Positions 1 to 64,000 of a stretch of 64,000 nucleotides of DNA are shown here, piece after piece. The notes under the pieces were generated by a model. The model was given only the letters and a program-made list of their open reading frames with translations, did no database searches and was not told where the DNA came from. A program made the translations under genes and the position numbers. The stretch is from Oscillospiraceae bacterium (GTDB taxonomy: Bacteria > Bacillota > Clostridia > Oscillospirales > Acutalibacteraceae): positions 62,001 to 126,000 of the forward strand of contig SVOH01000001.1 in the NCBI GenBank assembly GCA_015066515.1. The letters are read 5' to 3'. Positions within the stretch are counted from its first letter, which is position 1. Every line of letters begins with the position of its first letter.

Positions 1-683
1 TTTTTCTTACCCTGCTCACTTACTTCGCTTACCGCTTCAAAGCTTGGACACTGCTTTGCGCTTTGTACAGTGTAATCACGGGTATTCACTGCATAACAAG
101 TGCCTAAAATATTCTTTAATTGGTCAATTTTTTCGCCGTTTTCGAGGCGTTTTGCAATTTCTATTACGTGCTTTTCTCCCATACCGTACATAAGAAGGTC
201 GGCAGTAGAATCTATAAGAATAGACGGGCGAACCTTGTCATCCCAATAATCGTAATGCGCAAAACGGCGAAGAGATGCTTCAATACCGCCTATACAAATC
301 GGCACATCGCCGAAAATACGGCGAATAGCCTTTGAATATACAATAACCGCGCGGTCAGGACGGGCGCCTGCCTTGCCACCGGGGGTGTATGCATCGTCGC
401 TACGGCGGCGTTTCGCCGCGGTATAGTGAGCTACCATAGAGTCAATATTACCGCTGTTTACAAAAAATGCGAGTCGCGGCTTACCAAAGCGCATATAGTC
501 ATCATCACAACGAGGTTGCGATATAATACACACCTTAAAGCCCGCGGCTTCAAGTACTCGCGACACAATAGCCGTGCCAAAAGACGGGTGGTCTACATAA
601 GCGTCACCCGTAACTATAATTATGTCGGCGGCTTCCCAGCCGCATTCAAGCATATCTTTTTTAGTAATCGGTAAAAATGGCAT
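1..683 (-). CDS. ygiQ: YgiQ family radical SAM protein (UPF0313), N-terminal part only
   Basis: The gene runs off the left edge, so only about 227 N-terminal residues are visible. Read on the minus strand the protein begins [16 protein letters not shown] and carries blocks typical of the YgiQ N-terminal domain: [13 protein letters not shown], a [12 protein letters not shown]-like block, [17 protein letters not shown] and DLLMYGMGE. The radical SAM Cys cluster of this family lies further downstream and is outside the window. The ATG at 683 is preferred over the one at 689 because AAAGGG ends 7 nt before 683 but only 1 nt before 689. The biochemical role of YgiQ proteins is not established; the family is widespread and predicted to bind an iron-sulfur cluster and SAM. 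It is divergent from the M50 operon to its right. Confidence 0.9.
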
Positions 684-750
684 AAACATACCCTTTCGTA
701 AAATATAATTTATTGTACCATAATTTTTAATTTGTTACAAGGGGTGTAAA

Positions 751-969
751 ATGGAAAACGAGGTTATAGAAATAAAACCGAAAAATATGTATATGCAAAT
801 ATGTATAACACAGGCGATATGCATTGCTGTGATTTTAATATCTATAGTTGTTATGAAATTCTTTTTTGAAAATGACTTTAAAAAAGTACAAAAGTGGTGT
901 GGTGAAAATATATTTGTACACACGCAAGTAACAGCAAATTTTGACGAGGAAACGACACGTGAAAATTAA
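751..969 (+). CDS. Small single-span membrane protein upstream of the M50 protease
   Basis: A 72-residue protein with a good Shine-Dalgarno (AAGGGG). It has a charged N-terminus, one hydrophobic segment at about residues 15-39 and a polar C-terminal tail. Its stop codon lies 11 nt inside the start of the following M50 protease gene, so the two are almost certainly translationally coupled. I do not recognise the family. By position it could be a reduced partner of the protease, in the way SpoIVFA accompanies SpoIVFB in Bacillus, but it is far shorter than SpoIVFA and shows no recognisable LytM domain, so that is only a suggestion. Confidence 0.65.
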   Translation: MENEVIEIKPKNMYMQICITQAICIAVILISIVVMKFFFENDFKKVQKWCGENIFVHTQVTANFDEETTREN

Positions 970-1552
970 ATTGTTTGGAACCGAAATCTACATATCCTTC
1001 TTGTTTTGTGCGGTACTGTGCTTTATGCTGGTGGTGGATCGCACAGGGCTTATAATACCAACTCTTTTTGCAGTATTTATACACGAGGCGGGGCATTTGC
1101 TTGCTATGTATGCGGCAGACTGCCAGCCCCGTACAGTACGTCTTATTCCTACAAGCGTACAAATAATACGTGGCTTTTCACCTAAAAAACACGGTGAAAT
1201 AGCAATAACAATATGTGGCCCTGCTGCAAATATTGTTTTGTTTGGAAGTCTTTTTGCAAACTATTTAATATTTGGCAGTCAGCAATCTTTAAAATTTGCA
1301 ATACTGAATCTTGTAATAGCTACATTTAATTTATTACCTGTGCACGGCCTTGACGGCGGCACGTTGCTTACTGTTGTAATATCAAAATTCACCGACATTT
1401 ATAAGGCAGAAAGTATTGTAAAAATAATAACGGTAGTTTTTGCACTAGCAATATTTTTGCTTGGTGTATATCTATGGGCAAGCGGAACTGTAAATATATC
1501 GGTGTTTATTGTAGCGCTGTATTTGGCTGTGTGTGGGTTGGTAAAAAAATAA
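959..1552 (+). CDS. M50 family intramembrane metalloprotease (SpoIVFB-like site-2 protease)
   Basis: A membrane zinc protease of about 197 residues. The zinc site HEAGH lies in an early transmembrane segment and the second motif, NLLPVHGLDGG, lies about 85 residues later; together these are the site-2 protease signature. Several hydrophobic segments surround them. SpoIVFB cleaves pro-sigma-K in sporulating Firmicutes, and the length fits that group, but other M50 proteins of this size exist. The GTG at 959 is chosen because GAGGA sits 9-10 nt upstream; a TTG at 941 is in frame but has no better site. The gene overlaps the small membrane-protein gene before it and ends just before a hairpin. 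Confidence 0.8.
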   Translation: MKIKLFGTEIYISFLFCAVLCFMLVVDRTGLIIPTLFAVFIHEAGHLLAMYAADCQPRTVRLIPTSVQIIRGFSPKKHGEIAITICGPAANIVLFGSLFANYLIFGSQQSLKFAILNLVIATFNLLPVHGLDGGTLLTVVISKFTDIYKAESIVKIITVVFALAIFLLGVYLWASGTVNISVFIVALYLAVCGLVKK

Positions 1553-1553
1553 A

Positions 1554-1576
1554 AGCACCGACAAAGCGGTGCTTGA
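1554..1576 (-). terminator. Terminator of the minus-strand 1592-2323 gene
   Basis: Stem AAGCACCG/CGGTGCTT with a short loop. On the minus strand it is followed by TTTTATTTTTTT; on the plus strand the U-tract is poor, so it mainly serves the minus-strand gene but may also stop the M50 transcript. Confidence 0.7.
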
Positions 1577-1591
1577 TAGAATAAAAATGTT

Positions 1592-2323
1592 TTATTTTTT
1601 TGACCTTATAAAAACATAGTAACTTGGGGGCATTCCGCCAAATACATAGTTGCCCATTTTCCACTCTAAAAATAAGAATTCAATATCATCTATTGTTTTA
1701 AACACATAATTAGATACGATCAACTTATTTAAATCAAGCAAAACACCTTTTGACCATTTGTCTTGCCATTCTTCATCCACATATTTTCTTATAACATTTC
1801 CGTTTTGATAAAAAATGATGTTTTGAAGCCAAAGATTTTTATTTAAAGGACCCATTCCTTTAAAATCGTCTATATTTTCAACAAAATCTACTGCGACCCA
1901 AGAGCCAACGATTTTTTTGTCGAAAATAAAGGGTATATTTACATTTTCTCTTCTACCGATTTCTAAAAGTTTAAATTGTTTATTGGAGACCTTTTTGAAC
2001 ACTTGAATATGGGGATTATTGTCCCCGTTGATTTCAAGAAACATAAATGAATGGTTATCAATCTCTTCAATACTATATTTATAGCATAGTATTGGCTCAT
2101 CGCCACCGTAATGCACAAGCAAATAATTTTTTGTCCAGCCTTCAAATATCCAATATTTTTCTCCGTTGGGCAAAAAATAAATTTCTTTAAATATGGGGTC
2201 AGTTACAGAATTCTTTGTGTCGGTTTTAAATTCCACGCGAGTTTTTATAAGATCAAAAAACTCCCATTTACCAATAACCTTTTTGTCATCAATAAAAGGC
2301 ATACCATTAGCGATAATTGTCAT
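1592..2323 (-). CDS. Protein with two tandem copies of a lipocalin-like domain (cargo of a four-helix-bundle module)
   Basis: A 243-residue soluble-looking protein with an internal duplication. Copy one (about residues 7-112) and copy two (about 127-243) both open with a PFI-DKK(V/I)-G-W pattern (PFIDDKKVIGKW and PFIFDKKIVGSW), followed by an FxxNG block and, later, a FLE motif. The second copy ends GGMPPSYYVFIR. I recall similar single-copy domains in Firmicutes proteins with the pattern VDDPEVIGxW...MKPxYYVLK, which are lipocalin-like; the function is unknown. The start overlaps the stop of the upstream four-helix-bundle gene by ATGA, so the two are coupled. No signal peptide or membrane segment is seen. 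Confidence 0.75.
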   Translation of the reverse strand: MTIIANGMPFIDDKKVIGKWEFFDLIKTRVEFKTDTKNSVTDPIFKEIYFLPNGEKYWIFEGWTKNYLLVHYGGDEPILCYKYSIEEIDNHSFMFLEINGDNNPHIQVFKKVSNKQFKLLEIGRRENVNIPFIFDKKIVGSWVAVDFVENIDDFKGMGPLNKNLWLQNIIFYQNGNVIRKYVDEEWQDKWSKGVLLDLNKLIVSNYVFKTIDDIEFLFLEWKMGNYVFGGMPPSYYVFIRSKK

Positions 2324-2670
2324 TTTGTATTTTCCTTTGCGGTGTTAATAGAGGAGATTAACATACGTTTGATTTCTTCGGCGAGCAAAAGCAATGTATC
2401 AAAATCATAGTCTATCAGTTTTGTTCTTTGTAATAGGGTGAGCCAATATATACTTTCGCCAGTTTCTTTAAGTGATATATGCAGCTTTGATATAAAATCC
2501 GCTTTGCTGTTTCCGTATACAGCTTCGCTTATGTTTGCGCCAACACTGGTAGCGGAACGGAGTAATTGTTTTACTATGGTTGTATCTTTTCTTGTTTTGG
2601 AAAATTCTTCATAGAATAAAACTATTTTTGTCGCAAAATCAAGAGATTTTTCAATCAAAGGACTGTTCAT
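2320..2670 (-). CDS. Four-helix-bundle protein (23S rRNA intervening-sequence protein family)
   Basis: A 116-residue, all-helical protein with the family landmarks: NSPLIEKSLDFA at the start, LLRSATSVGANISEA in the middle, DFISKLHISLKE, and a C-terminal EEIKRMLISSINTAKE. The start is the ATG at 2670, six bases after GAGGTG. Family members were first found inside 23S rRNA insertions and related proteins (Avd) accompany diversity-generating retroelements, but neither context is present. Here the gene follows tRNA-Arg by about 200 bp on the same strand and overlaps its cargo gene by 4 nt. A paralogue with the same arrangement lies at 35569-35916. Function unknown. Confidence 0.85.
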   Translation of the reverse strand: MNSPLIEKSLDFATKIVLFYEEFSKTRKDTTIVKQLLRSATSVGANISEAVYGNSKADFISKLHISLKETGESIYWLTLLQRTKLIDYDFDTLLLLAEEIKRMLISSINTAKENTK

Positions 2671-2839
2671 TATTATCACCTCTATTTAATTATAGCACAA
2701 TTTGGATTTGTATTCAACGCTTTGCGAAGCAAAGCACATTTTCTTTTATCCCTTCTCTCTTATCTTTTCACTGGAAAAGGCGAGAGAAATTTAGAGAAAA
2801 GTGAAGAAAGAAAAAACAAAAGATGAGAGAACAAAAAGA

Positions 2840-2863
2840 AAAAGCCGCACAAATGCGACTTTT
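2840..2863 (-). terminator. Terminator of tRNA-Arg
   Basis: On the minus strand, directly after the tRNA, AAAAGTCGCA-TTTG-TGCGGCTTTT forms a hairpin (one G-U pair) and continues into TCTTTTT. Confidence 0.75.
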
Positions 2864-2871
2864 CTTTTTGG

Positions 2872-2945
2872 CGCGCTGAAGAAGATTCGAACTCCCGACC
2901 TTCTGGTCCGTAGCCAGACGCTCTATCCAGCTGAGCTATCAGCGC
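2872..2945 (-). tRNA. tRNA-Arg (anticodon ACG)
   Basis: A full cloverleaf can be drawn on the minus strand: acceptor GCGCTGA/TCAGCGC, D-arm GCTCAGCTGGATAGAGC, anticodon loop CTACGGA with ACG at 2909-2911, and T-arm with GTTCGAATC. CCA is not encoded. The four-helix-bundle module starts 200 bp downstream. Confidence 0.95.
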
Positions 2946-3065
2946 AAAACATATTAAAATGTTACGGTACTCAAAACCGCCATAGTATAATAGCACAAAT
3001 GTTTAATAAAATCAATAGTTAATTTAAAAAATTTTAAAAATTTCTCCAAAACGGCGGTGAAAAAT

Positions 3066-4436
3066 GTGATTGACGTCTTAAATAAAATCAATTCTGCCGT
3101 TTGGGGAACGCCTACTTTGTTACTAATTTTCTTTACGGGTGTTATTTTTTCTATACGCACAAAATTTTTTCAAATGCGTTTTTTTGTTCCGGCATTAAAA
3201 GCATTTTTTAAAAAAACGCCTGCAAAAGACGGTAAACAAATGACCGCTTTTCAGTCGGCAAGCACGGCACTTTCGGCAACGATGGGCACGGGGAATATTA
3301 TAGGTGTTGCGGGTGCGGTTGCGCTCGGCGGTCCGGGTGCTGTGTTTTGGATGTGGGTGTCTGCCGCCGTTTGTATGATTATAAAATTCGCCGAAATTGC
3401 ACTTAGTGTGCGGTACCGCGAGCGAACGAGCGATGGCACCTATGTGGGTGGTGCTATGTATTATATAAAAAATGCACTGCCTAAAATTTTTATGCCACTA
3501 TCTTATGTTTTTTGTATATGCGGTGTTGCCGCTGCGTTTGGTGTAGGTAATATGACACAGGTAAACACTATGTCAAACAGCACGTTAAGCCTTGTAAAAA
3601 CGATAACCGCTGTCAATCCTCAGTATGAATTTTTCATAAAAATATCTGTCGGTGTTTTTTGTGCTATTTGCAGTATCGTAGTTTTAAAAAATGACGGAAA
3701 TATTGGAAGCTTTTGTGAAAAAATATTTCCTGTTATGACTGTTTTATATATTGGTATAACACTTATTGCAATAACAGTTAATTATAAGAATATACCTGCG
3801 ACAATTTCACAAATTTTTATAGGCGCTTTTAATCCAAAGTCGGTTACAGGCGGCGCAATAGGATCGGCGTTTGTTGGGGTGCGATTTGGTATGTCACGGG
3901 GTGTTTTTTCTAACGAAGCGGGGCTTGGCACGGCGCCAATCGCTTACGCTTGCGGTAGCGGAGATGAAATCAGTCTTGGCCTTATGGGTATTGTCGAAGT
4001 ATTTATAGACACCGTTGTTGTGTGCACACTTACGGCGTTTACCATACTTTGTGTAGGCGATATAACTTACGGAATAGATTCTGCGGCAAATATTACACTA
4101 AATGCGTTAACAAAAGTATTTGGCAAAAGTATTAATTTTATTTTTTGCCCCATTGTGTGCTTTTTTGCCTTTTCGTCGACAATAGGCTGGGGACTTTATG
4201 GTATAAAATTTATATCCTTTTTATTTGGAAATAACGCAAAAAATATATTTTTGTGTTTGTTTGTGTCTGCAATGATTCCGTCCGCTCTTTTTTGCGCTGA
4301 TACAGTTTGGGTTATAGCCGAAATTTTTAACGGATTAATGATACTGCCCAACATAACCTCGCTATTGCTATTAAATGATGAGGTTACACAAATAACCCAT
4401 ATAAAAAACTGCCGCTTGAATTCAAACGGCAGTTAA
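3066..4436 (+). CDS. Alanine/glycine:cation symporter (AGCS family)
   Basis: A secondary transporter of about 456 residues that takes up alanine or glycine with Na+ or H+. Roughly ten hydrophobic spans alternate with the family's signature loops: the early SASTALSATMGTGNIIGVAGA block with the adjacent GGPGAVFWMW, MYYIKNAL, and GMSRGVFSNEAGLGTAPIA. The length is normal. The start is uncertain between GTG at 3057 and GTG at 3066; the latter has GGTGA five bases upstream and is preferred. The gene converges on rex, and the two share a terminator that overlaps the last codons of this gene. Confidence 0.92.
   Translation: MIDVLNKINSAVWGTPTLLLIFFTGVIFSIRTKFFQMRFFVPALKAFFKKTPAKDGKQMTAFQSASTALSATMGTGNIIGVAGAVALGGPGAVFWMWVSAAVCMIIKFAEIALSVRYRERTSDGTYVGGAMYYIKNALPKIFMPLSYVFCICGVAAAFGVGNMTQVNTMSNSTLSLVKTITAVNPQYEFFIKISVGVFCAICSIVVLKNDGNIGSFCEKIFPVMTVLYIGITLIAITVNYKNIPATISQIFIGAFNPKSVTGGAIGSAFVGVRFGMSRGVFSNEAGLGTAPIAYACGSGDEISLGLMGIVEVFIDTVVVCTLTAFTILCVGDITYGIDSAANITLNALTKVFGKSINFIFCPIVCFFAFSSTIGWGLYGIKFISFLFGNNAKNIFLCLFVSAMIPSALFCADTVWVIAEIFNGLMILPNITSLLLLNDEVTQITHIKNCRLNSNGS
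4407..4434. terminator. Shared bidirectional terminator between the symporter gene and rex
   Basis: Perfect 8-bp stem AACTGCCG/CGGCAGTT. On the minus strand it runs into TTTTTT, on the plus strand into AAATTTTAATT. It overlaps the 3' end of the symporter gene. Confidence 0.8.
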
Positions 4437-4439
4437 ATT

Positions 4440-5066
4440 TTAATTGCTTAATTTATAAGATAGTGTCATAAGGCTATCGCCAAAGTGAATGTTTTCTACC
4501 TCTACGTCGGGGTGATCAAGAGAAATATCATAATGGCTAAAATTTAAAAATCCTTTTACGCCAAGCTTTATAAGTAGCTCACAAACCTCTTTTGAAGCCT
4601 CTTTTGGTATGCAGAGTATTGCCGCGCGCGGCATATTTTCACGGCAAAATTCATCTAAAGTAGATATGTGTCTTATAGGCACGTTACGTACCATCTGACC
4701 AACAAGTGATTCCTTTGCATCAAACATACCTATAAGGTGAAAACCTTTTGATTCAAAATTTATGTAATGTGCAATCGCTTTTCCAAGGTTACCTACACCT
4801 ATCAAAATTGCGTTTTGCGGCCGATCAAGGCCAAGTATTCTTGCAATTTCGCCCTGCAACAATTCAATATTATAGCCATAGCCTTGTTGACCAAATTCGC
4901 CAAAGCAGTTAAGATCTTGTCTTATCTGACTGGCGGTCAGGTGCATACGCTCTGAAAGCTCGCGAGATGATATTCGTGTCATACCTTCTTTTTTTAACTC
5001 GCCCAAAAATCTGTAATATCTCGGCAATCGTTTTATTACTGAGTTTGAAATACCTGTAGGATTCAT
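4440..5066 (-). CDS. rex: Redox-sensing transcriptional repressor Rex
   Basis: A 208-residue NADH/NAD+ sensor that represses fermentation and respiration genes in Firmicutes. An N-terminal winged helix is followed by the Rex hallmark SSRELSERMHLTASQIRQD and FGEFGQQGYGYN. The Rossmann NAD-binding loop is IGVGNLGKA, and the C-terminal helix ends in HFGDSLMTLSYKL. ATG 5066 is chosen because AGAAGG precedes it by 8-9 nt; an in-frame ATG at 5087 has no ribosome-binding site. The inverted repeat at 5095-5113 resembles a Rex operator, so autoregulation is plausible. pflAB in this window is the kind of gene Rex often controls, but I see no clear site there. Confidence 0.93.
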   Translation of the reverse strand: MNPTGISNSVIKRLPRYYRFLGELKKEGMTRISSRELSERMHLTASQIRQDLNCFGEFGQQGYGYNIELLQGEIARILGLDRPQNAILIGVGNLGKAIAHYINFESKGFHLIGMFDAKESLVGQMVRNVPIRHISTLDEFCRENMPRAAILCIPKEASKEVCELLIKLGVKGFLNFSHYDISLDHPDVEVENIHFGDSLMTLSYKLSN

Positions 5067-5094
5067 TTTTATATGCCTTCTTACCATAAAAAGA

Positions 5095-5113
5095 TTGTTA
5101 AAAAATTGAACAA
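5095..5113 (-). promoter_or_regulatory. Candidate Rex operator upstream of rex
   Basis: The 19-nt imperfect inverted repeat TTGTTAAAAAATTGAACAA has seven of nine arm pairs matching. It resembles the clostridial Rex site TTGTTAA-N4-TTAACAA but is one base longer. It lies about 30 bp before the rex start. Confidence 0.4.
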
Positions 5114-5156
5114 GTCTATTTTAAGAAAATTTTTTAAAAAAGTCAAGAAAAAATAC

Positions 5157-5184
5157 TTGACAAACAAAAAAAGATGTGTATAAT
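5157..5184 (+). promoter_or_regulatory. Promoter of the perR-rubrerythrin operon
   Basis: TTGACA at 5157-5162 and TATAAT at 5179-5184 are separated by 16 bp. The predicted transcription start falls at about 5191, immediately before the palindrome at 5194-5218. Confidence 0.8.
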
Positions 5185-5193
5185 AAAAATGTA

Positions 5194-5218
5194 AAAAGTA
5201 GTAATGATTACTACTTTT
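5194..5218. promoter_or_regulatory. PerR/Fur-type operator palindrome
   Basis: A perfect 25-bp inverted repeat: half-site AAAAGTAGTAAT, a central G, and its complement. The inner 15 bp (TAGTAATGATTACTA) keep the 7-1-7 layout of the PerR box TTATAATNATTATAA with two changes per arm. Its position at the transcription start suits repression by the adjacent perR product. Confidence 0.75.
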
Positions 5219-5235
5219 AAGAAAAGAGGTGGGTT

Positions 5236-5610
5236 ATGGCAAACTATTCAAAACAACGCGAAGCAATTTTAAATGAATTGCGCGGCCGTTGTGATCACCC
5301 TACGGCATCTCAGGTTTACGAAGGAGTCCGTGAGGTAATACCAAACATAAGTTTAGGTACTGTTTACCGTAATCTTGCTAGTCTTGTTGAAAGTGGCGAG
5401 ATACTGAGTGTTACTGTCGGCGATGGCAAGGAGCACTTTGACGGAGACAAAAGCTTTCACCTGCACTTACACTGTAAATGCTGTGGCGCAATTATTGATT
5501 CAAGGGTAAAAGACGATAAATTAAACAGCATTGCTAAATTTGATGGCTTTGCGCCCGAGACCAGCGTATGTGTGGTATACGGTTTATGTAAAAATTGCCA
5601 AAAGCAATAA
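5236..5610 (+). CDS. perR: Fur-family regulator, PerR-like
   Basis: A 124-residue metalloregulator. The N-terminal winged helix (YSKQREAIL, LGTVYRNLASL) is followed by the His-rich metal loop HLHLHCKCCG (residues 75-84) and the structural zinc pairs C80/C83 and C118/C121. Fur and PerR cannot be separated by sequence alone. Peroxide sensing is inferred from the linked reverse rubrerythrin gene 36 bp downstream and the PerR-like operator in front. Known PerR proteins sense peroxide by metal-catalysed oxidation of His ligands and derepress such genes. Confidence 0.88.
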   Translation: MANYSKQREAILNELRGRCDHPTASQVYEGVREVIPNISLGTVYRNLASLVESGEILSVTVGDGKEHFDGDKSFHLHLHCKCCGAIIDSRVKDDKLNSIAKFDGFAPETSVCVVYGLCKNCQKQ

Positions 5611-5646
5611 ATATAAATAATTAAAACAATTTTGGAGGATTTTAAA

Positions 5647-6189
5647 ATGAAAAAGTATGTATGTATGATTTGTGGTTACACTCATGAAGGTGACGCAGCA
5701 CCAGACGCTTGCCCAATTTGTAAGGCTCCTGCAGCTAAGTTCCAGGAACAAGCAGGTGAAAAGACCTGGGCGGCTGAGCACGTTGTAGGTATTGCAAAGG
5801 GTGTTGACCAGAGAATTATTGACGGTCTTCGTGAAAATTTCAACGGCGAGTGCTCAGAGGTAGGTATGTACCTCGCTATGTCAAGAGTTGCTCACCGTGA
5901 AGGTTATCCGGAAATTGGTCTTTACTGGGAAAAAGCAGCACTTGAAGAGGCAGAGCACGCTGCAAAGTTTGCAGAATTACTCGGCGAAGTGCTTACCGAC
6001 TCTACCAAGAAAAATCTTGAAATGCGTGTTGATGCTGAAAACGGCGCTACACTCGGTAAATTTGAACTTGCTAAGCTTGCAAAGGAACTCGGTCTTGATG
6101 CTATTCATGATACCGTTCACGAAATGGCACGTGACGAAGCAAGACATGGCAAGGCATTTGAGGGACTCCTCGCTCGTTATTTTAAATAA
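5647..6189 (+). CDS. Reverse rubrerythrin (rubredoxin domain first)
   Basis: A 180-residue non-haem diiron protein that reduces hydrogen peroxide (and oxygen in clostridia) in the cytoplasm. The rubredoxin-like FeS4 site comes first (C6-M-I-C9, C22-P-I-C25), and the four-helix diiron domain follows, with [30 protein letters not shown], and [16 protein letters not shown] carrying the Glu/His ligands. This reversed domain order defines the clostridial revRbr type. The ATG at 5647 has GGAGG nine bases before it. It most likely forms an operon with perR and ends at a strong hairpin. Confidence 0.93.
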
Positions 6190-6200
6190 TTAAGAAATTT

Positions 6201-6234
6201 AAAAGGGGGAGTCAAAAAACGACTCTCCTTTTTT
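6201..6234 (+). terminator. Terminator after rubrerythrin
   Basis: AAAAGG(G)GGAGTC pairs with GACTCTCCTTTT, followed by TTG; a single mismatch interrupts the stem. Confidence 0.75.
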
Positions 6235-6261
6235 GTAAAATATTACAGGAGGAAAAACATA

Positions 6262-6633
6262 ATGAAAAAGCTACTTACAGTATTTTTTGTGTTGGCTTTT
6301 GTTTTTGTGCTTTCTGCCTGCAATAATGATAGCGGCAAAGCTAACGAACAACCTAAAACACAATCAAATTCACAAAGCGATACCGTTAATTCAGATGCAA
6401 ATAATACAACCGAATCTAAAACCGAAACCATCACCCGTGATCGTGCTATAGAATTAGCGCTCAATCATGCAGGACTTGCAAAAAGCGACGTCCGCGATTT
6501 AGAGGCCGAGCTTGACCGCGAGCGCGGCGGCACTTATTGGGAGATTGATTTTGAAAGCGGAAATCTAGAATACTCATACGACATAAACGCACAAACTGAA
6601 GAAATAAGAAAAATCGAGAAAGAAAGGGATTAA
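6262..6633 (+). CDS. PepSY-domain lipoprotein
   Basis: A 123-residue secreted lipoprotein. A hydrophobic signal ends in the lipobox LSAC (Cys20), then a Ser/Thr/Asn/Gln-rich linker to about residue 55 and one PepSY domain. The domain begins RAIELALNHAGLAKSDVRD and ends in the strand pattern YWEIDFESGNLEYSYDINAQT. PepSY domains are thought to inhibit proteases or bind the cell envelope; a specific role cannot be given. The ferritin gene starts 2 bp after it, so they are co-transcribed. A paralogue with a very similar PepSY domain lies at 60662-61063. Confidence 0.85.
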   Translation: MKKLLTVFFVLAFVFVLSACNNDSGKANEQPKTQSNSQSDTVNSDANNTTESKTETITRDRAIELALNHAGLAKSDVRDLEAELDRERGGTYWEIDFESGNLEYSYDINAQTEEIRKIEKERD

Positions 6634-6634
6634 A

Positions 6635-7147
6635 ATGCTAAATTCAAAAGTAATAGAGCTACTTAACGACCAAATAAACAAAGAATTTTACAGCGCATAT
6701 TTATATCTTGACATAGCAAATTATTATATAGACAATGACCTTGATGGGTTTGGTAACTGGTACACCATTCAAGCACAAGAAGAACGCGACCACGCACTAC
6801 TTTTCTTAAAATATTTGCAAAGCAACGGCGTAAAGGTTACACTTAAGGCAATAGACCAACCCGACAAAGTTTTTGAAAATCACCTTGACCCATTACTTAC
6901 CGGTGCCGAGCACGAGCGTTATGTGACAAACTTAATTCATACAATTTATGATGCGGCTTACAGCGTAAAGGATTTTCGCACAATGCAATTCCTCGACTGG
7001 TTTGTAAAAGAACAGCTTGAGGAAGAGGAAAATGCCGACAAGCTTGTAAATAAATATAAGCTGTTTGGCGACGACCCAAAGAGCCTTTACCTTCTTGACC
7101 AAGAGTTAGCAACCCGTGTTTACACAGCGCCAAGTCTAACTCTGTAA
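6635..7147 (+). CDS. ftnA: Ferritin (iron storage)
   Basis: A 170-residue bacterial non-haem ferritin that oxidises and stores iron in a 24-subunit shell. The ferroxidase ligands can be followed: NKEFYSAYLYLDIA (first Glu), QAQEERDHALLFLKYL (Glu and His), and WFVKEQLEEEENADKLV (later Glu/Gln ligands). Length is typical. The ribosome-binding site AAAGGG lies inside the end of the PepSY gene. Its position near perR and rubrerythrin fits an oxidative-stress/iron cluster, although a terminator separates them. The gene ends before a perfect hairpin. Confidence 0.92.
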   Translation: MLNSKVIELLNDQINKEFYSAYLYLDIANYYIDNDLDGFGNWYTIQAQEERDHALLFLKYLQSNGVKVTLKAIDQPDKVFENHLDPLLTGAEHERYVTNLIHTIYDAAYSVKDFRTMQFLDWFVKEQLEEEENADKLVNKYKLFGDDPKSLYLLDQELATRVYTAPSLTL

Positions 7148-7172
7148 TCAATGCACAGTTTACAAAAAAATA

Positions 7173-7204
7173 AAGCACCTGCTATACCTCTATAGCAGGT
7201 GCTT
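7173..7204 (+). terminator. Terminator after ferritin
   Basis: Perfect 14-bp stem AAGCACCTGCTATA with loop CCTC, followed by AAGTTTTG. Confidence 0.8.
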
Positions 7205-7278
7205 AAGTTTTGTTACACATTTGTTACTTGACAAAGTGCACTATTCACTATAGACTAAAATAAAAGGGGGACAAAAGA

Positions 7279-8106
7279 ATGATAAGCTACATATTTAAAA
7301 ACAAAACAAAAAATATCTTGGTAATAATTTTTAGTGTTGTTTATATGATAAAGCCTTTGTGCGAGTTTTTTGGTTACATATCAATATACCAAGATTTTCC
7401 GTGGTTTACCTTTTTAACATTTTTGCCTGTTGCTTTGGTGTTGATATATTTATTAACGCTATATTATAACTACAAATTTAAGTCTTTTATAATTCCTGCG
7501 GCTTTTTTAATTTGGATTGTTTCGCCAATTTATCTGGCTTTTAGTGATATTAAATTTGCTTTTATGTATTTAAAATGGATTGGTGAAATGCCACTAACAA
7601 TTGTATTTACGTTAATAAATATGATTGTTTTAATAACAGCAAAGGCGTTGTGTTTTGTCGGTTCGCTGTCAAATTTTAAAAACATATCTTTGTTTAAAGT
7701 GGGAATTATTTTAAACATAGTCGGAATTGCGATAATAACGCCTGTTTATGAAACGGTAAGTGCGATAGAATATTTTGGAACAACAAATATTTTTCTTGAT
7801 CAACTTAGACAAATTTTAAACGACGGAGTAATTTTGGGCAGGGTTGCAAATATTCTGTTTTGGATAGGGCTTTTGCTTTTGGTTTTTAACAAAAAGGGTG
7901 AAGATATAGATATAACACCTTATATCGAAGAGCGCAAAGCCAAAAAGCAAGCAAAAAAAGAAGCTAAACTTCAACAAAAAGAAGCCGAAGAGGCCGAATA
8001 TAACGCTCCACTACCCGAAATTCCCGACGGCTCTTGGCGCTGTATGGCTTGCGGCAAAATATTGCCCGACAGCATCGACCGCTGTGAATGTGGATATAAG
8101 AGATAA
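7279..8106 (+). CDS. Polytopic membrane protein with C-terminal zinc ribbon
   Basis: A 275-residue protein of unknown function. About seven hydrophobic spans occupy residues 10-210. A Lys/Glu/Ala-rich stretch likely to form a helix or coiled coil follows (about 220-245, KKQAKKEAKLQQKEAEEAE). A small cytoplasmic zinc ribbon closes it, with CMAC and CEC pairs in CMACGKILPDSIDRCECGY. The start has a strong AAAGGGGG site. It is a stand-alone gene between two hairpins. I do not recognise the family. Confidence 0.75.
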   Translation: MISYIFKNKTKNILVIIFSVVYMIKPLCEFFGYISIYQDFPWFTFLTFLPVALVLIYLLTLYYNYKFKSFIIPAAFLIWIVSPIYLAFSDIKFAFMYLKWIGEMPLTIVFTLINMIVLITAKALCFVGSLSNFKNISLFKVGIILNIVGIAIITPVYETVSAIEYFGTTNIFLDQLRQILNDGVILGRVANILFWIGLLLLVFNKKGEDIDITPYIEERKAKKQAKKEAKLQQKEAEEAEYNAPLPEIPDGSWRCMACGKILPDSIDRCECGYKR

Positions 8107-8109
8107 CAA

Positions 8110-8161
8110 AAAAGATCACGCTACACTATTTACGGATAGCATATAGCGTGGTTTCTTTTAT
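8110..8161 (+). terminator. Probable terminator of the 7279-8106 gene
   Basis: CACGCTA/TAGCGTG stem with a long loop, followed by GTTTCTTTT. The remaining bases up to the tRNA-Leu terminator (8162-8257) hold no gene that I can support. Confidence 0.55.
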
Positions 8162-8257
8162 ATGCATAATCTTGACATAAATTATATAAAAGTATAGAAT
8201 TATATAGGAATGAACACACAATAAAAGGAAGATTGTTTTCCGGAGATAGAAGCATAA

Positions 8258-8289
8258 AAAAAGACGATTGCAAAAGCAATCGTCTTTTT
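8258..8289 (-). terminator. Terminator of tRNA-Leu
   Basis: Perfect stem AAAAAGACGATTGC with loop TTTT on the minus strand, ending in a run of seven T. Confidence 0.9.
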
Positions 8290-8291
8290 GG

Positions 8292-8375
8292 TGCGGGTAA
8301 CAGGACTTGAACCTGCACAGCCTTGCGACCATTAGAACCTGAATCTAACGCGTCTGCCTATTCCGCCATACCCGC
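8292..8375 (-). tRNA. tRNA-Leu (anticodon CAG)
   Basis: Class II tRNA of 84 nt on the minus strand: acceptor GCGGGTA/TACCCGC, anticodon stem TTAGA/TCTAA with loop TTCAGGT (CAG at 8339-8341), a long variable arm (TGGTCGCAAGGCTG region) and T-loop GGTTCAAGTCC. CCA is not encoded. Confidence 0.95.
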
Positions 8376-8465
8376 ATATTGTAAAACAAATATAATGATT
8401 TGCATCGTCAAATCGGCAAAAATTATTATACATAAACAAAATATAAAAGTCAAGAAATTAAACTG

Positions 8466-8945
8466 TTATTTGTGGTATGTCGAGCCTTCGTTTATTTTAA
8501 ACGCACGATAGATCTGTTCAAGTAGCATAACCCTAAAAAGCTGATGTGGAAAGGTCATTGCAGACAGCGACAATTTTAAGCTTGCTCTTTGCTTTACGCT
8601 ACTGCTTAACCCGTACGAGCTACCAATAATAAAGCACATATTTTTGCCGCTGTTGGTGTTTTTTTCGACAAAATCGGCCAAATCCTCGCTTGAAAAGCTT
8701 TTTCCCTCAACGCAAAGCGCAGTAACAATACTACCATCGGGGATGCGCTTTTCTATCATTTCGGCCTCTTTGTTAAGCGCCACGTCAACCTCGGTTTGCG
8801 AGGGATTGTCGGGTAACGAAACAGGTGTGAGCTCTACAACGTCGAGCTTGCAGTAACGCGACAAGCGTTTTGCGTATTCATCAATTGCATCACGCAGATA
8901 TTTTTCTTTGAGCTTTCCGAGTGTTATAAGAGTAATTTTTATCAA
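8466..8945 (-). CDS. rlmH: 23S rRNA (pseudouridine1915-N3)-methyltransferase RlmH
   Basis: A 159-residue SPOUT methyltransferase that methylates pseudouridine 1915 in helix 69 of the 70S ribosome. The N-terminus ITLGKLKEKYLRDAIDEYAKRL, the SAM knot region FIIGSSYGLSSSVKQRA, and the C-terminal signature MTFPHQLFRVMLLEQIYRAF followed by YHK are all present. Its start overlaps the stop of yycJ by ATGA. The yycJ-rlmH pairing is also seen in Bacillus and supports both calls. Confidence 0.96.
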   Translation of the reverse strand: MIKITLITLGKLKEKYLRDAIDEYAKRLSRYCKLDVVELTPVSLPDNPSQTEVDVALNKEAEMIEKRIPDGSIVTALCVEGKSFSSEDLADFVEKNTNSGKNMCFIIGSSYGLSSSVKQRASLKLSLSAMTFPHQLFRVMLLEQIYRAFKINEGSTYHK

Positions 8946-9727
8946 AATACCGTCACTCCTATTGTTTTTGGTTTGGCTGTTTCAAGAATATAGTCTATAC
9001 CCTCTTTTGCGCCAATCTGAGTAAGTGTCGCCGCTGCCGATTGCCGTGCGAGTAAGGGCGTGTTGTTTTCGGCGCTTATGTGGCCCAAAATAATGCGAGA
9101 GGTACCGCTTTTTAACAAAGCGGGCAGCTCTGTAGCACAAGCACTATTAGAAAGATGGCCTAGGTCAGAAAGTATTCTTAATTTAAGCTCTGCGGGATAC
9201 GGTCCGCGACGAAGCATTTCTACGTCGTGGTTAGACTCAATAAGCACCGCGTTACAGCCAAGCAGCTTTTGCCTTACCGTGTCGGTAACAATACCCAAGT
9301 CTGTACAAACGGCGGCACGTTTGCCGTCGGGCAAAGTAACAACATATCCGCCCGAACCCGTTGCATCGTGACTGGTTGCAAAAAAATCTATCGTTATATT
9401 GCCTAATGTTATCACACCGTTGTCTGCGCAAATGGTTTTTGTACTTTGAGGAATAAGGTCACCTTGAGTGAGTGTTTCTAATGTTGCACAAGAAGCTATT
9501 AGAGGAACGTTTACCTTTTTTAAAAACGTTTTTAGACCCTTTATGTGATCGGTATGAGTATGGGTTATAGCCACAGCGCGCAAGCGTGACAAATCACCTA
9601 CCTGTTCTATAGCGCTCATCAAGCCTTTTGCTGATATGCCTGCATCAATAAGTATATCACCGTCGGTTGTGGTTAAGTATGTACTGTTTCCGGTAGAACC
9701 GCTTGCAAGCGTACACAGACGAGCCAT
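8942..9727 (-). CDS. yycJ: MBL-fold metallohydrolase, YycJ/WalJ-like
   Basis: A 261-residue metallo-beta-lactamase-fold hydrolase. It starts with the family's LASGSTGNSTYL block, then the metal motif THTHTDHIKGL (HxHxDH), a later DHD-like segment (ATSHDATGSGGY), an ESNHD motif, and a C-terminal ILGHIS. Bacterial YycJ has been proposed to act as a 5'-3' exonuclease in replication or mismatch repair; I infer only family membership. It is expressed with rlmH through a 4-nt overlap and sits downstream of murA after a hairpin. Confidence 0.88.
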   Translation of the reverse strand: MARLCTLASGSTGNSTYLTTTDGDILIDAGISAKGLMSAIEQVGDLSRLRAVAITHTHTDHIKGLKTFLKKVNVPLIASCATLETLTQGDLIPQSTKTICADNGVITLGNITIDFFATSHDATGSGGYVVTLPDGKRAAVCTDLGIVTDTVRQKLLGCNAVLIESNHDVEMLRRGPYPAELKLRILSDLGHLSNSACATELPALLKSGTSRIILGHISAENNTPLLARQSAAATLTQIGAKEGIDYILETAKPKTIGVTVF

Positions 9728-9756
9728 AAACCATTCTCCTTTCGTATTATATAAGT

Positions 9757-9779
9757 ATGGCGGCTTTTAAAGCCGCCAT
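9757..9779 (-). terminator. Hairpin between murA and yycJ
   Basis: Near-perfect stem ATGGCGGCTTT/AAAGCCGCCAT. The following bases are AT-rich without a long T-run, so it may be a weak terminator or an mRNA-stabilising hairpin. Confidence 0.5.
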
Positions 9780-9783
9780 TATA

Positions 9784-11070
9784 TTATGCATTTTTTAAGT
9801 TTGCTTCTTTACTTAAAACAGGAACTCGCTTAATCTCGGCACCGAGTTTTTGGAATTTTTCAGCAACGTTTTCATATCCACGGTCAATGTAAATGGTGTT
9901 TTCAACCTCGGTAATACCCTCGGCCATAAGACCTGCAATAATCATTGCGGCACCGGCTCGAAGGTCAACTGCTTTTACAGGAGCAGGAGTAAGTTTTTCT
10001 ACACCTGTTATAACCGCCATCTTACCGTCAACCTGAATTTTAGCGCCCATACCAATAAGCTGTTCAACATATCTAAAACGGTTATCCCAAACACCTTCGG
10101 TTACAATACTGGTACCATCGGCAATAGCCAATAAGGTTGCAATTTGAGGTTGCATATCAGTCGGAAAACCTGGATGAGGCATGGTTTTTACATTGCATTT
10201 TTTTGGTCTGCCGGTCATTTTAACCCGAACAGCCTCGTCGTATTCGGTGATTTCAGCACCGGCCTCAACCAGCTTTGCAATAATTGACTCAAGATGCTTA
10301 GGTATTACGTTTTCTATTAGCACGTCACCGCCCGTGGCTGCGGCGGCAACCATATAGGTGCCGGCTTCTATTTGGTCGGGAATAATGCTATATGTGGTGC
10401 CGTGTAGGCACTCTACTCCGCGAATTTTAATTACATTGGTACCTGCACCCATAATATTTGCGCCCATAGAGTTAAGAAAGTTTGCAAGGTCAACTATGTG
10501 CGGCTCTCGTGCGGCATTTTCAATAACGGTAAGTCCCCTCGCCTTTACTGCGGCTAACATAATGTTTATGGTAGCACCCACCGATACCACGTCAAGATAC
10601 ACCGAGCATCCTCGAAGCGCGGCGGCTCTGGCATCTACCATACCGTTTTCGATTATAACCTTGGCACCAAGTGCCTCGAAGCCTTTGATGTGCTGGTCGA
10701 TGGGCCTTACGCCAAAATCGCATCCTCCCGGAGGCGCTACGCGCGCACGGTTGCAGCGACCTAAAAGCGCACCCAAAAAATAACTGGACGCACGCATACC
10801 CTCTGCCATTTTTTTATCAATGACAAAGGAATTTATAGGCGTAGGGTCAATTTCTACGGTTGATTTATTTATACTGCGAACCTCTGCGCCCAATTGCTTT
10901 ATAGCGCGAAGCAGGGTCGCAACGTCGGATATTTCAGGTAAATTTTCAATGGTGCAAGGCTCGTTTGCAAGCAGCACTGCGGGCAATATTGCAACAGCAG
11001 CATTTTTAGCGCCGCTTATGTGCACGGTGCCACTTAAGGCCTTGCCTCCGTTTATAACAAATTTATCCAA
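9784..11070 (-). CDS. murA: UDP-N-acetylglucosamine 1-carboxyvinyltransferase MurA
   Basis: Catalyses the first committed step of peptidoglycan synthesis, adding enolpyruvate to UDP-GlcNAc. The 428-residue protein carries SGAKNAAVAILPA (Lys22-Asn23) and the active-site loop PPGGCDFGVRPIDQH with Cys117 intact, so ordinary fosfomycin sensitivity would be expected. It also has TEGVWDNRFRYVEQL and the RAGAAMIIAGL motif. The TTG at 11070 fits best because GGGAG lies eight bases upstream and family proteins start (M)xKFVINGG; an in-frame GTG at 11079 overlaps the Shine-Dalgarno. A consensus promoter lies at 11165-11193. spoIID nearby recalls the Bacillus murAA-spoIID neighbourhood. Confidence 0.95.
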   Translation of the reverse strand: MDKFVINGGKALSGTVHISGAKNAAVAILPAVLLANEPCTIENLPEISDVATLLRAIKQLGAEVRSINKSTVEIDPTPINSFVIDKKMAEGMRASSYFLGALLGRCNRARVAPPGGCDFGVRPIDQHIKGFEALGAKVIIENGMVDARAAALRGCSVYLDVVSVGATINIMLAAVKARGLTVIENAAREPHIVDLANFLNSMGANIMGAGTNVIKIRGVECLHGTTYSIIPDQIEAGTYMVAAAATGGDVLIENVIPKHLESIIAKLVEAGAEITEYDEAVRVKMTGRPKKCNVKTMPHPGFPTDMQPQIATLLAIADGTSIVTEGVWDNRFRYVEQLIGMGAKIQVDGKMAVITGVEKLTPAPVKAVDLRAGAAMIIAGLMAEGITEVENTIYIDRGYENVAEKFQKLGAEIKRVPVLSKEANLKNA

Positions 11071-11164
11071 ACACGGCACTCCCGTCTTTTGAAAATAGAG
11101 AAAATGCTAAATATATGACTCTTTTTAAAGTATAGCCAAATTTCAAAATTCAATACTAAAGAAG

Positions 11165-11193
11165 ATTATATACCTAAAAGTAAATTTTGTCAA
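11165..11193 (-). promoter_or_regulatory. Promoter of murA
   Basis: On the minus strand TTGACA (11188-11193) and TATAAT (11165-11170) are 17 bp apart. Confidence 0.8.
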
Positions 11194-11217
11194 TCTAAAA
11201 CGGTTGCCCCATACGCC

Positions 11218-12030
11218 TTATGCCGAATGTTTTGAAGCGGGCTTTGATGGGTCGTTATCTTTCTTGTGAAAAATTCCAACTATATATGACAAAATAAATA
11301 TTGCTTGAGAAAGCATAAGCAATGATGCTGAAACATCACCGCGCAATACGTCCGACTTATTACTAATAAGTAAAATCAATTTTGGTAGCGATGTGATTAC
11401 GCATAGCATAACGGCGGTTATTCCGCAAGCAAAAATCTTTTTGTGGCTTTTTTTTGGGTCGCTTAATTCATTTTCATAATTTGCAAACTCAAACAAAAAC
11501 CACAGTAGAGCGCTATTTGTAAACAGCAAGAAAATATTTTCGGTTACGAGAGACAGCTCTGACGTGCTTGTAAAGAGGCTTATGAGCTTTACGACATAAT
11601 ATACCACGGGCACTGCCAATAGTAATGACGGAAAATTGTAAGGGTATATATTTTTTAAGCCAAAAGCAACAAAAACAAAAGCAGAGAGAAGGCTTAACAG
11701 CACCAATAATATACTATACCAATTACCAAGTGACGACAAGCCCGACACCGTTTCGTAAATAAACATACCGCCCGTTAAAACGCCGGTTACCGCAAGTATG
11801 GGGCGTAATTCGCCCTGCTTTTTTGAAACGCCTTCAGCAAAGTATGCCAAAACACACATAGCGGCAACTGCCGCTAAAATAACAAGGGTTATAAGTGTGC
11901 TGATATCTTTATACTGTTGTTTAATAAATCCCGTTGTGCTATCAATTGTAAACACAAACTGTATTAATTTTAGTATTACGCATATTGGAAGAGCGATCCA
12001 CAAAAGGTTAATTATGTGGCGATGCTTCAT
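11218..12030 (-). CDS. Polytopic membrane protein, function unknown
   Basis: A protein of about 270 residues with roughly eight hydrophobic segments and a polar C-terminal tail (HKKDNDPSKPASKHSA). The start at 12030 (MKHRHIINLLW) follows GAGGTG by six bases; an upstream in-frame ATG at 12069 lacks such a site. It is divergent from spoIID and lies between spoIID and murA, the position where other Firmicutes often carry sporulation or envelope genes, but I see no recognisable domain. Confidence 0.75.
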   Translation of the reverse strand: MKHRHIINLLWIALPICVILKLIQFVFTIDSTTGFIKQQYKDISTLITLVILAAVAAMCVLAYFAEGVSKKQGELRPILAVTGVLTGGMFIYETVSGLSSLGNWYSILLVLLSLLSAFVFVAFGLKNIYPYNFPSLLLAVPVVYYVVKLISLFTSTSELSLVTENIFLLFTNSALLWFLFEFANYENELSDPKKSHKKIFACGITAVMLCVITSLPKLILLISNKSDVLRGDVSASLLMLSQAIFILSYIVGIFHKKDNDPSKPASKHSA

Positions 12031-12121
12031 AACTGTCACCTCAAAGAATTTAATGTAATTACACAACATATATTTTATATATATAACAATAAAAAGTCAA
12101 TAAAATTAAAGCAGGTGAATT

Positions 12122-13078
12122 ATGAAAGGAACATTTATAGTAGCGATAATCGTTGTGTTTTCAATGCTGGCAATACCGCTTTCTTCGCTAAATACAGAAA
12201 ACAGTACAGTAATTACTACTGCCAAGCCACAAGAAAATGTTTTGTACGAAAAGGATGAGCCGCAAGAAACAATAAAAGTTTTAAAGAATGAACAAATCTA
12301 TGAATTTGATGTAAACGATTATGTGTTTGGCGTGGTGGCCGCAGAAATGCCCGCCCTCTATGAAAAAGAGGCGTTAAAAGCGCAGGCTGTAGCGGCATAT
12401 ACCTACGCGCTTTATAAAAAAGAAGGCGCAAACGGAGATTATGATATATCTGCAGACCCAATGGTTGCGCAATGCTTTATAACTCGTCAAGAGGCTGCTG
12501 AGCGTTGGGGTGAAAAGGCAGAAGAATATACAAAAAAAATTGACGAATGTATAAAGGCGGTCGAAGGACAAATCCTTGTATACCAAAACAAACCAATCCT
12601 TGCCGCTTTTCACGCAATATCTTCCGGAAAAACCAACAGTTGCGCAGACGTGTGGAGCAAGGATTTACCATATCTTAAATCGGTTGACAGTATAGGCGAC
12701 TGCCTATGTGACGGTTATTTAAGTGAGGTGACATTTACCGCCGAAGAAATAACCGAAAAATTAAAAGAAATAAAGTCGGCATCGGGAGAGCCAAAGAACT
12801 ATTTTACCAATATAAAAACCAACGACAACGGATATGTTAAGGAATTAAAATATTGCGGTCAAATTATTTCGGGCTCAAAGCTGTGCCAGCTTTTAAAGCT
12901 GCGTTCATCAAATTTTGAAATTAAATTTAACGAAGACACATTCACGTTTAACGTAAAAGGTTACGGCCACGGTGTTGGAATGAGTCAAACGGGCGCCGAC
13001 TATATGGCAAAACAAGGAAGTAATTATGAAGAAATTCTACTTCATTATTATTCCGGAGTAAATTTACAAAAAGATTAA
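12122..13078 (+). CDS. spoIID: Stage II sporulation protein D (lytic transglycosylase)
   Basis: SpoIID is a membrane-anchored peptidoglycan lytic transglycosylase that works with SpoIIM and SpoIIP during engulfment of the forespore. The 318-residue protein has an N-terminal hydrophobic anchor (residues 4-22). The SpoIID domain contains VAAEMP with the catalytic Glu75, KAQAVAAYTYAL, HAISSGKT and the C-terminal GYGHGVGMSQTGA. Length and motif order are normal. It is monocistronic between a divergent membrane-protein gene and the rplJ promoter. It indicates an endospore-forming lineage. Confidence 0.94.
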   Translation: MKGTFIVAIIVVFSMLAIPLSSLNTENSTVITTAKPQENVLYEKDEPQETIKVLKNEQIYEFDVNDYVFGVVAAEMPALYEKEALKAQAVAAYTYALYKKEGANGDYDISADPMVAQCFITRQEAAERWGEKAEEYTKKIDECIKAVEGQILVYQNKPILAAFHAISSGKTNSCADVWSKDLPYLKSVDSIGDCLCDGYLSEVTFTAEEITEKLKEIKSASGEPKNYFTNIKTNDNGYVKELKYCGQIISGSKLCQLLKLRSSNFEIKFNEDTFTFNVKGYGHGVGMSQTGADYMAKQGSNYEEILLHYYSGVNLQKD

Positions 13079-13086
13079 AATTTTAC

Positions 13087-13115
13087 TTGACAAACAATAC
13101 CTATTTGTGTATAAT
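13087..13115 (+). promoter_or_regulatory. Promoter of rplJ-rplL
   Basis: Perfect consensus elements: TTGACA (13087-13092) and TATAAT (13110-13115) with a 17-bp spacer. Confidence 0.88.
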
Positions 13116-13121
13116 GTTTTA

Positions 13122-13259
13122 GCAATCCAAAGACAGTAGGTGGCATTTGCCGTAAGTTTAACGCCTACCGAGGTGAGCGTGAAACGTTTTGTTATAAAGT
13201 TTTCATGTCTACCCTTGTGTCCTTGGGTGGACATTTTTTATTTTCACTCGGAGGTGAAC
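13122..13259 (+). ncRNA. L10-type ribosomal protein leader with attenuator
   Basis: A 140-nt untranslated leader precedes rplJ. The segment GTAGGTGGC...GCCTACCGAGGTG forms a stem (GTAGG/CCTAC) of the kind bound by L10-L12 in Firmicutes leaders. It is followed by a terminator-like hairpin at 13206-13239: TGTCTACCC pairs with GGGTGGACA and TTTTTT follows. This fits autoregulation of rplJL by L10(L12)4 through transcription attenuation, as described for Bacillus. The class is assigned from position and these elements, not from a covariance search. Confidence 0.75.
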
Positions 13260-13262
13260 ACA

Positions 13263-13784
13263 TTGCCAAACGCAAAGGTTTTAGAAGCAAAAAAGCAAGC
13301 TGTTGCTGAGCTCTCCGAAAAACTCGGCGCCGCTCTTACCGGTGTTGTTGTTGATTACAAGGGTATCAACGTTGCTGACGATACAGCTCTTCGTAAAGAG
13401 CTTCGTGAAGCTGGCGTACAGTACTTTGTAGTTAAGAACTCTATCTTAAAGCGCGCAGTTGAAGGTACAGACCTTGGTGATATCGCAAACGTATGTGAGG
13501 GCACAACTGCTATCGCAATCGCTAACGACGATTACACCGCAGCAGCAAGAATACTTTGCAAATTTGCCGACAGCCACGATAACTTCAACGTTAAGTCAGG
13601 CTTCCTTGATGGCAAAGTTGTAAGTGTTGAAACCATCGCAGAACTTGCAAAGCTTCCAAGCAGAGAAGTACTTCTTGCAACAGTTCTCAGTGCCTTCCAG
13701 GCACCTATCGCAGCATTTGCACGTGCTGTACAGGCTATCGTTGATAAAGACGGTGAGCCAGCCGCTGAAGAAGCAGCAGAATAA
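13263..13784 (+). CDS. rplJ: 50S ribosomal protein L10
   Basis: L10 forms the base of the L7/L12 stalk and binds 23S rRNA. The 173-residue protein starts with the TTG at 13263 (PNAKVLEAKKQAVAELSEKL), with GGAGGTG placed six bases upstream. The open frame extends to 13140, but that part covers the structured leader and is not coding. Motifs include VVDYKGINVADDTALRKELRE, YFVVKNSILKRAVEGT, and the C-terminal helix that binds L12. rplL follows after 45 bp. The usual upstream neighbour rplA lies on the opposite strand at 17.7 kb. Confidence 0.96.
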   Translation: MPNAKVLEAKKQAVAELSEKLGAALTGVVVDYKGINVADDTALRKELREAGVQYFVVKNSILKRAVEGTDLGDIANVCEGTTAIAIANDDYTAAARILCKFADSHDNFNVKSGFLDGKVVSVETIAELAKLPSREVLLATVLSAFQAPIAAFARAVQAIVDKDGEPAAEEAAE

Positions 13785-13829
13785 TTTAAATTTAAACTAA
13801 ACTAAAAACATTTATTGGAGGAAACTAAA

Positions 13830-14207
13830 ATGGCATCTGAAAAGATTACAGCTATGATTGAAGAGTTAAAGACTCTTACCGTTCTTGAGCTTTCTGAGCT
13901 CGTTAAAGCAGTAGAAGAGGAGTTTGGCGTATCTGCAGCAGCTGCAGTAGCAGTAGCAGCTCCAGCAGCAGGCGCAGCAGCAGCTGTTGAAGAAAAGACA
14001 GAATTCGACGTTGTTCTTGCAGAAGCAGGCGCTGAAAAGATTAAGGTTATTAAGGCAGTTCGCGAAATCACAGGTCTTGGCCTTGCAGAAGCAAAGGCAC
14101 TTGTTGATGGCGCTCCTAAGACCCTTAAGGAAGCTGCAAGCAAAGAAGACGCTGAAGCTATCAAGGCTAAACTTGAAGAAGTTGGCGCAAAGGTTGAGCT
14201 TAAGTAA
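13830..14207 (+). CDS. rplL: 50S ribosomal protein L7/L12
   Basis: A 125-residue stalk protein that recruits translational GTPases. An N-terminal dimerisation domain ([19 protein letters not shown]), an Ala-rich hinge (about residues 36-56) and the globular C-terminal domain ([31 protein letters not shown]) are all present. GGAGG lies nine bases before the ATG. The transcript ends in the strong hairpin at 14230-14253, so rpoB and rpoC are not in this operon, unlike many bacteria. Confidence 0.97.
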
Positions 14208-14229
14208 TTTAAGTTTTACTAAAATTTTA

Positions 14230-14253
14230 ATCCCCGACCGTATGGTCGGGGAT
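14230..14253 (+). terminator. Terminator of rplJ-rplL
   Basis: Perfect 10-bp stem ATCCCCGACC with loop GTAT, followed by TTGTTTTTT. Confidence 0.92.
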
Positions 14254-14263
14254 TTGTTTTTTC

Positions 14264-14292
14264 TTGACATTGTTGTTTATAGGGTGTAGAAT
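14264..14292 (+). promoter_or_regulatory. Promoter of the DUF975 gene
   Basis: TTGACA (14264-14269), 17-bp spacer, TAGAAT (14287-14292). Confidence 0.7.
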
Positions 14293-14325
14293 ACAATTAA
14301 AATATGCCTTTTGGGAGGGAATAAA

Positions 14326-15123
14326 ATGAAATACGCATCAGATTTTAGAAAAATAGCAAGAGATGCTCTATTTGGCAACTGGAAAGTGGCTGTGCTAACT
14401 GGTTTTGTGGCGTCGATTATTGGCGGAACAACATCGGGCGGTTCGGTTAATTTTTCAAGCAATGATAATTCGTCAACCAATACACTTAATGAATTACCGC
14501 TAGGCGAAGCTCTTGAACTTATAGTTCCTATTATACTGTCACTTGGAGCTTTGCTTGCAATATGGGCATTGGCATTGCTTATTATAGGCGGTGCGGCCAA
14601 GCTTGGATACGCAAGATTTAATTTAAATCTCATAGATCGCAAGCCGGCAGCATTTTCTGATCTTTTTTCTTGTTTTAACCGTTTGGGCGATGGTATTTGT
14701 ATGGATTTACTTATGGCGCTGTATATCTTTTTGTGGACATTATTGTTCATAATACCGGGTATAATAAAAGCTTACAGCTACGCAATGACACCGTATATAT
14801 TATCCGAGCATCCCGAAATGACGGTAAACCAAGCAATTACTGAATCACGTCGAATTATGAACGGTAACAAATGGCGACTCTTTTGTTTAAGATTTAGCTT
14901 TATTGGTTGGATGTTCTTGTGTGTGCTGCCAATGTTTGTGTTGTTACCGCTTGTAATGATTGGCGTTGCCGGATTTGTTTTATGGGTGATTGTTTCTTTT
15001 GGTGCGCTTATAGGCGGTTTACTTTTCTTAACACCCTATCAAGAGGCAGCACAGGCAGCGTTTTACCGCGAAATTTCATATGTTCCGCAATATGAAGCGG
15101 GCACTGAAAACGAGCAGTTATAA
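14326..15123 (+). CDS. DUF975 family membrane protein
   Basis: A 265-residue protein with the DUF975 opening MKYASDFRKIARDALFGNW followed by about five to six hydrophobic spans. The polar connector TPYILSEHPEMTVNQAITES is also typical of the family (EHPEM...AIxxS). The function of the family is unknown; members are integral membrane proteins common in Firmicutes. ATG 14326 follows GGGAGGG. The gene has its own promoter and terminator and so is monocistronic. Confidence 0.85.
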   Translation: MKYASDFRKIARDALFGNWKVAVLTGFVASIIGGTTSGGSVNFSSNDNSSTNTLNELPLGEALELIVPIILSLGALLAIWALALLIIGGAAKLGYARFNLNLIDRKPAAFSDLFSCFNRLGDGICMDLLMALYIFLWTLLFIIPGIIKAYSYAMTPYILSEHPEMTVNQAITESRRIMNGNKWRLFCLRFSFIGWMFLCVLPMFVLLPLVMIGVAGFVLWVIVSFGALIGGLLFLTPYQEAAQAAFYREISYVPQYEAGTENEQL

Positions 15124-15125
15124 TA

Positions 15126-15161
15126 AAAAAGCATCGCTCCGAATAGGAACGATGCTTTTTT
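15126..15161 (+). terminator. Terminator after the DUF975 gene
   Basis: Stem AAAAAGCATCG/CGATGCTTTTT with an internal GCTCC/GGA region, ending in a T-run. Confidence 0.85.
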
Positions 15162-15262
15162 ATTATGTGGTTAAATTGTGGTAAATTAGATTACAGGTTA
15201 TAACCATAACGGCAAATATTAATCAAATATAAATAATCAAAGGTATTTATATTAGTTTTTAC

Positions 15263-15291
15263 TTGCTTATAGCAATTTGCTGATGTATAAT
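15263..15291 (+). promoter_or_regulatory. Promoter of the ACT/UPF0210 operon
   Basis: TTGCTT (15263-15268), 17-bp spacer, TATAAT (15286-15291), followed by the leader to the start at 15324. Confidence 0.65.
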
Positions 15292-15323
15292 ATTTTTAAT
15301 CCAAAAATGCGAGGTAAATACTT

Positions 15324-15596
15324 ATGAAAAAAACAGTAATTTCAGTTATGGGCAAAGACACCGTTGGTATTACCGCAAGTGTAAGTGCCGCATGTGCCGA
15401 GTATAATGTTAATATTATTGATATTACACAGTCTGTTTTACAGGATATGTTTGTAATGGTTATGCTTACTGACATTTCGGGTCTTAATTGTAATTTTAAA
15501 GAATTTTCAGAAAAAATGCAGGCTTTAGGCAAAAGTATGAATTTGGAAATTCACGTTATGCACGAAGACATTTTTAACTCTATGCATAGAATTTAA
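15324..15596 (+). CDS. ACT domain protein (UPF0237)
   Basis: A 90-residue stand-alone ACT domain: VISVMGKDTVGITASVSAACAEYNVNIIDITQ followed by the strand MFVMVMLTDISG and a C-terminal helix. Such domains bind amino acids or similar small ligands and regulate partner proteins. It is followed 11 bp later by a UPF0210 gene. This pairing is conserved across bacteria and archaea, but the ligand and the process are not known. Confidence 0.9.
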   Translation: MKKTVISVMGKDTVGITASVSAACAEYNVNIIDITQSVLQDMFVMVMLTDISGLNCNFKEFSEKMQALGKSMNLEIHVMHEDIFNSMHRI

Positions 15597-15607
15597 GGTG
15601 AAAAGTA

Positions 15608-16963
15608 ATGCTTAATCTTAACGATATTTTAGAAACCATAAATATGATAAAGCAAGAAAATCTTGATATCCGCACAATCACAATGGGTATTTCACTGCTT
15701 GATTGCGCCGATAGTGACATCGATGTTTCTTGCGAAAAGGTTTATAACAAAATTGTGTGCCTTGCAGGTAATCTTGTAAAGACGGGCGAGGACATCGAGG
15801 CCGAATACGGCATCCCGATTATTAACAAGCGAATTTCTGTAACACCTATTTCTATGCTTGTGGCTGTGTCGGGCGGCGACCCCGTAAAGTATGCTCACGC
15901 GCTTCAGCGTGCGGCCGATACCGTAGGCGTTAACTTTATAGGCGGTTATTCAGCCCTTGTGCAAAAAGGCTTTTCGGCAGGCGACGTAGAGCTTATAAAA
16001 TCTATTCCACGTGCACTTAATGAAACCACAAATATTTGCTCATCGGTTAACATTGGCTCTACCAAAGCCGGCATTAATATGGACGCTGTAAAGCTTATGG
16101 GTGAGATTGTAAAGGAGAGTGCCACTCTTACAGCCGACCGCGACTGTATAGGTCCTGCAAAGCTGGTAGTTTTTTGTAATGCGCCCGAGGATAATCCTTT
16201 TATGGCTGGTGCATTCCACGGTGTAGGCGAGCCTGACTGTGTTATTCACGTGGGTGTATCAGGCCCCGGTGTTGTTTATGCCGCGCTTAAAAAATGTAAC
16301 GGCGATTTGGGCGCCGTTGCCGAAACCATCAAGCGTACTGCGTTTAAAATTACACGTGTTGGTCAGTTGGTAGGAAGTGAGGCGGCTCGTCGCTTGGGCG
16401 TGCCTTTTGGTATAGTTGATTTATCTTTGGCACCTACCCCAGCCGTTGGTGACTCGGTGGCAAGGATACTTGAGGAAATAGGCCTTGGCGTATGCGGTAC
16501 ACATGGTACTACCGCCGCGCTTGCAATGCTTAACGATGCTGTTAAAAAGGGCGGCGTTATGGCGTGTAACTCGGTTGGTGGGCTTTCGGGTGCGTTTATT
16601 CCTGTGTCTGAAGACGAGGGTATGATCGCGGCGGCACGCAGTGGCGACCTTAAAATAGAAAAGTTAGAGGCAATGACCGCCGTTTGCTCGGTAGGTCTTG
16701 ATATGGTGGTAATTCCTGGCGACACACCGTCAGAGGTTATCTCGGCAATCATCGCTGACGAAGCGGCTATTGGTATGGTAAACTCCAAAACCACCGCTGT
16801 TCGTGTAATACCTGCTATTGGTAAAAAAGCGGGCGAAGAGCTAAATTTTGGCGGACTTTTGGGTGAAGGTCCTATAATGGATGTAAATCTAAACGCAAGT
16901 CCTGCAAAATTTATTAATCGCGGCGGACGAATCCCCGCGCCAATGCAAAGCCTTAAAAACTAA
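15608..16963 (+). CDS. UPF0210 (PFL family/DUF711) protein
   Basis: A 451-residue protein of the conserved UPF0210 family, whose members share fold features with glycyl-radical-like enzymes but whose reaction is unknown. Landmarks are VSVCCEKVY-type (here [10 protein letters not shown]), [40 protein letters not shown] and the C-terminal [11 protein letters not shown]. Length is normal. It shares an operon with the ACT protein upstream, and a terminator follows. Confidence 0.9.
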
Positions 16964-16987
16964 TGCACAATGCATAATGCGTAATAT

Positions 16988-17021
16988 AAAAAAGCAAGAC
17001 TTAATTAAGTCTTGCTTTTTT
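16988..17021. terminator. Bidirectional terminator between the UPF0210 gene and the HD-domain gene
   Basis: Perfect palindrome of 34 nt centred on TTAATTAA, flanked by A and T runs, so it can act in both directions. The bases just before it (TGCACAATGCATAATGCGTAAT) look like a fragment of an intergenic low-complexity repeat. Confidence 0.88.
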
Positions 17022-17677
17022 TATAATAATTGCAACTCATTTATTATGAGTTTAAATTGCAGTCCAAGCTTTTCTGCGGCCTTGCGGCACAAAATCATAC
17101 GCTCCATAAAAATTTCAAAATAATCCATAACCGAGCTATATTCGGTGTCTATTGTAAGATTTAGCGTAATGGACTTTTTATCGTCGCTTATAGTAAGCTC
17201 TGCCGCAGTAACCGAATAATTTACCCTGTCGTGAATGTCATGGGCAATATCCTTCATATCGCGTACACGGTTACGGCGAACGTCGGATTTGTCGGCCAAA
17301 ATAAGCGCTGCGGCAAATTCACTTACAGGCACACCCGTGCCTTCGTCGTGATTACCAATCGCTGTAACAATATCTGCAATTTCTTCTGATGGAAATCCTA
17401 ATTTGTCAAGTATTCTAAAAGCCATAACTGCACCGCTTTGGCTATGCTCTATACGGTTTACAAGGTTGCCTATATCGTGCAGATAGCCCGCTATTTTTAC
17501 AAGCTCTATAGTGCGGTCATCATAGCCTAAGGTTTGGAGTATATAGCCCGCTTTTTCAGCAACTGCTGTTACGTGTGCAAAGCTATGCTCGGTAAATCCA
17601 AGCGCTTCCAAAGAAGCGTCTGCTGCTTTAATATAATTATGTATAGCTTTGTTCCTTTTTATTTCGTTATATATCAT
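17021..17677 (-). CDS. HD-domain phosphohydrolase
   Basis: A 218-residue protein with a canonical HD superfamily metal site: FAHVTAVAEKAG supplies the first His, AGYLHDIGN the HD pair, AIGNHDEGTG the next His and LADKSDVRR the last Asp. Substrates of HD proteins include nucleotides and RNA 2',3' ends; none can be named here. The start has AAAGGAGA six bases upstream. It lies downstream of the ribosomal operon but is separated from rplA by a terminator. Confidence 0.85.
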   Translation of the reverse strand: MIYNEIKRNKAIHNYIKAADASLEALGFTEHSFAHVTAVAEKAGYILQTLGYDDRTIELVKIAGYLHDIGNLVNRIEHSQSGAVMAFRILDKLGFPSEEIADIVTAIGNHDEGTGVPVSEFAAALILADKSDVRRNRVRDMKDIAHDIHDRVNYSVTAAELTISDDKKSITLNLTIDTEYSSVMDYFEIFMERMILCRKAAEKLGLQFKLIINELQLL

Positions 17678-17694
17678 TCAATTCTCCTTTTAAT

Positions 17695-17726
17695 AAAAAA
17701 ACAAAGCTGTCCCGAAGGACAGCTTT
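17695..17726 (-). terminator. Terminator after rplA
   Basis: On the minus strand AAAGCTGTCC-TTCG-GGACAGCTTT, a perfect stem with a stable tetraloop, followed by GTTTTTTT. Confidence 0.92.
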
Positions 17727-17729
17727 TAA

Positions 17730-18425
17730 TTATACGCCAAAACGTGCAACGTTAATCTTAACGCCAGGACCCATTGTGGTAGCCACTGTGCAAGATTTTA
17801 CGTACTGACCCTTGGTAGCGGCTGGCTTAGCCTTGATGATAGCACCCATAAGTGCATCAAGGTTTTCTTGGAGCTTTTCAGGACCAAAAGATACCTTACC
17901 GATTGGGCAGTGAATGATATTGGTTTTGTCAAGACGGTACTCAATCTTACCAGCCTTTGCTTCGGTAACAGCCTTAGCAACGTCAGGTGTAACAGTACCA
18001 GCCTTTGGTGAAGGCATAAGACCACGAGGACCAAGAACCTTACCAAGACGACCTACCATACCCATCATATCAGGGGTAGCGATAACTACGTCAAAATCCA
18101 TCCAGTTTTCTTTCTGGATCTTTTCTACCATATCTTCAGCGCCAACATAGTCAGAACCTGCTGCTGTAGCAGCTTCAGCCTTGTCGCCCTTTGCAAGAAC
18201 GAGAGTTCTTACAGTTTTACCTGTACCGTTTGGAAGAACAACAGCGCCTCTAACCTGCTGGTCAGCGTGACGTGAGTCAACACCGAGGCGAACGTGAAGT
18301 TCAACGGTTTCATCAAATTTTGCAGAAGCGGTCTTAACTGCTACTGCTACTGCTTCTTCAACGTCATAAAACTTACCAGCTTCGATAAGCTTTGCAACGT
18401 CATTATATTTCTTTCCGTGTTTCAT
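17730..18425 (-). CDS. rplA: 50S ribosomal protein L1
   Basis: L1 forms the mobile L1 stalk at the ribosomal E site and can repress its own operon. The 231-residue protein has [37 protein letters not shown], the signature [15 protein letters not shown] and a C-terminal [15 protein letters not shown]. It follows rplK by 13 bp, and the transcript ends at the hairpin directly downstream. Normally rplJ-rplL would come next; here they are elsewhere. Confidence 0.97.
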
Positions 18426-18438
18426 AGTCGTTTACCTC

Positions 18439-18864
18439 TTAATCTACAACTTCAACGCCCATGCTGCGAGCTGTACCGGCAATCATGCTCATTGCGGCTT
18501 CAATGCTTGCTGCATTAAGGTCGGGCATCTTAGTTTCTGCGATTTTTCTAACCTGTTCGCTTGTAATCTTAGCAACCTTTGTTTTATTAGGAGTACCCGA
18601 TGCGGTTTCAATACCGGCTGCTTTCTTGATAAGAACAGCTGCTGGTGGGGTCTTGGTAATAAAACTGAAAGAACGGTCTGCGTAAACAGTAATAACAACA
18701 GGTATAATCATACCTACGTCGTTCTTGGTTCTTTCGTTGAATGCTTTGGTAAACTCCATGATGTTAACACCATGCTGACCGAGTGCAGGACCTACCGGTG
18801 GAGCTGGTGTTGCTTTACCTGCAGGAATCTGTAATTTAATATAACCTGTAATTTTCTGAGCCAT
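18439..18864 (-). CDS. rplK: 50S ribosomal protein L11
   Basis: L11 binds the GTPase-associated centre of 23S rRNA. The 141-residue protein has the N-terminal [20 protein letters not shown], the linker [12 protein letters not shown], and the C-terminal rRNA-binding part ending [19 protein letters not shown] site precedes the ATG. About 195 bp of structured, mostly untranslated sequence separates it from nusG. Confidence 0.97.
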
Positions 18865-18877
18865 AATAGCACCTCCA

Positions 18878-18946
18878 TTATTCGTGGTAACCGTGTTTAG
18901 TCAAAGCCTTTTGCTTTGCTAAAGTAACACTTGGCGGAACGCTCAT
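18878..18946 (-). CDS. Candidate 22-codon leader ORF before rplK
   Basis: A short frame begins with ATG nine bases after a very strong GGGAGG site and ends in TAA directly before the rplK Shine-Dalgarno. It would encode [20 protein letters not shown] plus two residues. The mRNA of the same stretch also forms hairpins, including CAAAGC/GCTTTG extended by TTTAG/CTAAA, and the Shine-Dalgarno itself can pair with sequence inside the ORF (GGAGCGC/GCGTTCC). So it may be a regulatory RNA rather than a peptide gene. I know of no such peptide. Confidence 0.35.
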
Positions 18947-18968
18947 ATACGCGCTCCTCCCACCGTGA

Positions 18969-19026
18969 CATATAGATGCTCACATTTTTACAGACGGTTA
19001 ACCTTGACCGTAAAAAAATCTATATG
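18969..19026 (-). ncRNA. Structured leader element between nusG and rplK
   Basis: A perfect 9-bp outer stem (CATATAGAT at 19026-19018 with ATCTATATG at 18977-18969 on the mRNA) encloses a second stem (AAAAA/TTTTT plus ACGGT/ACCGT). It lies upstream of rplK-rplA, where L1 or L11 autoregulatory elements occur in bacteria, and is followed by the GGTGGGAGGAG stretch. An rRNA-mimic site for L1 is a reasonable hypothesis, not shown by the sequence. Confidence 0.5.
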
Positions 19027-19060
19027 CCGGAAGTTAATAAGCATTTCTGCGTATTAACAC

Positions 19061-19588
19061 TTAATCATTGAGAGAGATCTGATCGAGTTCGAGCTCAACC
19101 GGTGTTTCTCTACCAAACATTGAAAGCACAACGCAAACGTTGTTGTTTGCCAAATCAATTGATTTGATAACGCCGCTGTAGCCTTCAAGAGGACCGCTTA
19201 TAATCTTGACGGTGTCACCCTCACTGTAGCCAACCTCAACGCTGTGCTTTTCAACGCCAAGAGCTGCAACCTCAGCATCGGTAAGAGGAACGGGCTTAGA
19301 AGCCGGACCTACAAAACCTGTACAACCACGTATGTTTCTTACAACATACCAGCTGTCGTCGGTAACAATCATCTTGATTAAAACATATCCCGGAAAAATT
19401 TTTCTTTCAACCTCGCGAACCTTGTCGTCTTTAATCTCGGTAACGGTTTCCATCGGGATTTTAATATCCTGAATTAAATCCTGCATACCGCGATTTTCAA
19501 CTACAGTTGCAAGGTCAGTCGCAACCTTGTTTTCATAACCTGAATAGGTGTGTACGACATACCATCTTGCTTCGCTGTTTTCAGCCAT
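19061..19588 (-). CDS. nusG: Transcription termination/antitermination protein NusG
   Basis: NusG binds RNA polymerase and couples transcription to translation or Rho. The 175-residue protein has an NGN domain (ARWYVVHTYSGYENKVATDL, FPGYVLIKM, VRNIRGCTGFVG) and a C-terminal KOW domain (GDTVKIISGPLEGYSGVIKS). It sits in the conserved order secE-nusG-rplK, 24 bp after secE. Confidence 0.96.
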   Translation of the reverse strand: MAENSEARWYVVHTYSGYENKVATDLATVVENRGMQDLIQDIKIPMETVTEIKDDKVREVERKIFPGYVLIKMIVTDDSWYVVRNIRGCTGFVGPASKPVPLTDAEVAALGVEKHSVEVGYSEGDTVKIISGPLEGYSGVIKSIDLANNNVCVVLSMFGRETPVELELDQISLND

Positions 19589-19612
19589 AATTGCTAACCT
19601 CCTAAATACTTA

Positions 19613-20308
19613 TCAAAGGATAAGCTCTATGAGTTTGCCAAGGCCAAGGTCAAGAAGCCAAATAAACGCACCGATAATAAGGCACATAACAAGAACGATT
19701 AATGTGTTTTTAACAACATCATTAAGGCCTGGCCATACTATCTTTTTAATTTCGCTCTTGTAATCCTTTAAGAAACCGATTACACGCTTTGCGATAGTGC
19801 GCTTAGTACCCTTTGACTGCATTACCTCAATATAATCGTCAATAAGTAAATACGCGATAGCTGCTACTGCGAAAAGCAAAAGTGCAATAGCGGTGAGCAA
19901 TACAGAGCTTGTGTACTCAATACCTAAAACACCAAGTGCGGTGGTAAGGGGACGAGCATCAACAAACTTAGTAGCGTTGCTGAGGGCGATTACCAACATA
20001 TAAATGCCGGTGCCCAATCCTACTGCAGGTGCTACGTAGCGTACCTTTTTTGACTTGAATGAGAAAACGCTGAGCACAAGACCGATTACTGTAAGCCAGA
20101 AGCAGAACAAAATGTCTGCCGATCTTGCCATATCGTACTCTACACCTGCAATTTCGGTCTTAGCACCAAAACCGAGGGCTGCACCAACCATTGTTGTATC
20201 TCCACTTGGGGTAGAAATTGTAGCAAAGGCAGTGAAGAAAAGTACTAAAGAAACAGCTGCGAAGATAACCGAAAGAATCTGACAAATTCTATTGACAGTT
20301 TTCATCAT
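19613..20308 (-). CDS. secE: SecE preprotein translocase subunit with a large extra N-terminal membrane domain
   Basis: The last 60 residues (about 172-231: IAKRVIGFLKDYKSEIKKIVWPG and one transmembrane helix) are a complete SecE, the essential SecY-clamping subunit of the translocon. In most Firmicutes the whole protein is 55-75 residues. Here about 170 residues precede it with four predicted membrane spans (near 8-30, 62-84, 89-112 and 135-157). The internal ATG before the SecE core has its GAGGT only two bases away, so a separate short SecE from that start is unlikely. The outer start has AGGAGGG. Gene order (rpmG, secE, nusG) is canonical. Confidence 0.9.
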   Translation of the reverse strand: MMKTVNRICQILSVIFAAVSLVLFFTAFATISTPSGDTTMVGAALGFGAKTEIAGVEYDMARSADILFCFWLTVIGLVLSVFSFKSKKVRYVAPAVGLGTGIYMLVIALSNATKFVDARPLTTALGVLGIEYTSSVLLTAIALLLFAVAAIAYLLIDDYIEVMQSKGTKRTIAKRVIGFLKDYKSEIKKIVWPGLNDVVKNTLIVLVMCLIIGAFIWLLDLGLGKLIELIL

Positions 20309-20318
20309 ATTACCCTCC

Positions 20319-20468
20319 TTACTTTGTTTCCTTGTGCACGGTGTGCTTTCTGCAGAATCTGCAGTACTTGTTCATTTCAAGTCTGTCAGGGTCATTTTTC
20401 TTGTTTTTCATTGTGTTGTAGTTGCGTTGCTTGCATTCTGTACAAGCGAGTGTAATTTTTACTCTCAT
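20319..20468 (-). CDS. rpmG: 50S ribosomal protein L33
   Basis: A 49-residue zinc-containing (C+) L33: [15 protein letters not shown] with the first CxxC and [15 protein letters not shown] with the second. The ATG at 20468 follows GGGAGGTG. It is the first gene of the rpmG-secE-nusG-rplK-rplA run, and the promoter at 20650-20678 probably drives it through a 175-nt leader. Confidence 0.96.
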
Positions 20469-20643
20469 AACGGCACCTCCCGCTTTACGGAAATATTTTT
20501 TTCTCGGAAAATCCGAGATTGCCTCCCTCATTACAGCACACATCAAACTGTACCAAAAGCCCACATATTGCGAGCTCTTAGAAAGCACACTACAGTATGT
20601 TGTATAACTGCGTTGATAAGGTCATTTCGACCTTTGCAGAGGT
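20469..20643 (-). promoter_or_regulatory. Untranslated leader of the rpmG operon
   Basis: About 175 nt between the predicted start site and rpmG with no credible gene. It contains hairpins: AAGGTC/GACCTT enclosed by CTGC/GCAG near the 5' end, and CTCGGA/TCCGAG near 20510. No known ribosomal leader class is recognised. Confidence 0.45.
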
Positions 20644-20649
20644 AGAACG

Positions 20650-20678
20650 ATTATACCAAAAAAGTGCCATAAAGTCAA
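20650..20678 (-). promoter_or_regulatory. Promoter of the rpmG-secE-nusG-rplKA operon
   Basis: On the minus strand TTGACT (20673-20678), 17-bp spacer, TATAAT (20650-20655). Confidence 0.8.
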
Positions 20679-20720
20679 GTGTTTTTTAGCTTTTACAAGA
20701 ATAATTTTATATTTTGGACC

Positions 20721-20749
20721 TTGATAAATTGGGTATTTAATATTATAAT
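20721..20749 (+). promoter_or_regulatory. Promoter of the serine dehydratase gene
   Basis: TTGATA (20721-20726), 17-bp spacer, TATAAT (20744-20749). Confidence 0.75.
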
Positions 20750-20778
20750 GTTGTTGTATTAATTATTGAGGTGAAAAT

Positions 20779-21984
20779 ATGTCAGGCATGACTTCTATTA
20801 AAGAAATTTACAAAATTGGTCGCGGACCGTCAAGCTCGCACACAATAGGTCCCGAGCGCGCTTGTAAAATTTTTAAAGAACAAAACGGCTCTGCCGACAG
20901 TTTTAAGGCAATACTTTTTGGTTCGCTTGCAAAAACGGGCAAGGGTCACGGCACCGATACCGTAATAGTTAAAACCTTTGCTCCCACTTCTTGCGAAATA
21001 GAGTTCAATATGGAAGACAACAATATTCCCCATCCCAACACAATGACACTTATTGCCTTTAAAGACGGTAAAGAAATTGCAAGAACCAGAGTTTTCAGCG
21101 TGGGCGGTGGATATATCGAGTTTGAAAATATGTCCCCTGAAAAATTGGAGACTGTTTATCCCCACGACAAATTCACCGACATTGCCGACTATTGTGAAGA
21201 ACATTCCATAAAACTATGGCAGTACGCATTGGAGTTTGAGGGTCAGGGATTAAAAGAGCATATGGCAACTATATGGGCCGCTATGAAGCAGTCAATTAAA
21301 AACGGTCTTAACGACGAAGGTGTGTTGCCGGGTGGCCTTGAGGTTCAGAAAAAAGCAAAAACACTATTTAGTAGCCAGCATATAGACGAAACAGCCGAAA
21401 CCCGACAAAACCGTATGGTTTGTGCCTATGCATTTGCTGTAAGCGAGCAAAATGCCGCAGGTGAAACAATTGTTACAGCGCCAACCTGTGGTGCGGCAGG
21501 CGTGTTGCCTGCAACGCTTTACTATCATCAGCAAAAATCAGGCTTTACCGATGAGGAAATTTACCACGCACTTATGACAGCAGGTCTTATAGGCAATCTT
21601 ATCAAAACCAATGCGTCAATATCGGGCGCCGAATGTGGTTGTCAGGCAGAGATTGGTTCGGCTTGCGCTATGGCATCAGCCGCACTGGCCGAACTTTTTG
21701 ACCTGACCATTGACAAGATTGAGTACGCCGCCGAGATTGCGATAGAGCATCATTTAGGTCTTACCTGTGATCCAATTTGCGGCCTTGTGCAAATACCTTG
21801 TATCGAGCGCAACGCCGTTGCGGCAATGCGTGCTATAAACGCGGTGAATCTTTCAAGCTTTTTGTGGAACAGCCGTAAAATATCGCTCGACCACGTAATA
21901 CACACTATGAAAGAAACGGGACTTGATCTGTCTTCCCGTTACAAAGAAACGTCAGAAGCAGGTCTTGCGAAAATTAAGTTATAA
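20779..21984 (+). CDS. sdaA: L-serine dehydratase, single-chain iron-sulfur type
   Basis: Converts L-serine to pyruvate and ammonia with an oxygen-labile [4Fe-4S] cluster. In this 401-residue chain the beta-type domain comes first (GRGPSSSHTIGPERA, GHGTDTV) and the alpha-type catalytic domain follows (TAPTCGAAGVLPATL, GAECGCQAEIGSACAMA, CDPICGLVQIPCIERNA). The Cys ligands are in the last two blocks. Many Firmicutes split these into sdaAB and sdaAA; here they are fused. It has its own promoter and terminator and lies divergent from the rpmG operon. Confidence 0.93.
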   Translation: MSGMTSIKEIYKIGRGPSSSHTIGPERACKIFKEQNGSADSFKAILFGSLAKTGKGHGTDTVIVKTFAPTSCEIEFNMEDNNIPHPNTMTLIAFKDGKEIARTRVFSVGGGYIEFENMSPEKLETVYPHDKFTDIADYCEEHSIKLWQYALEFEGQGLKEHMATIWAAMKQSIKNGLNDEGVLPGGLEVQKKAKTLFSSQHIDETAETRQNRMVCAYAFAVSEQNAAGETIVTAPTCGAAGVLPATLYYHQQKSGFTDEEIYHALMTAGLIGNLIKTNASISGAECGCQAEIGSACAMASAALAELFDLTIDKIEYAAEIAIEHHLGLTCDPICGLVQIPCIERNAVAAMRAINAVNLSSFLWNSRKISLDHVIHTMKETGLDLSSRYKETSEAGLAKIKL

Positions 21985-22017
21985 AATTAAGCCACGGATT
22001 ATCCGTGGCTTAATTTT
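21983..22017. terminator. Bidirectional terminator between sdaA and the SGNH hydrolase genes
   Basis: Stem AAAATTAAGCCACGGAT with a near-perfect complement, overlapping the stop codons of both convergent genes. Confidence 0.85.
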
Positions 22018-23059
22018 ATGCTAATATTTCTTTTAATTTTTTGCTGTATGCTTTCGCCATACTTGCAAAACCGCAATCGTTTGGGTGGCAGTTTTCTATA
22101 AGCGAAACCTCGGCAACCGAGTCTTCAAGCAAATCACAGCCTTTTATGTAATAAACGTTTTTATCGCCCGCAGCAATTGCGTTTTTATAGGTCTGCATCA
22201 TAACGTTTATACGCTCGGTTTCTTCATCTGTAAGATGCTTTTTAGGGCGCGTTGTCATAATTATGGGTAAATCGGGGTTTGCTTTCCTTATAATATTGAA
22301 GAACTTTTCGTGAGTTTCTTTATATTCCTTAAGCGAATTTGCGTTGTGGTCGTAATCATAGCAAAAGGCTGTCATATCAAGCGTTGCTATATATCGTGCA
22401 ACCTCTTCTTCGCCCTTAGCGCTACCCGCAAAGCCAAGGTTTATAAAATCGCAGTCGAGTGCACGTGAAATTTGCGCGGGGTAGGTGCTGCCCGGTCTGC
22501 TGGCGCATCCGCCTTGTGTTATCGACGAGCCATAAAACACTATAGGCTTTGTAATTTTATAATCATCCGCAGGCTTTAGTGTGCTACCCTCTTTTATGCC
22601 GAGATATATTTTATATACACAGGAATAAATCGGCATATTTATTGTATATTCTCGCTCGCAAGGGTCGGGAATGTCCACAACGTTTTCATATTCGGTGGTG
22701 GTGTCAAGCGGCGGTATAATTGTACCGTAATAGCGCTTGCCTGAATAAACATCGCATCCCATAATTCCCGTGACCGAAAAAAATGAGAATTTGCTTTGTC
22801 CGCCTATTTGTAATTTGAGCGCAATATACGGACTGTCGGTAACAAAACGTATTCTGCCGCCCGAGGTGTGACCGTTAAGCCAACGGATGCTGTCGTTGAT
22901 GCTTTCGGCAAAATCTCGAGGCATACGAACGTATCGGTCCCCCTCGCGAAAAACACCGTGAATTTTAAAGGGCGCCTCATCTATATCGTAAAAGGTTAAA
23001 CCCTCTCGCTCTATTTTGGTTTCAACCTTCATATTTTTGTCGATTTTTGTAAAGTCCAT
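22016..23059 (-). CDS. SGNH/GDSL-family hydrolase with N-terminal beta domain (copy 2)
   Basis: A 347-residue putative esterase. The first ~160 residues are a beta-rich domain (HGVFREGDRYVRMP, GGRIRFVTDSPYIALK); the SGNH domain starts at about 170 with the nucleophile block VFYGSSITQGGCASRPG. It continues with NLGFAGSAKGEEE, FCYDYDHN (in place of the usual GxN block), and the catalytic pair in ENCHPNDCGF. No signal peptide is seen, so it appears cytoplasmic. The substrate is unknown; related proteins act on acylated carbohydrates. It follows a close paralogue by 12 bp. Confidence 0.85.
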   Translation of the reverse strand: MDFTKIDKNMKVETKIEREGLTFYDIDEAPFKIHGVFREGDRYVRMPRDFAESINDSIRWLNGHTSGGRIRFVTDSPYIALKLQIGGQSKFSFFSVTGIMGCDVYSGKRYYGTIIPPLDTTTEYENVVDIPDPCEREYTINMPIYSCVYKIYLGIKEGSTLKPADDYKITKPIVFYGSSITQGGCASRPGSTYPAQISRALDCDFINLGFAGSAKGEEEVARYIATLDMTAFCYDYDHNANSLKEYKETHEKFFNIIRKANPDLPIIMTTRPKKHLTDEETERINVMMQTYKNAIAAGDKNVYYIKGCDLLEDSVAEVSLIENCHPNDCGFASMAKAYSKKLKEILA

Positions 23060-23071
23060 AGGTATATTCCT

Positions 23072-24112
23072 TTATTTAAAAATTTCTTTTAGTTTGCTTC
23101 CTACCACGCGCGCCATACTTACAAAGCCGCTGTCGTTAGGGTGACCGCCGTCTACAAGTGCGAATTCACGTACCGATTCTATAAGGTCGGGGCCCTTTAT
23201 GTAATAAACATTCTTATCGCCCGCCGCTATAGCGTTGTTATAAGTGTTAAGCATAACCTGTAAACGTGCGCTTTCGTCTTCGTCAAGGTAATACTCGGGT
23301 CTTGTCATCATAAGGATAGGCAGGTCGGGCTGTGTTTTTCTTATGGTTTTAAAAAATTTTTCGTGGGTGTTTTTATAGTGCTCAAGATTTGGTGCGTTGT
23401 GGTCATAGTCGTAAACAAATGCGCTCATATCAAGGTTTGCTATGTACTCTGCCATTTCGTCTTCGGCAAGTGCGCTGCCCGAAAAACCAAGATTTATAAA
23501 GTCAGCGTTAAGCTCGCGCGAAATAATGCTTTGGTATGCATTACCGGGTCTACTGGCGCATCCGCCTTGCGTTATAGACGAGCCATAATACACTATTGGT
23601 TTTTTTATTTCGTAATCGGGAGCCGCCTTTAATATGCTGCCTTCTTTAATGCCTATATACATTTTATCGGTTTCGCTGTAAAGCGGCATATTTATGGTGT
23701 ATTCGCGTTCGTCATTAAACGGAACATCAATAACACCCTCATATTCATTAGTAACGTTTGTAGGGGGAACTACCGTTCCGATATATCTTGTGCCTGAATA
23801 CACATCACAGCCAATACTTCCCGTAAAAGCAAAGTGTGACATTTTATACACGCGGTCAAGCTTTATACTAACCGCAACGTATGGGCTATTTGTTACAAAA
23901 CGAACTCTACCGCCTGCAGAATGTCTGTAAAGTGAAACTACTCTTTCACTCACACTTTTCGCAGTATCGGTTGGCATACGAACATAATGCTCACCTTCGC
24001 GAAAAACACCGTATATTTTAAAGGGCGTCTCGTCTATGTCATAAAAGGTAAGACCTTCGCGTTCGATTTTGCTTTCTACCTTAAAATTTTTGTCGATTTT
24101 TGAGATATCCAC
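23072..24112 (-). CDS. SGNH/GDSL-family hydrolase with N-terminal beta domain (copy 1)
   Basis: A 346-residue paralogue of the next gene, matching it from the first residues (DISKIDKNFKVESKIEREGL against DFTKIDKNMKVETKIEREGL) to the end. Nucleophile block VYYGSSITQGGCASRPG and catalytic HPND in DGGHPNDSGF are conserved. The GTG at 24112 is chosen because it aligns with the paralogue's start; the frame continues upstream but only into promoter sequence. A promoter lies at 24135-24163. The pair is a tandem duplication in one transcript. Confidence 0.85.
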   Translation of the reverse strand: MDISKIDKNFKVESKIEREGLTFYDIDETPFKIYGVFREGEHYVRMPTDTAKSVSERVVSLYRHSAGGRVRFVTNSPYVAVSIKLDRVYKMSHFAFTGSIGCDVYSGTRYIGTVVPPTNVTNEYEGVIDVPFNDEREYTINMPLYSETDKMYIGIKEGSILKAAPDYEIKKPIVYYGSSITQGGCASRPGNAYQSIISRELNADFINLGFSGSALAEDEMAEYIANLDMSAFVYDYDHNAPNLEHYKNTHEKFFKTIRKTQPDLPILMMTRPEYYLDEDESARLQVMLNTYNNAIAAGDKNVYYIKGPDLIESVREFALVDGGHPNDSGFVSMARVVGSKLKEIFK

Positions 24113-24134
24113 AATACCACCAACCTTTACTTGA

Positions 24135-24163
24135 ATTTTAGCACAATATACTTTAATAATCAA
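24135..24163 (-). promoter_or_regulatory. Promoter of the SGNH hydrolase pair
   Basis: On the minus strand TTGATT (24158-24163), 17-bp spacer, TAAAAT (24135-24140). Confidence 0.6.
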
Positions 24164-24165
24164 TA

Positions 24166-24194
24166 TTGTAAACAGCAATATTTTTTGATATAAT
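24166..24194 (+). promoter_or_regulatory. Promoter of rsmE
   Basis: TTGTAA (24166-24171), 17-bp spacer, TATAAT (24189-24194). It is back to back with the SGNH promoter. Confidence 0.65.
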
Positions 24195-24216
24195 AACAAA
24201 AAAGGTGGGTGCTTGT

Positions 24217-24957
24217 ATGTATAATTTTTTTGTAAACGCTGACAACAAAAAAGAAAATCGTTATTTTATAATGGGTGACGATTATAAACATATAAAAAAT
24301 GTTTTACGTATGACGGTTGGCGAGCAGTTTTTGGTGAGCTGTAACGATATAAGCGACCTATGTGAAATAGAAAGCTTTGAAAGCGACACAGTTGTTGTAA
24401 AAATAATAGAAAAAAACTATCAAAGCACTAACCTGCCTATAAAAATTCACCTGTTTCAAGGACTGCCCAAAAGTGATAAATTAGAACTAATTATTCAAAA
24501 AGCGGTAGAGCTTGGTGTTACAACCGTTACCCCCGTTTCTATGAAGCGAAGCATTGTAAAAATTGACGATAAAAAGAAAAAGAGCAAGCAAGAGCGTTGG
24601 CAGGCAATTGCCACAGCCGCCGCCAAGCAAAGCAAGCGCACAAGCGTGCCCGAGGTTTGTGACATAATATCATATAAAGAATTTATAGAAAGGGCAAAGG
24701 ACCTTGATTTGCTGCTTGTGCCTTACGAGTGTGCCGAGGGTATGTCGGCTACAAAAACCGCATTATCAGAGATAAAAAACGGAATGAATGTAGGCATCAT
24801 AATCGGTCCCGAAGGTGGCTTTGAGGAAAAAGAGGTTGATACCGCGTTATCTATAGGCGGCAAGGTTATATCCTTAGGCAGTCGTATTTTACGTACCGAA
24901 ACAGCGGCTATTACAAGTATAGCTATGTGTATGCTATATAGTGAAATGGAATTATAA
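24217..24957 (+). CDS. rsmE: 16S rRNA (uracil1498-N3)-methyltransferase RsmE
   Basis: A SPOUT methyltransferase of 246 residues that modifies U1498 of 16S rRNA. An N-terminal PUA-like domain is followed by LFQGLPKSDKLELIIQKAVELG, the lysine-rich loop ERWQAIATAAAKQSKR, and the SAM knot IIGPEGGFEEKEVD with SLGSRILRTETAAI. ATG 24217 has AAAGGTGGG upstream. The methyltransferase gene that follows starts 1 bp after its stop. Confidence 0.95.
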   Translation: MYNFFVNADNKKENRYFIMGDDYKHIKNVLRMTVGEQFLVSCNDISDLCEIESFESDTVVVKIIEKNYQSTNLPIKIHLFQGLPKSDKLELIIQKAVELGVTTVTPVSMKRSIVKIDDKKKKSKQERWQAIATAAAKQSKRTSVPEVCDIISYKEFIERAKDLDLLLVPYECAEGMSATKTALSEIKNGMNVGIIIGPEGGFEEKEVDTALSIGGKVISLGSRILRTETAAITSIAMCMLYSEMEL

Positions 24958-24958
24958 T

Positions 24959-26317
24959 ATGAAACAGTTACCACTTGAATTTGAAAATAGAATGAAAGCG
25001 CTTTTAGGCGACGGCTTTAGTGATTTTTGCGCTTCGTTAAGCGAGCCGCCCGTAAAGGCATTTCGTGTAAATAAATCTAAAATATCAATTGATGATTTTG
25101 AAAAGATAAATCCCTTTGGAAAAGAAAAAATCCCCTATGTAGAGGGCGGATATTATCTTGACTATGAAAAGGTTGGAAACCACCCGTTTCATCATGCGGG
25201 GCTAATTTACGTGCAAGAGCCTGCCGCTATGGCACCGGCTGAATGTATCGATATAGAAGAAAACACAAATGTGCTTGATATGTGCGCCGCCCCCGGTGGC
25301 AAAAGCACGCAGTTAAAAAACAAATTAGGCGAAAAAGGACTTCTTGTTTCAAACGAGATTATACCTTCGCGCTGTAAAATTCTTACCGGTAATATAGAGC
25401 GATTGGGCCATAAAAACTGTGTTACCACCTGTATGGATACAGCTCGCCTTGCTGATACGTTCCCCGATACCTTTGATACTATCATGGTAGATGCTCCTTG
25501 CTCGGGCGAGGGAATGTTTCGCAAAGAGCCCATAGCCATTGACGAGTGGAGCCGCGAAAACGTAAAAATGTGTGCCGAGCGACAAAGCGGTATTTTAGAT
25601 AATGCAGTAAAGTGTTTGCGCTCGGGTGGTACAATAATTTACGCTACCTGTACCTTTTCGCTCGAAGAAAACGAAATGCAAATAGACGCATTTTTAAAGC
25701 GGCACCCCGATTTTGAAATTGTACCTGTAAAAGAGGCGGTACAAGCGGCATCACAAGACGGTATATGCTTTGACGGATGCGAGTGTAAAAATATAAGTTT
25801 TGCCCGTCGTTTTTACCCACACACCTCTCGTGGCGAGGGTCAGTTTATGGCAGTTCTTCGTCACAATGGCGAAAAAGCTACAGCTTATAAACAATCTAAA
25901 AAGCAAAATGTTAAATTAAACCCCGTTTTAACCGATTTTCTTGACGATACGCTCAAAAATTACAATAAAGACGATATAACTTTTTACGGCGACACTCCTG
26001 TTTTTTATAGCGGTGATATCGAAATTAAAAAGGGTACCGCCTTTATGTGTGGCGTAACAATAGGCGAAATCAAAAAAAACTACGTTTTGCCACACCACCA
26101 ACTGTTTATGGCGTATGGGGACAGCTTTAAACGCAAAATTGACCTTGACCCAAACGGTGAGGATATAATAAAATACCTTCACGGTGAAGAAATAAAATGC
26201 AACCTGCCAAACGGCTGGGCAGCAGTTACCGTTTGCGGTGTAGCCGTAGGCGGCGCCAAGGTGTCAAACGGAATTGCCAAAAACCACTACCCCAAGGGAC
26301 TTAGAATACTAAAGTAG
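24959..26317 (+). CDS. RsmF/NSUN-type RNA (cytosine-C5)-methyltransferase
   Basis: A 452-residue SAM-dependent m5C methyltransferase. The SAM site is VLDMCAAPGGKSTQLK; the two catalytic Cys are in VDAPCSGEGMFRK and IIYATCTFSLEENE. A C-terminal RsmF-type PUA-like region follows (HHQLFMAYG, LPNGWAAVTVCGVAVGGAKV). In low-GC Gram-positives such proteins modify C1400-1407-region cytosines of 16S rRNA or tRNA; the exact target cannot be read. It is transcribed with rsmE, making a small rRNA-modification operon with the downstream lipoprotein gene. Confidence 0.93.
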   Translation: MKQLPLEFENRMKALLGDGFSDFCASLSEPPVKAFRVNKSKISIDDFEKINPFGKEKIPYVEGGYYLDYEKVGNHPFHHAGLIYVQEPAAMAPAECIDIEENTNVLDMCAAPGGKSTQLKNKLGEKGLLVSNEIIPSRCKILTGNIERLGHKNCVTTCMDTARLADTFPDTFDTIMVDAPCSGEGMFRKEPIAIDEWSRENVKMCAERQSGILDNAVKCLRSGGTIIYATCTFSLEENEMQIDAFLKRHPDFEIVPVKEAVQAASQDGICFDGCECKNISFARRFYPHTSRGEGQFMAVLRHNGEKATAYKQSKKQNVKLNPVLTDFLDDTLKNYNKDDITFYGDTPVFYSGDIEIKKGTAFMCGVTIGEIKKNYVLPHHQLFMAYGDSFKRKIDLDPNGEDIIKYLHGEEIKCNLPNGWAAVTVCGVAVGGAKVSNGIAKNHYPKGLRILK

Positions 26318-26326
26318 GGGAATATT

Positions 26327-26815
26327 ATGAAGACAAAAATCACATATATAATCTCGTTAATGCTTGTCGTGGTACTTATTGGCTGCACAGACCAAAACGT
26401 TTTGTATAAAGACAAAATCTACATCATAACCAAGGGCGAAGAAAAAGTAACAGTAAGTGTAAACGAGGGCGCTAAGGCGCCTAGTGTGCACGAAGCAGGA
26501 AGGCAGTATATTGATATTATGCAGCCGTACCTTTATGTTCTTAATTTTCAAGACGGTATACTTACCGTTTCGTCACACGACTATGACGCCGACGCCAAAG
26601 ACAACTTCAAATTATGGGAGCTTAAAGCGGCTAAGGACATTAGCTTTAATTCGGTAATAGTTTTTGACAAAAATGGCAAGGTTACCGTAAGCGACGATGA
26701 ATTGACCGAAAAAGACGAATATCTCTTGGGCGATTTTTACAACTGTGGATATTTGGAATTTAACGCTAGTGGCGAAGTAAGTCATATAACCTTTTACGGT
26801 GAAATAATAGTATAA
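26327..26815 (+). CDS. Small lipoprotein of unknown function
   Basis: A 162-residue protein with a signal peptide ending in the lipobox LIGC (Cys20), then a mostly beta-stranded, acidic domain (VLNFQDGILTVSSHDYDADA, VIVFDKNGKVTVSDDELTE). There is no recognisable family. It starts 9 bp after the rsmF-like gene and ends just before a strong terminator, so it is the last gene of that operon. Confidence 0.75.
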   Translation: MKTKITYIISLMLVVVLIGCTDQNVLYKDKIYIITKGEEKVTVSVNEGAKAPSVHEAGRQYIDIMQPYLYVLNFQDGILTVSSHDYDADAKDNFKLWELKAAKDISFNSVIVFDKNGKVTVSDDELTEKDEYLLGDFYNCGYLEFNASGEVSHITFYGEIIV

Positions 26816-26821
26816 ATACTT

Positions 26822-26850
26822 AAAAGCGACCGCAAAAACGGTCGCTTTTT
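26822..26850 (+). terminator. Terminator of the rsmE operon
   Basis: Perfect stem AAAAGCGACCG/CGGTCGCTTTT with loop CAAAAA and a T-run. Confidence 0.92.
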
Positions 26851-26880
26851 TTGTAATTTTAAAATGTTTTGTCGAAAGTC

Positions 26881-27076
26881 TTGACGGTATTTTTTATTTA
26901 TGGTAATATAATCGTGCGACGTAACAACTTAATACGACAAAATTACGGGAGATTTGTGTTCATTTTTGAAAAAACACATTTCTCAAATGACAGTCTCTTG
27001 TGATTTGTCGTTGTTACGTCGCAGTAATCAAGAGTTATGTGTTTTTCGGTGCGTAGCTCTTGGCTGCGCACTTTTT
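26881..27076 (+). ncRNA. Promoter-to-terminator structured RNA, class not recognised
   Basis: A sigma-A-type promoter (TTGACG at 26881, TAATAT at 26904, 17-bp spacer) opens onto about 160 nt of strongly folded RNA. The closing stem is a perfect 14 bp (TGCGACGTAACAAC at 26915-26928 with 27010-27023). A 7-nt bulge follows, then GACAAA/TTTGTC, then an inner hairpin GAGA-TT-TGTGTT/AACACA-TT-TCTC around 26949-26984. A terminator hairpin GTGCGTAGC/GGCTGCGCAC with TTTTTT ends at about 27076. It is either a small RNA or a cis-regulator of the 41-codon gene 58 bp downstream. It lacks SRP, tmRNA or RNase P motifs. Confidence 0.7.
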
Positions 27077-27097
27077 TATTTTGTACAATGGCCGTTG

Positions 27098-27117
27098 TAA
27101 CAAAAATTATTTTGTTA
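27098..27117 (+). promoter_or_regulatory. Hairpin before the 41-codon gene
   Basis: Perfect 8-bp inverted repeat TAACAAAA/TTTTGTTA with a 4-nt loop, ending three bases before the AAAGGGGG ribosome-binding site; it could be an operator or an mRNA hairpin. Confidence 0.4.
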
Positions 27118-27134
27118 TAAAAGGGGGTGCTTTT

Positions 27135-27260
27135 ATGCCCGACTATAAGCTGTTGTACTTAACCTTGCTTGACGGTGTCGAAAAAGCAATAAATTTGTTG
27201 ATAGATGCTCAAAAAGCGTGCGAGGACATATACGTAGACACCGACGAAACAAAAGATTAA
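27135..27260 (+). CDS. Small conserved-looking helical protein (41 aa)
   Basis: A very short gene with an excellent ribosome-binding site (AAAGGGGG, seven bases before ATG). The product is amphipathic and acidic: YKLLYLTLLDGVEKAINLL then a helix with DAQKACEDIYVD. Its YxxLY...AIxxL...AQxxxExxY pattern is one I have seen in many small clostridial proteins of unknown function. A terminator follows. It may be controlled by the structured RNA upstream. Confidence 0.7.
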   Translation: MPDYKLLYLTLLDGVEKAINLLIDAQKACEDIYVDTDETKD

Positions 27261-27269
27261 AATGTAAAA

Positions 27270-27317
27270 AGAGCAAGAGTAAAAGGAAATAATCCTTATA
27301 TTCTTGCTCTCGTTTTT
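27270..27317. terminator. Bidirectional terminator between the 41-codon gene and the esterase gene
   Basis: AGAGCAAGA pairs with TCTTGCTCT around an inner AGG/CCT stem; a T-run follows on each strand. Confidence 0.8.
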
Positions 27318-27319
27318 TA

Positions 27320-28702
27320 TTAATCTATATATTCAAATCTCTTTACAAATTTTCCGTTTTTATATACGTGCTCGCTAAACATATGTAACGGTCTTACCCA
27401 AAGCTTTTGTTCACCGTAAAGAGCTTTGTAAAGCACTACATCTTGACAATTTTCGCTGTCGAGCGCGGTGCCTAAAACCTCGTACTCGTTACCTTTGAAA
27501 TGACGGTACCTGCCGGGCTTTATTTCGACGTTGCTTTTATAAAAATGCTCGTCCTCAGGCGGCAAAGCAAGCGAATGTGGCATACCCTGTACTATCTCAA
27601 GCGTTTTTTCGCAGTTAAAGGCATTGTAAAGTGTCATAGTACTTGCCGGTGGGCAGGTGTAATCACCAAGGCCTATAATCATTTTTACGGGGCATTTTAC
27701 ACGCATACCGTGCGCCACTGTGTCAAAATACCTAAGCCCTTCGGCAAATTCGGGACGTACCCCTTTCATAAATCCGTGCTGTTCGGCACGCATATTGCAA
27801 AACCACGGCACTTGTATATCCAAAAAAGTTACGTCGGAGTCAACCGATGCCATTATAGTTGACTGAAAAGCGCCTTGACTTCCGCCCGATACGCTTAGGT
27901 TTTCGCCGTCCCATTGGGGTAATGTTTTTAAATACTTTAGCGCCACAAGGTCGCGAAGCATCATATTGCGCCAATATGTTGTCATATTAGATGCGTTTTC
28001 TTCTTTGCTAAAACCGTAATTTTGTAGCTCGTCCTTATATTTTAGTGCGCTTTCGGTGTGACAAAGTCCGTTTTCAATACCGTGCGCATTAAGGCAAAGC
28101 GATATTGCGTCGGGGTCGTGCACAGCCCAAGCACCTGCAACGCCATAGCCTAAAAAGGTAACGTGTATGGGGTATTTGCCTGACTTTTGAGGGATAGAGA
28201 GATATCCCGACGCATTACGACCCTCGGGGGTAGATATTCTAATATCGTAACACTTTATGCCCTCGGGCACACCGGAGGTAACCTCTTCGTTCGAAACAAG
28301 CTCACAGTTAAAGCCGTCTACCATAGCTTTTAGCTCGGACCAGTATTGGTCAAAATCGTCGGGTACAGTATCAAGAAGGCAAAGCTTATCAACGTCGGCA
28401 CCTGCCGATACGTCAATCGGCGCAAAATCGGGCAGTGGTGCATTATCATCACTAAAAGCTGTGCAGGTAAGTCGGGCAAAGCCGGGCTTATCTAGTGTGG
28501 TTTCAATTACTATTGGGTGACCGCCCCAACATGCATCAAATCCTTCAGAGTGTTGACCGTCATCGCCGTCGAGCACCCACTTAACGTAGCGACAAGCAGT
28601 GTCGATACGGTTATCTCGAGCGGAAACTGTAAAGATGATTTTTTCGCCGCAGGTGTATTCGAGTGGATTTTTGTTTGTTGTGCATTTAAAGTATTTTGAC
28701 AT
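27320..28702 (-). CDS. Acetyl xylan esterase-family alpha/beta hydrolase fused to DUF1653
   Basis: A 460-residue two-part protein. Residues ~1-100 are a beta-rich N-terminal region; ~100-380 form an AXE1/CE7-type hydrolase with the nucleophile elbow VSGGSQGAFQS, the acid loop GLGDYTCPPAS and the His in QGMPHSLALP. After a short linker, residues ~395-460 are a DUF1653 domain (GRYRHFKGNEYEVLGTALDS, YGEQKLWVRPLHMF). CE7 enzymes remove acetyl groups from xylan or cephalosporins. ATG 28702 follows GAGGTG; no signal peptide, so deacetylation of imported oligosaccharides is the likely use. Confidence 0.88.
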   Translation of the reverse strand: MSKYFKCTTNKNPLEYTCGEKIIFTVSARDNRIDTACRYVKWVLDGDDGQHSEGFDACWGGHPIVIETTLDKPGFARLTCTAFSDDNAPLPDFAPIDVSAGADVDKLCLLDTVPDDFDQYWSELKAMVDGFNCELVSNEEVTSGVPEGIKCYDIRISTPEGRNASGYLSIPQKSGKYPIHVTFLGYGVAGAWAVHDPDAISLCLNAHGIENGLCHTESALKYKDELQNYGFSKEENASNMTTYWRNMMLRDLVALKYLKTLPQWDGENLSVSGGSQGAFQSTIMASVDSDVTFLDIQVPWFCNMRAEQHGFMKGVRPEFAEGLRYFDTVAHGMRVKCPVKMIIGLGDYTCPPASTMTLYNAFNCEKTLEIVQGMPHSLALPPEDEHFYKSNVEIKPGRYRHFKGNEYEVLGTALDSENCQDVVLYKALYGEQKLWVRPLHMFSEHVYKNGKFVKRFEYID

Positions 28703-28880
28703 AACAATCACCTCAAAACAAAATTGCACAATCATTTTAACATCGTGGACTCAAAAACACAATATAATATTTTATGCTTTTTATAATAGGTATAGTTTTT
28801 TGTTGGATTACAGGTAAGGGTAAAAAAATTTGTTGACAAAAGTTTAAAAAGTATGTGAATAAAATCGTGCTGTCAAAAAA

Positions 28881-28906
28881 AAAAGCGAGGATTAATCCTC
28901 GCTTTT
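28881..28906. terminator. Terminator of pflB-pflA
   Basis: Palindrome AAAAGCGAGGATT/AATCCTCGCTTTT followed on the minus strand by a run of ten T. Confidence 0.9.
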
Positions 28907-29605
28907 TATTAGTTTATTAAGTTCTTGCATTTTGTCTTGTGTTGGTTCGGGTAAATGCCCAAATTTAAACTGCAGTCCCATATTATCATACTTTGTCTGA
29001 CAAATTTTTCTAAATGGTAAAAGTTCGATTTTATCAACAACAGAATACTTTTCGGCAAGCCCATTTAAAAACACAACGTTTTCCTCGTTATCGGTAAGGG
29101 TGGGTATTATTACCTGACGCAGAGTAACGGGGATTTTTTGCGTTTGCAAATATGCCAAAAACTCAAGCGGTTTTTCTATACTGCAGCCTACGTGTTCAAG
29201 GTAATCAGCGTCGTTTGTATACTTAATATCAAGTAGCACTCGGTCGGTCACGGTGAGCAGTTTTTTGACACCGTCGTTTAAAACACTACCCGATGTATCA
29301 AGGCAGGTGTTAACGCCCTCTTTGTGACATAGCGAAAACAGCTCATAGCAAAATTCACTTTGCAACAGCGGCTCGCCACCCGAAATGGTAATACCACCCG
29401 TTTTGCCAAAATATTCTTTACAGCGCAAAACCTTTTGGAGTATCTGCTCGGGGGTGTATTCGGTGCCACCATTAATTTCCCAAGTGTCAGGGTTATGGCA
29501 GCAACCGCAACGCAGGTTACACCCTTGCATAAACACCACAAAGCGAATACCGGGGCCATCTACCGTGCCAAGAGATTGTAAGGAATGTATTTTACCTTTT
29601 ATCAT
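28892..29605 (-). CDS. pflA: Pyruvate formate-lyase-activating enzyme
   Basis: A 237-residue radical SAM enzyme that installs the glycyl radical on PflB. The cluster motif is C29-NLR-C33-GC-C36 (CX3CX2C; one extra Cys at 35), preceded by [16 protein letters not shown] and followed by [17 protein letters not shown] is the SAM-binding GGE motif. It overlaps pflB by ATGA, giving strict coupling of enzyme and activator. Its size is typical. Confidence 0.95.
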
Positions 29606-31833
29606 AATACTGTGTGGAAGGTGCGGCTGATAACCTCGCGTTGATGCTCGCGTGAGAGCTTGTTAAAGTTAACAGCATAACCCGATACACGAATGGTAAG
29701 GTTGGGGTACTTGTCGGGGTTTTCGTAAGCATCCATCAGTGTTTCGCGATTAAGCACGTTTACGTTTATGTGGTGTGCCTTCTTTGCAAAATATCCGTCA
29801 AGAATGGTGACAAGATTGTCAATGCGTTCCTCGTCGGTTTTGCCAAGTGCCTCAGGCGTGATAGAGAATGTGTTTGAAACACCATCACGGCAGTCGTCGT
29901 AACTGATTTTTGCAACCGAGTTAAGTGATGCCAATGCGCCGTTTTCTTCGCGATTGTGCATTGGGTTAGCACCTGGGGCAAACGGTTCGCCCGCTTTTCT
30001 GCCGTCGGGGGTAGCGCCTGTGTTTTTACCGTACATAACGTTTGAAGTAATGGTAAGAACAGACAATGTATGCACAGCACCACGATATGTTTCGGTCTTA
30101 CGAAGAGCCTCAATAAAGCGGTGGGTCATATCTTGTGCCAAAGAGTCAACGCGGTCGTCGTCGTTACCAAATTTGGGGAAATCGCCGGTTGTATCATAAT
30201 CAACAATAAAGCCTTCGGCGTTTCTTATCGGTTTAACACAGCCGTACTTGATAGCACTAAGCGAATCGGCAACAACCGAAAGACCTGCTATACCAAACGC
30301 CATAAGGCGTTCAACGTCGGTATCGTGAAGCGCCATCTGCACCTTTTCGTAGCAGTATTCATCGTGCATATAGTGGATAACGTTCATAGTTTTTACATAC
30401 AACTGTGAAAGCCACTGAATATAAATATCATAACGCTCCATAACAGAGTCAAAGTCGAGTGTTTCGCTCGATATAGGCTTCATTTGAGGACCAATGTGTA
30501 TGCCGCTCATAGCGTCGTAACCGCCGTTAAGCGCAATATTTAAAAGCTTTGCCAAGTTGCAACGCGCGCCAAAGAACTGCATCTGCTTGCCAAGTTTCAT
30601 TGCCGATACACAACAAGCGATAGCGTAGTCGTCACCGTAAATCGGGCGCATTAAATCGTCGTTTTCATACTGGATAGAGTCGGTATCCTTTGAAACCTTT
30701 GCGCAGAACTTTTTAAAGCCGTCGGGCAACTGCTTTGACCAAAGAACGGTAAGGTTAGGCTCTGGTGAAGAGCCAAGAGTATAAAGTGTGTTAAGCATGC
30801 GGAAACTGCTTTTACTAACAAGGGTTCTGCCGTCTTCGCCCATACCGCCGACAGCCTCGGTAATCCACATTGGGTCGCCGCCGAAAAGCTCGTTATATTC
30901 GGGTGTACGCAAATGACGCGCTATACGAAGCTTTATTACAAAATCGTCAAACAGCTCTTGTGCGCCCTCTTCGGTAAGGGTGCCGTTTTTGATGTCGCGT
31001 TCTATATAAATATCAAAAAATGTTGCCACACGGCCCAAAGACATTGCCGCGCCGTTTTGCTCTTTTATAGCGGCAAGGTACGCAAAGTACGTCCACTGTA
31101 TTGCCTCGCGTGTGTCGCGTGCGGGGCCGCTTATATCAAAGCCGTACATAGCAGCCATCTCTTTTAGCTTGCCAAGAAAGTTTATTTGTTTAAAAAGCTC
31201 GCTGCTAAGCTTGATGTTCTCTGTAACAAAGGGCTTTTCGGCCATAGCGGCTTTGTCTTTTTGCTTTTCTTCAATAAGCTTGTCCACGCCGTAAAGCGCT
31301 ACACGGCGGTAGTCACCAATAATACGACCGCGACCGTAAGCGTCGGGCAGGCCCGTGATTACGTGACAACGGCGCGCAAGACGCATTTCGTCGGTATATG
31401 CGCGGAAAACACCCTCGTTGTGTGTGGTGCGGAAACGAAATTCATCCTCAATTGTTTCGGAAAGCTTGTAGCCGTAAGCCTCGCAAGCCTGACGCGCCAT
31501 ACGTATGCCGCCAAACGGGCTAACGCCACGCTTTAGTGGGCGGTTGGTTTGCATACCAACAATAATTTCGTTGTCTTTATCTATGTAACCGGGTGAAAAG
31601 GTGGTAAGCGAAGATACGGTTGCAGTGTCAATATCAAGCACACCGCCAAACTGACGCTCAAGCGCAAAAAGCGCCTGCACCTTTTTCATAAGTGCTTGAG
31701 TTCGCTCGGTAGCGCCCGACAAGAAAGAATCATCACCCGTATACTCGGTATAGTTAGCCTGAATAAAGTCGCGCACGTTAATTTGCGTTTGCCATACGCC
31801 CGCTTTAAATCCGTTCCAATTTTCGTGTGTCAT
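29602..31833 (-). CDS. pflB: Formate C-acetyltransferase (pyruvate formate-lyase)
   Basis: A 743-residue glycyl radical enzyme that splits pyruvate and CoA into acetyl-CoA and formate under anaerobiosis. The adjacent catalytic Cys pair is in [15 protein letters not shown]; the radical glycine is Gly718 in [20 protein letters not shown] near the C-terminus. The start [19 protein letters not shown] and length match true PFL rather than glycerol or choline lyases. ATG 31833 has GGAGG seven to eight bases upstream. The transcript carries a ZTP riboswitch. Confidence 0.97.
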
Positions 31834-31856
31834 ATATATTCCTCCGTTATTGCCGT

Positions 31857-31895
31857 AAAAAAAGAGCAAATCAGCCTTTAATAACTGACTTGCCC
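31857..31895 (-). terminator. Riboswitch-controlled terminator before pflB
   Basis: On the minus strand GGGCAAGTCAG pairs with CTGATTTGCTC over 11 bp (two G-U), followed by seven T. Its 5' arm is part of the ZTP aptamer, so ligand binding should prevent it. Confidence 0.8.
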
Positions 31896-31959
31896 AGACG
31901 GTCGGCATTAAAAATCTTTTACATTCCCTATGCGTAAACTCGCAAAACCCGTCAGTTAT
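31881..31959 (-). ncRNA. ZTP (pfl-motif) riboswitch controlling pflB-pflA
   Basis: The minus-strand leader matches the ZTP aptamer layout. ACTGACGG opens it (consensus ACUGGCG), then a small hairpin TGCGA/ACGCA follows, then AGGGAA (consensus GGGGA), and GCCGACCGTCTGGGC closes it (consensus CCGCCUGGGC). The pseudoknot pair GACGG/CCGUC shows a compensatory change from the consensus GGCG/CGCC. Flanking ATAACTGAC/GTCAGTTAT forms the outer stem, which excludes the terminator. ZTP/ZMP accumulate when 10-formyl-THF is scarce; PFL supplies formate for that pathway, so an ON switch makes sense. Confidence 0.82.
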
Positions 31960-31984
31960 GTAAAAGCATTATACTGTATTAATT

Positions 31985-32014
31985 ATTATAATATATGTAC
32001 ACGTATTTTGTCAA
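31985..32014 (-). promoter_or_regulatory. Promoter of pflB-pflA
   Basis: On the minus strand TTGACA (32009-32014), 18-bp spacer, TATAAT (31985-31990). Confidence 0.75.
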
Positions 32015-32034
32015 TGCAAAATGCTATGTTTTTG

Positions 32035-32063
32035 TTGTGCAAAAACGAAAAATAGAATATAAT
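32035..32063 (+). promoter_or_regulatory. Promoter of the B12-binding radical SAM gene
   Basis: TTGTGC (32035-32040), 17-bp spacer, TATAAT (32058-32063). Confidence 0.55.
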
Positions 32064-32093
32064 AAATTTAATATGATTTTTGGGGGTGGCAAA

Positions 32094-33737
32094 ATGAAAC
32101 TTGTAATAGCCTGTCTTAATTCTAAATATATACACGCATCTTTATCGCCTTGGTGTCTGCTTGCCGGTGTGCGCGAATTTTGCAAATCAGATATTGATGC
32201 AGTTGTGGTTGAAAGCACAATAAATGCCGACCTCGATAAATTTATAGCAGGCATACCAACTGCCGATATCTACGCCTTTTCGTGCTATATATGGAACGTA
32301 GAACAAACCCTTTATGTTTGCAGAAAACTAAAAGAAAAGTATAACGCAAAAATTATACTTGGCGGTCCCGAGGTAGCCTACCGCGCTGACGATATTTTAA
32401 ATAAATATGATTATATAGATTTTGTGTTGTCGGGTGAGGGTGAATTTAATTTTCCAAAGCTTGTTGATGCCATCAATTCAGAGCGTAACCTTGACTGCGT
32501 TGACGGTTTAACATACCGCAAAAACAATGAGATTTTATCTAATCCTGAAGCAGTATATACCGCAACGCCGCCAAGCCCCTATTCACAAGAGTTTTTTGAC
32601 AGCCTAAACGGCAGAATTTGTTATATCGAAACCTCTCGCGGTTGCCCTTACCGCTGTGCTTTTTGCTTGTCGGGCAGATGCGGTGGTCTGCGCTTTTTTG
32701 ATATGGATACCACAAAGCAAAACATTATTTTGCTTGCAAATTCGGGAACAAAAACCATAAAATTTGTTGACCGCACTTTTAATGCAAATTATAAACGTGC
32801 CAACGAGATTTTGCTTTTCATTAAAGAAAATTACGGCACAAAAATACCCGACGGCGTTTGTTTTCATTTTGAAATTGCGGGCGATATTTTACACCCCGAA
32901 ACGCTTGCTATTTTATCTCAAATGCCGCAGCGCTCAGTTCAGCTTGAAATTGGGATGCAGTCCTTTAACGAGGAAACGCTAAAGCGTATAAACCGTAAAA
33001 CCGACACGCAAAAACTAATTAAAAACATAAAAACGCTGCTCGGCTTTAATAATATGCACATACATATTGACCTTATCGCAGGGCTTACGGGCGAGGATTT
33101 ATTGAGCTTTAAAAATAGCTTTAATATTGGTTATAACCTACACGCTCATATGCTACAAATGGGGTTTTTAAAGCTACTTTACGGCTCGGATATGCGTGAC
33201 CACCAAGACAAATACCCTTGCGAATACAGCGCTAAACCACCCTATGAGGTTACCTCTACCCCGTGGCTTAACGCTAACGAGATTTTGCAATTAAAAAATT
33301 GTGAGGATGCATTAGAGCGACTTTATAACAGTGGTAGATTTTTGCTAACTCTCGACTATTTAATAAACGAAATTAAAATTGAACCGTTTGACTTGTTTTT
33401 TGAATTTGGCAACGAGGTTTGTGGCAATAAATTAAGTTTATCGTTGTATACAAAAAAGCTTTACGATTTTTTCAAAGATAAATGCAACAGCGAAATTTTA
33501 CGCGAAAAAATTGTTTGCGATTTGCTGTGCTCAGGCTGCGAAAAGCATATACCCGACACTTTAAAAATAAAAGACCCGCTTTACAAAAAAGTAAAAGCGG
33601 ATCTGTCAGAAAAGCTTGGTAACGATTTTGCGTTCGCAATTGTTTATAGCAAGAATAAAATTTTCGCCGTAAAGCCTGACGAGCCCAAAGATTTGTTTGG
33701 GAGGAAAGCGGGAGTATATCTTAATATAAACCAATAA
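32094..33737 (+). CDS. B12-binding domain radical SAM protein (DUF4080 type)
   Basis: A 547-residue protein with an N-terminal cobalamin-binding-like Rossmann domain (MKLVIACLNSKYIHASLSPW, IILGGPEVAY, VLSGEGEFNFPKLVD). The radical SAM core follows, with RGCPYRCAFCLSG (CX3CX2C) and LEIGMQSFNEETLKRINRKT, and then a C-terminal DUF4080-like region. The reaction is unknown. ATG 32094 follows GGGGGTGG; the frame continues upstream but covers the promoter. It is divergent from pflB. Confidence 0.88.
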   Translation: MKLVIACLNSKYIHASLSPWCLLAGVREFCKSDIDAVVVESTINADLDKFIAGIPTADIYAFSCYIWNVEQTLYVCRKLKEKYNAKIILGGPEVAYRADDILNKYDYIDFVLSGEGEFNFPKLVDAINSERNLDCVDGLTYRKNNEILSNPEAVYTATPPSPYSQEFFDSLNGRICYIETSRGCPYRCAFCLSGRCGGLRFFDMDTTKQNIILLANSGTKTIKFVDRTFNANYKRANEILLFIKENYGTKIPDGVCFHFEIAGDILHPETLAILSQMPQRSVQLEIGMQSFNEETLKRINRKTDTQKLIKNIKTLLGFNNMHIHIDLIAGLTGEDLLSFKNSFNIGYNLHAHMLQMGFLKLLYGSDMRDHQDKYPCEYSAKPPYEVTSTPWLNANEILQLKNCEDALERLYNSGRFLLTLDYLINEIKIEPFDLFFEFGNEVCGNKLSLSLYTKKLYDFFKDKCNSEILREKIVCDLLCSGCEKHIPDTLKIKDPLYKKVKADLSEKLGNDFAFAIVYSKNKIFAVKPDEPKDLFGRKAGVYLNINQ

Positions 33738-33746
33738 CATATAATG

Positions 33747-34085
33747 TTATGGATTTCCGAAAATCATACATATCACTGTAAGAAAAATTGAAAATCCACA
33801 AGTTAGGAACGGCAAAAACTGTATTAAAAAAGAAAATGTAAACTTTTCTTTTTTTCGCATAATGACAGATAAAACAATTCCGACAATGCTGAAAATAGGA
33901 GTGGCAACAAGCAGTATGCAAGCTATTAGTTGAAACACCAATAATACAGACCAGTTGTTAGATGACAAGGCTGTCAAAAACAGCAGGCCGAAAACAGACG
34001 CAAACCACGAGCAAATCGCATACAAAACAGAGAGAATTATATTGCTAATGATGCCTACGACAATGATTTTTCGCTGATTTTTCAT
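33747..34085 (-). CDS. Small membrane protein, function unknown
   Basis: A 112-residue hydrophobic protein with three probable membrane spans (near 8-38, 46-76 and 84-110) and a short basic loop (MRKKEKF). The start is supported by AAGGG nine bases upstream. It stands before (downstream of) another small membrane-protein gene on the same strand. No family recognised. Confidence 0.65.
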   Translation of the reverse strand: MKNQRKIIVVGIISNIILSVLYAICSWFASVFGLLFLTALSSNNWSVLLVFQLIACILLVATPIFSIVGIVLSVIMRKKEKFTFSFLIQFLPFLTCGFSIFLTVICMIFGNP

Positions 34086-34138
34086 ATATACACACCCTTT
34101 TAAATTAATGGAAGTATAATAAAAGCGCTTTGTAATTT

Positions 34139-34690
34139 TTATTGATTGGTTAAACTCTCGTTTGATTTTATCTTCCCGATTTCAATTAGTTGCAAAATCG
34201 CGATTATTATATGCGCAATGATGCTTATCAAGCACAGCGCACCGGCAATTTTTGCAGCGTTATTGTTATTGATTAAGCCAAAGAATACATACATTGGTCC
34301 GTAGTCGCCGCCGTCAGGAAAAGAAAGATAAAAAATTATGTATGTCACATACGAAAGCAGAGTGTAAATTTTTAATTTTTTGGAGAGAAACAGCTTTAAC
34401 ATAGCCTTTCCGTTGATAATCGCAAATAAAACATAATGGATAACGGGAAAAGCCAAAAAAGTTAGTATTAATCGGTACCAACCTATATTAAAAATCCACG
34501 ATGGTATCATTACAAAAAGGCAAAATATCATCAAAAAATAGTATTTAATGATTTCTGGACGGTTAAGCTCTTTTAATTTTTGGAACAAACGAACCAGGCG
34601 AATAATACCAAATATAAGTAAGCTTGCCAAAACAACCAAAAACAACATTAAAATTACTTTTGTAAGTAAGGCAGAAATTTGTACGTTCAT
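34139..34690 (-). CDS. Polytopic membrane protein, function unknown
   Basis: A 183-residue protein with about five hydrophobic spans, starting at an ATG preceded by GGGAG. The loop FPDGGDYGPMYVFFG carries the only notable polar pattern. It probably forms a two-gene transcript with the 112-residue membrane protein 53 bp downstream. No family recognised. Confidence 0.65.
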   Translation of the reverse strand: MNVQISALLTKVILMLFLVVLASLLIFGIIRLVRLFQKLKELNRPEIIKYYFLMIFCLFVMIPSWIFNIGWYRLILTFLAFPVIHYVLFAIINGKAMLKLFLSKKLKIYTLLSYVTYIIFYLSFPDGGDYGPMYVFFGLINNNNAAKIAGALCLISIIAHIIIAILQLIEIGKIKSNESLTNQ

Positions 34691-35068
34691 AATCTCACTC
34701 CCTTGGCACTATTATATCACATTAAACGAATCGTTGCAATGAATAAAAGCGTCTCGAATTCTTGTTAGGATAAAGGATAAAGTCTTAATGGGATTTTTCC
34801 GGCGCAACGCGCCTATCGCGCCGCAAGCGGCTTGCCCACGTCGGCGAAAACAGTCCACCGGACTGTTTTCTTCCGCTTACGCTCCCTCCTTGTTCGAATC
34901 CCTATATAAATACAAACAAAAAATAAAGCACCAACCACAAGGGTTGGTGCTTTATTTTTGGAAAGATAGTACAAATTCGAAGTTGTTTTATTTTTTTAGC
35001 TATGTGTTCGAACTCCTGCATATTTTATAGCTATAAAATACCGTTTCTTATCAATATGTTGGAAATTA
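34691..35068. repeat. Intergenic repeat-rich segment
   Basis: No gene is supported. It holds a GC-rich patch (34800-34890) with a perfect 11-bp palindrome GAAAACAGTCC-ACC-GGACTGTTTTC (34846-34870). A terminator-type hairpin AAAGCACCAACC/GGTTGGTGCTTT follows (about 34922-34951), and there are two isolated T-loop-like octamers (GTTCGAAT near 34893, GTTCGAAC near 35006) without the rest of a tRNA. It looks like scars of small intergenic repeat elements. Confidence 0.5.
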
Positions 35069-35572
35069 TTAATTTAATTTGTTTAACAAGAAATGTGGTT
35101 GCTGTCCAATTACAATTAAGTCTGTCACATCAAAAATATCATATCCCATTTTTTCATATTCTTGACAAAATTCTTGTTCGCTCAAATATATGATTTCTTG
35201 ACCGTACCACTCTTTAGAAGATTGCGGTGTAAGTTCTAAATATATAATTTTATTTTCCGCAAGAAATGTAAGTATTGTATGTGCCTTGTTTTTGTGCTTA
35301 TTGTATATTAGCCATATTTTACTTGGAATACTTAGTTTAGTAAGCATCCACTTCATTACTAAAACAATGTCTATGCAAGTTCCAATTTTTTCTCGTATTG
35401 TTAATTGCGGTTCTTGAATCAGATAAATCGTTTTTGAAAGACAATAATATTCATTATCAAAGCCGTTTTTCATATTTGGTTTATACTTTTTTCCATCCAA
35501 TATAAAACCATACTCAAAATTATTGTTAAATAACTCTGACTTTAATATGTCGCATATTTCACGAATTGTCAT
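35069..35572 (-). CDS. Transglutaminase-like fold protein (cargo of a four-helix-bundle module)
   Basis: A 167-residue soluble protein. GTCIDIVLVMKWMLTKLSIP, KNKAHTILTFL and IIYLELTPQ supply the spaced Cys, His and acidic positions of the transglutaminase/papain-like fold, so a peptidase or amidase activity is possible but unproven. It starts with MTI, as does the unrelated cargo at 1592-2323, and its ATG overlaps the stop of the upstream four-helix-bundle gene. The junction DNA is conserved between the two loci. Confidence 0.65.
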   Translation of the reverse strand: MTIREICDILKSELFNNNFEYGFILDGKKYKPNMKNGFDNEYYCLSKTIYLIQEPQLTIREKIGTCIDIVLVMKWMLTKLSIPSKIWLIYNKHKNKAHTILTFLAENKIIYLELTPQSSKEWYGQEIIYLSEQEFCQEYEKMGYDIFDVTDLIVIGQQPHFLLNKLN

Positions 35573-35916
35573 TTGTTATTCTCCTTTGCGGTGTTGATAG
35601 AGGCGATTAATATTCGTTTTATTTCAACACATTTATTAAGTAATTCTTTATCATTATAATATCCGCTTTCAATTAGCAGTTCAATCCAATACTCGTTCTC
35701 GCTACATTCCTTAAGTGCGATTTGAAGTTTTGCAACGAAATCTGCCTTTCCGTGTGCATAAAATGCCTCTCTAATATTTGCACCAATACTTGTTCCTGAA
35801 CGCAAAAACTGATTTATCAAAGCGCTTTCACATTTTACGTTTCTTAATTCCTTACACACTTTTATAACAGTAAGTGCAAATTCTTTTGATTTTATAATTA
35901 AAGGACTCTCGGTCAT
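35569..35916 (-). CDS. Four-helix-bundle protein (23S rRNA intervening-sequence protein family), second copy
   Basis: A 115-residue paralogue of the protein at 2320-2670. It shares SPLIIKSKEFAL, FLRSGTSIGANIREA, DFVAKLQIALKE and the C-terminus CVEIKRILIASINTAKENNK. ATG 35916 lies after GGTGGG. As in the first locus it is about 185 bp downstream of a tRNA (tRNA-Gln), on the same strand, with a terminator and low-complexity repeats between, and it overlaps its cargo gene by 4 nt. Confidence 0.85.
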   Translation of the reverse strand: MTESPLIIKSKEFALTVIKVCKELRNVKCESALINQFLRSGTSIGANIREAFYAHGKADFVAKLQIALKECSENEYWIELLIESGYYNDKELLNKCVEIKRILIASINTAKENNK

Positions 35917-36065
35917 AATAAACCCACCTTTCACATTTATTATACTTTCTATAAATTAAAAAAGCAAGGCAAAGCCTTGCAAAATACTTCTTCACTATTC
36001 ACTATTACTTATTACTTGCCAAAATCGACTTAAAGAGAAAAGTGAAGAGTGAAGAGGTAAAAAGT

Positions 36066-36099
36066 AAATCGACAAACCTCTGTCGAGATTTGTCGATTT
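36066..36099 (-). terminator. Terminator of tRNA-Gln
   Basis: Perfect stem AAATCGACAAA/TTTGTCGATTT with an inner TCTCGACAGAGG loop, followed on the minus strand by ACTTTTT. Confidence 0.85.
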
Positions 36100-36102
36100 T
36101 GG

Positions 36103-36173
36103 CTGGGGAATAGGGATTCGAACCCCAACAAACAGAGTCAGAGTCTGTCGTGCTACCGTTACACAATTCCCCA
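36103..36173 (-). tRNA. tRNA-Gln (anticodon CTG)
   Basis: 71-nt cloverleaf on the minus strand: acceptor TGGGGAA/TTCCCCA, D-arm region GTAACGGTAGCAC, anticodon stem ACAGA/TCTGT with loop CTCTGAC (CTG at 36139-36141), T-arm GGGGTTCGAATCCC. CCA not encoded. Confidence 0.95.
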
Positions 36174-36581
36174 ATATTTAATTGAGCAATACTTATTATA
36201 TTACTTTTTTTTGATAAGTCAAGAAAATTTTTGCTAAATTTTAAAAATCTTTCGTTCCGCCTTGCCGTAACGGCTTAATGATAACCTGAACTTAATTTCA
36301 GGTGGGTTTTCGCCAAGCGGTTTCGCGCTCCCTTCTTCCGAACTCGGCACCGCCGCGGGAGGTCTGCAAACCCGCCGCCTGAGCAGAAATCCCTTTTTAT
36401 TATCTTGTAGGGTTATATAAGCCTCGATACACGCACAAGGCAGAACGTAACAATTGAAAATTGAAAGTTGAAAGTTGAAAATTAATATGTTTCGCAAGGC
36501 GAAAATGTTATATTAGTGCCGAAGGCACACAATAATTTTCCATTTTCAACTCTCCATTAGTAACCGACAACGAGTTGTCGG
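36174..36581. repeat. Intergenic repeat-rich segment between tRNA-Gln and the DUF1292 gene
   Basis: No gene is supported. From left to right there is a GC-richer block (36245-36400) with hairpin ACCTGAA/TTCAGGT. A tandem TTGAAAR run follows (36453-36483, four units), then two short hairpins, TTTCGC-AAG-GCGAAA (36490-36504) and GTGCC-GAA-GGCAC (36516-36528). The segment ends at the DUF1292 terminator. This composition is typical of decayed intergenic repeats. Confidence 0.5.
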
Positions 36582-36586
36582 TTACT
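36559..36586 (-). terminator. Terminator of the DUF1292 gene
   Basis: Perfect 13-bp stem AGTAACCGACAAC/GTTGTCGGTTACT with a 2-nt centre, overlapping the stop codon. Confidence 0.75.
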
Positions 36587-36893
36587 TCTCGTCTACTTCA
36601 AAACGGTCTTGAAGTCGGTCAACAAATGCGTCGGCTACCATTTCATACTCATCGTCATTTTCAATTTCATAGAAATATTCCTCGCCGTCGTCTTCGCCAA
36701 CCTTTACGATTACAAGCTCGCCCGAATCATCGAGCATCGCTTTTGGATCGTCATACACCGGAAGAAGCGCTAAATATCTTGCTTCGTCGGTTTCGATTGC
36801 GTCCAAAACCTCAAAATTATATTCCTTTCCCTCGTCGTCAACAAGTGAAACTATATCGGGATTGTATTCTTCGTTTTTGATTTCTTCGCTCAT
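36582..36893 (-). CDS. DUF1292 family protein
   Basis: A 103-residue, strongly acidic cytoplasmic protein with the DUF1292 pattern: IVSLVDDEGKEYNFEVLDAI, ARYLALLPV, LVIVKVGEDDGEEYFYEIEND, and the C-terminal EYEMVADAFVDRL. The function is unknown; in many clostridia such genes sit near ruvX/alaS, which are not present here. GGAGG precedes the ATG, and a promoter lies at 36928-36956. Confidence 0.88.
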   Translation of the reverse strand: MSEEIKNEEYNPDIVSLVDDEGKEYNFEVLDAIETDEARYLALLPVYDDPKAMLDDSGELVIVKVGEDDGEEYFYEIENDDEYEMVADAFVDRLQDRFEVDEK

Positions 36894-36927
36894 TTTTTAT
36901 GCCTCCAATCTTTTTCGCAACATATCT

Positions 36928-36956
36928 ATTTTACCCCAAAATTTGCTTTCAGTCAA
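36928..36956 (-). promoter_or_regulatory. Promoter of the DUF1292 gene
   Basis: On the minus strand TTGACT (36951-36956), 17-bp spacer, TAAAAT (36928-36933). Confidence 0.65.
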
Positions 36957-37046
36957 TAGAATACTTTTCCTTTTGTGTAAATTATCAAAAACGGCTCTTA
37001 AATTTTAGTTCTTTATACAAAATAAATAAAAGTTATCAACTTTTTG

Positions 37047-37075
37047 TTGACAAATTGTAGATATTAGCATATAAT
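37047..37075 (+). promoter_or_regulatory. Promoter of the five-repeat RNA
   Basis: Consensus TTGACA (37047-37052), 17-bp spacer, TATAAT (37070-37075); start predicted near 37082. Confidence 0.85.
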
Positions 37076-37081
37076 ATAGAC

Positions 37082-37453
37082 GAAGAGAAAAGAAAGGAGC
37101 GGTAAAACGCTATGAGGGAAACTCCACCAGCAAATTTAAAAAAATAATTTGAAAGGCGTGAGTCCAATGTACAGGTAAACCTGTAAACCCAAAGACTATA
37201 TTTAAGTAAAGGACTGAGTCCAAAGGTTTAAGTAGTTTTCAATTCAAAACTATATTTTAGTAGAGGCGTGAGTCCGAAGGTTTAGTTAATTTTTAACTCA
37301 AAACTATAAATAAGCAAAGGAATGAGTCCGAAAGTTTAGTTAGTTTTATTTTCAAAAACTAAAATATACAGACGGTGAGTCCGATGTACAGTTAAAACTT
37401 AATAAATGAATTATGGCCCCCACAGGTGAAAGATGTGGGGGCTTTCCGTTTTT
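37082..37453 (+). ncRNA. Candidate noncoding RNA built of five ~54-nt repeats
   Basis: From a perfect promoter to a strong terminator there is no gene of normal size. After a 5' hairpin region (AGCG/CGCT inside GGAG/CTCC), the core TGAGTCC recurs at 37159, 37215, 37269, 37323 and 37376. The spacing is 56, 54, 54 and 53 nt, and the core is usually preceded by AAAGG or GAGG. Each core is followed by its own AT-rich hairpin whose sequence differs but whose pairing is kept: ACAGGT/ACCTGT, TAGTTTT/AAAACTA, AGTTAA/TTAACT, TTAGTTTT/AAAACTAA, AGTT/AACT. I recognise no known RNA class. Confidence 0.75.
37416..37453 (+). terminator. Terminator of the five-repeat RNA
   Basis: Perfect 9-bp stem GCCCCCACA/TGTGGGGGC followed by TTTCCGTTTTTA. 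Confidence 0.88.
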
Positions 37454-37473
37454 ATTGTTACAAATTATAAGTA

Positions 37474-38484
37474 CTATCCATTCCATTCAACATATTCGGC
37501 GTCGTATGACAAAGCGGTAAATTTATCCATAACCGACGAGGGAGCATATATCGTCAGCGTTACATTTCGCTGATACGAATTGGAAAAGGCATAGTTTGCG
37601 ATGGTTACTTTGCCAGACTTAATATATACGCGTGTGAGCTGACGGCAAGACATAAATGCGTTGCTCTTAATCTCCGTAACGTTTGCGGGAATGATTATCT
37701 CGGTAAGCGAATTGCAGTTTGCAAAGGCCTGTTCGTCTATATATTTTAGTGTATCGGGCAAGGTTATGCTTTTTAAATCCTGCTCATAGTAAAAGGCCTG
37801 CAAACCAATACCGATAACTGTTTTACCGTCAATTTGTGAGGGAACTTCATAACTGCCGGTAGCGTTGTAATTTTCAATTCCGGTAATTTCAACCCCGCCG
37901 TCAACTGCTTTTACTTCCCAGGTCGGCTTGGTAGGCTCTTCTTTCTTGCTAGGGGTAGGTGTTGACGAGGCTTGCTCAGAGGAGCTTTCATCTACCCGCT
38001 CACCGTTTGATGAGTTGTCAATTATGGGTGAAGACGGGGGGTCATCGGTTTTTCCGTCATCAGTAGTCGAAGAATTTTCGTTTGTGGTGCTTTCGGTATG
38101 AGCACTATCAAAATCGTTTTTATTTGTATGGGGAGTACTCGCTTCGACCGAATTGTTGTTAAACGTTTGGTTTTCGCCCGATATGTTTTCGCTATTAATT
38201 TCTATGTTTTCCTCCGATGTAGGCGGGTTTAACGAGGATAAAATCATAGTCGAATTTTTGTTGATTGAGGAATGACCTGAAGGAGTATTTTTGCCGCCGT
38301 TAAGTATCAACAGTATTATTGCGCAAGTGAGCAACGCCAATAACGTCCCGATTAAAGCAAATGGCCAATATGGCTTTAGGGTTTTGTTTTTAACTGCGGT
38401 TTTATCGCTCAACTGCCGCATACAGTATAAACAAAACTCGGCATCATCTAAAATTTCGGCCGAGCAATACGGACATTTTTTCAT
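37474..38484 (-). CDS. Membrane-anchored protein with N-terminal zinc ribbon and C-terminal leucine-rich repeats
   Basis: A 336-residue protein in four parts: a cytoplasmic zinc ribbon (CPYCSAEILDDAEFCLYC, residues 4-21), one membrane span (about 40-62), a long Ser/Thr/Asn/Pro-rich linker (65-185), and an extracellular BspA-type LRR region (GLQAFYYEQDLKSITLPDTL, IDEQAFANCNSLTEIIIP, IKSNAFMSCRQLTRVYI). The order suggests signal coupling or adhesion across the membrane; the ligand is unknown. It follows the HTH gene by 6 bp and shares its transcript. A Ser/Thr kinase-like gene lies nearby. Confidence 0.8.
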   Translation of the reverse strand: MKKCPYCSAEILDDAEFCLYCMRQLSDKTAVKNKTLKPYWPFALIGTLLALLTCAIILLILNGGKNTPSGHSSINKNSTMILSSLNPPTSEENIEINSENISGENQTFNNNSVEASTPHTNKNDFDSAHTESTTNENSSTTDDGKTDDPPSSPIIDNSSNGERVDESSSEQASSTPTPSKKEEPTKPTWEVKAVDGGVEITGIENYNATGSYEVPSQIDGKTVIGIGLQAFYYEQDLKSITLPDTLKYIDEQAFANCNSLTEIIIPANVTEIKSNAFMSCRQLTRVYIKSGKVTIANYAFSNSYQRNVTLTIYAPSSVMDKFTALSYDAEYVEWNG

Positions 38485-38490
38485 AATATA

Positions 38491-38913
38491 TCAACCCAAT
38501 GTTTCAAGGCCGTACTCGTATAGCAGGCCGTTAATTTTAATAAGGTTATAACCTTTATGTATACCAAACGCAATTATGCAGTCGAAGGGGTTTTTTACAT
38601 AAAGCGGTGCATATCCCGAGCGGCGCAGCAGCAGTTGAACCTCATCAAGTGGCAACTGCATACCGATTGCTATGCACAACAGCTTTGAGCGGTCGGGCAT
38701 ACGGCTGCCCGCAAAAATTTGATAGGCATAAATTTCATTGATTTCAGAGGATTTTACCGCTTCTGATTTTTTAATATTGTATTTTTTAAGCAGAGCTTCG
38801 AGATTTTCGCATAGCTCTGTTTTTGTTATATTCTCTTGATTTTCGTTGAAAAATTCTTTGAAATCGGAACAGTTTTCAAGTTCTTTTAGCATTTCGGAGG
38901 TGTCTTTTTTCAT
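38491..38913 (-). CDS. Helix-turn-helix-like protein of the kinase-associated type
   Basis: A 140-residue protein. Residues ~32-105 form an XRE-like helical domain (LCENLEALLKKYNIKKSEAVKSS, IYAYQIFAGSRMPDRSKLLCIAIG), continuing into a C-terminal extension (VQLLLRRSGYAPLYVKNPFD, LIKINGLLYEYGLETL). Similar HTH proteins are commonly seen beside Ser/Thr kinase genes with the DFN motif in Clostridia, as at 40790-41494 here. DNA targets are unknown. First gene of a two-gene transcript with the zinc-ribbon/LRR protein. Confidence 0.75.
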   Translation of the reverse strand: MKKDTSEMLKELENCSDFKEFFNENQENITKTELCENLEALLKKYNIKKSEAVKSSEINEIYAYQIFAGSRMPDRSKLLCIAIGMQLPLDEVQLLLRRSGYAPLYVKNPFDCIIAFGIHKGYNLIKINGLLYEYGLETLG

Positions 38914-39043
38914 ATCTAATCCCTTCTTTTTGGCAAAATTTTATCATAAATAATGCTTACAGTCAACTTTTAAAAATATTTTAAAAATTAAGCTGAGCGC
39001 TTAGGACAAAATTGACCTAAACATTTATAATACTTATCGAAGG

Positions 39044-39382
39044 TTAAAGATCATCAATTTTATCTGCAAGGGCTTTAACTGTGGATAAAAAGATTTTAAC
39101 TTTCTCTCCGTCCTTGTCGGCCAGCTGGGCGGAGATTCCTTTAAACACAGTGTTCATATCGTTTTGCGAATCAAAAAACAGATAATCCATGCTGACATTC
39201 AGTTCTTTTGATATTTTGTAAAGCGTTTCAAGCGAGGGTATTCGTGTACCGCGCTCAATGTGACCTACGTGCGCTGTCGAGATTTGGCAAATTTCGCCCA
39301 ATTTTTCCTGACTTAAGCCGTGTTGCTTTCGTGCTGCGCGAATTCTACCACCCAGCGCGACATAATTTATAGTTTTATCCAT
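39044..39382 (-). CDS. XRE-family transcriptional regulator
   Basis: A 112-residue protein with an N-terminal HTH_3 domain (GGRIRAARKQHGLSQEKLGEI, STAHVGHIERGTRIPSLETL, LNVSMDYLF) and a short helical C-terminal region. ATG 39382 follows GAGGTG. It is divergent from the membrane-anchored gene at 39519, and two copies of an AAGCATTAA-N2-ATG motif lie between them, one within the promoter of that gene, so repression of its neighbour is likely. Confidence 0.88.
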   Translation of the reverse strand: MDKTINYVALGGRIRAARKQHGLSQEKLGEICQISTAHVGHIERGTRIPSLETLYKISKELNVSMDYLFFDSQNDMNTVFKGISAQLADKDGEKVKIFLSTVKALADKIDDL

Positions 39383-39422
39383 AACAATCACCTCACTGCT
39401 ACTGATTATATTTTAATTCAAT

Positions 39423-39480
39423 AAGCATTAATTATGAATAAACCATAAGAATTAAAAGTTGACAACAAGCATTAAAAATG
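39423..39480. promoter_or_regulatory. Two direct-repeat operator candidates between the XRE gene and its neighbour
   Basis: AAGCATTAATTATG (39423-39436) and AAGCATTAAAAATG (39467-39480) share 12 of 14 bases, 44 bp apart, on the same strand. The second fills the spacer of the promoter TTGACA (39459-39464)/TATATT (39482-39487). Confidence 0.5.
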
Positions 39481-39487
39481 CTATATT
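39459..39487 (+). promoter_or_regulatory. Promoter of the 39519 gene
   Basis: TTGACA, 17-bp spacer, TATATT. Confidence 0.7.
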
Positions 39488-39518
39488 ATTTTACATGAAA
39501 CATATGGAGGACAAAAAT

Positions 39519-40319
39519 ATGAAAAGCGAAACAAAAGAAATTTTAGAAAAATTTAAAGAAAAAGCGTTTTTAAAAAAATGCATTGATTTTTTAAAAACAA
39601 ATTGGAAAAAGGTTACCTTGATTGTGGGTGCGGTTGGCGTTGCTATAATTATCTTTGTTGTTGTACACAGCATTAGGGTAAACAATATAAGAAATGATGT
39701 TATAAATCAATTAAGCGGAAAAACTTTTGAAAAATTTGAGGAATTAGGACTTGGCGGTTGGAATTTAGATAGTTACACCTTCCAAGAAGACGGCAAATAT
39801 ATAAACGATGTATACTATTACTACACAAGTCATAGCGACACGATAGATCACAATAGTTACGACGGAATTGCAGATATTAAAGTTTCTTTATTTGGCAAAG
39901 TGACTGTTGGTAGTAACGAAGTTATATTTAACGATGGTGAGATTGAAGCATTAAAAAGTTCTATAACTGATAACATATACGAAATGGTAGAAATCTCACA
40001 TTTAAAACAAATTGCTGTTGATGTTTTTTGCGAATTAAAAGTATGGGAAAACTTAAATTACAGCGAAAATTACGGCGAAATAATAGATATTATTTATAAA
40101 GATTATAATGTTACCTGCACCGCTGTAGAGGGTTCAAATACAAAATATGTTCTTACTTTTGATGGAACTTATTATCCAAACAAGAGGGAACTTCCTAATC
40201 ATACTGAACCGGGCATATTGTCGGTTGAGGTAGATATAAGTACAAAAACATGTAAAATATTAAAAGACCAAGGCGTAACAACCGCTATGCGTGTATATGT
40301 GGTGTTGGGATATAGCTAA
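39519..40319 (+). CDS. Membrane-anchored extracytoplasmic protein, function unknown
   Basis: A 266-residue protein: charged N-terminus, FLKTNWKKVTLIVG leading into one transmembrane segment (about 34-52), and a large extracytoplasmic domain without recognised motifs. ATG 39519 has GGAGG eight bases upstream. The N-terminal anchor resembles that of the next gene product (FLKINWKKIAIIV), so the two probably share ancestry in this part or co-localise. It is divergent from the XRE regulator. Confidence 0.75.
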   Translation: MKSETKEILEKFKEKAFLKKCIDFLKTNWKKVTLIVGAVGVAIIIFVVVHSIRVNNIRNDVINQLSGKTFEKFEELGLGGWNLDSYTFQEDGKYINDVYYYYTSHSDTIDHNSYDGIADIKVSLFGKVTVGSNEVIFNDGEIEALKSSITDNIYEMVEISHLKQIAVDVFCELKVWENLNYSENYGEIIDIIYKDYNVTCTAVEGSNTKYVLTFDGTYYPNKRELPNHTEPGILSVEVDISTKTCKILKDQGVTTAMRVYVVLGYS

Positions 40320-40336
40320 TAAAAGGAGATAATAAT

Positions 40337-40732
40337 ATGGAAGAAACAAACAACGTTCTTTTAGAAAAGGTTATTGAATTTTTAAAAATTAATTGGAAAA
40401 AAATTGCTATAATAGTAGTTTCACTTGTAGTTGCCTCTAATTTTTTCAGTTGTGGTGGTAAAGAAGATAACGATGATGGCGGATTGAAGGCAAATACTTG
40501 GTATACATATGATGCGCTTGATATATTACATATTCAAAATTGTGTGGTTTCAAACGCAACAACTATAGGCGATAGGGGCGTGATGGTTACATATTATCCT
40601 GTGTGTAAAAGTTGTCGCGAACACGGCGCACTTGGTATGGCGGGACCAGAGTATAATTATCCAGTAAGCGAAACCTATTACTGCGATGCATGCGGTACAA
40701 CAACGACAGTGAAGTTTAAGGTTGAGTATTAA
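40337..40732 (+). CDS. Membrane-anchored protein with CxxC pairs
   Basis: A 131-residue protein with the anchor EFLKINWKKIAIIVVSLVVA, a Gly/Asp linker, and a small domain with two CxxC pairs (VCKSC near 95 and YCDAC near 115), suggesting an extracytoplasmic metal site or disulfides. There is also a Cys at the end of the membrane segment (SCGGK) but no typical lipobox start. It follows the 39519 gene by 17 bp in the same transcript and precedes a terminator. Confidence 0.7.
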   Translation: MEETNNVLLEKVIEFLKINWKKIAIIVVSLVVASNFFSCGGKEDNDDGGLKANTWYTYDALDILHIQNCVVSNATTIGDRGVMVTYYPVCKSCREHGALGMAGPEYNYPVSETYYCDACGTTTTVKFKVEY

Positions 40733-40757
40733 AAATAAAAGGAAATTTTTAAAAAAG

Positions 40758-40787
40758 TAATCGGCACGGATCGTTCCGTGCCGATTA
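40758..40787. terminator. Bidirectional terminator between the anchored proteins and the kinase gene
   Basis: 13-bp stem TAATCGGCACGGA with loop TCGT and perfect complement; ATTTT on the plus strand, ACTTTTTT on the minus strand. Confidence 0.88.
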
Positions 40788-40789
40788 TT

Positions 40790-41494
40790 TTATAATTTTA
40801 CAATTAAAGATTCAATATTATCAAATCTATGATTCGGGTCTATTTGTGTGCATTTTAGCACTATTTTACCTGCTTTTCCGCGAGCAAGTTGCCGGCTGGG
40901 GTGAGTACCCGTGAGCATTACGTTAAGCAACACACCAAGCGAATATATATCGCTTTTTTCATCGCTTTGAGAAATTCCGTACTGTTCGGGTGGGGCGTAG
41001 CCTATAGTGCCCAAAATCACAGTGTCCTTTTGCTTTTCGTTTTTATGTATTCGTGCGGCATTAAAGTCAATGAGCTGTACGTCGCCGCTACGTGTTACCA
41101 TAATATTTTCGGGCTTTATATCGCGGTGAACAATATCCATATCACGCAAAACGAGCAACGCATCACATACTGCTAAAATAATCTTTTTGGCGCCGTGGTA
41201 GGTGTATTTGCCCTGCTCTAAAACCTCGGCTACGGTAATACCGTCAATAAACTCCTCTAAAACAATTTGTCCGTCATCAAAATTTAAAGTGTCATACACC
41301 GTTGGTATATTGCGGTGGGTGATGCTTTTTAATTTTTTATAAGCTAAAACAGGTTTTAAATAACTACGAAGCACAATGTCGCGATTGAATTTTTTGTGTC
41401 TTATCCGTAAAATCTCCGCATCGTTTTTATTTGACAAGACCCGAACAACGTCATACTGAGTCAAAATTTCGGCTAAATATTCAGCGCGTGTCAC
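40790..41494 (-). CDS. Ser/Thr protein kinase-like protein with atypical motifs
   Basis: A 234-residue kinase fold without a membrane segment or PASTA domain. The catalytic loop is normal (H123-R-D125-IKPEN130), but the Mg-binding DFG is DFN (LIDFNAAR, 143-145) and the beta-3 lysine position reads IVLRSY, with Arg43 where Lys is expected. GTIGYAPPEQYG marks the activation segment end. As I recall, DFN is common in a clostridial kinase clade paired with HTH proteins. Whether it phosphorylates is uncertain. The start is GTG with GGTGGTG upstream. The gene lies alone on the minus strand. Confidence 0.82.
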   Translation of the reverse strand: MTRAEYLAEILTQYDVVRVLSNKNDAEILRIRHKKFNRDIVLRSYLKPVLAYKKLKSITHRNIPTVYDTLNFDDGQIVLEEFIDGITVAEVLEQGKYTYHGAKKIILAVCDALLVLRDMDIVHRDIKPENIMVTRSGDVQLIDFNAARIHKNEKQKDTVILGTIGYAPPEQYGISQSDEKSDIYSLGVLLNVMLTGTHPSRQLARGKAGKIVLKCTQIDPNHRFDNIESLIVKL

Positions 41495-41559
41495 GGTATC
41501 ACCACCCTTACAACAAAATTATACACCAAAAATCTTAATAAGTAAATGCTCACTTTGCC

Positions 41560-41588
41560 TTGCAATTCACATATCGCTGTGTTATAAT
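41560..41588 (+). promoter_or_regulatory. Promoter of lepA and the genes behind it
   Basis: TTGCAA (41560-41565), 17-bp spacer, TATAAT (41583-41588). The predicted start at about 41595 rules out the in-frame ATG at 41594 as lepA start. Confidence 0.7.
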
Positions 41589-41629
41589 GCATTATGTATA
41601 ATTATAATTATTATAAGGAGAAATATGCC

Positions 41630-43435
41630 TTGTCATTTCCACTTGAAAACATTAGAAATTTTTGCATAGTAGCGCACATAGATCACGGCAAGTCAACCCT
41701 TGCCGACCGCTTGCTCGAGCTTACTCAGTCGGTAGCCGAGCGCGATATGGAAGAGCAAATACTTGACAGTATGGATCTCGAGCGCGAGCGCGGTATTACC
41801 ATAAAGGCGCATGCCGTAACGCTTTACTATACCGCTAAAGACGGTAAGGAGTATGAGCTTAATCTAATTGACACTCCCGGACACGTTGACTTTAATTATG
41901 AGGTATCACGTTCGCTTGCGGCTTGCGAGGGCGCAATACTTGTCGTTGATGCTTCACAGGGTATTGAGGCGCAGACTTTAGCCAACACCTACTTGGCGGT
42001 TGATCACGGTCTTGAAATTTTACCTGTTATAAACAAAATTGATCTTCCCTCTGCCGAGCCCGATAGGATAAAGACTGAGATTGAAGATATTATCGGTATT
42101 CCTGCCGACGAAGCGCCGCTTATTTCGGCAAAAACAGGTATTAACGTAGAGCAGGTTTTAGAAACAATAGTTGACGGTGTTCCCGCACCAAAGGGTGACC
42201 GCGAAGCGCCGCTTAAGGCACTTATTTTTGACTCTTACTACGACCCATACAAAGGAGTTATCGTTTATTTCCGTGTTGTATCAGGAAAAATAAAGAGTGG
42301 CGACAAAATCAAAATGATGGCAACAGGAGCCGAGTTTGACGTTGTAGAGCTTGGCCGCAAGCGTGCTACATGCTACGAAACCTGTGATGTGTTAGAGGCA
42401 GGCGAGGTTGGTTACCTTGCGGCATCCATTAAGACCGTAAGTGAAGCACGCGTTGGTGATACCATAACGCTTGTAAACCGCCCCGCCGATGAGGCATTAC
42501 CCGGTTATCGCGCCGCCAAGCCGGTTGTGTTCTGCGGAATTTACCCTGCCGACGGCGCAAAATATCCCGACCTGCGCGAAGCACTCGAAAAGCTACAGCT
42601 TAACGATGCGTCTCTGCTCTTTGAACCCGAAACCTCACAGGCATTAGGCTTTGGCTTCCGTTGCGGATTTTTGGGATTGTTGCATATGGAAATACTCGAG
42701 GAACGACTTGAGCGAGAATATAATCTTGATATTATTACTACAGCCCCCAGTGTGCAGTACGAATTTGTGTTGACAAACGGGGATAGAATATTTGTAGATA
42801 ATCCTACTAACTACCCCGATCCTGCCGTTATTTCCGAAGCACTTGAGCCCGTTGCAAATGTGCATATATATTCACCAAGCGATTACGTTGGAACAATAAT
42901 GCAGCTTTGCGAAGAACGACGAGGCGATTACAAGGGAATGACCTATATGGGCGACCGTGTAGATATTCATTATGTGTTGCCAATGGGTGAAATAGTTTAC
43001 GACTTTTTTGATGCGTTAAAGAGTCGCACAAAAGGGTATGCCAGCTACGACTACGAAACCGCAGGCTATCAAAAATCAAGCCTAGTTAAGCTTGATGTTA
43101 TGCTTGCAGGCGACACGGTAGACGCGCTTTCGTTTATTGTGCACACGTCAAATTCTTATGCGCGTGCGCGCCGCATTGCCGAAAAACTAAAAGAGTACAT
43201 TCCAAGACAACTTTTTGAGGTTCCTGTTCAAGTAGCAGTAGGCGGCAAAATCATTGCCCGTGAAACCGTAAAGGCTATGCGAAAAGACGTACTTGCAAAA
43301 TGCTATGGCGGTGACATAACCCGTAAAAAGAAGCTTCTTGAAAAGCAAAAAGAAGGTAAAAAGAAGATGCGTAAGTTAGGTTCTGTTGAAGTTCCAAAGG
43401 ACGCATTTATGGCAGTACTTAAACTGGATGAATAA
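41630..43435 (+). CDS. lepA: Elongation factor 4 (LepA), ribosome back-translocating GTPase
   Basis: A 601-residue translational GTPase. G motifs: [28 protein letters not shown] and NKIDLPSA; the LepA-specific C-terminal domain ends in [19 protein letters not shown]. The TTG at 41630 ([15 protein letters not shown]) is preferred: AAGGAG lies nine bases upstream and the transcription start is predicted right at the earlier ATG. It leads a long co-oriented series. In many Firmicutes lepA precedes hemN-hrcA; here a VanY-type peptidase follows. Confidence 0.95.
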
Positions 43436-43451
43436 CAAAGAAGGAATATAA

Positions 43452-44336
43452 ATGACCGAAAGACGAAAAAAGGCGATTATTCGCCGCAGAATATTTATAG
43501 CGCTGCTTGCGGCGTTGCTAGCGGTGCTTATAGCGCTTATTGCCGTAATAGTCGCGGTAATTAAAAGCGATTCAAATGTAAACAACAATTCGTCAGACAT
43601 AACTTATGTTTCGAGCGAACAAAACCCATCTAAACCTGACAACAGCTCTTCTCAAAAAGAAGAGACACCCTCAGAGCCTGAAATTTTTGTTACCCCCACA
43701 GGTGCAGAACTTGACGCAAATTTTGGAAGATTGCTTCTTATTAACGGCGAGCATGCTTTGCCCGACGATTACGATACCAAGGTGCGTGAATATCTTGTAG
43801 AGATTGACCCGCAGTATCGCAACAATAATTACGTAACTCAGATACACAAAGACGTATATCCATACGTCACAGCTATGGTAGCGGCAGCTCAAGCCGACGG
43901 CGTAGATTTAAGGGTTTGGTCACCATTCCGCAGTTACGCTATACAAAATGACCTTTTCCAAAAACAAGTTAATCGCGTGGGCGGTGACGAAGAAAAGGCG
44001 GCTACCGTTGTAGCACGTCCGGGAACGAGCGAACACAACACAGGTCTTTGCGCCGATTTTAATATGGCAAGCGACACATTTGAAACCACGCCAATGTACA
44101 CCTGGATGTGTGAAAATGCCGAGGATTACGGTTTTATACTCCGTTATCCAAAAGATAAACAGCACATTACGGGCGTTATATACGAATCTTGGCATTGGCG
44201 TTTTGTTGGCATTAACAATGCAAAGCAAATTAACGAGCTTGGTGTGACGCTTGAAGAATTTATAGAGATGAAAAAACTTGATCCTACAATGGATATGTAT
44301 GGCGACGATAGCGCCGCCGAACAAATTATGGACTGA
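43452..44336 (+). CDS. D-alanyl-D-alanine carboxypeptidase, VanY/M15B family
   Basis: A 294-residue extracytoplasmic zinc peptidase trimming peptidoglycan stem peptides. It has an N-terminal anchor (residues 12-38), a Ser/Pro/Glu-rich linker, then the M15B domain with VWSPFRSYAIQ, the metal motif TSEHNTGLCADF (SxHxxGxAxD) and ESWHWRFVG (ExxWH). These residues are complete, so it should be active. It sits between lepA and murD, close to other cell-wall functions. Confidence 0.9.
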   Translation: MTERRKKAIIRRRIFIALLAALLAVLIALIAVIVAVIKSDSNVNNNSSDITYVSSEQNPSKPDNSSSQKEETPSEPEIFVTPTGAELDANFGRLLLINGEHALPDDYDTKVREYLVEIDPQYRNNNYVTQIHKDVYPYVTAMVAAAQADGVDLRVWSPFRSYAIQNDLFQKQVNRVGGDEEKAATVVARPGTSEHNTGLCADFNMASDTFETTPMYTWMCENAEDYGFILRYPKDKQHITGVIYESWHWRFVGINNAKQINELGVTLEEFIEMKKLDPTMDMYGDDSAAEQIMD

Positions 44337-44353
44337 TTTTGGAGGAACGCTTT

Positions 44354-45733
44354 ATGGATTTTAAGCAGTTTTTTAGTCAATTAAAGGGTAAAAAAATCGC
44401 TATGTGCGGTATAGGCGTCAGCAACACTCCGCTTATCTTAAATTTTTTAAAGCAGGGTGCGCGCGTTATTGCTTGTGACCGCCGCGAGCGTGAGCTTATA
44501 GGCAATATTGCTGACGAGCTTGAGGCCGCAGGAGCCGAGCTTAAGCTTGGCGACGGCTATCTAGAAAATCTTGAGGTAGATATTATATTCCGTACACCGG
44601 GTATGAATTTTCACCTACCCGAGCTAGAGCGTGCGCGCAAACGCGGCATTGCAGTTACAAGTGAAATGGAGGTTTTCTTTGACCTTTGCCCTGCTACTAT
44701 TTTTGCGGTAACAGGCTCCGACGGCAAGACCACAACCACTACTTTAATTGCAAAAATGCTTGAAGCCGAGGGCAAGCGTGTATTTGTTGGCGGCAATATC
44801 GGCACACCTCTGCTTCCCGAAATTGAAAATATTACTGCCGAAGATTTTGTTGTAGCAGAGCTTTCTTCTTTCCAGCTTATCTCTATGCGTAAAAGTCCCG
44901 ATGTTGCGGTTGTTACCAATGTGGCACCAAACCATCTTGACGTGCACAAGGATATGGACGAATACGTGCAGGCAAAGAAAAACATACTGCTTCACCAAAA
45001 TGCTTTTTCGCGTACCATTCTTAATCGCGACAACGATATTACCGAGGAATTCCGCAAGGATGTTCGAGGACAAAGTTTAGGTTTTAGTATGAGCCGACGT
45101 CTTAATAACGGCGCTTGGCTTGACACAGACGGCGTGCTTCATATGGCATACCGCGGTATAGATGTTCCTGTAGTTGACCGAAAAGACATTCGCATTTTGG
45201 GCGACCACAACGTAGAAAACTACCTTACCGCCATTGCGGCTGTTTGGGGTTATGTAGGTGTTGACAACATTAAAAAGGTTGCCCGTGAATTTGGCGGTGT
45301 TGAGCACAGAATAGAATTTGTGCGAGAGGTAGACGGTGTTAAATATTATAACGACTCTATCGCTTCAAGTCCTACAAGAACCATTGCGGGCCTTAAAGCT
45401 TTTGACCAAAAGGTTATTCTTATTGCGGGCGGATATGACAAGCATATACCGTTTGAGCCGCTTATGCCTTACCTTGTAGACCGTGTAAAAACACTTTACC
45501 TTTGTGGTGACACAGCCGACAAGATTGAAAACTGCTTAATTAATTATGCGGGTTATGATTCTTCTCCCCAAATCGTGCGAGTAGAAGATATTGCCGAGGC
45601 CGTAGCTCTTGCTCATAAAACCGCACAAAGCGGAGATATAGTAACCCTCTCGCCTGCGTGCGCAAGCTTTGATAAATATCCTAATTTTGTAGCAAGAGGC
45701 AATCATTTTAAACAACTGGTGAACGAACTGTAA
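44354..45733 (+). CDS. murD: UDP-N-acetylmuramoylalanine--D-glutamate ligase
   Basis: Adds D-Glu to UDP-MurNAc-Ala in the cytoplasm. The 459-residue protein has the N-terminal UDP-binding domain (KKIAMCGIGVSNTPLI), the ATP loop VTGSDGKTTTTTLIA, the central NVAPNHLDVHKDMDEY and the C-terminal VALAHKTAQSGDIVTLSPACAS followed by SFDKYPNF. ATG 44354 follows GGAGG. It is detached from the usual dcw cluster, and its stop overlaps the next start (TAATG). Confidence 0.95.
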   Translation: MDFKQFFSQLKGKKIAMCGIGVSNTPLILNFLKQGARVIACDRRERELIGNIADELEAAGAELKLGDGYLENLEVDIIFRTPGMNFHLPELERARKRGIAVTSEMEVFFDLCPATIFAVTGSDGKTTTTTLIAKMLEAEGKRVFVGGNIGTPLLPEIENITAEDFVVAELSSFQLISMRKSPDVAVVTNVAPNHLDVHKDMDEYVQAKKNILLHQNAFSRTILNRDNDITEEFRKDVRGQSLGFSMSRRLNNGAWLDTDGVLHMAYRGIDVPVVDRKDIRILGDHNVENYLTAIAAVWGYVGVDNIKKVAREFGGVEHRIEFVREVDGVKYYNDSIASSPTRTIAGLKAFDQKVILIAGGYDKHIPFEPLMPYLVDRVKTLYLCGDTADKIENCLINYAGYDSSPQIVRVEDIAEAVALAHKTAQSGDIVTLSPACASFDKYPNFVARGNHFKQLVNEL

Positions 45734-46731
45734 TGAATATTAAAGAAACCTTATTTGAACTGTCAAACGCAGTAAGCATAGGTAATATAACCGAGGCTTC
45801 CGATATTGCGTATAAAAAACTTTCAAAACACGTAAAAGCTATCCAAAACGGCATTACTGTCGTGGGTAAAATAGAGAGTGACAGTAACCACACTCTTATG
45901 CTTGAGGCTCATATTGATGAGGTTGGTTTTGTTGTAACCGATATTGATGCGAACGGATTTTTGACTGTTAAAAATTGTGGCGGTATTGATTTGCGTTCAC
46001 TTCCTGCACGCACGGTAACCGTTCACGGCAAAGAAAAAGTAACGGGCGTATTTTGCGCTACTCCGCCACACCTTGGTGGGCCAAAGGAATATGACGACAT
46101 ATCCGCTTTGAAAATCGATACTCTTTTGGGCGAAAAAGCAAAAGAGGTTATATCTATCGGTGATTTTGTAACCTTTAATACAAAGGCTGCCGACTTATGC
46201 GGTAGTCGCATAGTAGGCAAAAGTCTTGACAACCGTGCAGGTGTAGTGTGCTTGTTGGAATTGGCAGAGAGATTATGTGATAAGAAATTGCCGTTTAATA
46301 TTGTGTTTGCCTTTACCGATCAAGAAGAACTTGGTTGTAGAGGCGCTCAGACAGCGTCATTTGATATTTCTCCCGACGAGGCAATAGTGATAGACGTTTC
46401 GTTTGCTGACGCACCCGATGTGCCAAGCAATGATTGCGGAAAGCTTGGCGGGGGTGCCATGATAGGTATGTCACCTGTACTCGATAGGGGTATATCAAAA
46501 AAGCTTGTGTCGGTTGCTAAAGGTAACAATCTTTCTTATCAGACAGAGGTAATGGGAGGAAAAACCGGTACAAACGGTGATGTTATTTCAATTTCAAAAA
46601 GCGGTGTAAAAACTGGACTTGTGTCAATTCCGCTTCGCAATATGCACAGCGATGTTGAAATAATTGACGTTAAAGATATAAAAAACGTGTGCGACCTTCT
46701 CGAAAAGCATATTTTAGGGGGTAACGCATAA
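45733..46731 (+). CDS. M42 family metallopeptidase (first of two)
   Basis: A 332-residue dinuclear-metal aminopeptidase of the glutamyl/TET type. Metal and catalytic residues are seen in LMLEAHIDEVGF (His, Asp), SLDNRAGVV (Asp), TDQEELGCRGA (Glu-Glu), and a distal NMHSDVE (His). TAATG coupling to murD and a 1-nt overlap with the next M42 gene show a tight operon. TET peptidases degrade short peptides in the cytoplasm. Confidence 0.9.
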   Translation: MNIKETLFELSNAVSIGNITEASDIAYKKLSKHVKAIQNGITVVGKIESDSNHTLMLEAHIDEVGFVVTDIDANGFLTVKNCGGIDLRSLPARTVTVHGKEKVTGVFCATPPHLGGPKEYDDISALKIDTLLGEKAKEVISIGDFVTFNTKAADLCGSRIVGKSLDNRAGVVCLLELAERLCDKKLPFNIVFAFTDQEELGCRGAQTASFDISPDEAIVIDVSFADAPDVPSNDCGKLGGGAMIGMSPVLDRGISKKLVSVAKGNNLSYQTEVMGGKTGTNGDVISISKSGVKTGLVSIPLRNMHSDVEIIDVKDIKNVCDLLEKHILGGNA

Positions 46732-47738
46732 TGATAGAACTATTAAAACAGCTTTGTATGTTAGACGGCACCTCGGGCGATGAGGGTACCGTGCGCCAAT
46801 TTGTGATTTCACAAATTAAAGATTATTGCGAATACAGGGTGGATAACCTAGGTAACATAATCGCCTTTAAAAAGGGTAAAAATACACCGCAAAAAAAGGT
46901 GCTTATAGATGCACATCTCGACGAGGTCGGACTTATTATTACTCATATAGAAGACAACGGTTTTTTGCGTTTTTCTACAGTTGGTGGCATTGATACAGCG
47001 GCGCTAATGTTCCGTAAAGTGCTTATAAACGGAAATACACTCGGTGTAATTGGCGGAAAGCCTGTTCACCTGTGCGACGGTGATGAGCGTAAAAAGTTGC
47101 CGAGTGCTGACAGTTTATATATCGATTTGGGCGTATCTTCAAAAGAAGAGGCCGAAAAGTTACTATCTGTGGGTGACTGCGCTGTTATGTGTAGCGATTT
47201 TACCGTAATAGGCGATAAGATTTTGTCAAAAGCGCTTGATGACCGTGTAGGCTGTGCGGTTTTAATTAACCTTTTAAAACAGGATTCAGAGTTTGATTTT
47301 TATGCAAGCTTTTCCACGCAAGAAGAGGTTGGTCTTCGTGGTGCAAAGGTAGCAGCGTTTACGGCAAAGCCCGATGCGGCAATAGTGATAGACGGTACAA
47401 CAGCTGCCGATGTTGCAGGTGTAGCGGTGGCAAAACAGGTGTGCCGTCAAGGCGAGGGCGCGGTAGTATCATTTATGGATGGCGCTACGAGCTACGACCG
47501 CGAGTATTATAATGCTGCTTTAAACAGCGGTATAAAGGCACAAAGCAAGTGTGCCGTTGCAGGCGGTAACAATGCAGGCGCTATTCACCTAAGCCGTGGC
47601 GGTGTTCGTACGGTGGCATTATCGGTTCCTTGCCGATACATCCATACTGCAGGGTCTACTTGCAATATGAGTGATGTTGTTGCAGTGCGCGACCTTACAA
47701 AGTATATGATAAACAAAATTGCGGGCGGAGAGCTATGA
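46731..47738 (+). CDS. M42 family metallopeptidase (second of two)
   Basis: A 335-residue paralogue of the preceding gene product with equivalent sites: LIDAHLDEVGLIITH, ALDDRVGCAV, STQEEVGLRGA and a final CRYIHTAGS. Divergence between the two is substantial, so they may be subunits of a mixed particle or have different specificities, as known for archaeal TET1/TET2. Its stop overlaps the next gene by 4 nt (ATGA). Confidence 0.9.
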   Translation: MIELLKQLCMLDGTSGDEGTVRQFVISQIKDYCEYRVDNLGNIIAFKKGKNTPQKKVLIDAHLDEVGLIITHIEDNGFLRFSTVGGIDTAALMFRKVLINGNTLGVIGGKPVHLCDGDERKKLPSADSLYIDLGVSSKEEAEKLLSVGDCAVMCSDFTVIGDKILSKALDDRVGCAVLINLLKQDSEFDFYASFSTQEEVGLRGAKVAAFTAKPDAAIVIDGTTAADVAGVAVAKQVCRQGEGAVVSFMDGATSYDREYYNAALNSGIKAQSKCAVAGGNNAGAIHLSRGGVRTVALSVPCRYIHTAGSTCNMSDVVAVRDLTKYMINKIAGGEL

Positions 47739-48409
47739 TTTCATTGGTAAAAGAAATACCACAACTCAATTTTCCGCTTGCCGAGGTTGTAAAAATCAAC
47801 TGTACTTATAATGCGTATGGCGACATTGCACTGTTTTGGGTACAAGACACCGATAAGGCTGTAATTTCTATGATGGAAGGCAATATGGTGATTTATAACG
47901 CACACGCCAACATAGAAGAATTGCGTGAATTTATTGGTGTTATTTCACCAATGTCGGTATTTTCTGATTCAAATACATTAACACAGCTTTTTGGGCAGTC
48001 ATATCACGAGGTTTGTGTTATGAAAAGCGAAAATAACTTTAAAAGTGATATCGTCTCAGACGTTTTAAACAGTGAAAAAATTTATAAGCTACTAAATGTT
48101 AAAGGCTTGGAATTGCCGCAATATGAGTACTTTGCGGTAGATTTTTGTCATCGGCTTAATCACGGAGCTTTAAAATATTTTGCAATAAAGGACAAGTGCG
48201 CCGCTATCGGTATTTGTGACGGACAAGCAGTGCTTATAAATGGCATCGCCTCGCACCAAAAGGGTATGGGGACGGTAGCGCTTAGAGGACTTTTATCACA
48301 ATATGGCGTTACTGCGGTTGCTGTGTGTGAAAAAAGCATTATGCCATTTTATTTAAAAAACAATTTTAACCACGTTTATGATGCAGGTTATTGGAGGAAA
48401 AAAGCTTGA
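47735..48409 (+). CDS. GNAT-type N-acetyltransferase-like protein
   Basis: A 224-residue protein whose second half looks like a GNAT domain: ALKYFAIKDKCAAIGICDG, the CoA-loop-like IASHQKGMGTVALRGLLSQY, then VCEKSIMPFYLKNNFNHVYDAGYWR. The first half is poorly conserved. The substrate is unknown. It overlaps both neighbours, the M42 gene before it and the PLP-enzyme gene after it. Confidence 0.65.
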   Translation: MISLVKEIPQLNFPLAEVVKINCTYNAYGDIALFWVQDTDKAVISMMEGNMVIYNAHANIEELREFIGVISPMSVFSDSNTLTQLFGQSYHEVCVMKSENNFKSDIVSDVLNSEKIYKLLNVKGLELPQYEYFAVDFCHRLNHGALKYFAIKDKCAAIGICDGQAVLINGIASHQKGMGTVALRGLLSQYGVTAVAVCEKSIMPFYLKNNFNHVYDAGYWRKKA

Positions 48410-49674
48410 ATTACTTTAAATTTAACCAAAAGCTTGAACAATTAAGTGTTAAAGCCGAGCAAAAGGCTAAAAAAAGCTTTGAAAATATAGATAGCGTTAC
48501 TGAATACAATCAAACAAAGGTGCTTAATGCATTTATTAAGAACCGTGTCAGTGAAATGCATCTTGGTACATCGACAGGTTATGGCTACGGCGACGTTGGG
48601 CGTGATACGTTAGATCAGGTTTTTGCCGACTGTATGGGTGCTGAGGATGCTATAGTCCGCCACAGCTTTGCTTCGGGCACACATACGCTTACGGTTGCAC
48701 TTTTTGGTATATTGCGTCCCGGAGATAAGGTGCTTGTACTTACAGGCAGACCTTATGACACAATAATCGGTGTTTTTGGCTTTGAAGGTCACACTGACGG
48801 CTCACTTACAGATTTTGGTGTCGAATATCATCAGGTAGATTTACTGCCTGACGGCACACCTGACATAAATGCTATTCGCGCCGAGCTTGCTTGGGGCAAC
48901 TATAAAATGGCGTATATACAGCGCTCTCGCGGATATAGTCTTAGACCAAGTCTTGCGATCAATAAAATTGAAGAGCTTTGTGCCACTGTGCGCGAGGTAT
49001 CCCCAAACACAGTTATTATGGTGGATAACTGTTACGGTGAATTTGTAGAAACCCGAGAACCAACCGAGGTCGGTGCTGATATTATTGCGGGCTCGCTTAT
49101 AAAAAATGCAGGCGGCGGTATTGCACCAACGGGTGGTTATATTGCAGGCAAGCGAGAGTATGTTGAAATGTGCGCAGGGCGTATGACAGCGCCGGGCGTT
49201 GGTCGCGAGGTTGGTGCATCACTCGGCCACAACCGCGAGCTTTATATGGGTCTTTTTGCGGCGCCGCACGTAACAGGCGAGGCGCTAAAAACAGCCGTTT
49301 TTGCTTCGGCGTTGCTCGAGGATCTTGGCTACACGGTTAGTCCGACCGTAGACGAAAAGCGAGCAGATATTATTCAAAGTGTTATTTTAAATAAACCCGA
49401 GGCGTTAATTTCGTTTTGTCGTGGTATGCAGTCGGGAGCCCCTGTTGATTCGTTTGTTCGCCCCGAGCCGTCTGATATGCCGGGCTACGACGATCAGGTT
49501 ATTATGGCGGCAGGCGCATTTACATTAGGTTCTTCTATCGAGCTTTCTGCCGATGCACCACTACGCGAGCCGTATGCCGCGTGGATGCAGGGCGGTCTTA
49601 ACTACCACAGCGCAAAAACAGGAGTATTGCTTGCCGTACAATGTATGATTGATGACGGCGTGTTAAAGATATAA
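48406..49674 (+). CDS. YnbB-like PLP-dependent enzyme (methionine gamma-lyase family/aluminium resistance protein)
   Basis: A 422-residue fold-type I PLP enzyme. LGTSTGYGYGDVGRDTLDQV, SGTHTLTVALFGILRPGD, VDNCYGEF and the Schiff-base region GSLIKNAGGGIAPTGGYIAG are family hallmarks. It is related to cystathionine/methionine lyases, but the physiological substrate of this group is unsettled. The start is TTG at 48406, overlapping the previous stop as TTGA, with GGAGG eight bases upstream. Confidence 0.88.
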   Translation: MNYFKFNQKLEQLSVKAEQKAKKSFENIDSVTEYNQTKVLNAFIKNRVSEMHLGTSTGYGYGDVGRDTLDQVFADCMGAEDAIVRHSFASGTHTLTVALFGILRPGDKVLVLTGRPYDTIIGVFGFEGHTDGSLTDFGVEYHQVDLLPDGTPDINAIRAELAWGNYKMAYIQRSRGYSLRPSLAINKIEELCATVREVSPNTVIMVDNCYGEFVETREPTEVGADIIAGSLIKNAGGGIAPTGGYIAGKREYVEMCAGRMTAPGVGREVGASLGHNRELYMGLFAAPHVTGEALKTAVFASALLEDLGYTVSPTVDEKRADIIQSVILNKPEALISFCRGMQSGAPVDSFVRPEPSDMPGYDDQVIMAAGAFTLGSSIELSADAPLREPYAAWMQGGLNYHSAKTGVLLAVQCMIDDGVLKI

Positions 49675-49690
49675 CAAAGGACTGAAAAGT

Positions 49691-50359
49691 GTGAAACAAA
49701 TATTTGACGGCAAAATTTATGAGGTATTACCCAAAAGTGACGGAATTATATTTCCGTATCAAAAGGCGGTTATTGATGACGGTGACGTTGTTTGGTACAA
49801 AATGCTGTCTTTTGAAAACTCTACAATGAGCGATGTAAGCGAGATGGTTTTTTGGAATATAAAATTTGGTGGCAATTATTCTGCGGCGCTTAAGCTAAGC
49901 CAAAATTTTGTTTGCTTAAAATCTATTATTTTACCAAACGGAAGGCTGTTTTTGTGTGATGAAAACGGACAGGTGTATATAATTGATAGCGATGGACTTA
50001 TCAATATTGCAGGTGAGTTAAAGTATCGCGACGAGCTGCCAACCAGCATAGCACTATATAAAAACAGCATCTGGGCAAGCTTTGCCGACACAAATGTTTT
50101 AATACGTTTTAATATAAATACATTGCGGGTAGAGCTTCGCATAGGCGGAAAAAGCTCGCCGTTTAATAAGCCAAAAAACATTTTTGTCGAGAATAACTTC
50201 GCTTATGTGTGCAATTTTGGCTCAAACAATATTGTAAAGGTCGACCTCGACAATTACTCGGTCGATGAGGTTTATACCTTTGAAGAGGGCGTACATTCTT
50301 ATGTCAAATCGGGAAAATATGAATTTGCGCTGCTCGACTCGGGGTTATACCTACTTTAA
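49691..50359 (+). CDS. Beta-propeller-like protein, function unknown
   Basis: A 222-residue protein starting at GTG (AAAGGACTGAAAAGT upstream). It consists of repeated short strand pairs with the pattern ILPNGRLFLCDENGQVYIID, SIWASFADTNVLIRFN, FAYVCNFGSNNIVKVDLDN, resembling blades of an NHL/YVTN-type propeller, though too short for a complete one. No signal peptide. It is embedded in the operon between the PLP enzyme and the HPr-like protein. Confidence 0.65.
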   Translation: MKQIFDGKIYEVLPKSDGIIFPYQKAVIDDGDVVWYKMLSFENSTMSDVSEMVFWNIKFGGNYSAALKLSQNFVCLKSIILPNGRLFLCDENGQVYIIDSDGLINIAGELKYRDELPTSIALYKNSIWASFADTNVLIRFNINTLRVELRIGGKSSPFNKPKNIFVENNFAYVCNFGSNNIVKVDLDNYSVDEVYTFEEGVHSYVKSGKYEFALLDSGLYLL

Positions 50360-50375
50360 AATGGAAGTGTAAAAA

Positions 50376-50621
50376 ATGTTAGAAAAAACAATTATTTTAA
50401 AAAATTTTGAAGCAGTAAAAAAATTTGTAGATATAGCAAATGAAAAGCCTTATGATATAGAACTTCTTTCGGGTAAATATATTGTAAACGCCAAATCAAT
50501 AATGGGCGTGTTCAGTCTGGACCTTACAAAACCGTTGGTTATGGTAGCTCATACCGATTCTCACGCAGAGCTTTTACGCCAAACCTCGCAATTTCACTAT
50601 GATTCTACAGCAAAGAAATAG
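50376..50621 (+). CDS. HPr-like protein lacking the active-site histidine
   Basis: An 81-residue protein with the HPr fold and its regulatory serine region intact: GKYIVNAKSIMGVFSLDL with Ser41 at the HPr Ser46 position. The GLHARPA loop that carries the phosphorylatable His15 is missing; that place reads ILKNFEAVKKFVDIA. It cannot carry phosphate from PEP in the PTS, but could still be phosphorylated on Ser by an HPr kinase, as is Crh in Bacillus. pcrA follows 8 bp later. Confidence 0.8.
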   Translation: MLEKTIILKNFEAVKKFVDIANEKPYDIELLSGKYIVNAKSIMGVFSLDLTKPLVMVAHTDSHAELLRQTSQFHYDSTAKK

Positions 50622-50629
50622 GAAATAAT

Positions 50630-53017
50630 ATGACAGAGCAATTTTTAAATCTTCGCCGAGAGCTTGTAAAAAAAGATTTCGGCTTTATGAACGACCGTCA
50701 GTTTGAAGCGGTTACTACAACAAAAGGGGCGGTACTTGTGCTTGCAGGCGCTGGTAGCGGTAAAACTACTGTGCTTGTAAACCGCATCGCAAACCTTGTA
50801 AAATACGGCGACGCATACAGCAGTGACTATGTTCCTTTTTTTACTAATGACGATATTATCGCCGCTAAGGCTTATTTAAATAACGAAACCGATAATTTGC
50901 CGCGTGGTGTTTTTTCGGTTGATGCGCCGCGCCCTTGGGAGATACTTGCCATAACCTTTACCAACAAGGCGGCAAACGAACTAAAAGAGCGTATAAACGC
51001 AAAACTGGGTCAAGGTGGCGAAAATCTTTGGGCAGGTACGTTTCATAGTATTTGCGGAAAAATTTTGCGTATAAATGCTGAGCGCATCGGTTTTACATCA
51101 CACTTTACGGTATATGATACCGACGACCAAAAACGCCTTATAAAAAACATTATGAAGGACAATGGTATCGACGACAAAATGTTTCCCGTAAAATTGGTTT
51201 TATCCGCTATTTCTGCAGCCAAGGACTCTCTTATTACACCAAAAGAGTATCTTGAAACCGCGGGTAACGATTACCGCCAACAAGTTATAGCAAAGCTTTA
51301 CAACATTTATCAAAAGCGTATGCGTGACGCCGATGCAATGGATTTTGACGATATGATAAATTATTGTGTACAGCTTTTTAAAGAAAATCCTGACGTATTG
51401 GAATATTACGGTAGTAAATTCAAATACATAATGGTGGACGAATATCAAGACACCAACCACGCACAATATGAATTGGTGCATCAATTGGCGTCAATTCACG
51501 GTAATTTATGTGTTGTGGGAGATGACGATCAAAGCATATACCGTTTCCGCGGTGCAACAATTGAAAATATACTTAACTTTGAAGACGATTACGAAAACGC
51601 CAAATTAATCCGCCTTGAGCAAAATTATCGTTCGGTAGGCAATATTTTAAATGCCGCCAACGCAGTAATTGCCAATAATCGCGGTCGAAAGGGTAAAAAT
51701 CTTTGGACCGACAAGGGCGACGGAGATTTAATTAAACTTTACACCGCGGCCGACGAACGCGATGAGGCAAAATATGTAGCCGACCAGATTCTTGAAAGTG
51801 TACACAGCGGCGCCAAATTTTCTGACCATGCGGTTCTTTATCGCATAAACGCTCAATCTGCAGCGATAGAAAATGTTTTTGCTCGTAGCGGTATATCATA
51901 CCGTGTTATAGGCGGTATGCGATTTTATGAGCGAAAAGAAATTCGTGATGTATTGGCATACCTAAATCTTATTAACAATACAAACGATGATATTCGTTTG
52001 CGCCGTATCATTAACGAGCCCAAGCGAGGCATAGGCGACACAACACTTAATCATGCGGCAGAAATTTCTCGTCAGTTGGGGCAAAGTTTGTTTGAAACAT
52101 TAATGTGCGCAGACCAATATGCACCGCTTTCTCGCGCAGCGGGTAAGCTTAAAGAATTTTGCAATATGATAATGGATTTATCAAATAGCGCCGAGCAATT
52201 ACCAATGAGTGAGTTGCTTATTGAAATGCTTGAAAAAACAGGTTATCGCCTAAGTCTTATGACCGATGCAGACCCTAAAAATGCCGACCGACTTCAAAAC
52301 GTAGACGAGTTTGTAAACACCGTAAAACAATACGAGCTCGAAAACGATGACCCCAATTTATCTGCGTTTTTAGAAGAAATTGCACTTGTAAGTGATATCG
52401 ACGCTATGAACGACAACGAGGATAAGGTAACCCTTATGACAATACACTCGGCAAAGGGACTAGAGTTTGAAAAGGTGTATCTTATAGGTCTTGAAGAGGG
52501 CGTTTTCCCAGGTAATCAGTCAATTTATGGCGGAAACAGCGAAATAGAAGAAGAACGCCGACTTATGTATGTTGCTATCACCCGCGCAAAACGCAATCTC
52601 TTGATATCAAATGCTGTAACGCGTATGGTATTTGGCTCGACCAATCGTAACGTTCCGTCAAGATTTTTAAAAGAAATACCCGATGAGTTTTGCAATATGT
52701 CAAAAAAAGTTCCTCAAATGTCTTACGGGCATTCTTACGGATCTTCTTATACGTCGTATTCTGCTCACACGTCAGTCAACGCCGCTTCATATACAAGACC
52801 TGCCGGCTCGTTTGGCAGTTATTCGGCAGCTTCAAGGCCACAACCTACTCAAAGCAGTAGTTACATCGCGGGTCAGCGTGTAGAACACAAGACCTTTGGC
52901 GAGGGACTAATACTTTCTGTGTCGCCAATGGGTAGCGATACTTTACTTGAAATTGCTTTTGATACCGTGGGTACCAAAAAGCTTATGGCTAACTTTGCAA
53001 AATTAAAAGTTTTGTAA
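50630..53017 (+). CDS. pcrA: ATP-dependent DNA helicase PcrA/UvrD
   Basis: A 795-residue SF1A helicase for repair and plasmid replication. Walker A LAGAGSGKTTVLVNRI, motif Ia ITFTNKAANELKERI, Walker B VDEYQDTNHAQYEL, motif III GDDDQSIYRFRGA, motif IV LEQNYRS, motif V TIHSAKGLEFEKVYLIGL and motif VI YVAITRAKR are in order. A Ser/Tyr-rich linker (about residues 690-745) leads to the C-terminal Tudor-like RNAP-binding domain (GQRVEHKTFGEGLILSV). In the family the insertion after motif I varies; here residues 60-95 are an extra segment. Confidence 0.95.
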   Translation: MTEQFLNLRRELVKKDFGFMNDRQFEAVTTTKGAVLVLAGAGSGKTTVLVNRIANLVKYGDAYSSDYVPFFTNDDIIAAKAYLNNETDNLPRGVFSVDAPRPWEILAITFTNKAANELKERINAKLGQGGENLWAGTFHSICGKILRINAERIGFTSHFTVYDTDDQKRLIKNIMKDNGIDDKMFPVKLVLSAISAAKDSLITPKEYLETAGNDYRQQVIAKLYNIYQKRMRDADAMDFDDMINYCVQLFKENPDVLEYYGSKFKYIMVDEYQDTNHAQYELVHQLASIHGNLCVVGDDDQSIYRFRGATIENILNFEDDYENAKLIRLEQNYRSVGNILNAANAVIANNRGRKGKNLWTDKGDGDLIKLYTAADERDEAKYVADQILESVHSGAKFSDHAVLYRINAQSAAIENVFARSGISYRVIGGMRFYERKEIRDVLAYLNLINNTNDDIRLRRIINEPKRGIGDTTLNHAAEISRQLGQSLFETLMCADQYAPLSRAAGKLKEFCNMIMDLSNSAEQLPMSELLIEMLEKTGYRLSLMTDADPKNADRLQNVDEFVNTVKQYELENDDPNLSAFLEEIALVSDIDAMNDNEDKVTLMTIHSAKGLEFEKVYLIGLEEGVFPGNQSIYGGNSEIEEERRLMYVAITRAKRNLLISNAVTRMVFGSTNRNVPSRFLKEIPDEFCNMSKKVPQMSYGHSYGSSYTSYSAHTSVNAASYTRPAGSFGSYSAASRPQPTQSSSYIAGQRVEHKTFGEGLILSVSPMGSDTLLEIAFDTVGTKKLMANFAKLKVL

Positions 53018-53072
53018 TATCTTTTTGTTTGCTTTTTGATAGAATATTATCAAAATATTAGGAGGTATTTGT

Positions 53073-53879
53073 ATGCTAGCACCAAGTCCGGTTGTAAAAC
53101 AAACGGCAAAAAATGCACTATCACCGTGTTATTTAACGGCAATCGCTGTTTCTTGCTTGCTTTTATTTATATATTGTATAGGCGGACTTATTGCGTCGAT
53201 GGTATCAGTATTTGCTGATTTAACGGGATATATAATAACCCTTGTTTTAATTGCAATTTTCGCATTATCACCCCTTACATTAGGCGTGCTTTATTATTTC
53301 AGACGCTTAATATGGGAAGGTCGCGACAGCGTGCTTATAATATTTAAGTACTTTTCCAGCCTTGACGAGTATAAAAGAGCATTGCATTTTACTTTTTTAA
53401 TATTTTTGCGACTTGTAATTACAGCGTTGGTAACCTTTTCACCTTGTATAGTAGTATGGGTTTTATCAAACGACGCTTTTTATGAGGCTCTTGGTATGTC
53501 ACTTCCTATATGGGCATCTAATTTATGGGCGCTTAATTCGGTAATTGCGATTTTTTCTAGCTTTGTGCTTGTGTTCATTATGCTTAGGTTTTATTTGGCA
53601 CCGTTTATATTCGTTGCCAGCGATGACATCGATTCTGCCGAGGCGGTTAATATGTCGTCTATAATCTCAAAAAGAACAGGCGGCGACTTTTTTGGACTTG
53701 TTTTGAGCTTTGCCGGATGGATAGTGATTTCTTTGTTTGTTGCTCCGCTTGTTTTTACGGTACCGTACTTTGCTGCATCATACTGTGTTCACTGTAGGTT
53801 TGCTATAACGGCATATAACCGTGACGTTGACCGTTTTAATGCGTCAAGCACGCCCAGCTATAGCACGGATGAGTTTTAA
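53073..53879 (+). CDS. Polytopic membrane protein, function unknown
   Basis: A 268-residue protein with about six hydrophobic spans and a short polar tail (STPSYSTDEF). The arrangement of an N-terminal span pair, an amphipathic middle (RRLIWEGRDSVLIIFKYF) and the AVNMSSIISK stretch before the last spans recalls DUF975-type proteins, but the resemblance is weak. GGAGG precedes the ATG. It ends 12 bp before the next gene. Confidence 0.7.
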   Translation: MLAPSPVVKQTAKNALSPCYLTAIAVSCLLLFIYCIGGLIASMVSVFADLTGYIITLVLIAIFALSPLTLGVLYYFRRLIWEGRDSVLIIFKYFSSLDEYKRALHFTFLIFLRLVITALVTFSPCIVVWVLSNDAFYEALGMSLPIWASNLWALNSVIAIFSSFVLVFIMLRFYLAPFIFVASDDIDSAEAVNMSSIISKRTGGDFFGLVLSFAGWIVISLFVAPLVFTVPYFAASYCVHCRFAITAYNRDVDRFNASSTPSYSTDEF

Positions 53880-53891
53880 AAGGGTGGTTTT

Positions 53892-54320
53892 ATGAGAAAC
53901 ATAGGATTTAAACTTTTATATGTTATCACCGCATTGGTTGTTATTGTTGAATTGATTTTTGCGGTAAAGGGAGGCCTTTTTACCAACATTGCCGAACTTC
54001 CCACAGGTAGCTTAAAAAGTTCAAACGTATCTCCTTCGGGAGAAAAAACACTAAACATATACGTCGTAAAAAACAATCTTGGTGTTGCTGTGCGCGGCGA
54101 AATATTAAACGGCGACGATTCGCACAATATTTTTTGGCAAACAGGAATCGACGAGGTTGAAGCATTGTGGCTTAACGACAATACTGTTTTAATAAACGAG
54201 ATACCGCTTAATGCAGATGATACGTTCGGTTACGACTGTCGTCGCGGATACTCATTATTTGATGAAGGCTCGCTCGAACAAAATTTTACAAACTTTAGAG
54301 GCGTAAATGAGGAAGAATGA
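53892..54320 (+). CDS. DUF5412-like membrane-anchored protein
   Basis: A 142-residue protein with one N-terminal membrane anchor (about 7-27) and an exposed domain. SNVSPSGEKTLNIYVVKNN, AVRGEIL, HNIFWQTGIDEVEALWLNDNTVLINEIPLN follow the DUF5412 pattern of a small beta domain of unknown function. Its last 14 bases overlap the start of the next gene. Confidence 0.75.
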   Translation: MRNIGFKLLYVITALVVIVELIFAVKGGLFTNIAELPTGSLKSSNVSPSGEKTLNIYVVKNNLGVAVRGEILNGDDSHNIFWQTGIDEVEALWLNDNTVLINEIPLNADDTFGYDCRRGYSLFDEGSLEQNFTNFRGVNEEE

Positions 54321-55653
54321 TACAATTGAGCTTGAAATCACCGACATAACGCACGAAGGAAGTGGCGTTGGCAGGTATGAGGGTATGGCGGTTTTTGTAC
54401 CTCTTACTGCTGTCGGCGATGTTATAAAAGCACACGTATTAAAAGTTAACAAACACTATGCGTTTGCAAAGTGTAATGAAATTATATCACCGTCAAAAAA
54501 CCGCACCGCTATTGATTGCGGTGCCTTTTCGCGTTGTGGCGGTTGCACACTGCGTCATATACAATATGAACACGAAGCCGAGCTTAAACAAAATCGTGTT
54601 ACACAAACTATGCAAAGAATTGGCAAGGTGGATTTTTGTAGTCGGCCGATAATTTGTGCCGACAGTCCAAATCGTTATCGCAACAAGGCGCTTTATCCCA
54701 TATCGCAGGATAGAGAAATCGGATTTTATTCAAGACATTCTCATAGGGTTATTCCTTGCGGCGACTGCCTATTGCACCCCGAGGTTTTTTGCATAGCGGG
54801 AAATATATTTACTAATTTTATAAAAAGGCATAATATTTCTGTTTATAACGAAGAAACTCATACGGGTCTATTGCGCCATTTTTATCTGCGTCAGGGTAAA
54901 AATACCAATGAATTAATGGTTGGAGTTGTTGTCAACGGAAAAGAACTTCCGCATAGTGCGGAACTTATAGATGAGCTTAAAAATCAAATAGGTGACAACC
55001 TTAAAAGTGTGATTTTAAATATCAATACCAAAAAGACTAACGTTGTTTTGGGTGACGAAAACATTCTGCTTTATGGTAGAGAGTACATATTTGATATACT
55101 TTGCGGTGTAAAGGTGCGTATATCGCCACATTCTTTTTATCAGGTTAATCACGATATGGCAGAGCGACTTTATGAAAAAGCACAAGAATACGCATCTCCT
55201 GACCAAAAAAATATTATAGACCTTTACTGTGGTGCGGGTACAATTGGTCTTTCTATGGCAAAATTCGCCAAAAGTGTTACAGGCGTTGAAATAGTTGAGG
55301 CGGCAGTACGTGACGCCAATATAAACGCTAAAGAAAATGGCATTAATAATGCAAGATTTTTGTGTGGAGATGCAACCAAAGCTGCCGAGCAATTAAAACA
55401 CGAGGGCACTACGGCAGATGTTGTAATACTGGACCCCCCAAGAAAGGGCTGCGACGAGCAACTGCTTAGCACCGTTGCAAAGGATTTTTCACCCGAAAGA
55501 ATAGTATATGTTTCTTGCGACGTTGCGACCCTTGCTCGCGATACGGCGATTTTACAAAATATGGGTTATAAACTGCGTGAATACACTCCGTTTGATTTGT
55601 TTCCTCGCACAGCACACGTAGAAACTGTCGCACTTTTTGAAAGAGGAGCTTGA
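54307..55653 (+). CDS. rlmD: 23S rRNA (uracil-5-)-methyltransferase, RumA/RlmD type with TRAM domain
   Basis: A 448-residue SAM-dependent m5U methyltransferase (U1939/U747 group). An N-terminal TRAM domain (IELEITDITHEGSGVGRYEG) is followed by an Fe-S Cys set (CGAFSRCGGC and a later Cys), the SAM site IIDLYCGAGTIGLSMA, and the catalytic region VVILDPPRKGCDEQLL with YVSCDVATLARD. A second, TRAM-less enzyme of the same family follows directly. Bacillus has a single dual-specific enzyme (RlmCD), so the two here may divide the targets. Confidence 0.93.
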   Translation: MRKNDTIELEITDITHEGSGVGRYEGMAVFVPLTAVGDVIKAHVLKVNKHYAFAKCNEIISPSKNRTAIDCGAFSRCGGCTLRHIQYEHEAELKQNRVTQTMQRIGKVDFCSRPIICADSPNRYRNKALYPISQDREIGFYSRHSHRVIPCGDCLLHPEVFCIAGNIFTNFIKRHNISVYNEETHTGLLRHFYLRQGKNTNELMVGVVVNGKELPHSAELIDELKNQIGDNLKSVILNINTKKTNVVLGDENILLYGREYIFDILCGVKVRISPHSFYQVNHDMAERLYEKAQEYASPDQKNIIDLYCGAGTIGLSMAKFAKSVTGVEIVEAAVRDANINAKENGINNARFLCGDATKAAEQLKHEGTTADVVILDPPRKGCDEQLLSTVAKDFSPERIVYVSCDVATLARDTAILQNMGYKLREYTPFDLFPRTAHVETVALFERGA

Positions 55654-55654
55654 T

Positions 55655-56896
55655 ATGCAGGCAAATATAAAAAAACATATCAAAACAGAAAACGATAAAA
55701 AGCCACAATGTCCCCACCGTAAAAAGTGCGGCGGTTGTCAGCTTCAAAATCTGAGTTATGAAAAACAGTTAAGCTTTAAGCAGGTTAAGGTAATAAAACT
55801 GCTTGGTCGTTATCATCACGTTTGCGAGATTATCGGTATGGAAAATCCCTATCACTATCGCAATAAGGTGCAGGCGGCATTTGGCGAACGTGGCAAAGAA
55901 ATAATTTCTGGCGTGTATCAGTCTTCTACACATAATATTGTTCCTGTAGATAGCTGTATGATAGAAGACCAAAAGGCAGACGAGATTATTGTTACTATAA
56001 GAAAGCTTTTAAAAAGTTTTAAAATGAGAGCTTTTAATGACGTAACAATGAAAGGATTTTTACGTCACGTGCTTATAAAACGCGGTTTTGCAAGTGGTGA
56101 AATAATGGTGGTGCTGGTTACTGCGGTTATGGATTTTCCAAAAGAGTCACAATTTGTAAATGCGTTGCTTAGTCGCCACCCCGAAATTACCACAATAGTG
56201 CAAAACGTAAACAACAAGCGCACAAGTCTTGTGCTTGGTGAGCAAAGCCGAGTGCTTTATGGAGACGGATACATTGAAGAACATTTATGTGGACTTAAAT
56301 TTAGAATTTCACCAAAGGCTTTTTATCAGATAAATCCTATTCAAACCGAGGTGCTTTACGGTAAGGCAATGGAATTTGCCGCGCTTACGGGTAACGAAAC
56401 TGTGCTTGATGCCTACTGCGGCACGGGAACAATAGGAATGATTGCTTCTAAAAACGCAAAAAGTGTAGTCGGTGTCGAGCTTAATCCTGACGCCGTAAAG
56501 GATGCCGTAACCAACGCAAAGCTAAACGGCGTAGAAAATATTGAGTTTATCTGTGATGATGCGGGTAAATTTATGGTGCGTGCGGCAGAAAATGGCGAAA
56601 AGTTCGACACAGTTATAATGGATCCGCCACGTGCGGGAGCAAGTCTTGAATTCTTGCGTTCGCTTGTAACGCTTTCACCTAAAAAAATAGTTTACATATC
56701 CTGCAACCCAGAAACGCAAGCAAGAGATTTATCATTTCTTACCCGCAAAGGATATAAAGTAAGGCGAATACAACCTGTCGATATGTTCCCCCACACCGAG
56801 CATGTCGAAAGTGTTGTTTGTTTGAGTAGGGAAAAGGCCGACGATTATATCCGTATTTCGGTTCATACAAAGGATTTGCAAGCAAAAGCCAACTGA
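55655..56896 (+). CDS. 23S rRNA (uracil-5-)-methyltransferase, RumA/RlmCD type without TRAM domain
   Basis: A 413-residue paralogue of the preceding gene product. It lacks the TRAM domain and starts with a short basic segment and the Fe-S Cys cluster CPHRKKCGGCQLQNLSYEKQL. SAM site VLDAYCGTGTIGMIAS, DPPRAGASLEF and the nucleophile in YISCNPETQARDL are intact. ATG 55655 follows AGAGGAG and comes 1 bp after the previous stop. It could act on U747, U1939 or tRNA U54; the sequence alone does not decide. Confidence 0.9.
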   Translation: MQANIKKHIKTENDKKPQCPHRKKCGGCQLQNLSYEKQLSFKQVKVIKLLGRYHHVCEIIGMENPYHYRNKVQAAFGERGKEIISGVYQSSTHNIVPVDSCMIEDQKADEIIVTIRKLLKSFKMRAFNDVTMKGFLRHVLIKRGFASGEIMVVLVTAVMDFPKESQFVNALLSRHPEITTIVQNVNNKRTSLVLGEQSRVLYGDGYIEEHLCGLKFRISPKAFYQINPIQTEVLYGKAMEFAALTGNETVLDAYCGTGTIGMIASKNAKSVVGVELNPDAVKDAVTNAKLNGVENIEFICDDAGKFMVRAAENGEKFDTVIMDPPRAGASLEFLRSLVTLSPKKIVYISCNPETQARDLSFLTRKGYKVRRIQPVDMFPHTEHVESVVCLSREKADDYIRISVHTKDLQAKAN

Positions 56897-56931
56897 CAGA
56901 CAAACTTGATTTTAACGAAGGAGGACGAGCG

Positions 56932-57318
56932 GTGTATAACTCCATAACATCAAACGAAGATATTCATTACTTTCTTGAGAAGGTCAACTCACTGCACGAT
57001 GGGTATATCATCGGTGTCCAGTATATAAATAATGGAATATCAAAGATAGAACATGGACATTCTTTTAATCCTGAGCAAACAAAATTAGTAGTCAAAATAC
57101 TTGTCACCAGTATTTGGGATGCTGTTGTAGAATTGGAATTCGAGGGCCTTTTAGAGTGGCAAATAAAAGATAATCAATGGGATATGACAGATACTACTGT
57201 TATGTTTGATGACCAAAATTGGATTATTTGGTCGGACGATGTTTACATCAATATGGAAGAAGTAAAAAAAGGTTCGTATGCAATTGCTAAATCTATGAGA
57301 TGGAGAATTATAGAATAG
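56932..57318 (+). CDS. Small acidic protein, function unknown
   Basis: A 128-residue soluble protein starting at GTG with a strong AAGGAGGA site. It is rich in Asp, Trp and Ile and contains VNSLHDGYIIGVQYINNG, LEFEGLLEWQIKDNQWD and WIIWSDDVYIN. The composition resembles small immunity-type or housekeeping beta proteins, but I can make no assignment. Its codon use is somewhat more AT-rich than its neighbours. An imperfect hairpin (AGGAATTGG/CCAAATTCCT, 57317-57350) follows it; the rest of the gap to 57446 shows nothing I can name. Confidence 0.65.
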   Translation: MYNSITSNEDIHYFLEKVNSLHDGYIIGVQYINNGISKIEHGHSFNPEQTKLVVKILVTSIWDAVVELEFEGLLEWQIKDNQWDMTDTTVMFDDQNWIIWSDDVYINMEEVKKGSYAIAKSMRWRIIE

Positions 57319-57445
57319 GAATTGGCTTTATAGAGTTTAACCAAATTCCTATATATCAAACACCTTGGTAGACTCCCTACCTAAAGGGACAACTGTGGAA
57401 ACGGTAGTGCTTTTAAGCAAAATATAATAAAAAAGGGATTTTTAA

Positions 57446-58441
57446 ATGGACGATATTAATTACGATTTTAAAAGTGAAAGAAAAATATTTTCAAGAATAG
57501 GCTTTGCTCTTAGTGTAATTTTGGTTGTGGCCTTTGTGACGCAGGCGATTTGTATTGTTGTTCCAAAGCTGATTTGGGGCGAAGACAACTGGTTTTCTAC
57601 GTCGTCTTGGGGATTTTGGATATCTAGCTTTGCACCGATTTACTTATTTGCTATTCCGTCAGGGCTACTTATTATGAAAAAAATTCCCGCGCAAAAGCCT
57701 GAAGAGCACAGCCTTAAGATAGGAAAATTTTTAACAGTGTTGCCTATTGTGTTTTTTGTAATGTATACCGGCAACATAATAGGCACTACGCTTTCTGCAA
57801 TATTGTCGGGCGGCAAGGCACAAAACGCACTCGACGAATACGCTACCGATAACAATCCACTTAAAGTGGTTGTTATGGTAATTTTGGCGCCTATTCTTGA
57901 GGAATTTGTTTTTAGAAAACAGTTGATTGACCGAACCCGTCAATATGGCGAAAAACTCACGGTGCTACTTTCGGGGCTTACGTTTGGCCTACTACATCAA
58001 AACCTTTTTCAGTTTTTCTATGCGTTTGGTATAGGCGTTATATTTGCATATATTTATTTGCGTACAGGCAAACTGCGTTACACCGTGCTTATGCACGCAA
58101 TAGTTAATTTTATGGGAGCGGTTATAGCACCTTGGATTTTATCAATTGTAGATTTAGATAAAATTTCAAGCATAAGTGCGGCAACAAATGAAGAGGCTAT
58201 GACCTTAATCCTAGAAGTGTTACCGGGTCTTTTGATAATGCTTGTTTATGCATTTGCGCTTATGGGTCTTTCAATTTTGGGACTTATTCTATTTATATTA
58301 TCTTTAAGAAAATTAGTGTGGAAACCTGCAGAAAACCAATTGCCGCAGGGCGCGGCTGTTAAAACCGTTTATAAAAATGCAGGTATGATTCTTTATATCA
58401 TACTGTGTGCGGTGTTTATTGTAATTGCACTTTTTAATTAA
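57446..58441 (+). CDS. CPBP/CAAX family intramembrane glutamic endopeptidase
   Basis: A 331-residue membrane protein with about eight spans. The CPBP motifs are all present: ILEEFVFRKQLIDR (EExxxR), GLTFGLLHQNLFQFFYA (FxxxH) and VLMHAIVNFMGA (HxxxN). In bacteria such proteases are linked to bacteriocin immunity and signalling; the substrate here is unknown. Start has AAAGGG upstream. Confidence 0.9.
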   Translation: MDDINYDFKSERKIFSRIGFALSVILVVAFVTQAICIVVPKLIWGEDNWFSTSSWGFWISSFAPIYLFAIPSGLLIMKKIPAQKPEEHSLKIGKFLTVLPIVFFVMYTGNIIGTTLSAILSGGKAQNALDEYATDNNPLKVVVMVILAPILEEFVFRKQLIDRTRQYGEKLTVLLSGLTFGLLHQNLFQFFYAFGIGVIFAYIYLRTGKLRYTVLMHAIVNFMGAVIAPWILSIVDLDKISSISAATNEEAMTLILEVLPGLLIMLVYAFALMGLSILGLILFILSLRKLVWKPAENQLPQGAAVKTVYKNAGMILYIILCAVFIVIALFN

Positions 58442-58463
58442 CTTTTTTCAAGGGGAATATAGG

Positions 58464-59264
58464 ATGAAGAAATTTTTAAATTATTTTTTGGGGCAGGGCG
58501 AAAAGGTTGAATTTTCAAACTTTACTATTACACATTTTGTGCCAATTATAATAATGATAGGCGTAATTTTGCTTATTGCAAAATTTGGTGACAAGATACG
58601 AGATTCCAAGTGTGATACCGCTTTTAGATATATTTTGGCTTTTGCGCTTATATGCTCTGAAATGTCATATTATTGGCGACTTATTGCAGTGCCGTCACTT
58701 GGACCTAATCCTGTTGACCATTTGCCTATTTCGGTTTGCGGTTGGGCAGTTGTTTTTTGCAGCTATATGGTAATAGGAAAATCACAAACGCTTTTTGACA
58801 TTTCGTACTTTTGGTTGCTTGCCGGCTCAGTTTTTGCGCTTATAACACCCACGGTAATTACATATACAGGACCTACAAGATTTAGATTTTATCAGTTCTG
58901 GTTAGAGCATACGCTTGGTTACGTTGCAATTTTTTATATGATTTTTGTTCACAAAATGCGACCTACCGTAAAATCAGCCATAAAATCATATGTGGCGCTT
59001 GTGATTTTGGCAGTGATAGCATATTTTTCAAATGTGATTATTGGACCTGGAGCCAATTACTTGTTTATGGCTCGCCCCGAATCAACACCTTCTATATTAG
59101 ACATTTTGCCACCTAACTTTGTACTTAGAATACTTATTATGGCGGCGGCAATAACCTTCCTTTATTTTGTTGCATATTTACCCTGGCTTATAAAGGATAT
59201 AAAGGCAAAAAAACAAGCAGGAGTTGAAGATAGTGAAGAGCGTGAGGTTTGCTTGCGAAAATAA
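58464..59264 (+). CDS. YwaF/TIGR02206 family membrane protein
   Basis: A 266-residue protein with seven predicted membrane spans. The TIGR02206 features are PISVCGWAVVFCSYMVIGKS (usually LPLxxC), a central FWLEHTLGYVAIFYMIF and GPGANYLFMARPESTPSIL. Function unknown. ATG 58464 follows AAGGGG and a closer AGG. The end overlaps the next gene by about 30 nt. Confidence 0.85.
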   Translation: MKKFLNYFLGQGEKVEFSNFTITHFVPIIIMIGVILLIAKFGDKIRDSKCDTAFRYILAFALICSEMSYYWRLIAVPSLGPNPVDHLPISVCGWAVVFCSYMVIGKSQTLFDISYFWLLAGSVFALITPTVITYTGPTRFRFYQFWLEHTLGYVAIFYMIFVHKMRPTVKSAIKSYVALVILAVIAYFSNVIIGPGANYLFMARPESTPSILDILPPNFVLRILIMAAAITFLYFVAYLPWLIKDIKAKKQAGVEDSEEREVCLRK

Positions 59265-60105
59265 GGCAATAAAAACAATGTTTTTGGCGCTGTTAATCAT
59301 TTTTTGTTTTTCATCAGCGACCGTTAGCGCGTGGATGCCGGATAGGTGGTTTCAGGTTTTGATTGACAGTAAAAAAATACCTGAGGGAACAGCATATATA
59401 GATTTATTGATGCCCATCTCGTCTGCCGACGAGGGATATGTTGTATACAATGAAAGTAATGGCGAAAAATATGGCATATCCGAAAACAGCGGAATTGTAA
59501 ACTACTGTGAAGACGGCTTCGTAAGTTATACATTTCATATTGTTGATGCAGACTCCAGTATACAACCTACTTATACGTTTTCTTTTTGTATAAGCGATGA
59601 TGATTATATTAAAAATAAAGATTTTTTACAGCGGTTCGACAACAGTTATCAAAGACAAGATGGAAATCGACAATATGAATGTGACGTAACAGTCGGAAGC
59701 GAAACAGAAAAGAAACTTTTAGAAATAAAAGATGATTTGATAGAAATGAAATCGTATTTTTTTCGCACGGAATATAATTCCCCATTAGAACGTGAGAGTA
59801 AATACGATTTTGACTATTGCCGAGAAAAATACAAATATGCAAAAATGGCATATTTAGATAAAAACGGGAACGTGATTTCGGTCAGCGAAGCGGCAAAGAT
59901 TAAAAGTAGAGCAAACAAAGAAGCGCAAGTGCAGTTAACGCTATCGGGCAATGAATTTAATTCAGAGATAGACACAGGACCAAATATTATTTTAGCAATT
60001 GTAATTTATATGACATGGCCTTTTATAGTTCTGATGATAATCATCATAATTGTATCAAGAATAAAAATTAAAAAAATACGTAACAGCAGTGTAAAAAAGC
60101 ATTGA
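59233..60105 (+). CDS. Secreted, C-terminally membrane-anchored protein, function unknown
   Basis: A 290-residue protein with an N-terminal signal-like helix (about residues 16-32, ending ATVSAW), a large extracytoplasmic domain rich in Tyr, Asp and Glu, and one C-terminal membrane span (about 255-280) with a basic tail. GTG 59233 is preferred over TTG 59224 because AGGAG lies nine bases before it. Its start lies inside the previous gene. No family recognised. Confidence 0.7.
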   Translation: MKSVRFACENKAIKTMFLALLIIFCFSSATVSAWMPDRWFQVLIDSKKIPEGTAYIDLLMPISSADEGYVVYNESNGEKYGISENSGIVNYCEDGFVSYTFHIVDADSSIQPTYTFSFCISDDDYIKNKDFLQRFDNSYQRQDGNRQYECDVTVGSETEKKLLEIKDDLIEMKSYFFRTEYNSPLERESKYDFDYCREKYKYAKMAYLDKNGNVISVSEAAKIKSRANKEAQVQLTLSGNEFNSEIDTGPNIILAIVIYMTWPFIVLMIIIIIVSRIKIKKIRNSSVKKH

Positions 60106-60108
60106 TAA

Positions 60109-60144
60109 AAAACCTCAGTCGTCTTTTTTGACAACTGAGGTTTT
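60109..60144. terminator. Bidirectional terminator closing the long plus-strand run
   Basis: AAAACCTCAGT/ACTGAGGTTTT with inner GTC/GAC pairs and a T6 loop. Confidence 0.85.
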
Positions 60145-60149
60145 AATCT

Positions 60150-60572
60150 TTATGTAATTGCGTTAAACCAATCCATTACGTCCTCGTATTCACCTAAAAC
60201 TATCGCGCTGTTTTCTTCAACGTCATCAGCAATTACGGGACCTGCAATTTTTTCGCCGCTGAGTGTAATAGAAAGCTCGGCATCTTTAGGTTTTAGTGCT
60301 TTTTTTAGTTTTTTAGCACCATCTTTGGTAAGGCGTAATTCAAGGTAACGGTCCTTAGATTTTTCAAAAACAACAAGCACCTTTTCTACGTCGGCATTGG
60401 TAAGTATTTCGTCACCGTCTTTATCTACTACAGCAAATTCGCGGTCATCGGGGATTTTGTTCTCGGTAAGTTCTAAAATTCTGTATTCGCCCGAGTGGTC
60501 GCCAACTCTGCCGCAACCTACAAACGAAAAACACAAACCTATACATAACATTAAACAAAACAATTTTTTCAT
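60150..60572 (-). CDS. Lipoprotein with a SecD P1-head-like domain
   Basis: A 140-residue lipoprotein with lipobox FVGC (Cys20). The mature part, with RYLELRLTKDGAKKLKKALK, LSITLSGEKIAGPVIADDV and a final helix, resembles the P1 head subdomain of SecD (xxxLTxEGAxK...xxLDGxVxSAPxI), here as a stand-alone extracytoplasmic protein. This similarity is by eye. It is monocistronic and convergent with the plus-strand run. Confidence 0.65.
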   Translation of the reverse strand: MKKLFCLMLCIGLCFSFVGCGRVGDHSGEYRILELTENKIPDDREFAVVDKDGDEILTNADVEKVLVVFEKSKDRYLELRLTKDGAKKLKKALKPKDAELSITLSGEKIAGPVIADDVEENSAIVLGEYEDVMDWFNAIT

Positions 60573-60629
60573 AACTATTACATCCTTTTAAAAACTGAGT
60601 ATATAATAACACACTTTTTTAATAATAGC

Positions 60630-60661
60630 AACAAAAAGCACGGAAAACCGTGCTTTTTGTT
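60630..60661 (-). terminator. Terminator of the PepSY lipoprotein gene
   Basis: Perfect stem ACAAAAAGCACGG/CCGTGCTTTTTGT with loop TTTT. Confidence 0.88.
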
Positions 60662-61063
60662 TTAGTCTTTGCTTTTGTCGGCCGAAATAACCTCGCCGGT
60701 TTCGGCATTGATGTCGTAGTCGTATTCGGTGTTGCCCGAGTTAAAATCCACTTCGTAGATAAGTCTGCCGTTATCGCGGTCAAGGTCAACATCTATATCG
60801 CGAACCTGAGATTTATCTAATCCTGCGTGTTTAAGAGCGGCCTCGGTAGCTTCGTTTGCGGTAATGCCTGCCATAAGATTCATAGATTTTTGGTCGTCGT
60901 CGCTTATGGCATCTTTGCCTTTGTCAATTACACTTTCGGTACCGCTTACTACTGATTCACCCATAGACTCCATATCACTTGTAATGTTGTCCATTGTTCT
61001 TCCGCATGCGGTAAGTGAAAGCATAAAAACTAAAGCAACAATAAAAGCAATTATTTTTTTCAT
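60662..61063 (-). CDS. PepSY-domain lipoprotein (second copy)
   Basis: A 133-residue secreted lipoprotein: signal ending LTAC (Cys about 20), a Ser/Asp/Glu-rich linker, and one PepSY domain with ATEAALKHAGLDKSQVRDID and YEVDFNSGNTEYDYDINAET. The domain closely matches that of the protein at 6262-6633, so these are paralogues. ATG 61063 is chosen because GGAGG is ten bases away; an ATG at 61072 almost touches the Shine-Dalgarno. Confidence 0.85.
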   Translation of the reverse strand: MKKIIAFIVALVFMLSLTACGRTMDNITSDMESMGESVVSGTESVIDKGKDAISDDDQKSMNLMAGITANEATEAALKHAGLDKSQVRDIDVDLDRDNGRLIYEVDFNSGNTEYDYDINAETGEVISADKSKD

Positions 61064-61117
61064 AAAAATCATTCCTCCCGTAATATTTTTAACCGAAAGG
61101 AATGATAATATACTTTT

Positions 61118-62098
61118 TTAATTTTTAAAAATTTTTTTGTATGCATCGTCAAATAATTGCTCGGCAAACCATACACGCTTTACGGTAAAGGTTTTGCCGT
61201 CAAGGTATTGCAAAATGCCGCCGTCTGTGGTAAAATCAAATGTCAATTTATAAGAATATAATGCCTGCTTGTCAAAGCCCAGCTTTTTATCGTTTGCGAG
61301 CTTGCCGTATTTTCCGTCGCCAAGTAGCGCGTGACCGATTGATGCCATATGAGCGCGTATTTGATGGGTGCGACCGGTGATAAGCTCTACCTCAATAAGC
61401 GACAACCCGTTTTTAGAAGCAAGGGTTGTATAGCGGGTTTTTATAGTAAGGTTATTATCGTTTTTTCTGCTACTTAGGAAAACCTTGTTTTTATCTTCAT
61501 TCTTTTCTAGATACCCTTCGAGTGTCTGGCTTTTCTTTTTAGGTACGCCGTGAATTACCGCCAAGTAGCGTTTATCGATTTCGCGATCCTTGATTTTGTC
61601 ACAAAGAATACGAAGCGCTTCAGCATTTTTTGCCGCAATAACAATACCGCCGGTATTACGGTCAATGCGGTTTGCGAGTGACGGCTTAAAGCTGTTTTCC
61701 TCGTCGGGCTTATACTCGCCTTTATCGTATAAATAGTGCTGAATTCTACCTATAAGTGTGTCACGGTATTCGTTTTTGTCGGGGTGAACCAGTACACCCT
61801 GTTCTTTGTCAACTAGTAAAATATTTTGGTCTTCATAAACAATATTAAGTCGTGCGGGCGAACTTAAAAAGTCGTATTTAGGCGCAACTTCAACAAAAAA
61901 TTCGTCGTTAATATATGCGTCAACCACATCGCCGGCTTGAAGACGGGTAGAAATCTCGCCGCGTTTGCCGTTTACTTTAATTCGCTTGGTGCGTATGTAT
62001 TTGTACATAAGTCCTTGCGGCAAGGTGGGACACACCTTGGTTATAAACTTGTCAAGACGAAGACTCGCATCGTTTTTGGTAATTGTAAAACGTTTCAT
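61118..62098 (-). CDS. RluA-family 23S rRNA pseudouridine synthase
   Basis: A 326-residue enzyme with an N-terminal S4 domain (RLDKFITKVCPTLPQGLMYKY, KRIKVNGKRGEISTRLQAGD) and the RluA catalytic core. The catalytic Asp is in ANRIDRNTGGIVIAAK (HRLDxxTSG motif), later LITGRTHQIRAHMASIGHALLGD. It is closest in layout to RluC/RluD types, but the target uridine cannot be assigned. It is divergent from radC. Confidence 0.92.
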   Translation of the reverse strand: MKRFTITKNDASLRLDKFITKVCPTLPQGLMYKYIRTKRIKVNGKRGEISTRLQAGDVVDAYINDEFFVEVAPKYDFLSSPARLNIVYEDQNILLVDKEQGVLVHPDKNEYRDTLIGRIQHYLYDKGEYKPDEENSFKPSLANRIDRNTGGIVIAAKNAEALRILCDKIKDREIDKRYLAVIHGVPKKKSQTLEGYLEKNEDKNKVFLSSRKNDNNLTIKTRYTTLASKNGLSLIEVELITGRTHQIRAHMASIGHALLGDGKYGKLANDKKLGFDKQALYSYKLTFDFTTDGGILQYLDGKTFTVKRVWFAEQLFDDAYKKIFKN

Positions 62099-62128
62099 AA
62101 CAAATCCTTTTTAAAGAGGTATAAAATA

Positions 62129-62827
62129 ATGAGTAATATACACGACGGTCACCGTGACCGAATAAGACAGGAATTCTTGCAGCACGGGTTTGACAGAAAT
62201 ACCCCGCCGCACAAGATTTTAGAAATACTATTGTTTTACTGCGTACAGCGTGCCGACACAAACCCCATCGCACACGAACTGATAAAAAAATATGGCTCGG
62301 TTGCCGCAGTGCTTGACGCGCCGGTTGAGGAATTGGCTTTGTTTAAGGGGCTAAGTGAGCGAAGTGCAGTACTGCTTAAGCTGATTATGCCTATAGCTCA
62401 AAGATACATATACGATAAATCCGAACAAAAGCCAACCTTTAAAAGCCTTGACGGTATAGGCAAATATGTGTTGGGTTGTTTTTTGGGCGAAACAAAGGAA
62501 AAGCTCGGTGTTATGTGCCTTGATGCAAAGGGCAGTATGCTTGATTTTGCTTTTTTGAGCGAGGGCGCGTTAGATAGTGTGGGTATATCAAATCGCGACC
62601 TTGTTAAAAAGGTGCTCGACTCAAATGCCACAGCGGTAGTGCTTTGTCACAATCACCCAAACGGAATTGCGCTCCCTAGTGATTGCGATATTGCTTTGAC
62701 AAAGCAATCGGCACAAACGCTTTCGGGCGTGGGTGTTCAGCTCATAGATCACGTAATTGTGGCTGACACAGATTTCGTATCTATGGCTCAAAGTGAACAA
62801 TACGGATACATCTTTGCACCAAATTAA
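62129..62827 (+). CDS. radC: RadC-like JAB-domain protein
   Basis: A 232-residue protein with an N-terminal helix-hairpin-helix region (LLFYCVQRADTNPIAHELIK, ALFKGLSERSAVLLKL) and the JAB/MPN metalloprotease-like domain with VLCHNHPNGIALPSDCDIAL (HxHx7-SxxD). Despite the name its part in DNA repair is doubtful; the function is unknown. ATG 62129 follows AAAGAGG. There is no mobile-element context. Confidence 0.9.
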   Translation: MSNIHDGHRDRIRQEFLQHGFDRNTPPHKILEILLFYCVQRADTNPIAHELIKKYGSVAAVLDAPVEELALFKGLSERSAVLLKLIMPIAQRYIYDKSEQKPTFKSLDGIGKYVLGCFLGETKEKLGVMCLDAKGSMLDFAFLSEGALDSVGISNRDLVKKVLDSNATAVVLCHNHPNGIALPSDCDIALTKQSAQTLSGVGVQLIDHVIVADTDFVSMAQSEQYGYIFAPN

Positions 62828-62881
62828 CAAAACCATTATACTATCTTATTTTTTTAAAGTCAATTAAAGGTCAGGAATAAT

Positions 62882-63601
62882 ATGAGCAACTTTACATTAT
62901 TTAAAAAAGGATTTAAAAACGGCATACCGATATTTTTAGGCTATCTAGCTGTATCCTTTACTTTTGGTATAGCGGCCAAAAGCGGCGGACTATCTTCTTT
63001 AGAAGCAATTTTAATATCGGCAACAAACCTTACCTCTGCGGGTCAATTTGCGGCGCTCTCGGTAATCGCGGCAGGATCAGGATATATTGAGATGGCGCTT
63101 ACACAGCTTGTTGTTAATTTGCGTTATTGCCTTATGTCGTCGTCGCTTTCACAGCGATTTGATCCAAAAATGAAATCCTATCACCGTTATTTAATATCGT
63201 TTGGCGTTACCGATGAAATGTTTGGTGTATCAAGCGCCTACGAGCACGAAAACGTACCGCCTGCATACTGCTACGGTCTAATAGCGGCGTCGTGGCCGGG
63301 TTGGGTTGGTGGCACAGCGCTTGGTTGCCTTTCTGGCGATATTTTGCCTGCAAGCGTGTTAAGTGCCTTAGGTGTGGCGCTTTACGGTATGTTTATTGCA
63401 ATAATTGTACCGCCTACCAAAAGCAACAAGGTTTTGCTGGGTGTGGTTGTGATATCTATGCTTTTAAGCCTTGTGTTTGCCGTAACACCCATATTAAAAG
63501 AAATATCGTCAGGCTTTAGGGTGATAATACTTACTCTTGTTATTGCGGGCGCGGCGGCATACCTCTTCCCAATAAAAGATGAGGAGGAGCAGTATGAATA
63601 G
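62882..63601 (+). CDS. azlC: Branched-chain amino acid exporter subunit AzlC
   Basis: A 239-residue membrane protein that with AzlD exports branched-chain amino acids or analogues. The N-terminus GIPIFLGYLAVSFTFGIAAK, ATNLTSAGQFAALSVI, LVVNLRYCLMSSSLSQRF and the middle FGVTDEMFGV are AzlC hallmarks. It overlaps azlD by 8 nt. Confidence 0.93.
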   Translation: MSNFTLFKKGFKNGIPIFLGYLAVSFTFGIAAKSGGLSSLEAILISATNLTSAGQFAALSVIAAGSGYIEMALTQLVVNLRYCLMSSSLSQRFDPKMKSYHRYLISFGVTDEMFGVSSAYEHENVPPAYCYGLIAASWPGWVGGTALGCLSGDILPASVLSALGVALYGMFIAIIVPPTKSNKVLLGVVVISMLLSLVFAVTPILKEISSGFRVIILTLVIAGAAAYLFPIKDEEEQYE

Positions 63602-63896
63602 CATTTATATTTATATGTTTATAATGGCGGCAGTAACCTACCTTATACGTATGTTGCCGTTAGCTCTGATAAAGAAAAAGATTACAAACAAATTTTTCAA
63701 GTCATTTCTTTATTACGTGCCGTTTGTAACGCTTGCGGTGATGACCTTTCCGGCAATTCTTAGCGCTACCGAAAGTGTGTGGTCGGCGCTCGCGGCATTT
63801 GTGGCTTCTATGATTATAGCCTACGCCGGCGGCGGACTGCCGATAGTAGCGACAATAGCCTGTGTGGTTGTGTTTATAGTAGAAAGATTTATATAA
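63594..63896 (+). CDS. azlD: Branched-chain amino acid exporter subunit AzlD
   Basis: A 100-residue membrane protein with three to four spans: AVTYLIRMLPLALIKKKI followed by FLYYVPFVTLAVMTFPAIL. Small size and overlap with azlC are typical of this two-component exporter. ATG 63594 follows GAGGAGGAG. A terminator follows. Confidence 0.93.
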   Translation: MNSIYIYMFIMAAVTYLIRMLPLALIKKKITNKFFKSFLYYVPFVTLAVMTFPAILSATESVWSALAAFVASMIIAYAGGGLPIVATIACVVVFIVERFI

Positions 63897-63900
63897 ACTA

Positions 63901-63927
63901 AAAAGCACCGATTTAATCGGTGCTTTT
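63901..63927. terminator. Bidirectional terminator after azlCD
   Basis: Perfect stem AAAAGCACCGATT/AATCGGTGCTTTT, flanked by A and T runs; shared with the minus-strand gene at the right edge. Confidence 0.88.
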
Positions 63928-63932
63928 TAGTT

Positions 63933-64000
63933 TTATAGGTTTGCCTTAATCTTTTCAATCATTTCGGTGTATTGCTCGTCGGTAAGGTAGGTTTTGCCGG
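63933..64000 (-). CDS. C-terminal end of a gene running off the right edge
   Basis: On the minus strand the last 22 codons read GKTYLTDEQYTEMIEKIKAN followed by a final Leu and TAA at 63933-63935. The reading frame is open to the window edge and a terminator follows at the right distance, so it is a real 3' end. Too little is visible to name the protein. Confidence 0.55.
   Translation of the reverse strand, partial: GKTYLTDEQYTEMIEKIKANL

Follow-up and report, generated by a model that had tools for sequence, protein, structure and literature searches.

Sponge RNAs of the CsrB/CsrC/RsmZ type are stand-alone RNAs that carry a repeated core resembling a Shine-Dalgarno (SD) sequence in a variable number of units, and dual-function small RNAs and leader-peptide attenuators are short RNAs with micro-ORFs. 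Minigenes and two-codon mini-ORFs such as that of axe-txe consist of an SD followed by AUG-x-stop (PMC8708949), while the STAB-SD 5' stabilisers (listed among the references of PMC3997798) have their SD close to the transcript's 5' end. The 64,000-nt stretch of DNA analysed here (the window), from an Oscillospiraceae bacterium, encodes an array RNA that shares these features with each of them and differs from all. Its core is not a GGA in a hairpin loop, as in the sponges, no CsrA was found in the genome, and its units carry start-stop frames. Compared with the mini-ORFs, its units stand in tandem in a stand-alone RNA without a downstream cistron; compared with STAB-SD, which one form of the RNA resembles in position, a mini-ORF follows the SD and the SD is repeated inside the RNA. 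Unlike dual-function small RNAs and attenuators, it has no constant cis target gene and has several start-stop frames. Against Rfam 15 no match to the array RNA reached the gathering score in the window, in 12 loci or in 18 of 59 genus loci, and six more loci gave matches far below gathering alone, some of them on the terminator hairpin; a resemblance to T-boxes (AGGGTG...CCR) was dropped, Rfam listing no T-box at the array. A literature search, largely open-access and at record level, found no description of the RNA. The parts (SD, mini-ORF, Pro-Pro micro-ORF) are known, and we know of no family that has them as a stand-alone tandem array, which as an architecture would be new.

Five copies of TGAGTCC, located by motif search of the window, begin at 37159, 37215, 37269, 37323 and 37376, at intervals of 56, 54, 54 and 53 nt; none of 2000 dinucleotide shuffles of the 374-nt transcript contained more than one. 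The cores lie in a predicted transcript of about 370 nt (37082-37453, + strand), whose 5' start is placed from a sigma-70-type promoter, TTGACA-17-TATAAT at 37047-37075 (+), matching 12 of 12 consensus positions in a promoter scan. This promoter is kept across 15 aligned genus loci, which had been chosen with a pattern containing TTGACA. At the other end, sequence reading and folding place a terminator-like hairpin, GCCCCCACA...TGTGGGGGC, with the tail TTTCCGTTTTT (37416-37453, +). The hairpin itself (37416-37442) is GC-rich, its T tract is interrupted, and it is absent from the terminator-scan list; by eye, in the alignment of relatives, its stem is altered on both sides, as CCCCCAC/GTGGGGG, CCCTCGC/GCGAGGG and CTCTCAT/GTGAGAG. 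Upstream of four of the five cores stands (A/G)AGG, and the fifth has GACGG instead. The original prediction had described a stand-alone RNA gene with TGAGTCC five times at 53-56 nt spacing, usually after (A/G)AGG, bracketed by a perfect promoter and a terminator and matching no known family. All of this is borne out, the terminator in spite of its omission by the scan. Its further statement that no normal gene lies here holds for long ORFs and fails otherwise, since the RNA has conserved micro-ORFs. Directly 5' of the -35 box, at 37028-37044, is a palindrome, AAAAGTT-ATC-AACTTTT, with similar sequences in several genus loci by eye; it is possibly an operator or UP element.

To judge from its sequence, each repeat resembles a ribosome-binding site, with (A/G)AGG in most of them, a gap of about 10 nt, and AUG-x-(x)-stop or the same with AAR for AUG. 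The core is accordingly placed as a putative Shine-Dalgarno-like site at start-codon distance before a start-stop frame, and not as a free motif between hairpins. Unit 1 (37151-37178, +) has GAAAGG, then GTG AGT CCA ATG TAC AGG TAA, with its AUG at 37167 and the product MYR*. Unit 2 (37208-37231, +) has AAAGGA, then CTG AGT CCA AAG GTT TAA, AAG replacing AUG; unit 3 (37262-37285, +) has AGAGG, then GTG AGT CCG AAG GTT TAG; and unit 4 (37316-37339, +) has AAAGGA, then ATG AGT CCG AAA GTT TAG, so that AAR stands for AUG in three of the five units (2, 3 and 4). Unit 5 (37371-37395, +) has GACGG, then GTG AGT CCG ATG TAC AGT TAA, with its AUG at 37384 and the product MYS*, and contains an exact GGTGAGTCCRATGTACA. 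An alignment with five close relatives shows that one unit around unit 3 is missing from them.

A pattern of NTG, three bases, CC, any base, A, A or T, and A or G, which demands no stop, found 172 units (171 distinct) in 59 genus loci; requiring SD-like upstream sequence gives 171 units, 132 with AUG and 39 with AAA or AAG at the AUG position, and 33 further matches lacking the TG were excluded as not units. Counting AUG as codon 1, the first in-frame stop is codon 3 or 4 in 103 of 130 distinct AUG-type units, which thus have the mini-ORF layout of an SD, an AUG and, one or two codons later, a stop, a layout that the AAR-type units (39/171) do not have. The other two frames of the same 130 units have 18 and 13 early stops. 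Shuffling the nine bases after AUG gives a mean of 39.4, and none of 2000 shuffles reached 103; because the loci are related these shuffles overstate the significance, and the difference between the frames is more reliable as evidence. Stops in the 103 units are TAA in 89, TAG in 12 and TGA in 2. Over all the AUG-type units the codon that follows AUG is TAC in 70 and AAG in 31, the remainder being spread over 12 other codons. AAR-type units have early stops in the same frame in 32 of 39 and in the +1 frame in 25 of 39. The triplet before AGT, whose TG is fixed by the pattern, is GTG in 154 units, CTG in 6, ATG in 6 and TTG in 5. The distance from (A/G)AGG would fit initiation at the AUG and not at the GUG, the two lying in one frame. 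Spacing between pattern matches is 45-57 nt in 64 of 113 cases across the 59 loci. Direct reading also finds extra micro-ORFs between the units in L012, L014, L016, L017 and L021, for example MIVRRLAIK* and MKGLRRFIK*; several of these end in Lys-TAA a few bases 5' of the next core.

Pairing with the ribosome was computed with GGAUCACCUCCUUUCU, which we take to be the clostridial 16S tail, the tail itself not being found in the organism's own assembly. Against this assumed tail the window units reach -11.5 to -15.8 kcal/mol, where a perfect complement would score -30.1 kcal/mol, and comparison with the core masked shows that TGAGTCC contributes 5-9 kcal/mol. Among 300 letter shuffles the share pairing equally well was 0.3% for unit 1, 2% for unit 2, 3% for unit 5 and about 9% for units 3 and 4.

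Upstream of unit 1, ORF reading and comparison of homologues identify a micro-ORF, ORF0 (37112-37147, +), that encodes MRETPPANLKK* and is preceded by AAAGGAG. By script, 46 of the 59 genus loci have a micro-ORF with Pro-Pro; in 31 of these its stop lies 10-12 nt 5' of the core that follows (11 nt in the window). In 13 distinct Pro-Pro copies of ORF0, a set that omits L013 (without Pro-Pro), L016 (without a stop) and L009 (a duplicate), the Pro codons are CCA, CCG or CCT, with a variable third base in both. The script found ORF0 continuing into a unit in five loci: four (L178, L179, L192 and L204, three of which look closely related) run on in frame as ...V(S/I)PMK*, and L206 enters the unit in another frame. 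No Pro-Pro ORF0 was found by script in the remaining 13 of the 59 loci, where reading by eye gave a similar ORF0 starting at TTG in L187 and L188, Gln-Pro for Pro-Pro in L195 and L196, a unit where ORF0 would be in L208, L209, L211, L212, L213, L215 and L217, and neither ORF0 nor a substitute unit in L210 and L214. The ORF0 layout also occurs outside the genus, in two loci of two other families, L230 and L231, with MVREMPPAHT... and MKLEPPEYSKK* (translated by eye); in L230 it again continues in frame into a unit.

Conservation of the array was followed with blastn and with a sequence-only model, R2, that covers the promoter, ORF0 and unit 1 and was trained on 15 loci of the genus. With the window RNA as query, blastn gave matches in 16 of 60 genomes, own included, and five close relatives in alignment have 4, 4, 4, 4 and 3 units where the window has 5; over the 59 genus loci pattern matches range from 1 to 5 per locus. 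Unit number among homologues is therefore variable, as a check proposed with the original prediction had asked. R2 matches 60 of 70 genus genomes (a count that includes those used for training), with a single match in 58 of the 60, and 38 of the 39 with completeness of 90% or more and contamination of 5% or less. Unit and ORF0 counts cover the 59 loci L159-L217, leaving aside the weak second matches of two genomes and G006, whose locus L020 has MVEPPAYYQK* with two units. Across the order R2 matches 44 of 245 genomes at E<=1e-3, three of them genus members; many of these matches are weak and partial, covering the promoter side alone, and of five loci read, two are real (L230 and L231) and three are false. 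In another family, loci L029-L031 contain a longer RNA with several units and, in L029, a 20-codon frame, MCLDEPIGQIRMVRAQGSIR*, which is near-identical in L030 and L031. By eye, the gene upstream in L030 is presumably DUF1292-like and the gene downstream in L029 and L031 presumably RqcH/NFACT-like, and a 6S RNA lies near.

A second, canonical form has one unit at the 5' end and a 3' micro-ORF, MLD(I/N)K...*, that runs into the terminator. The string GGTGAGTCCRATGTACA occurs exactly in 9 of 295 order genomes, the reversed control giving 0, and a search of the named genome collection gives 48 stretches with the motif AGGGTGAGTCCAATGTACA. Most of these belong to MAGs labelled Oscillospiraceae, Clostridia, Bacillota or Firmicutes; others come Lawsonibacter, Ruminococcus and Ruminiclostridium MAGs and from the isolates Flintibacter muris, Oscillibacter valericigenes and Oscillibacter sp. 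MSJ-31. AGGGTGAGTCCAATGTACA mostly stands, by eye, a few bases 3' of a promoter-like -10 box; L036, L043 and L082 have it as an inner unit of an array of the window form. Within 750 nt, 39 of 49 matches are accompanied by another micro-ORF, M(M)LD(I/N)K...* or a close variant, that runs into a terminator. Adding one viral contig to the 49, the stop is the fourth codon in 39 of 50 rows (TAA 31, TGA 5, TAG 3). Thirty distinct 3' frames have 9 or 10 codons including the stop; their codon 2, for which the search pattern admitted solely Leu or ATT-like codons, is TTA in 22, CTG in 5, and CTA, TTG and ATT in 1 each. In codon 4 the second base is variable and the third is always a pyrimidine, a pattern unusual for coding sequence.

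A model of the 3' module, R1, built from 36 canonical loci and used at E<=1e-3, matches 37 of the 245 genomes searched in the order, 12 of the 70 in the genus and 16 of the 291 in the class, the own genome being in each count and a few matches being weak. In L105, L086 and L102 the 3' module occurs without the 5' unit. The own genome carries both forms, because a full canonical copy, L103 (contig C8:142832-142965), with a 5' unit MFR* and a 3' MLDIKSEQK*, lies about 17 kb past the window end, followed by a gene that we take to be NAD synthetase. The canonical form may also have a conserved central domain, seen with the hairpins CCTCACATATGAGG and GCCGTAATAACGGC in an alignment of 13 loci (A1, among L042-L083), where 11 of 80 predicted pairs have changes on both sides, few of them within those two hairpins. 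Long-range pairing between the 5' unit and the 3' micro-ORF, in one consensus fold of the canonical form, was set aside: its pairs hardly vary, so the fold proves nothing. Locus L050 has two tandem canonical copies, and L064 has two 3' modules on opposite strands. Two exact matches lie in viral contigs (L084 and L085, the latter reading into a longer frame); the phage collection gave no match to the RNA, and a phage origin was rejected.

We assign a probability of roughly 0.4 to the reading in which the array is a stand-alone RNA gene of micro-ORFs that is loaded by ribosomes and acts on, or senses, translation. A strong promoter would drive a short transcript that encodes micro-peptides alone. 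A ribosome would translate ORF0 and thus be delivered to unit 1, since a stop 11 nt before the first TGAGTCC would leave the terminating ribosome over the unit 1 SD, able to pass on. Ribosomes or 30S subunits would bind the SD-like units, make at most a di- or tripeptide, because the stop comes two or three codons after AUG (or AAR), and be released or held; units with an SD and no start would also hold or recycle them. The likeliest effect would be occupancy, in which bound ribosomes shield the RNA, consume initiation capacity or report translation status. Through its early Pro-Pro, ORF0 would respond to EF-P or prolyl-tRNA. Consecutive prolines near the start of a protein cause peptidyl-tRNA drop-off and re-initiation in E. 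coli, which EF-P relieves; the data concern mostly three prolines, with some proteins having two, as ORF0 has, and in the three-Pro library drop-off was stronger beside polar residues (PMC8934632). Short peptidyl-tRNAs commonly drop off (PMC10192219), and a two-codon mini-ORF is reported to raise expression in cis, possibly via mRNA stability (PMC8708949).

In favour of this reading stand the early stops in the AUG frame, the recurrence of a Pro-Pro ORF0 whose stop mostly lies close to the first core, the single match per genome in most of the genus, the variable neighbouring genes, the gain in 16S pairing due to TGAGTCC and the mix of Leu codons in the 3' micro-ORF. Several findings count against ribosome loading, namely the 13 of 59 loci without a Pro-Pro ORF0 by script, the pairing of units 3 and 4, codon 4 of the 3' micro-ORF and the early stops that AAR-type units also have in the +1 frame. 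Since 39 of 171 units have AAA or AAG for AUG, translation of all units cannot account for everything. The presence of the RNA in 60 of 70 genus genomes, almost always once, together with relatives in further families and orders of the same class, implies a job, and annotation missed that job because the frames have 2 to 12 codons. A bolder version, which we consider quite unlikely, sees a class-wide family of gene-less ribosome-loading arrays in which the Pro-Pro micro-ORF gauges EF-P or prolyl-tRNA and the units capture ribosomes, making the RNA both a translation sensor and a brake. Should ribosomes load as the layout suggests, the array would be an RNA directed at translation that has no coding gene; even without the mechanism, it defines an RNA family with no Rfam 15 match.

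The main rival is a sponge for a protein that binds ribosome-binding sites: the units would mimic such a site of target mRNAs and titrate a repressor or other factor, as CsrB does for CsrA. We hold this unlikely as a whole. It would account for a repeated core with variable unit number, for the AAR-type units that keep the core without AUG, and for the conservation across families of TGAGTCC within the spacer between SD and start, which ordinary translation does not need and which counts against ribosome loading. It leaves the in-frame stops and the Pro-Pro ORF unexplained, and presentation of the core in hairpins is unsupported. The likeness to CsrB put forward in the original prediction fails in the features tested: GGA occurs four times in the 374 nt, twice in unit SDs (units 2 and 4) and twice at ORF0, where CsrB has many GGA motifs in hairpin loops, and CsrA (PF02599) was found in none of one own genome, 98% complete, the control being positive in 3 of 14 named genomes. 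Membership in CsrB/CsrC was therefore rejected. A single gene start in the own genome, of a PadR-family gene, carries AGGnnTGAGTCC / GAAAGGGGTGAGTCCAATG; the sequence is changed in both close homologues read (L130 and L131), which argues against the sponge, and its standing as a specific mRNA target that shares the core is probably chance.

The array could instead be a polycistronic mRNA for functional micro-peptides (the Pro-Pro product of ORF0 and, in the canonical form, MLDIKSEQK-type products), with short units that are vestigial or serve regulation. Variation in ORF0 and in the 3' micro-ORF is indeed partly of the coding kind, and both are found again in other families, yet the two- and three-residue unit products are unlikely to act as peptides, and the script's 13 genus loci without a Pro-Pro ORF0 weigh against it further, so that we regard this explanation as decidedly unlikely.

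Very improbable, in our judgement, is a structured non-coding RNA that works through hairpins between the cores, the reading with which the locus was first put forward. It was based on hairpins said to change in sequence while staying paired, and so on selection for RNA structure. Inter-core segments fold no better than dinucleotide shuffles (mean z-score -0.35, with p<0.05 in 2 of 24 segments from 10 loci), and of the 19 pairs named for the hairpins, one shows a two-sided change among five relatives, a result that 95 of 500 shuffles equal. These hairpins of the window form are therefore unsupported, and the evidence offered for structural selection falls with them. The named pairs do stay paired in 79.6% of cells in five relatives, against 31-58% with the partner slid; this favours the pairs and is also expected, because the structure came from one of those sequences. 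The whole transcript folds at z -2.24, a level that 2 of 100 shuffles also reach, and part of this is owed to the terminator.

Micro-ORFs beside a terminator also resemble leader-peptide attenuators, but a cis-acting leader for a neighbouring gene is the least probable explanation of all, given that the next gene in the window (37474-38484) is on the opposite strand, that homologues have no constant downstream gene in the same direction, and that neighbours differ between groups. Crude ORF calls around the 48 named loci gave many clusters of neighbouring genes, common solely within groups of close relatives, and a DUF1292 gene stands upstream of the array in 28 of 59 genus loci. Comparison of loci thus establishes, at the level of sequence, that the RNA is independent of its neighbours. 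The position between a DUF1292 gene and a kinase locus, singled out earlier as of interest, says little, because the neighbouring genes are inconstant in homologues. A 6S RNA (RF00013; 36250-36449, - strand) lies close to the array and divergent from it, and several loci of the genus and of other families likewise have one near the array. Elsewhere in the window are ordinary Rfam matches to an L10 leader (13109-13248, +) and a ZMP/ZTP riboswitch (31885-31969, -).
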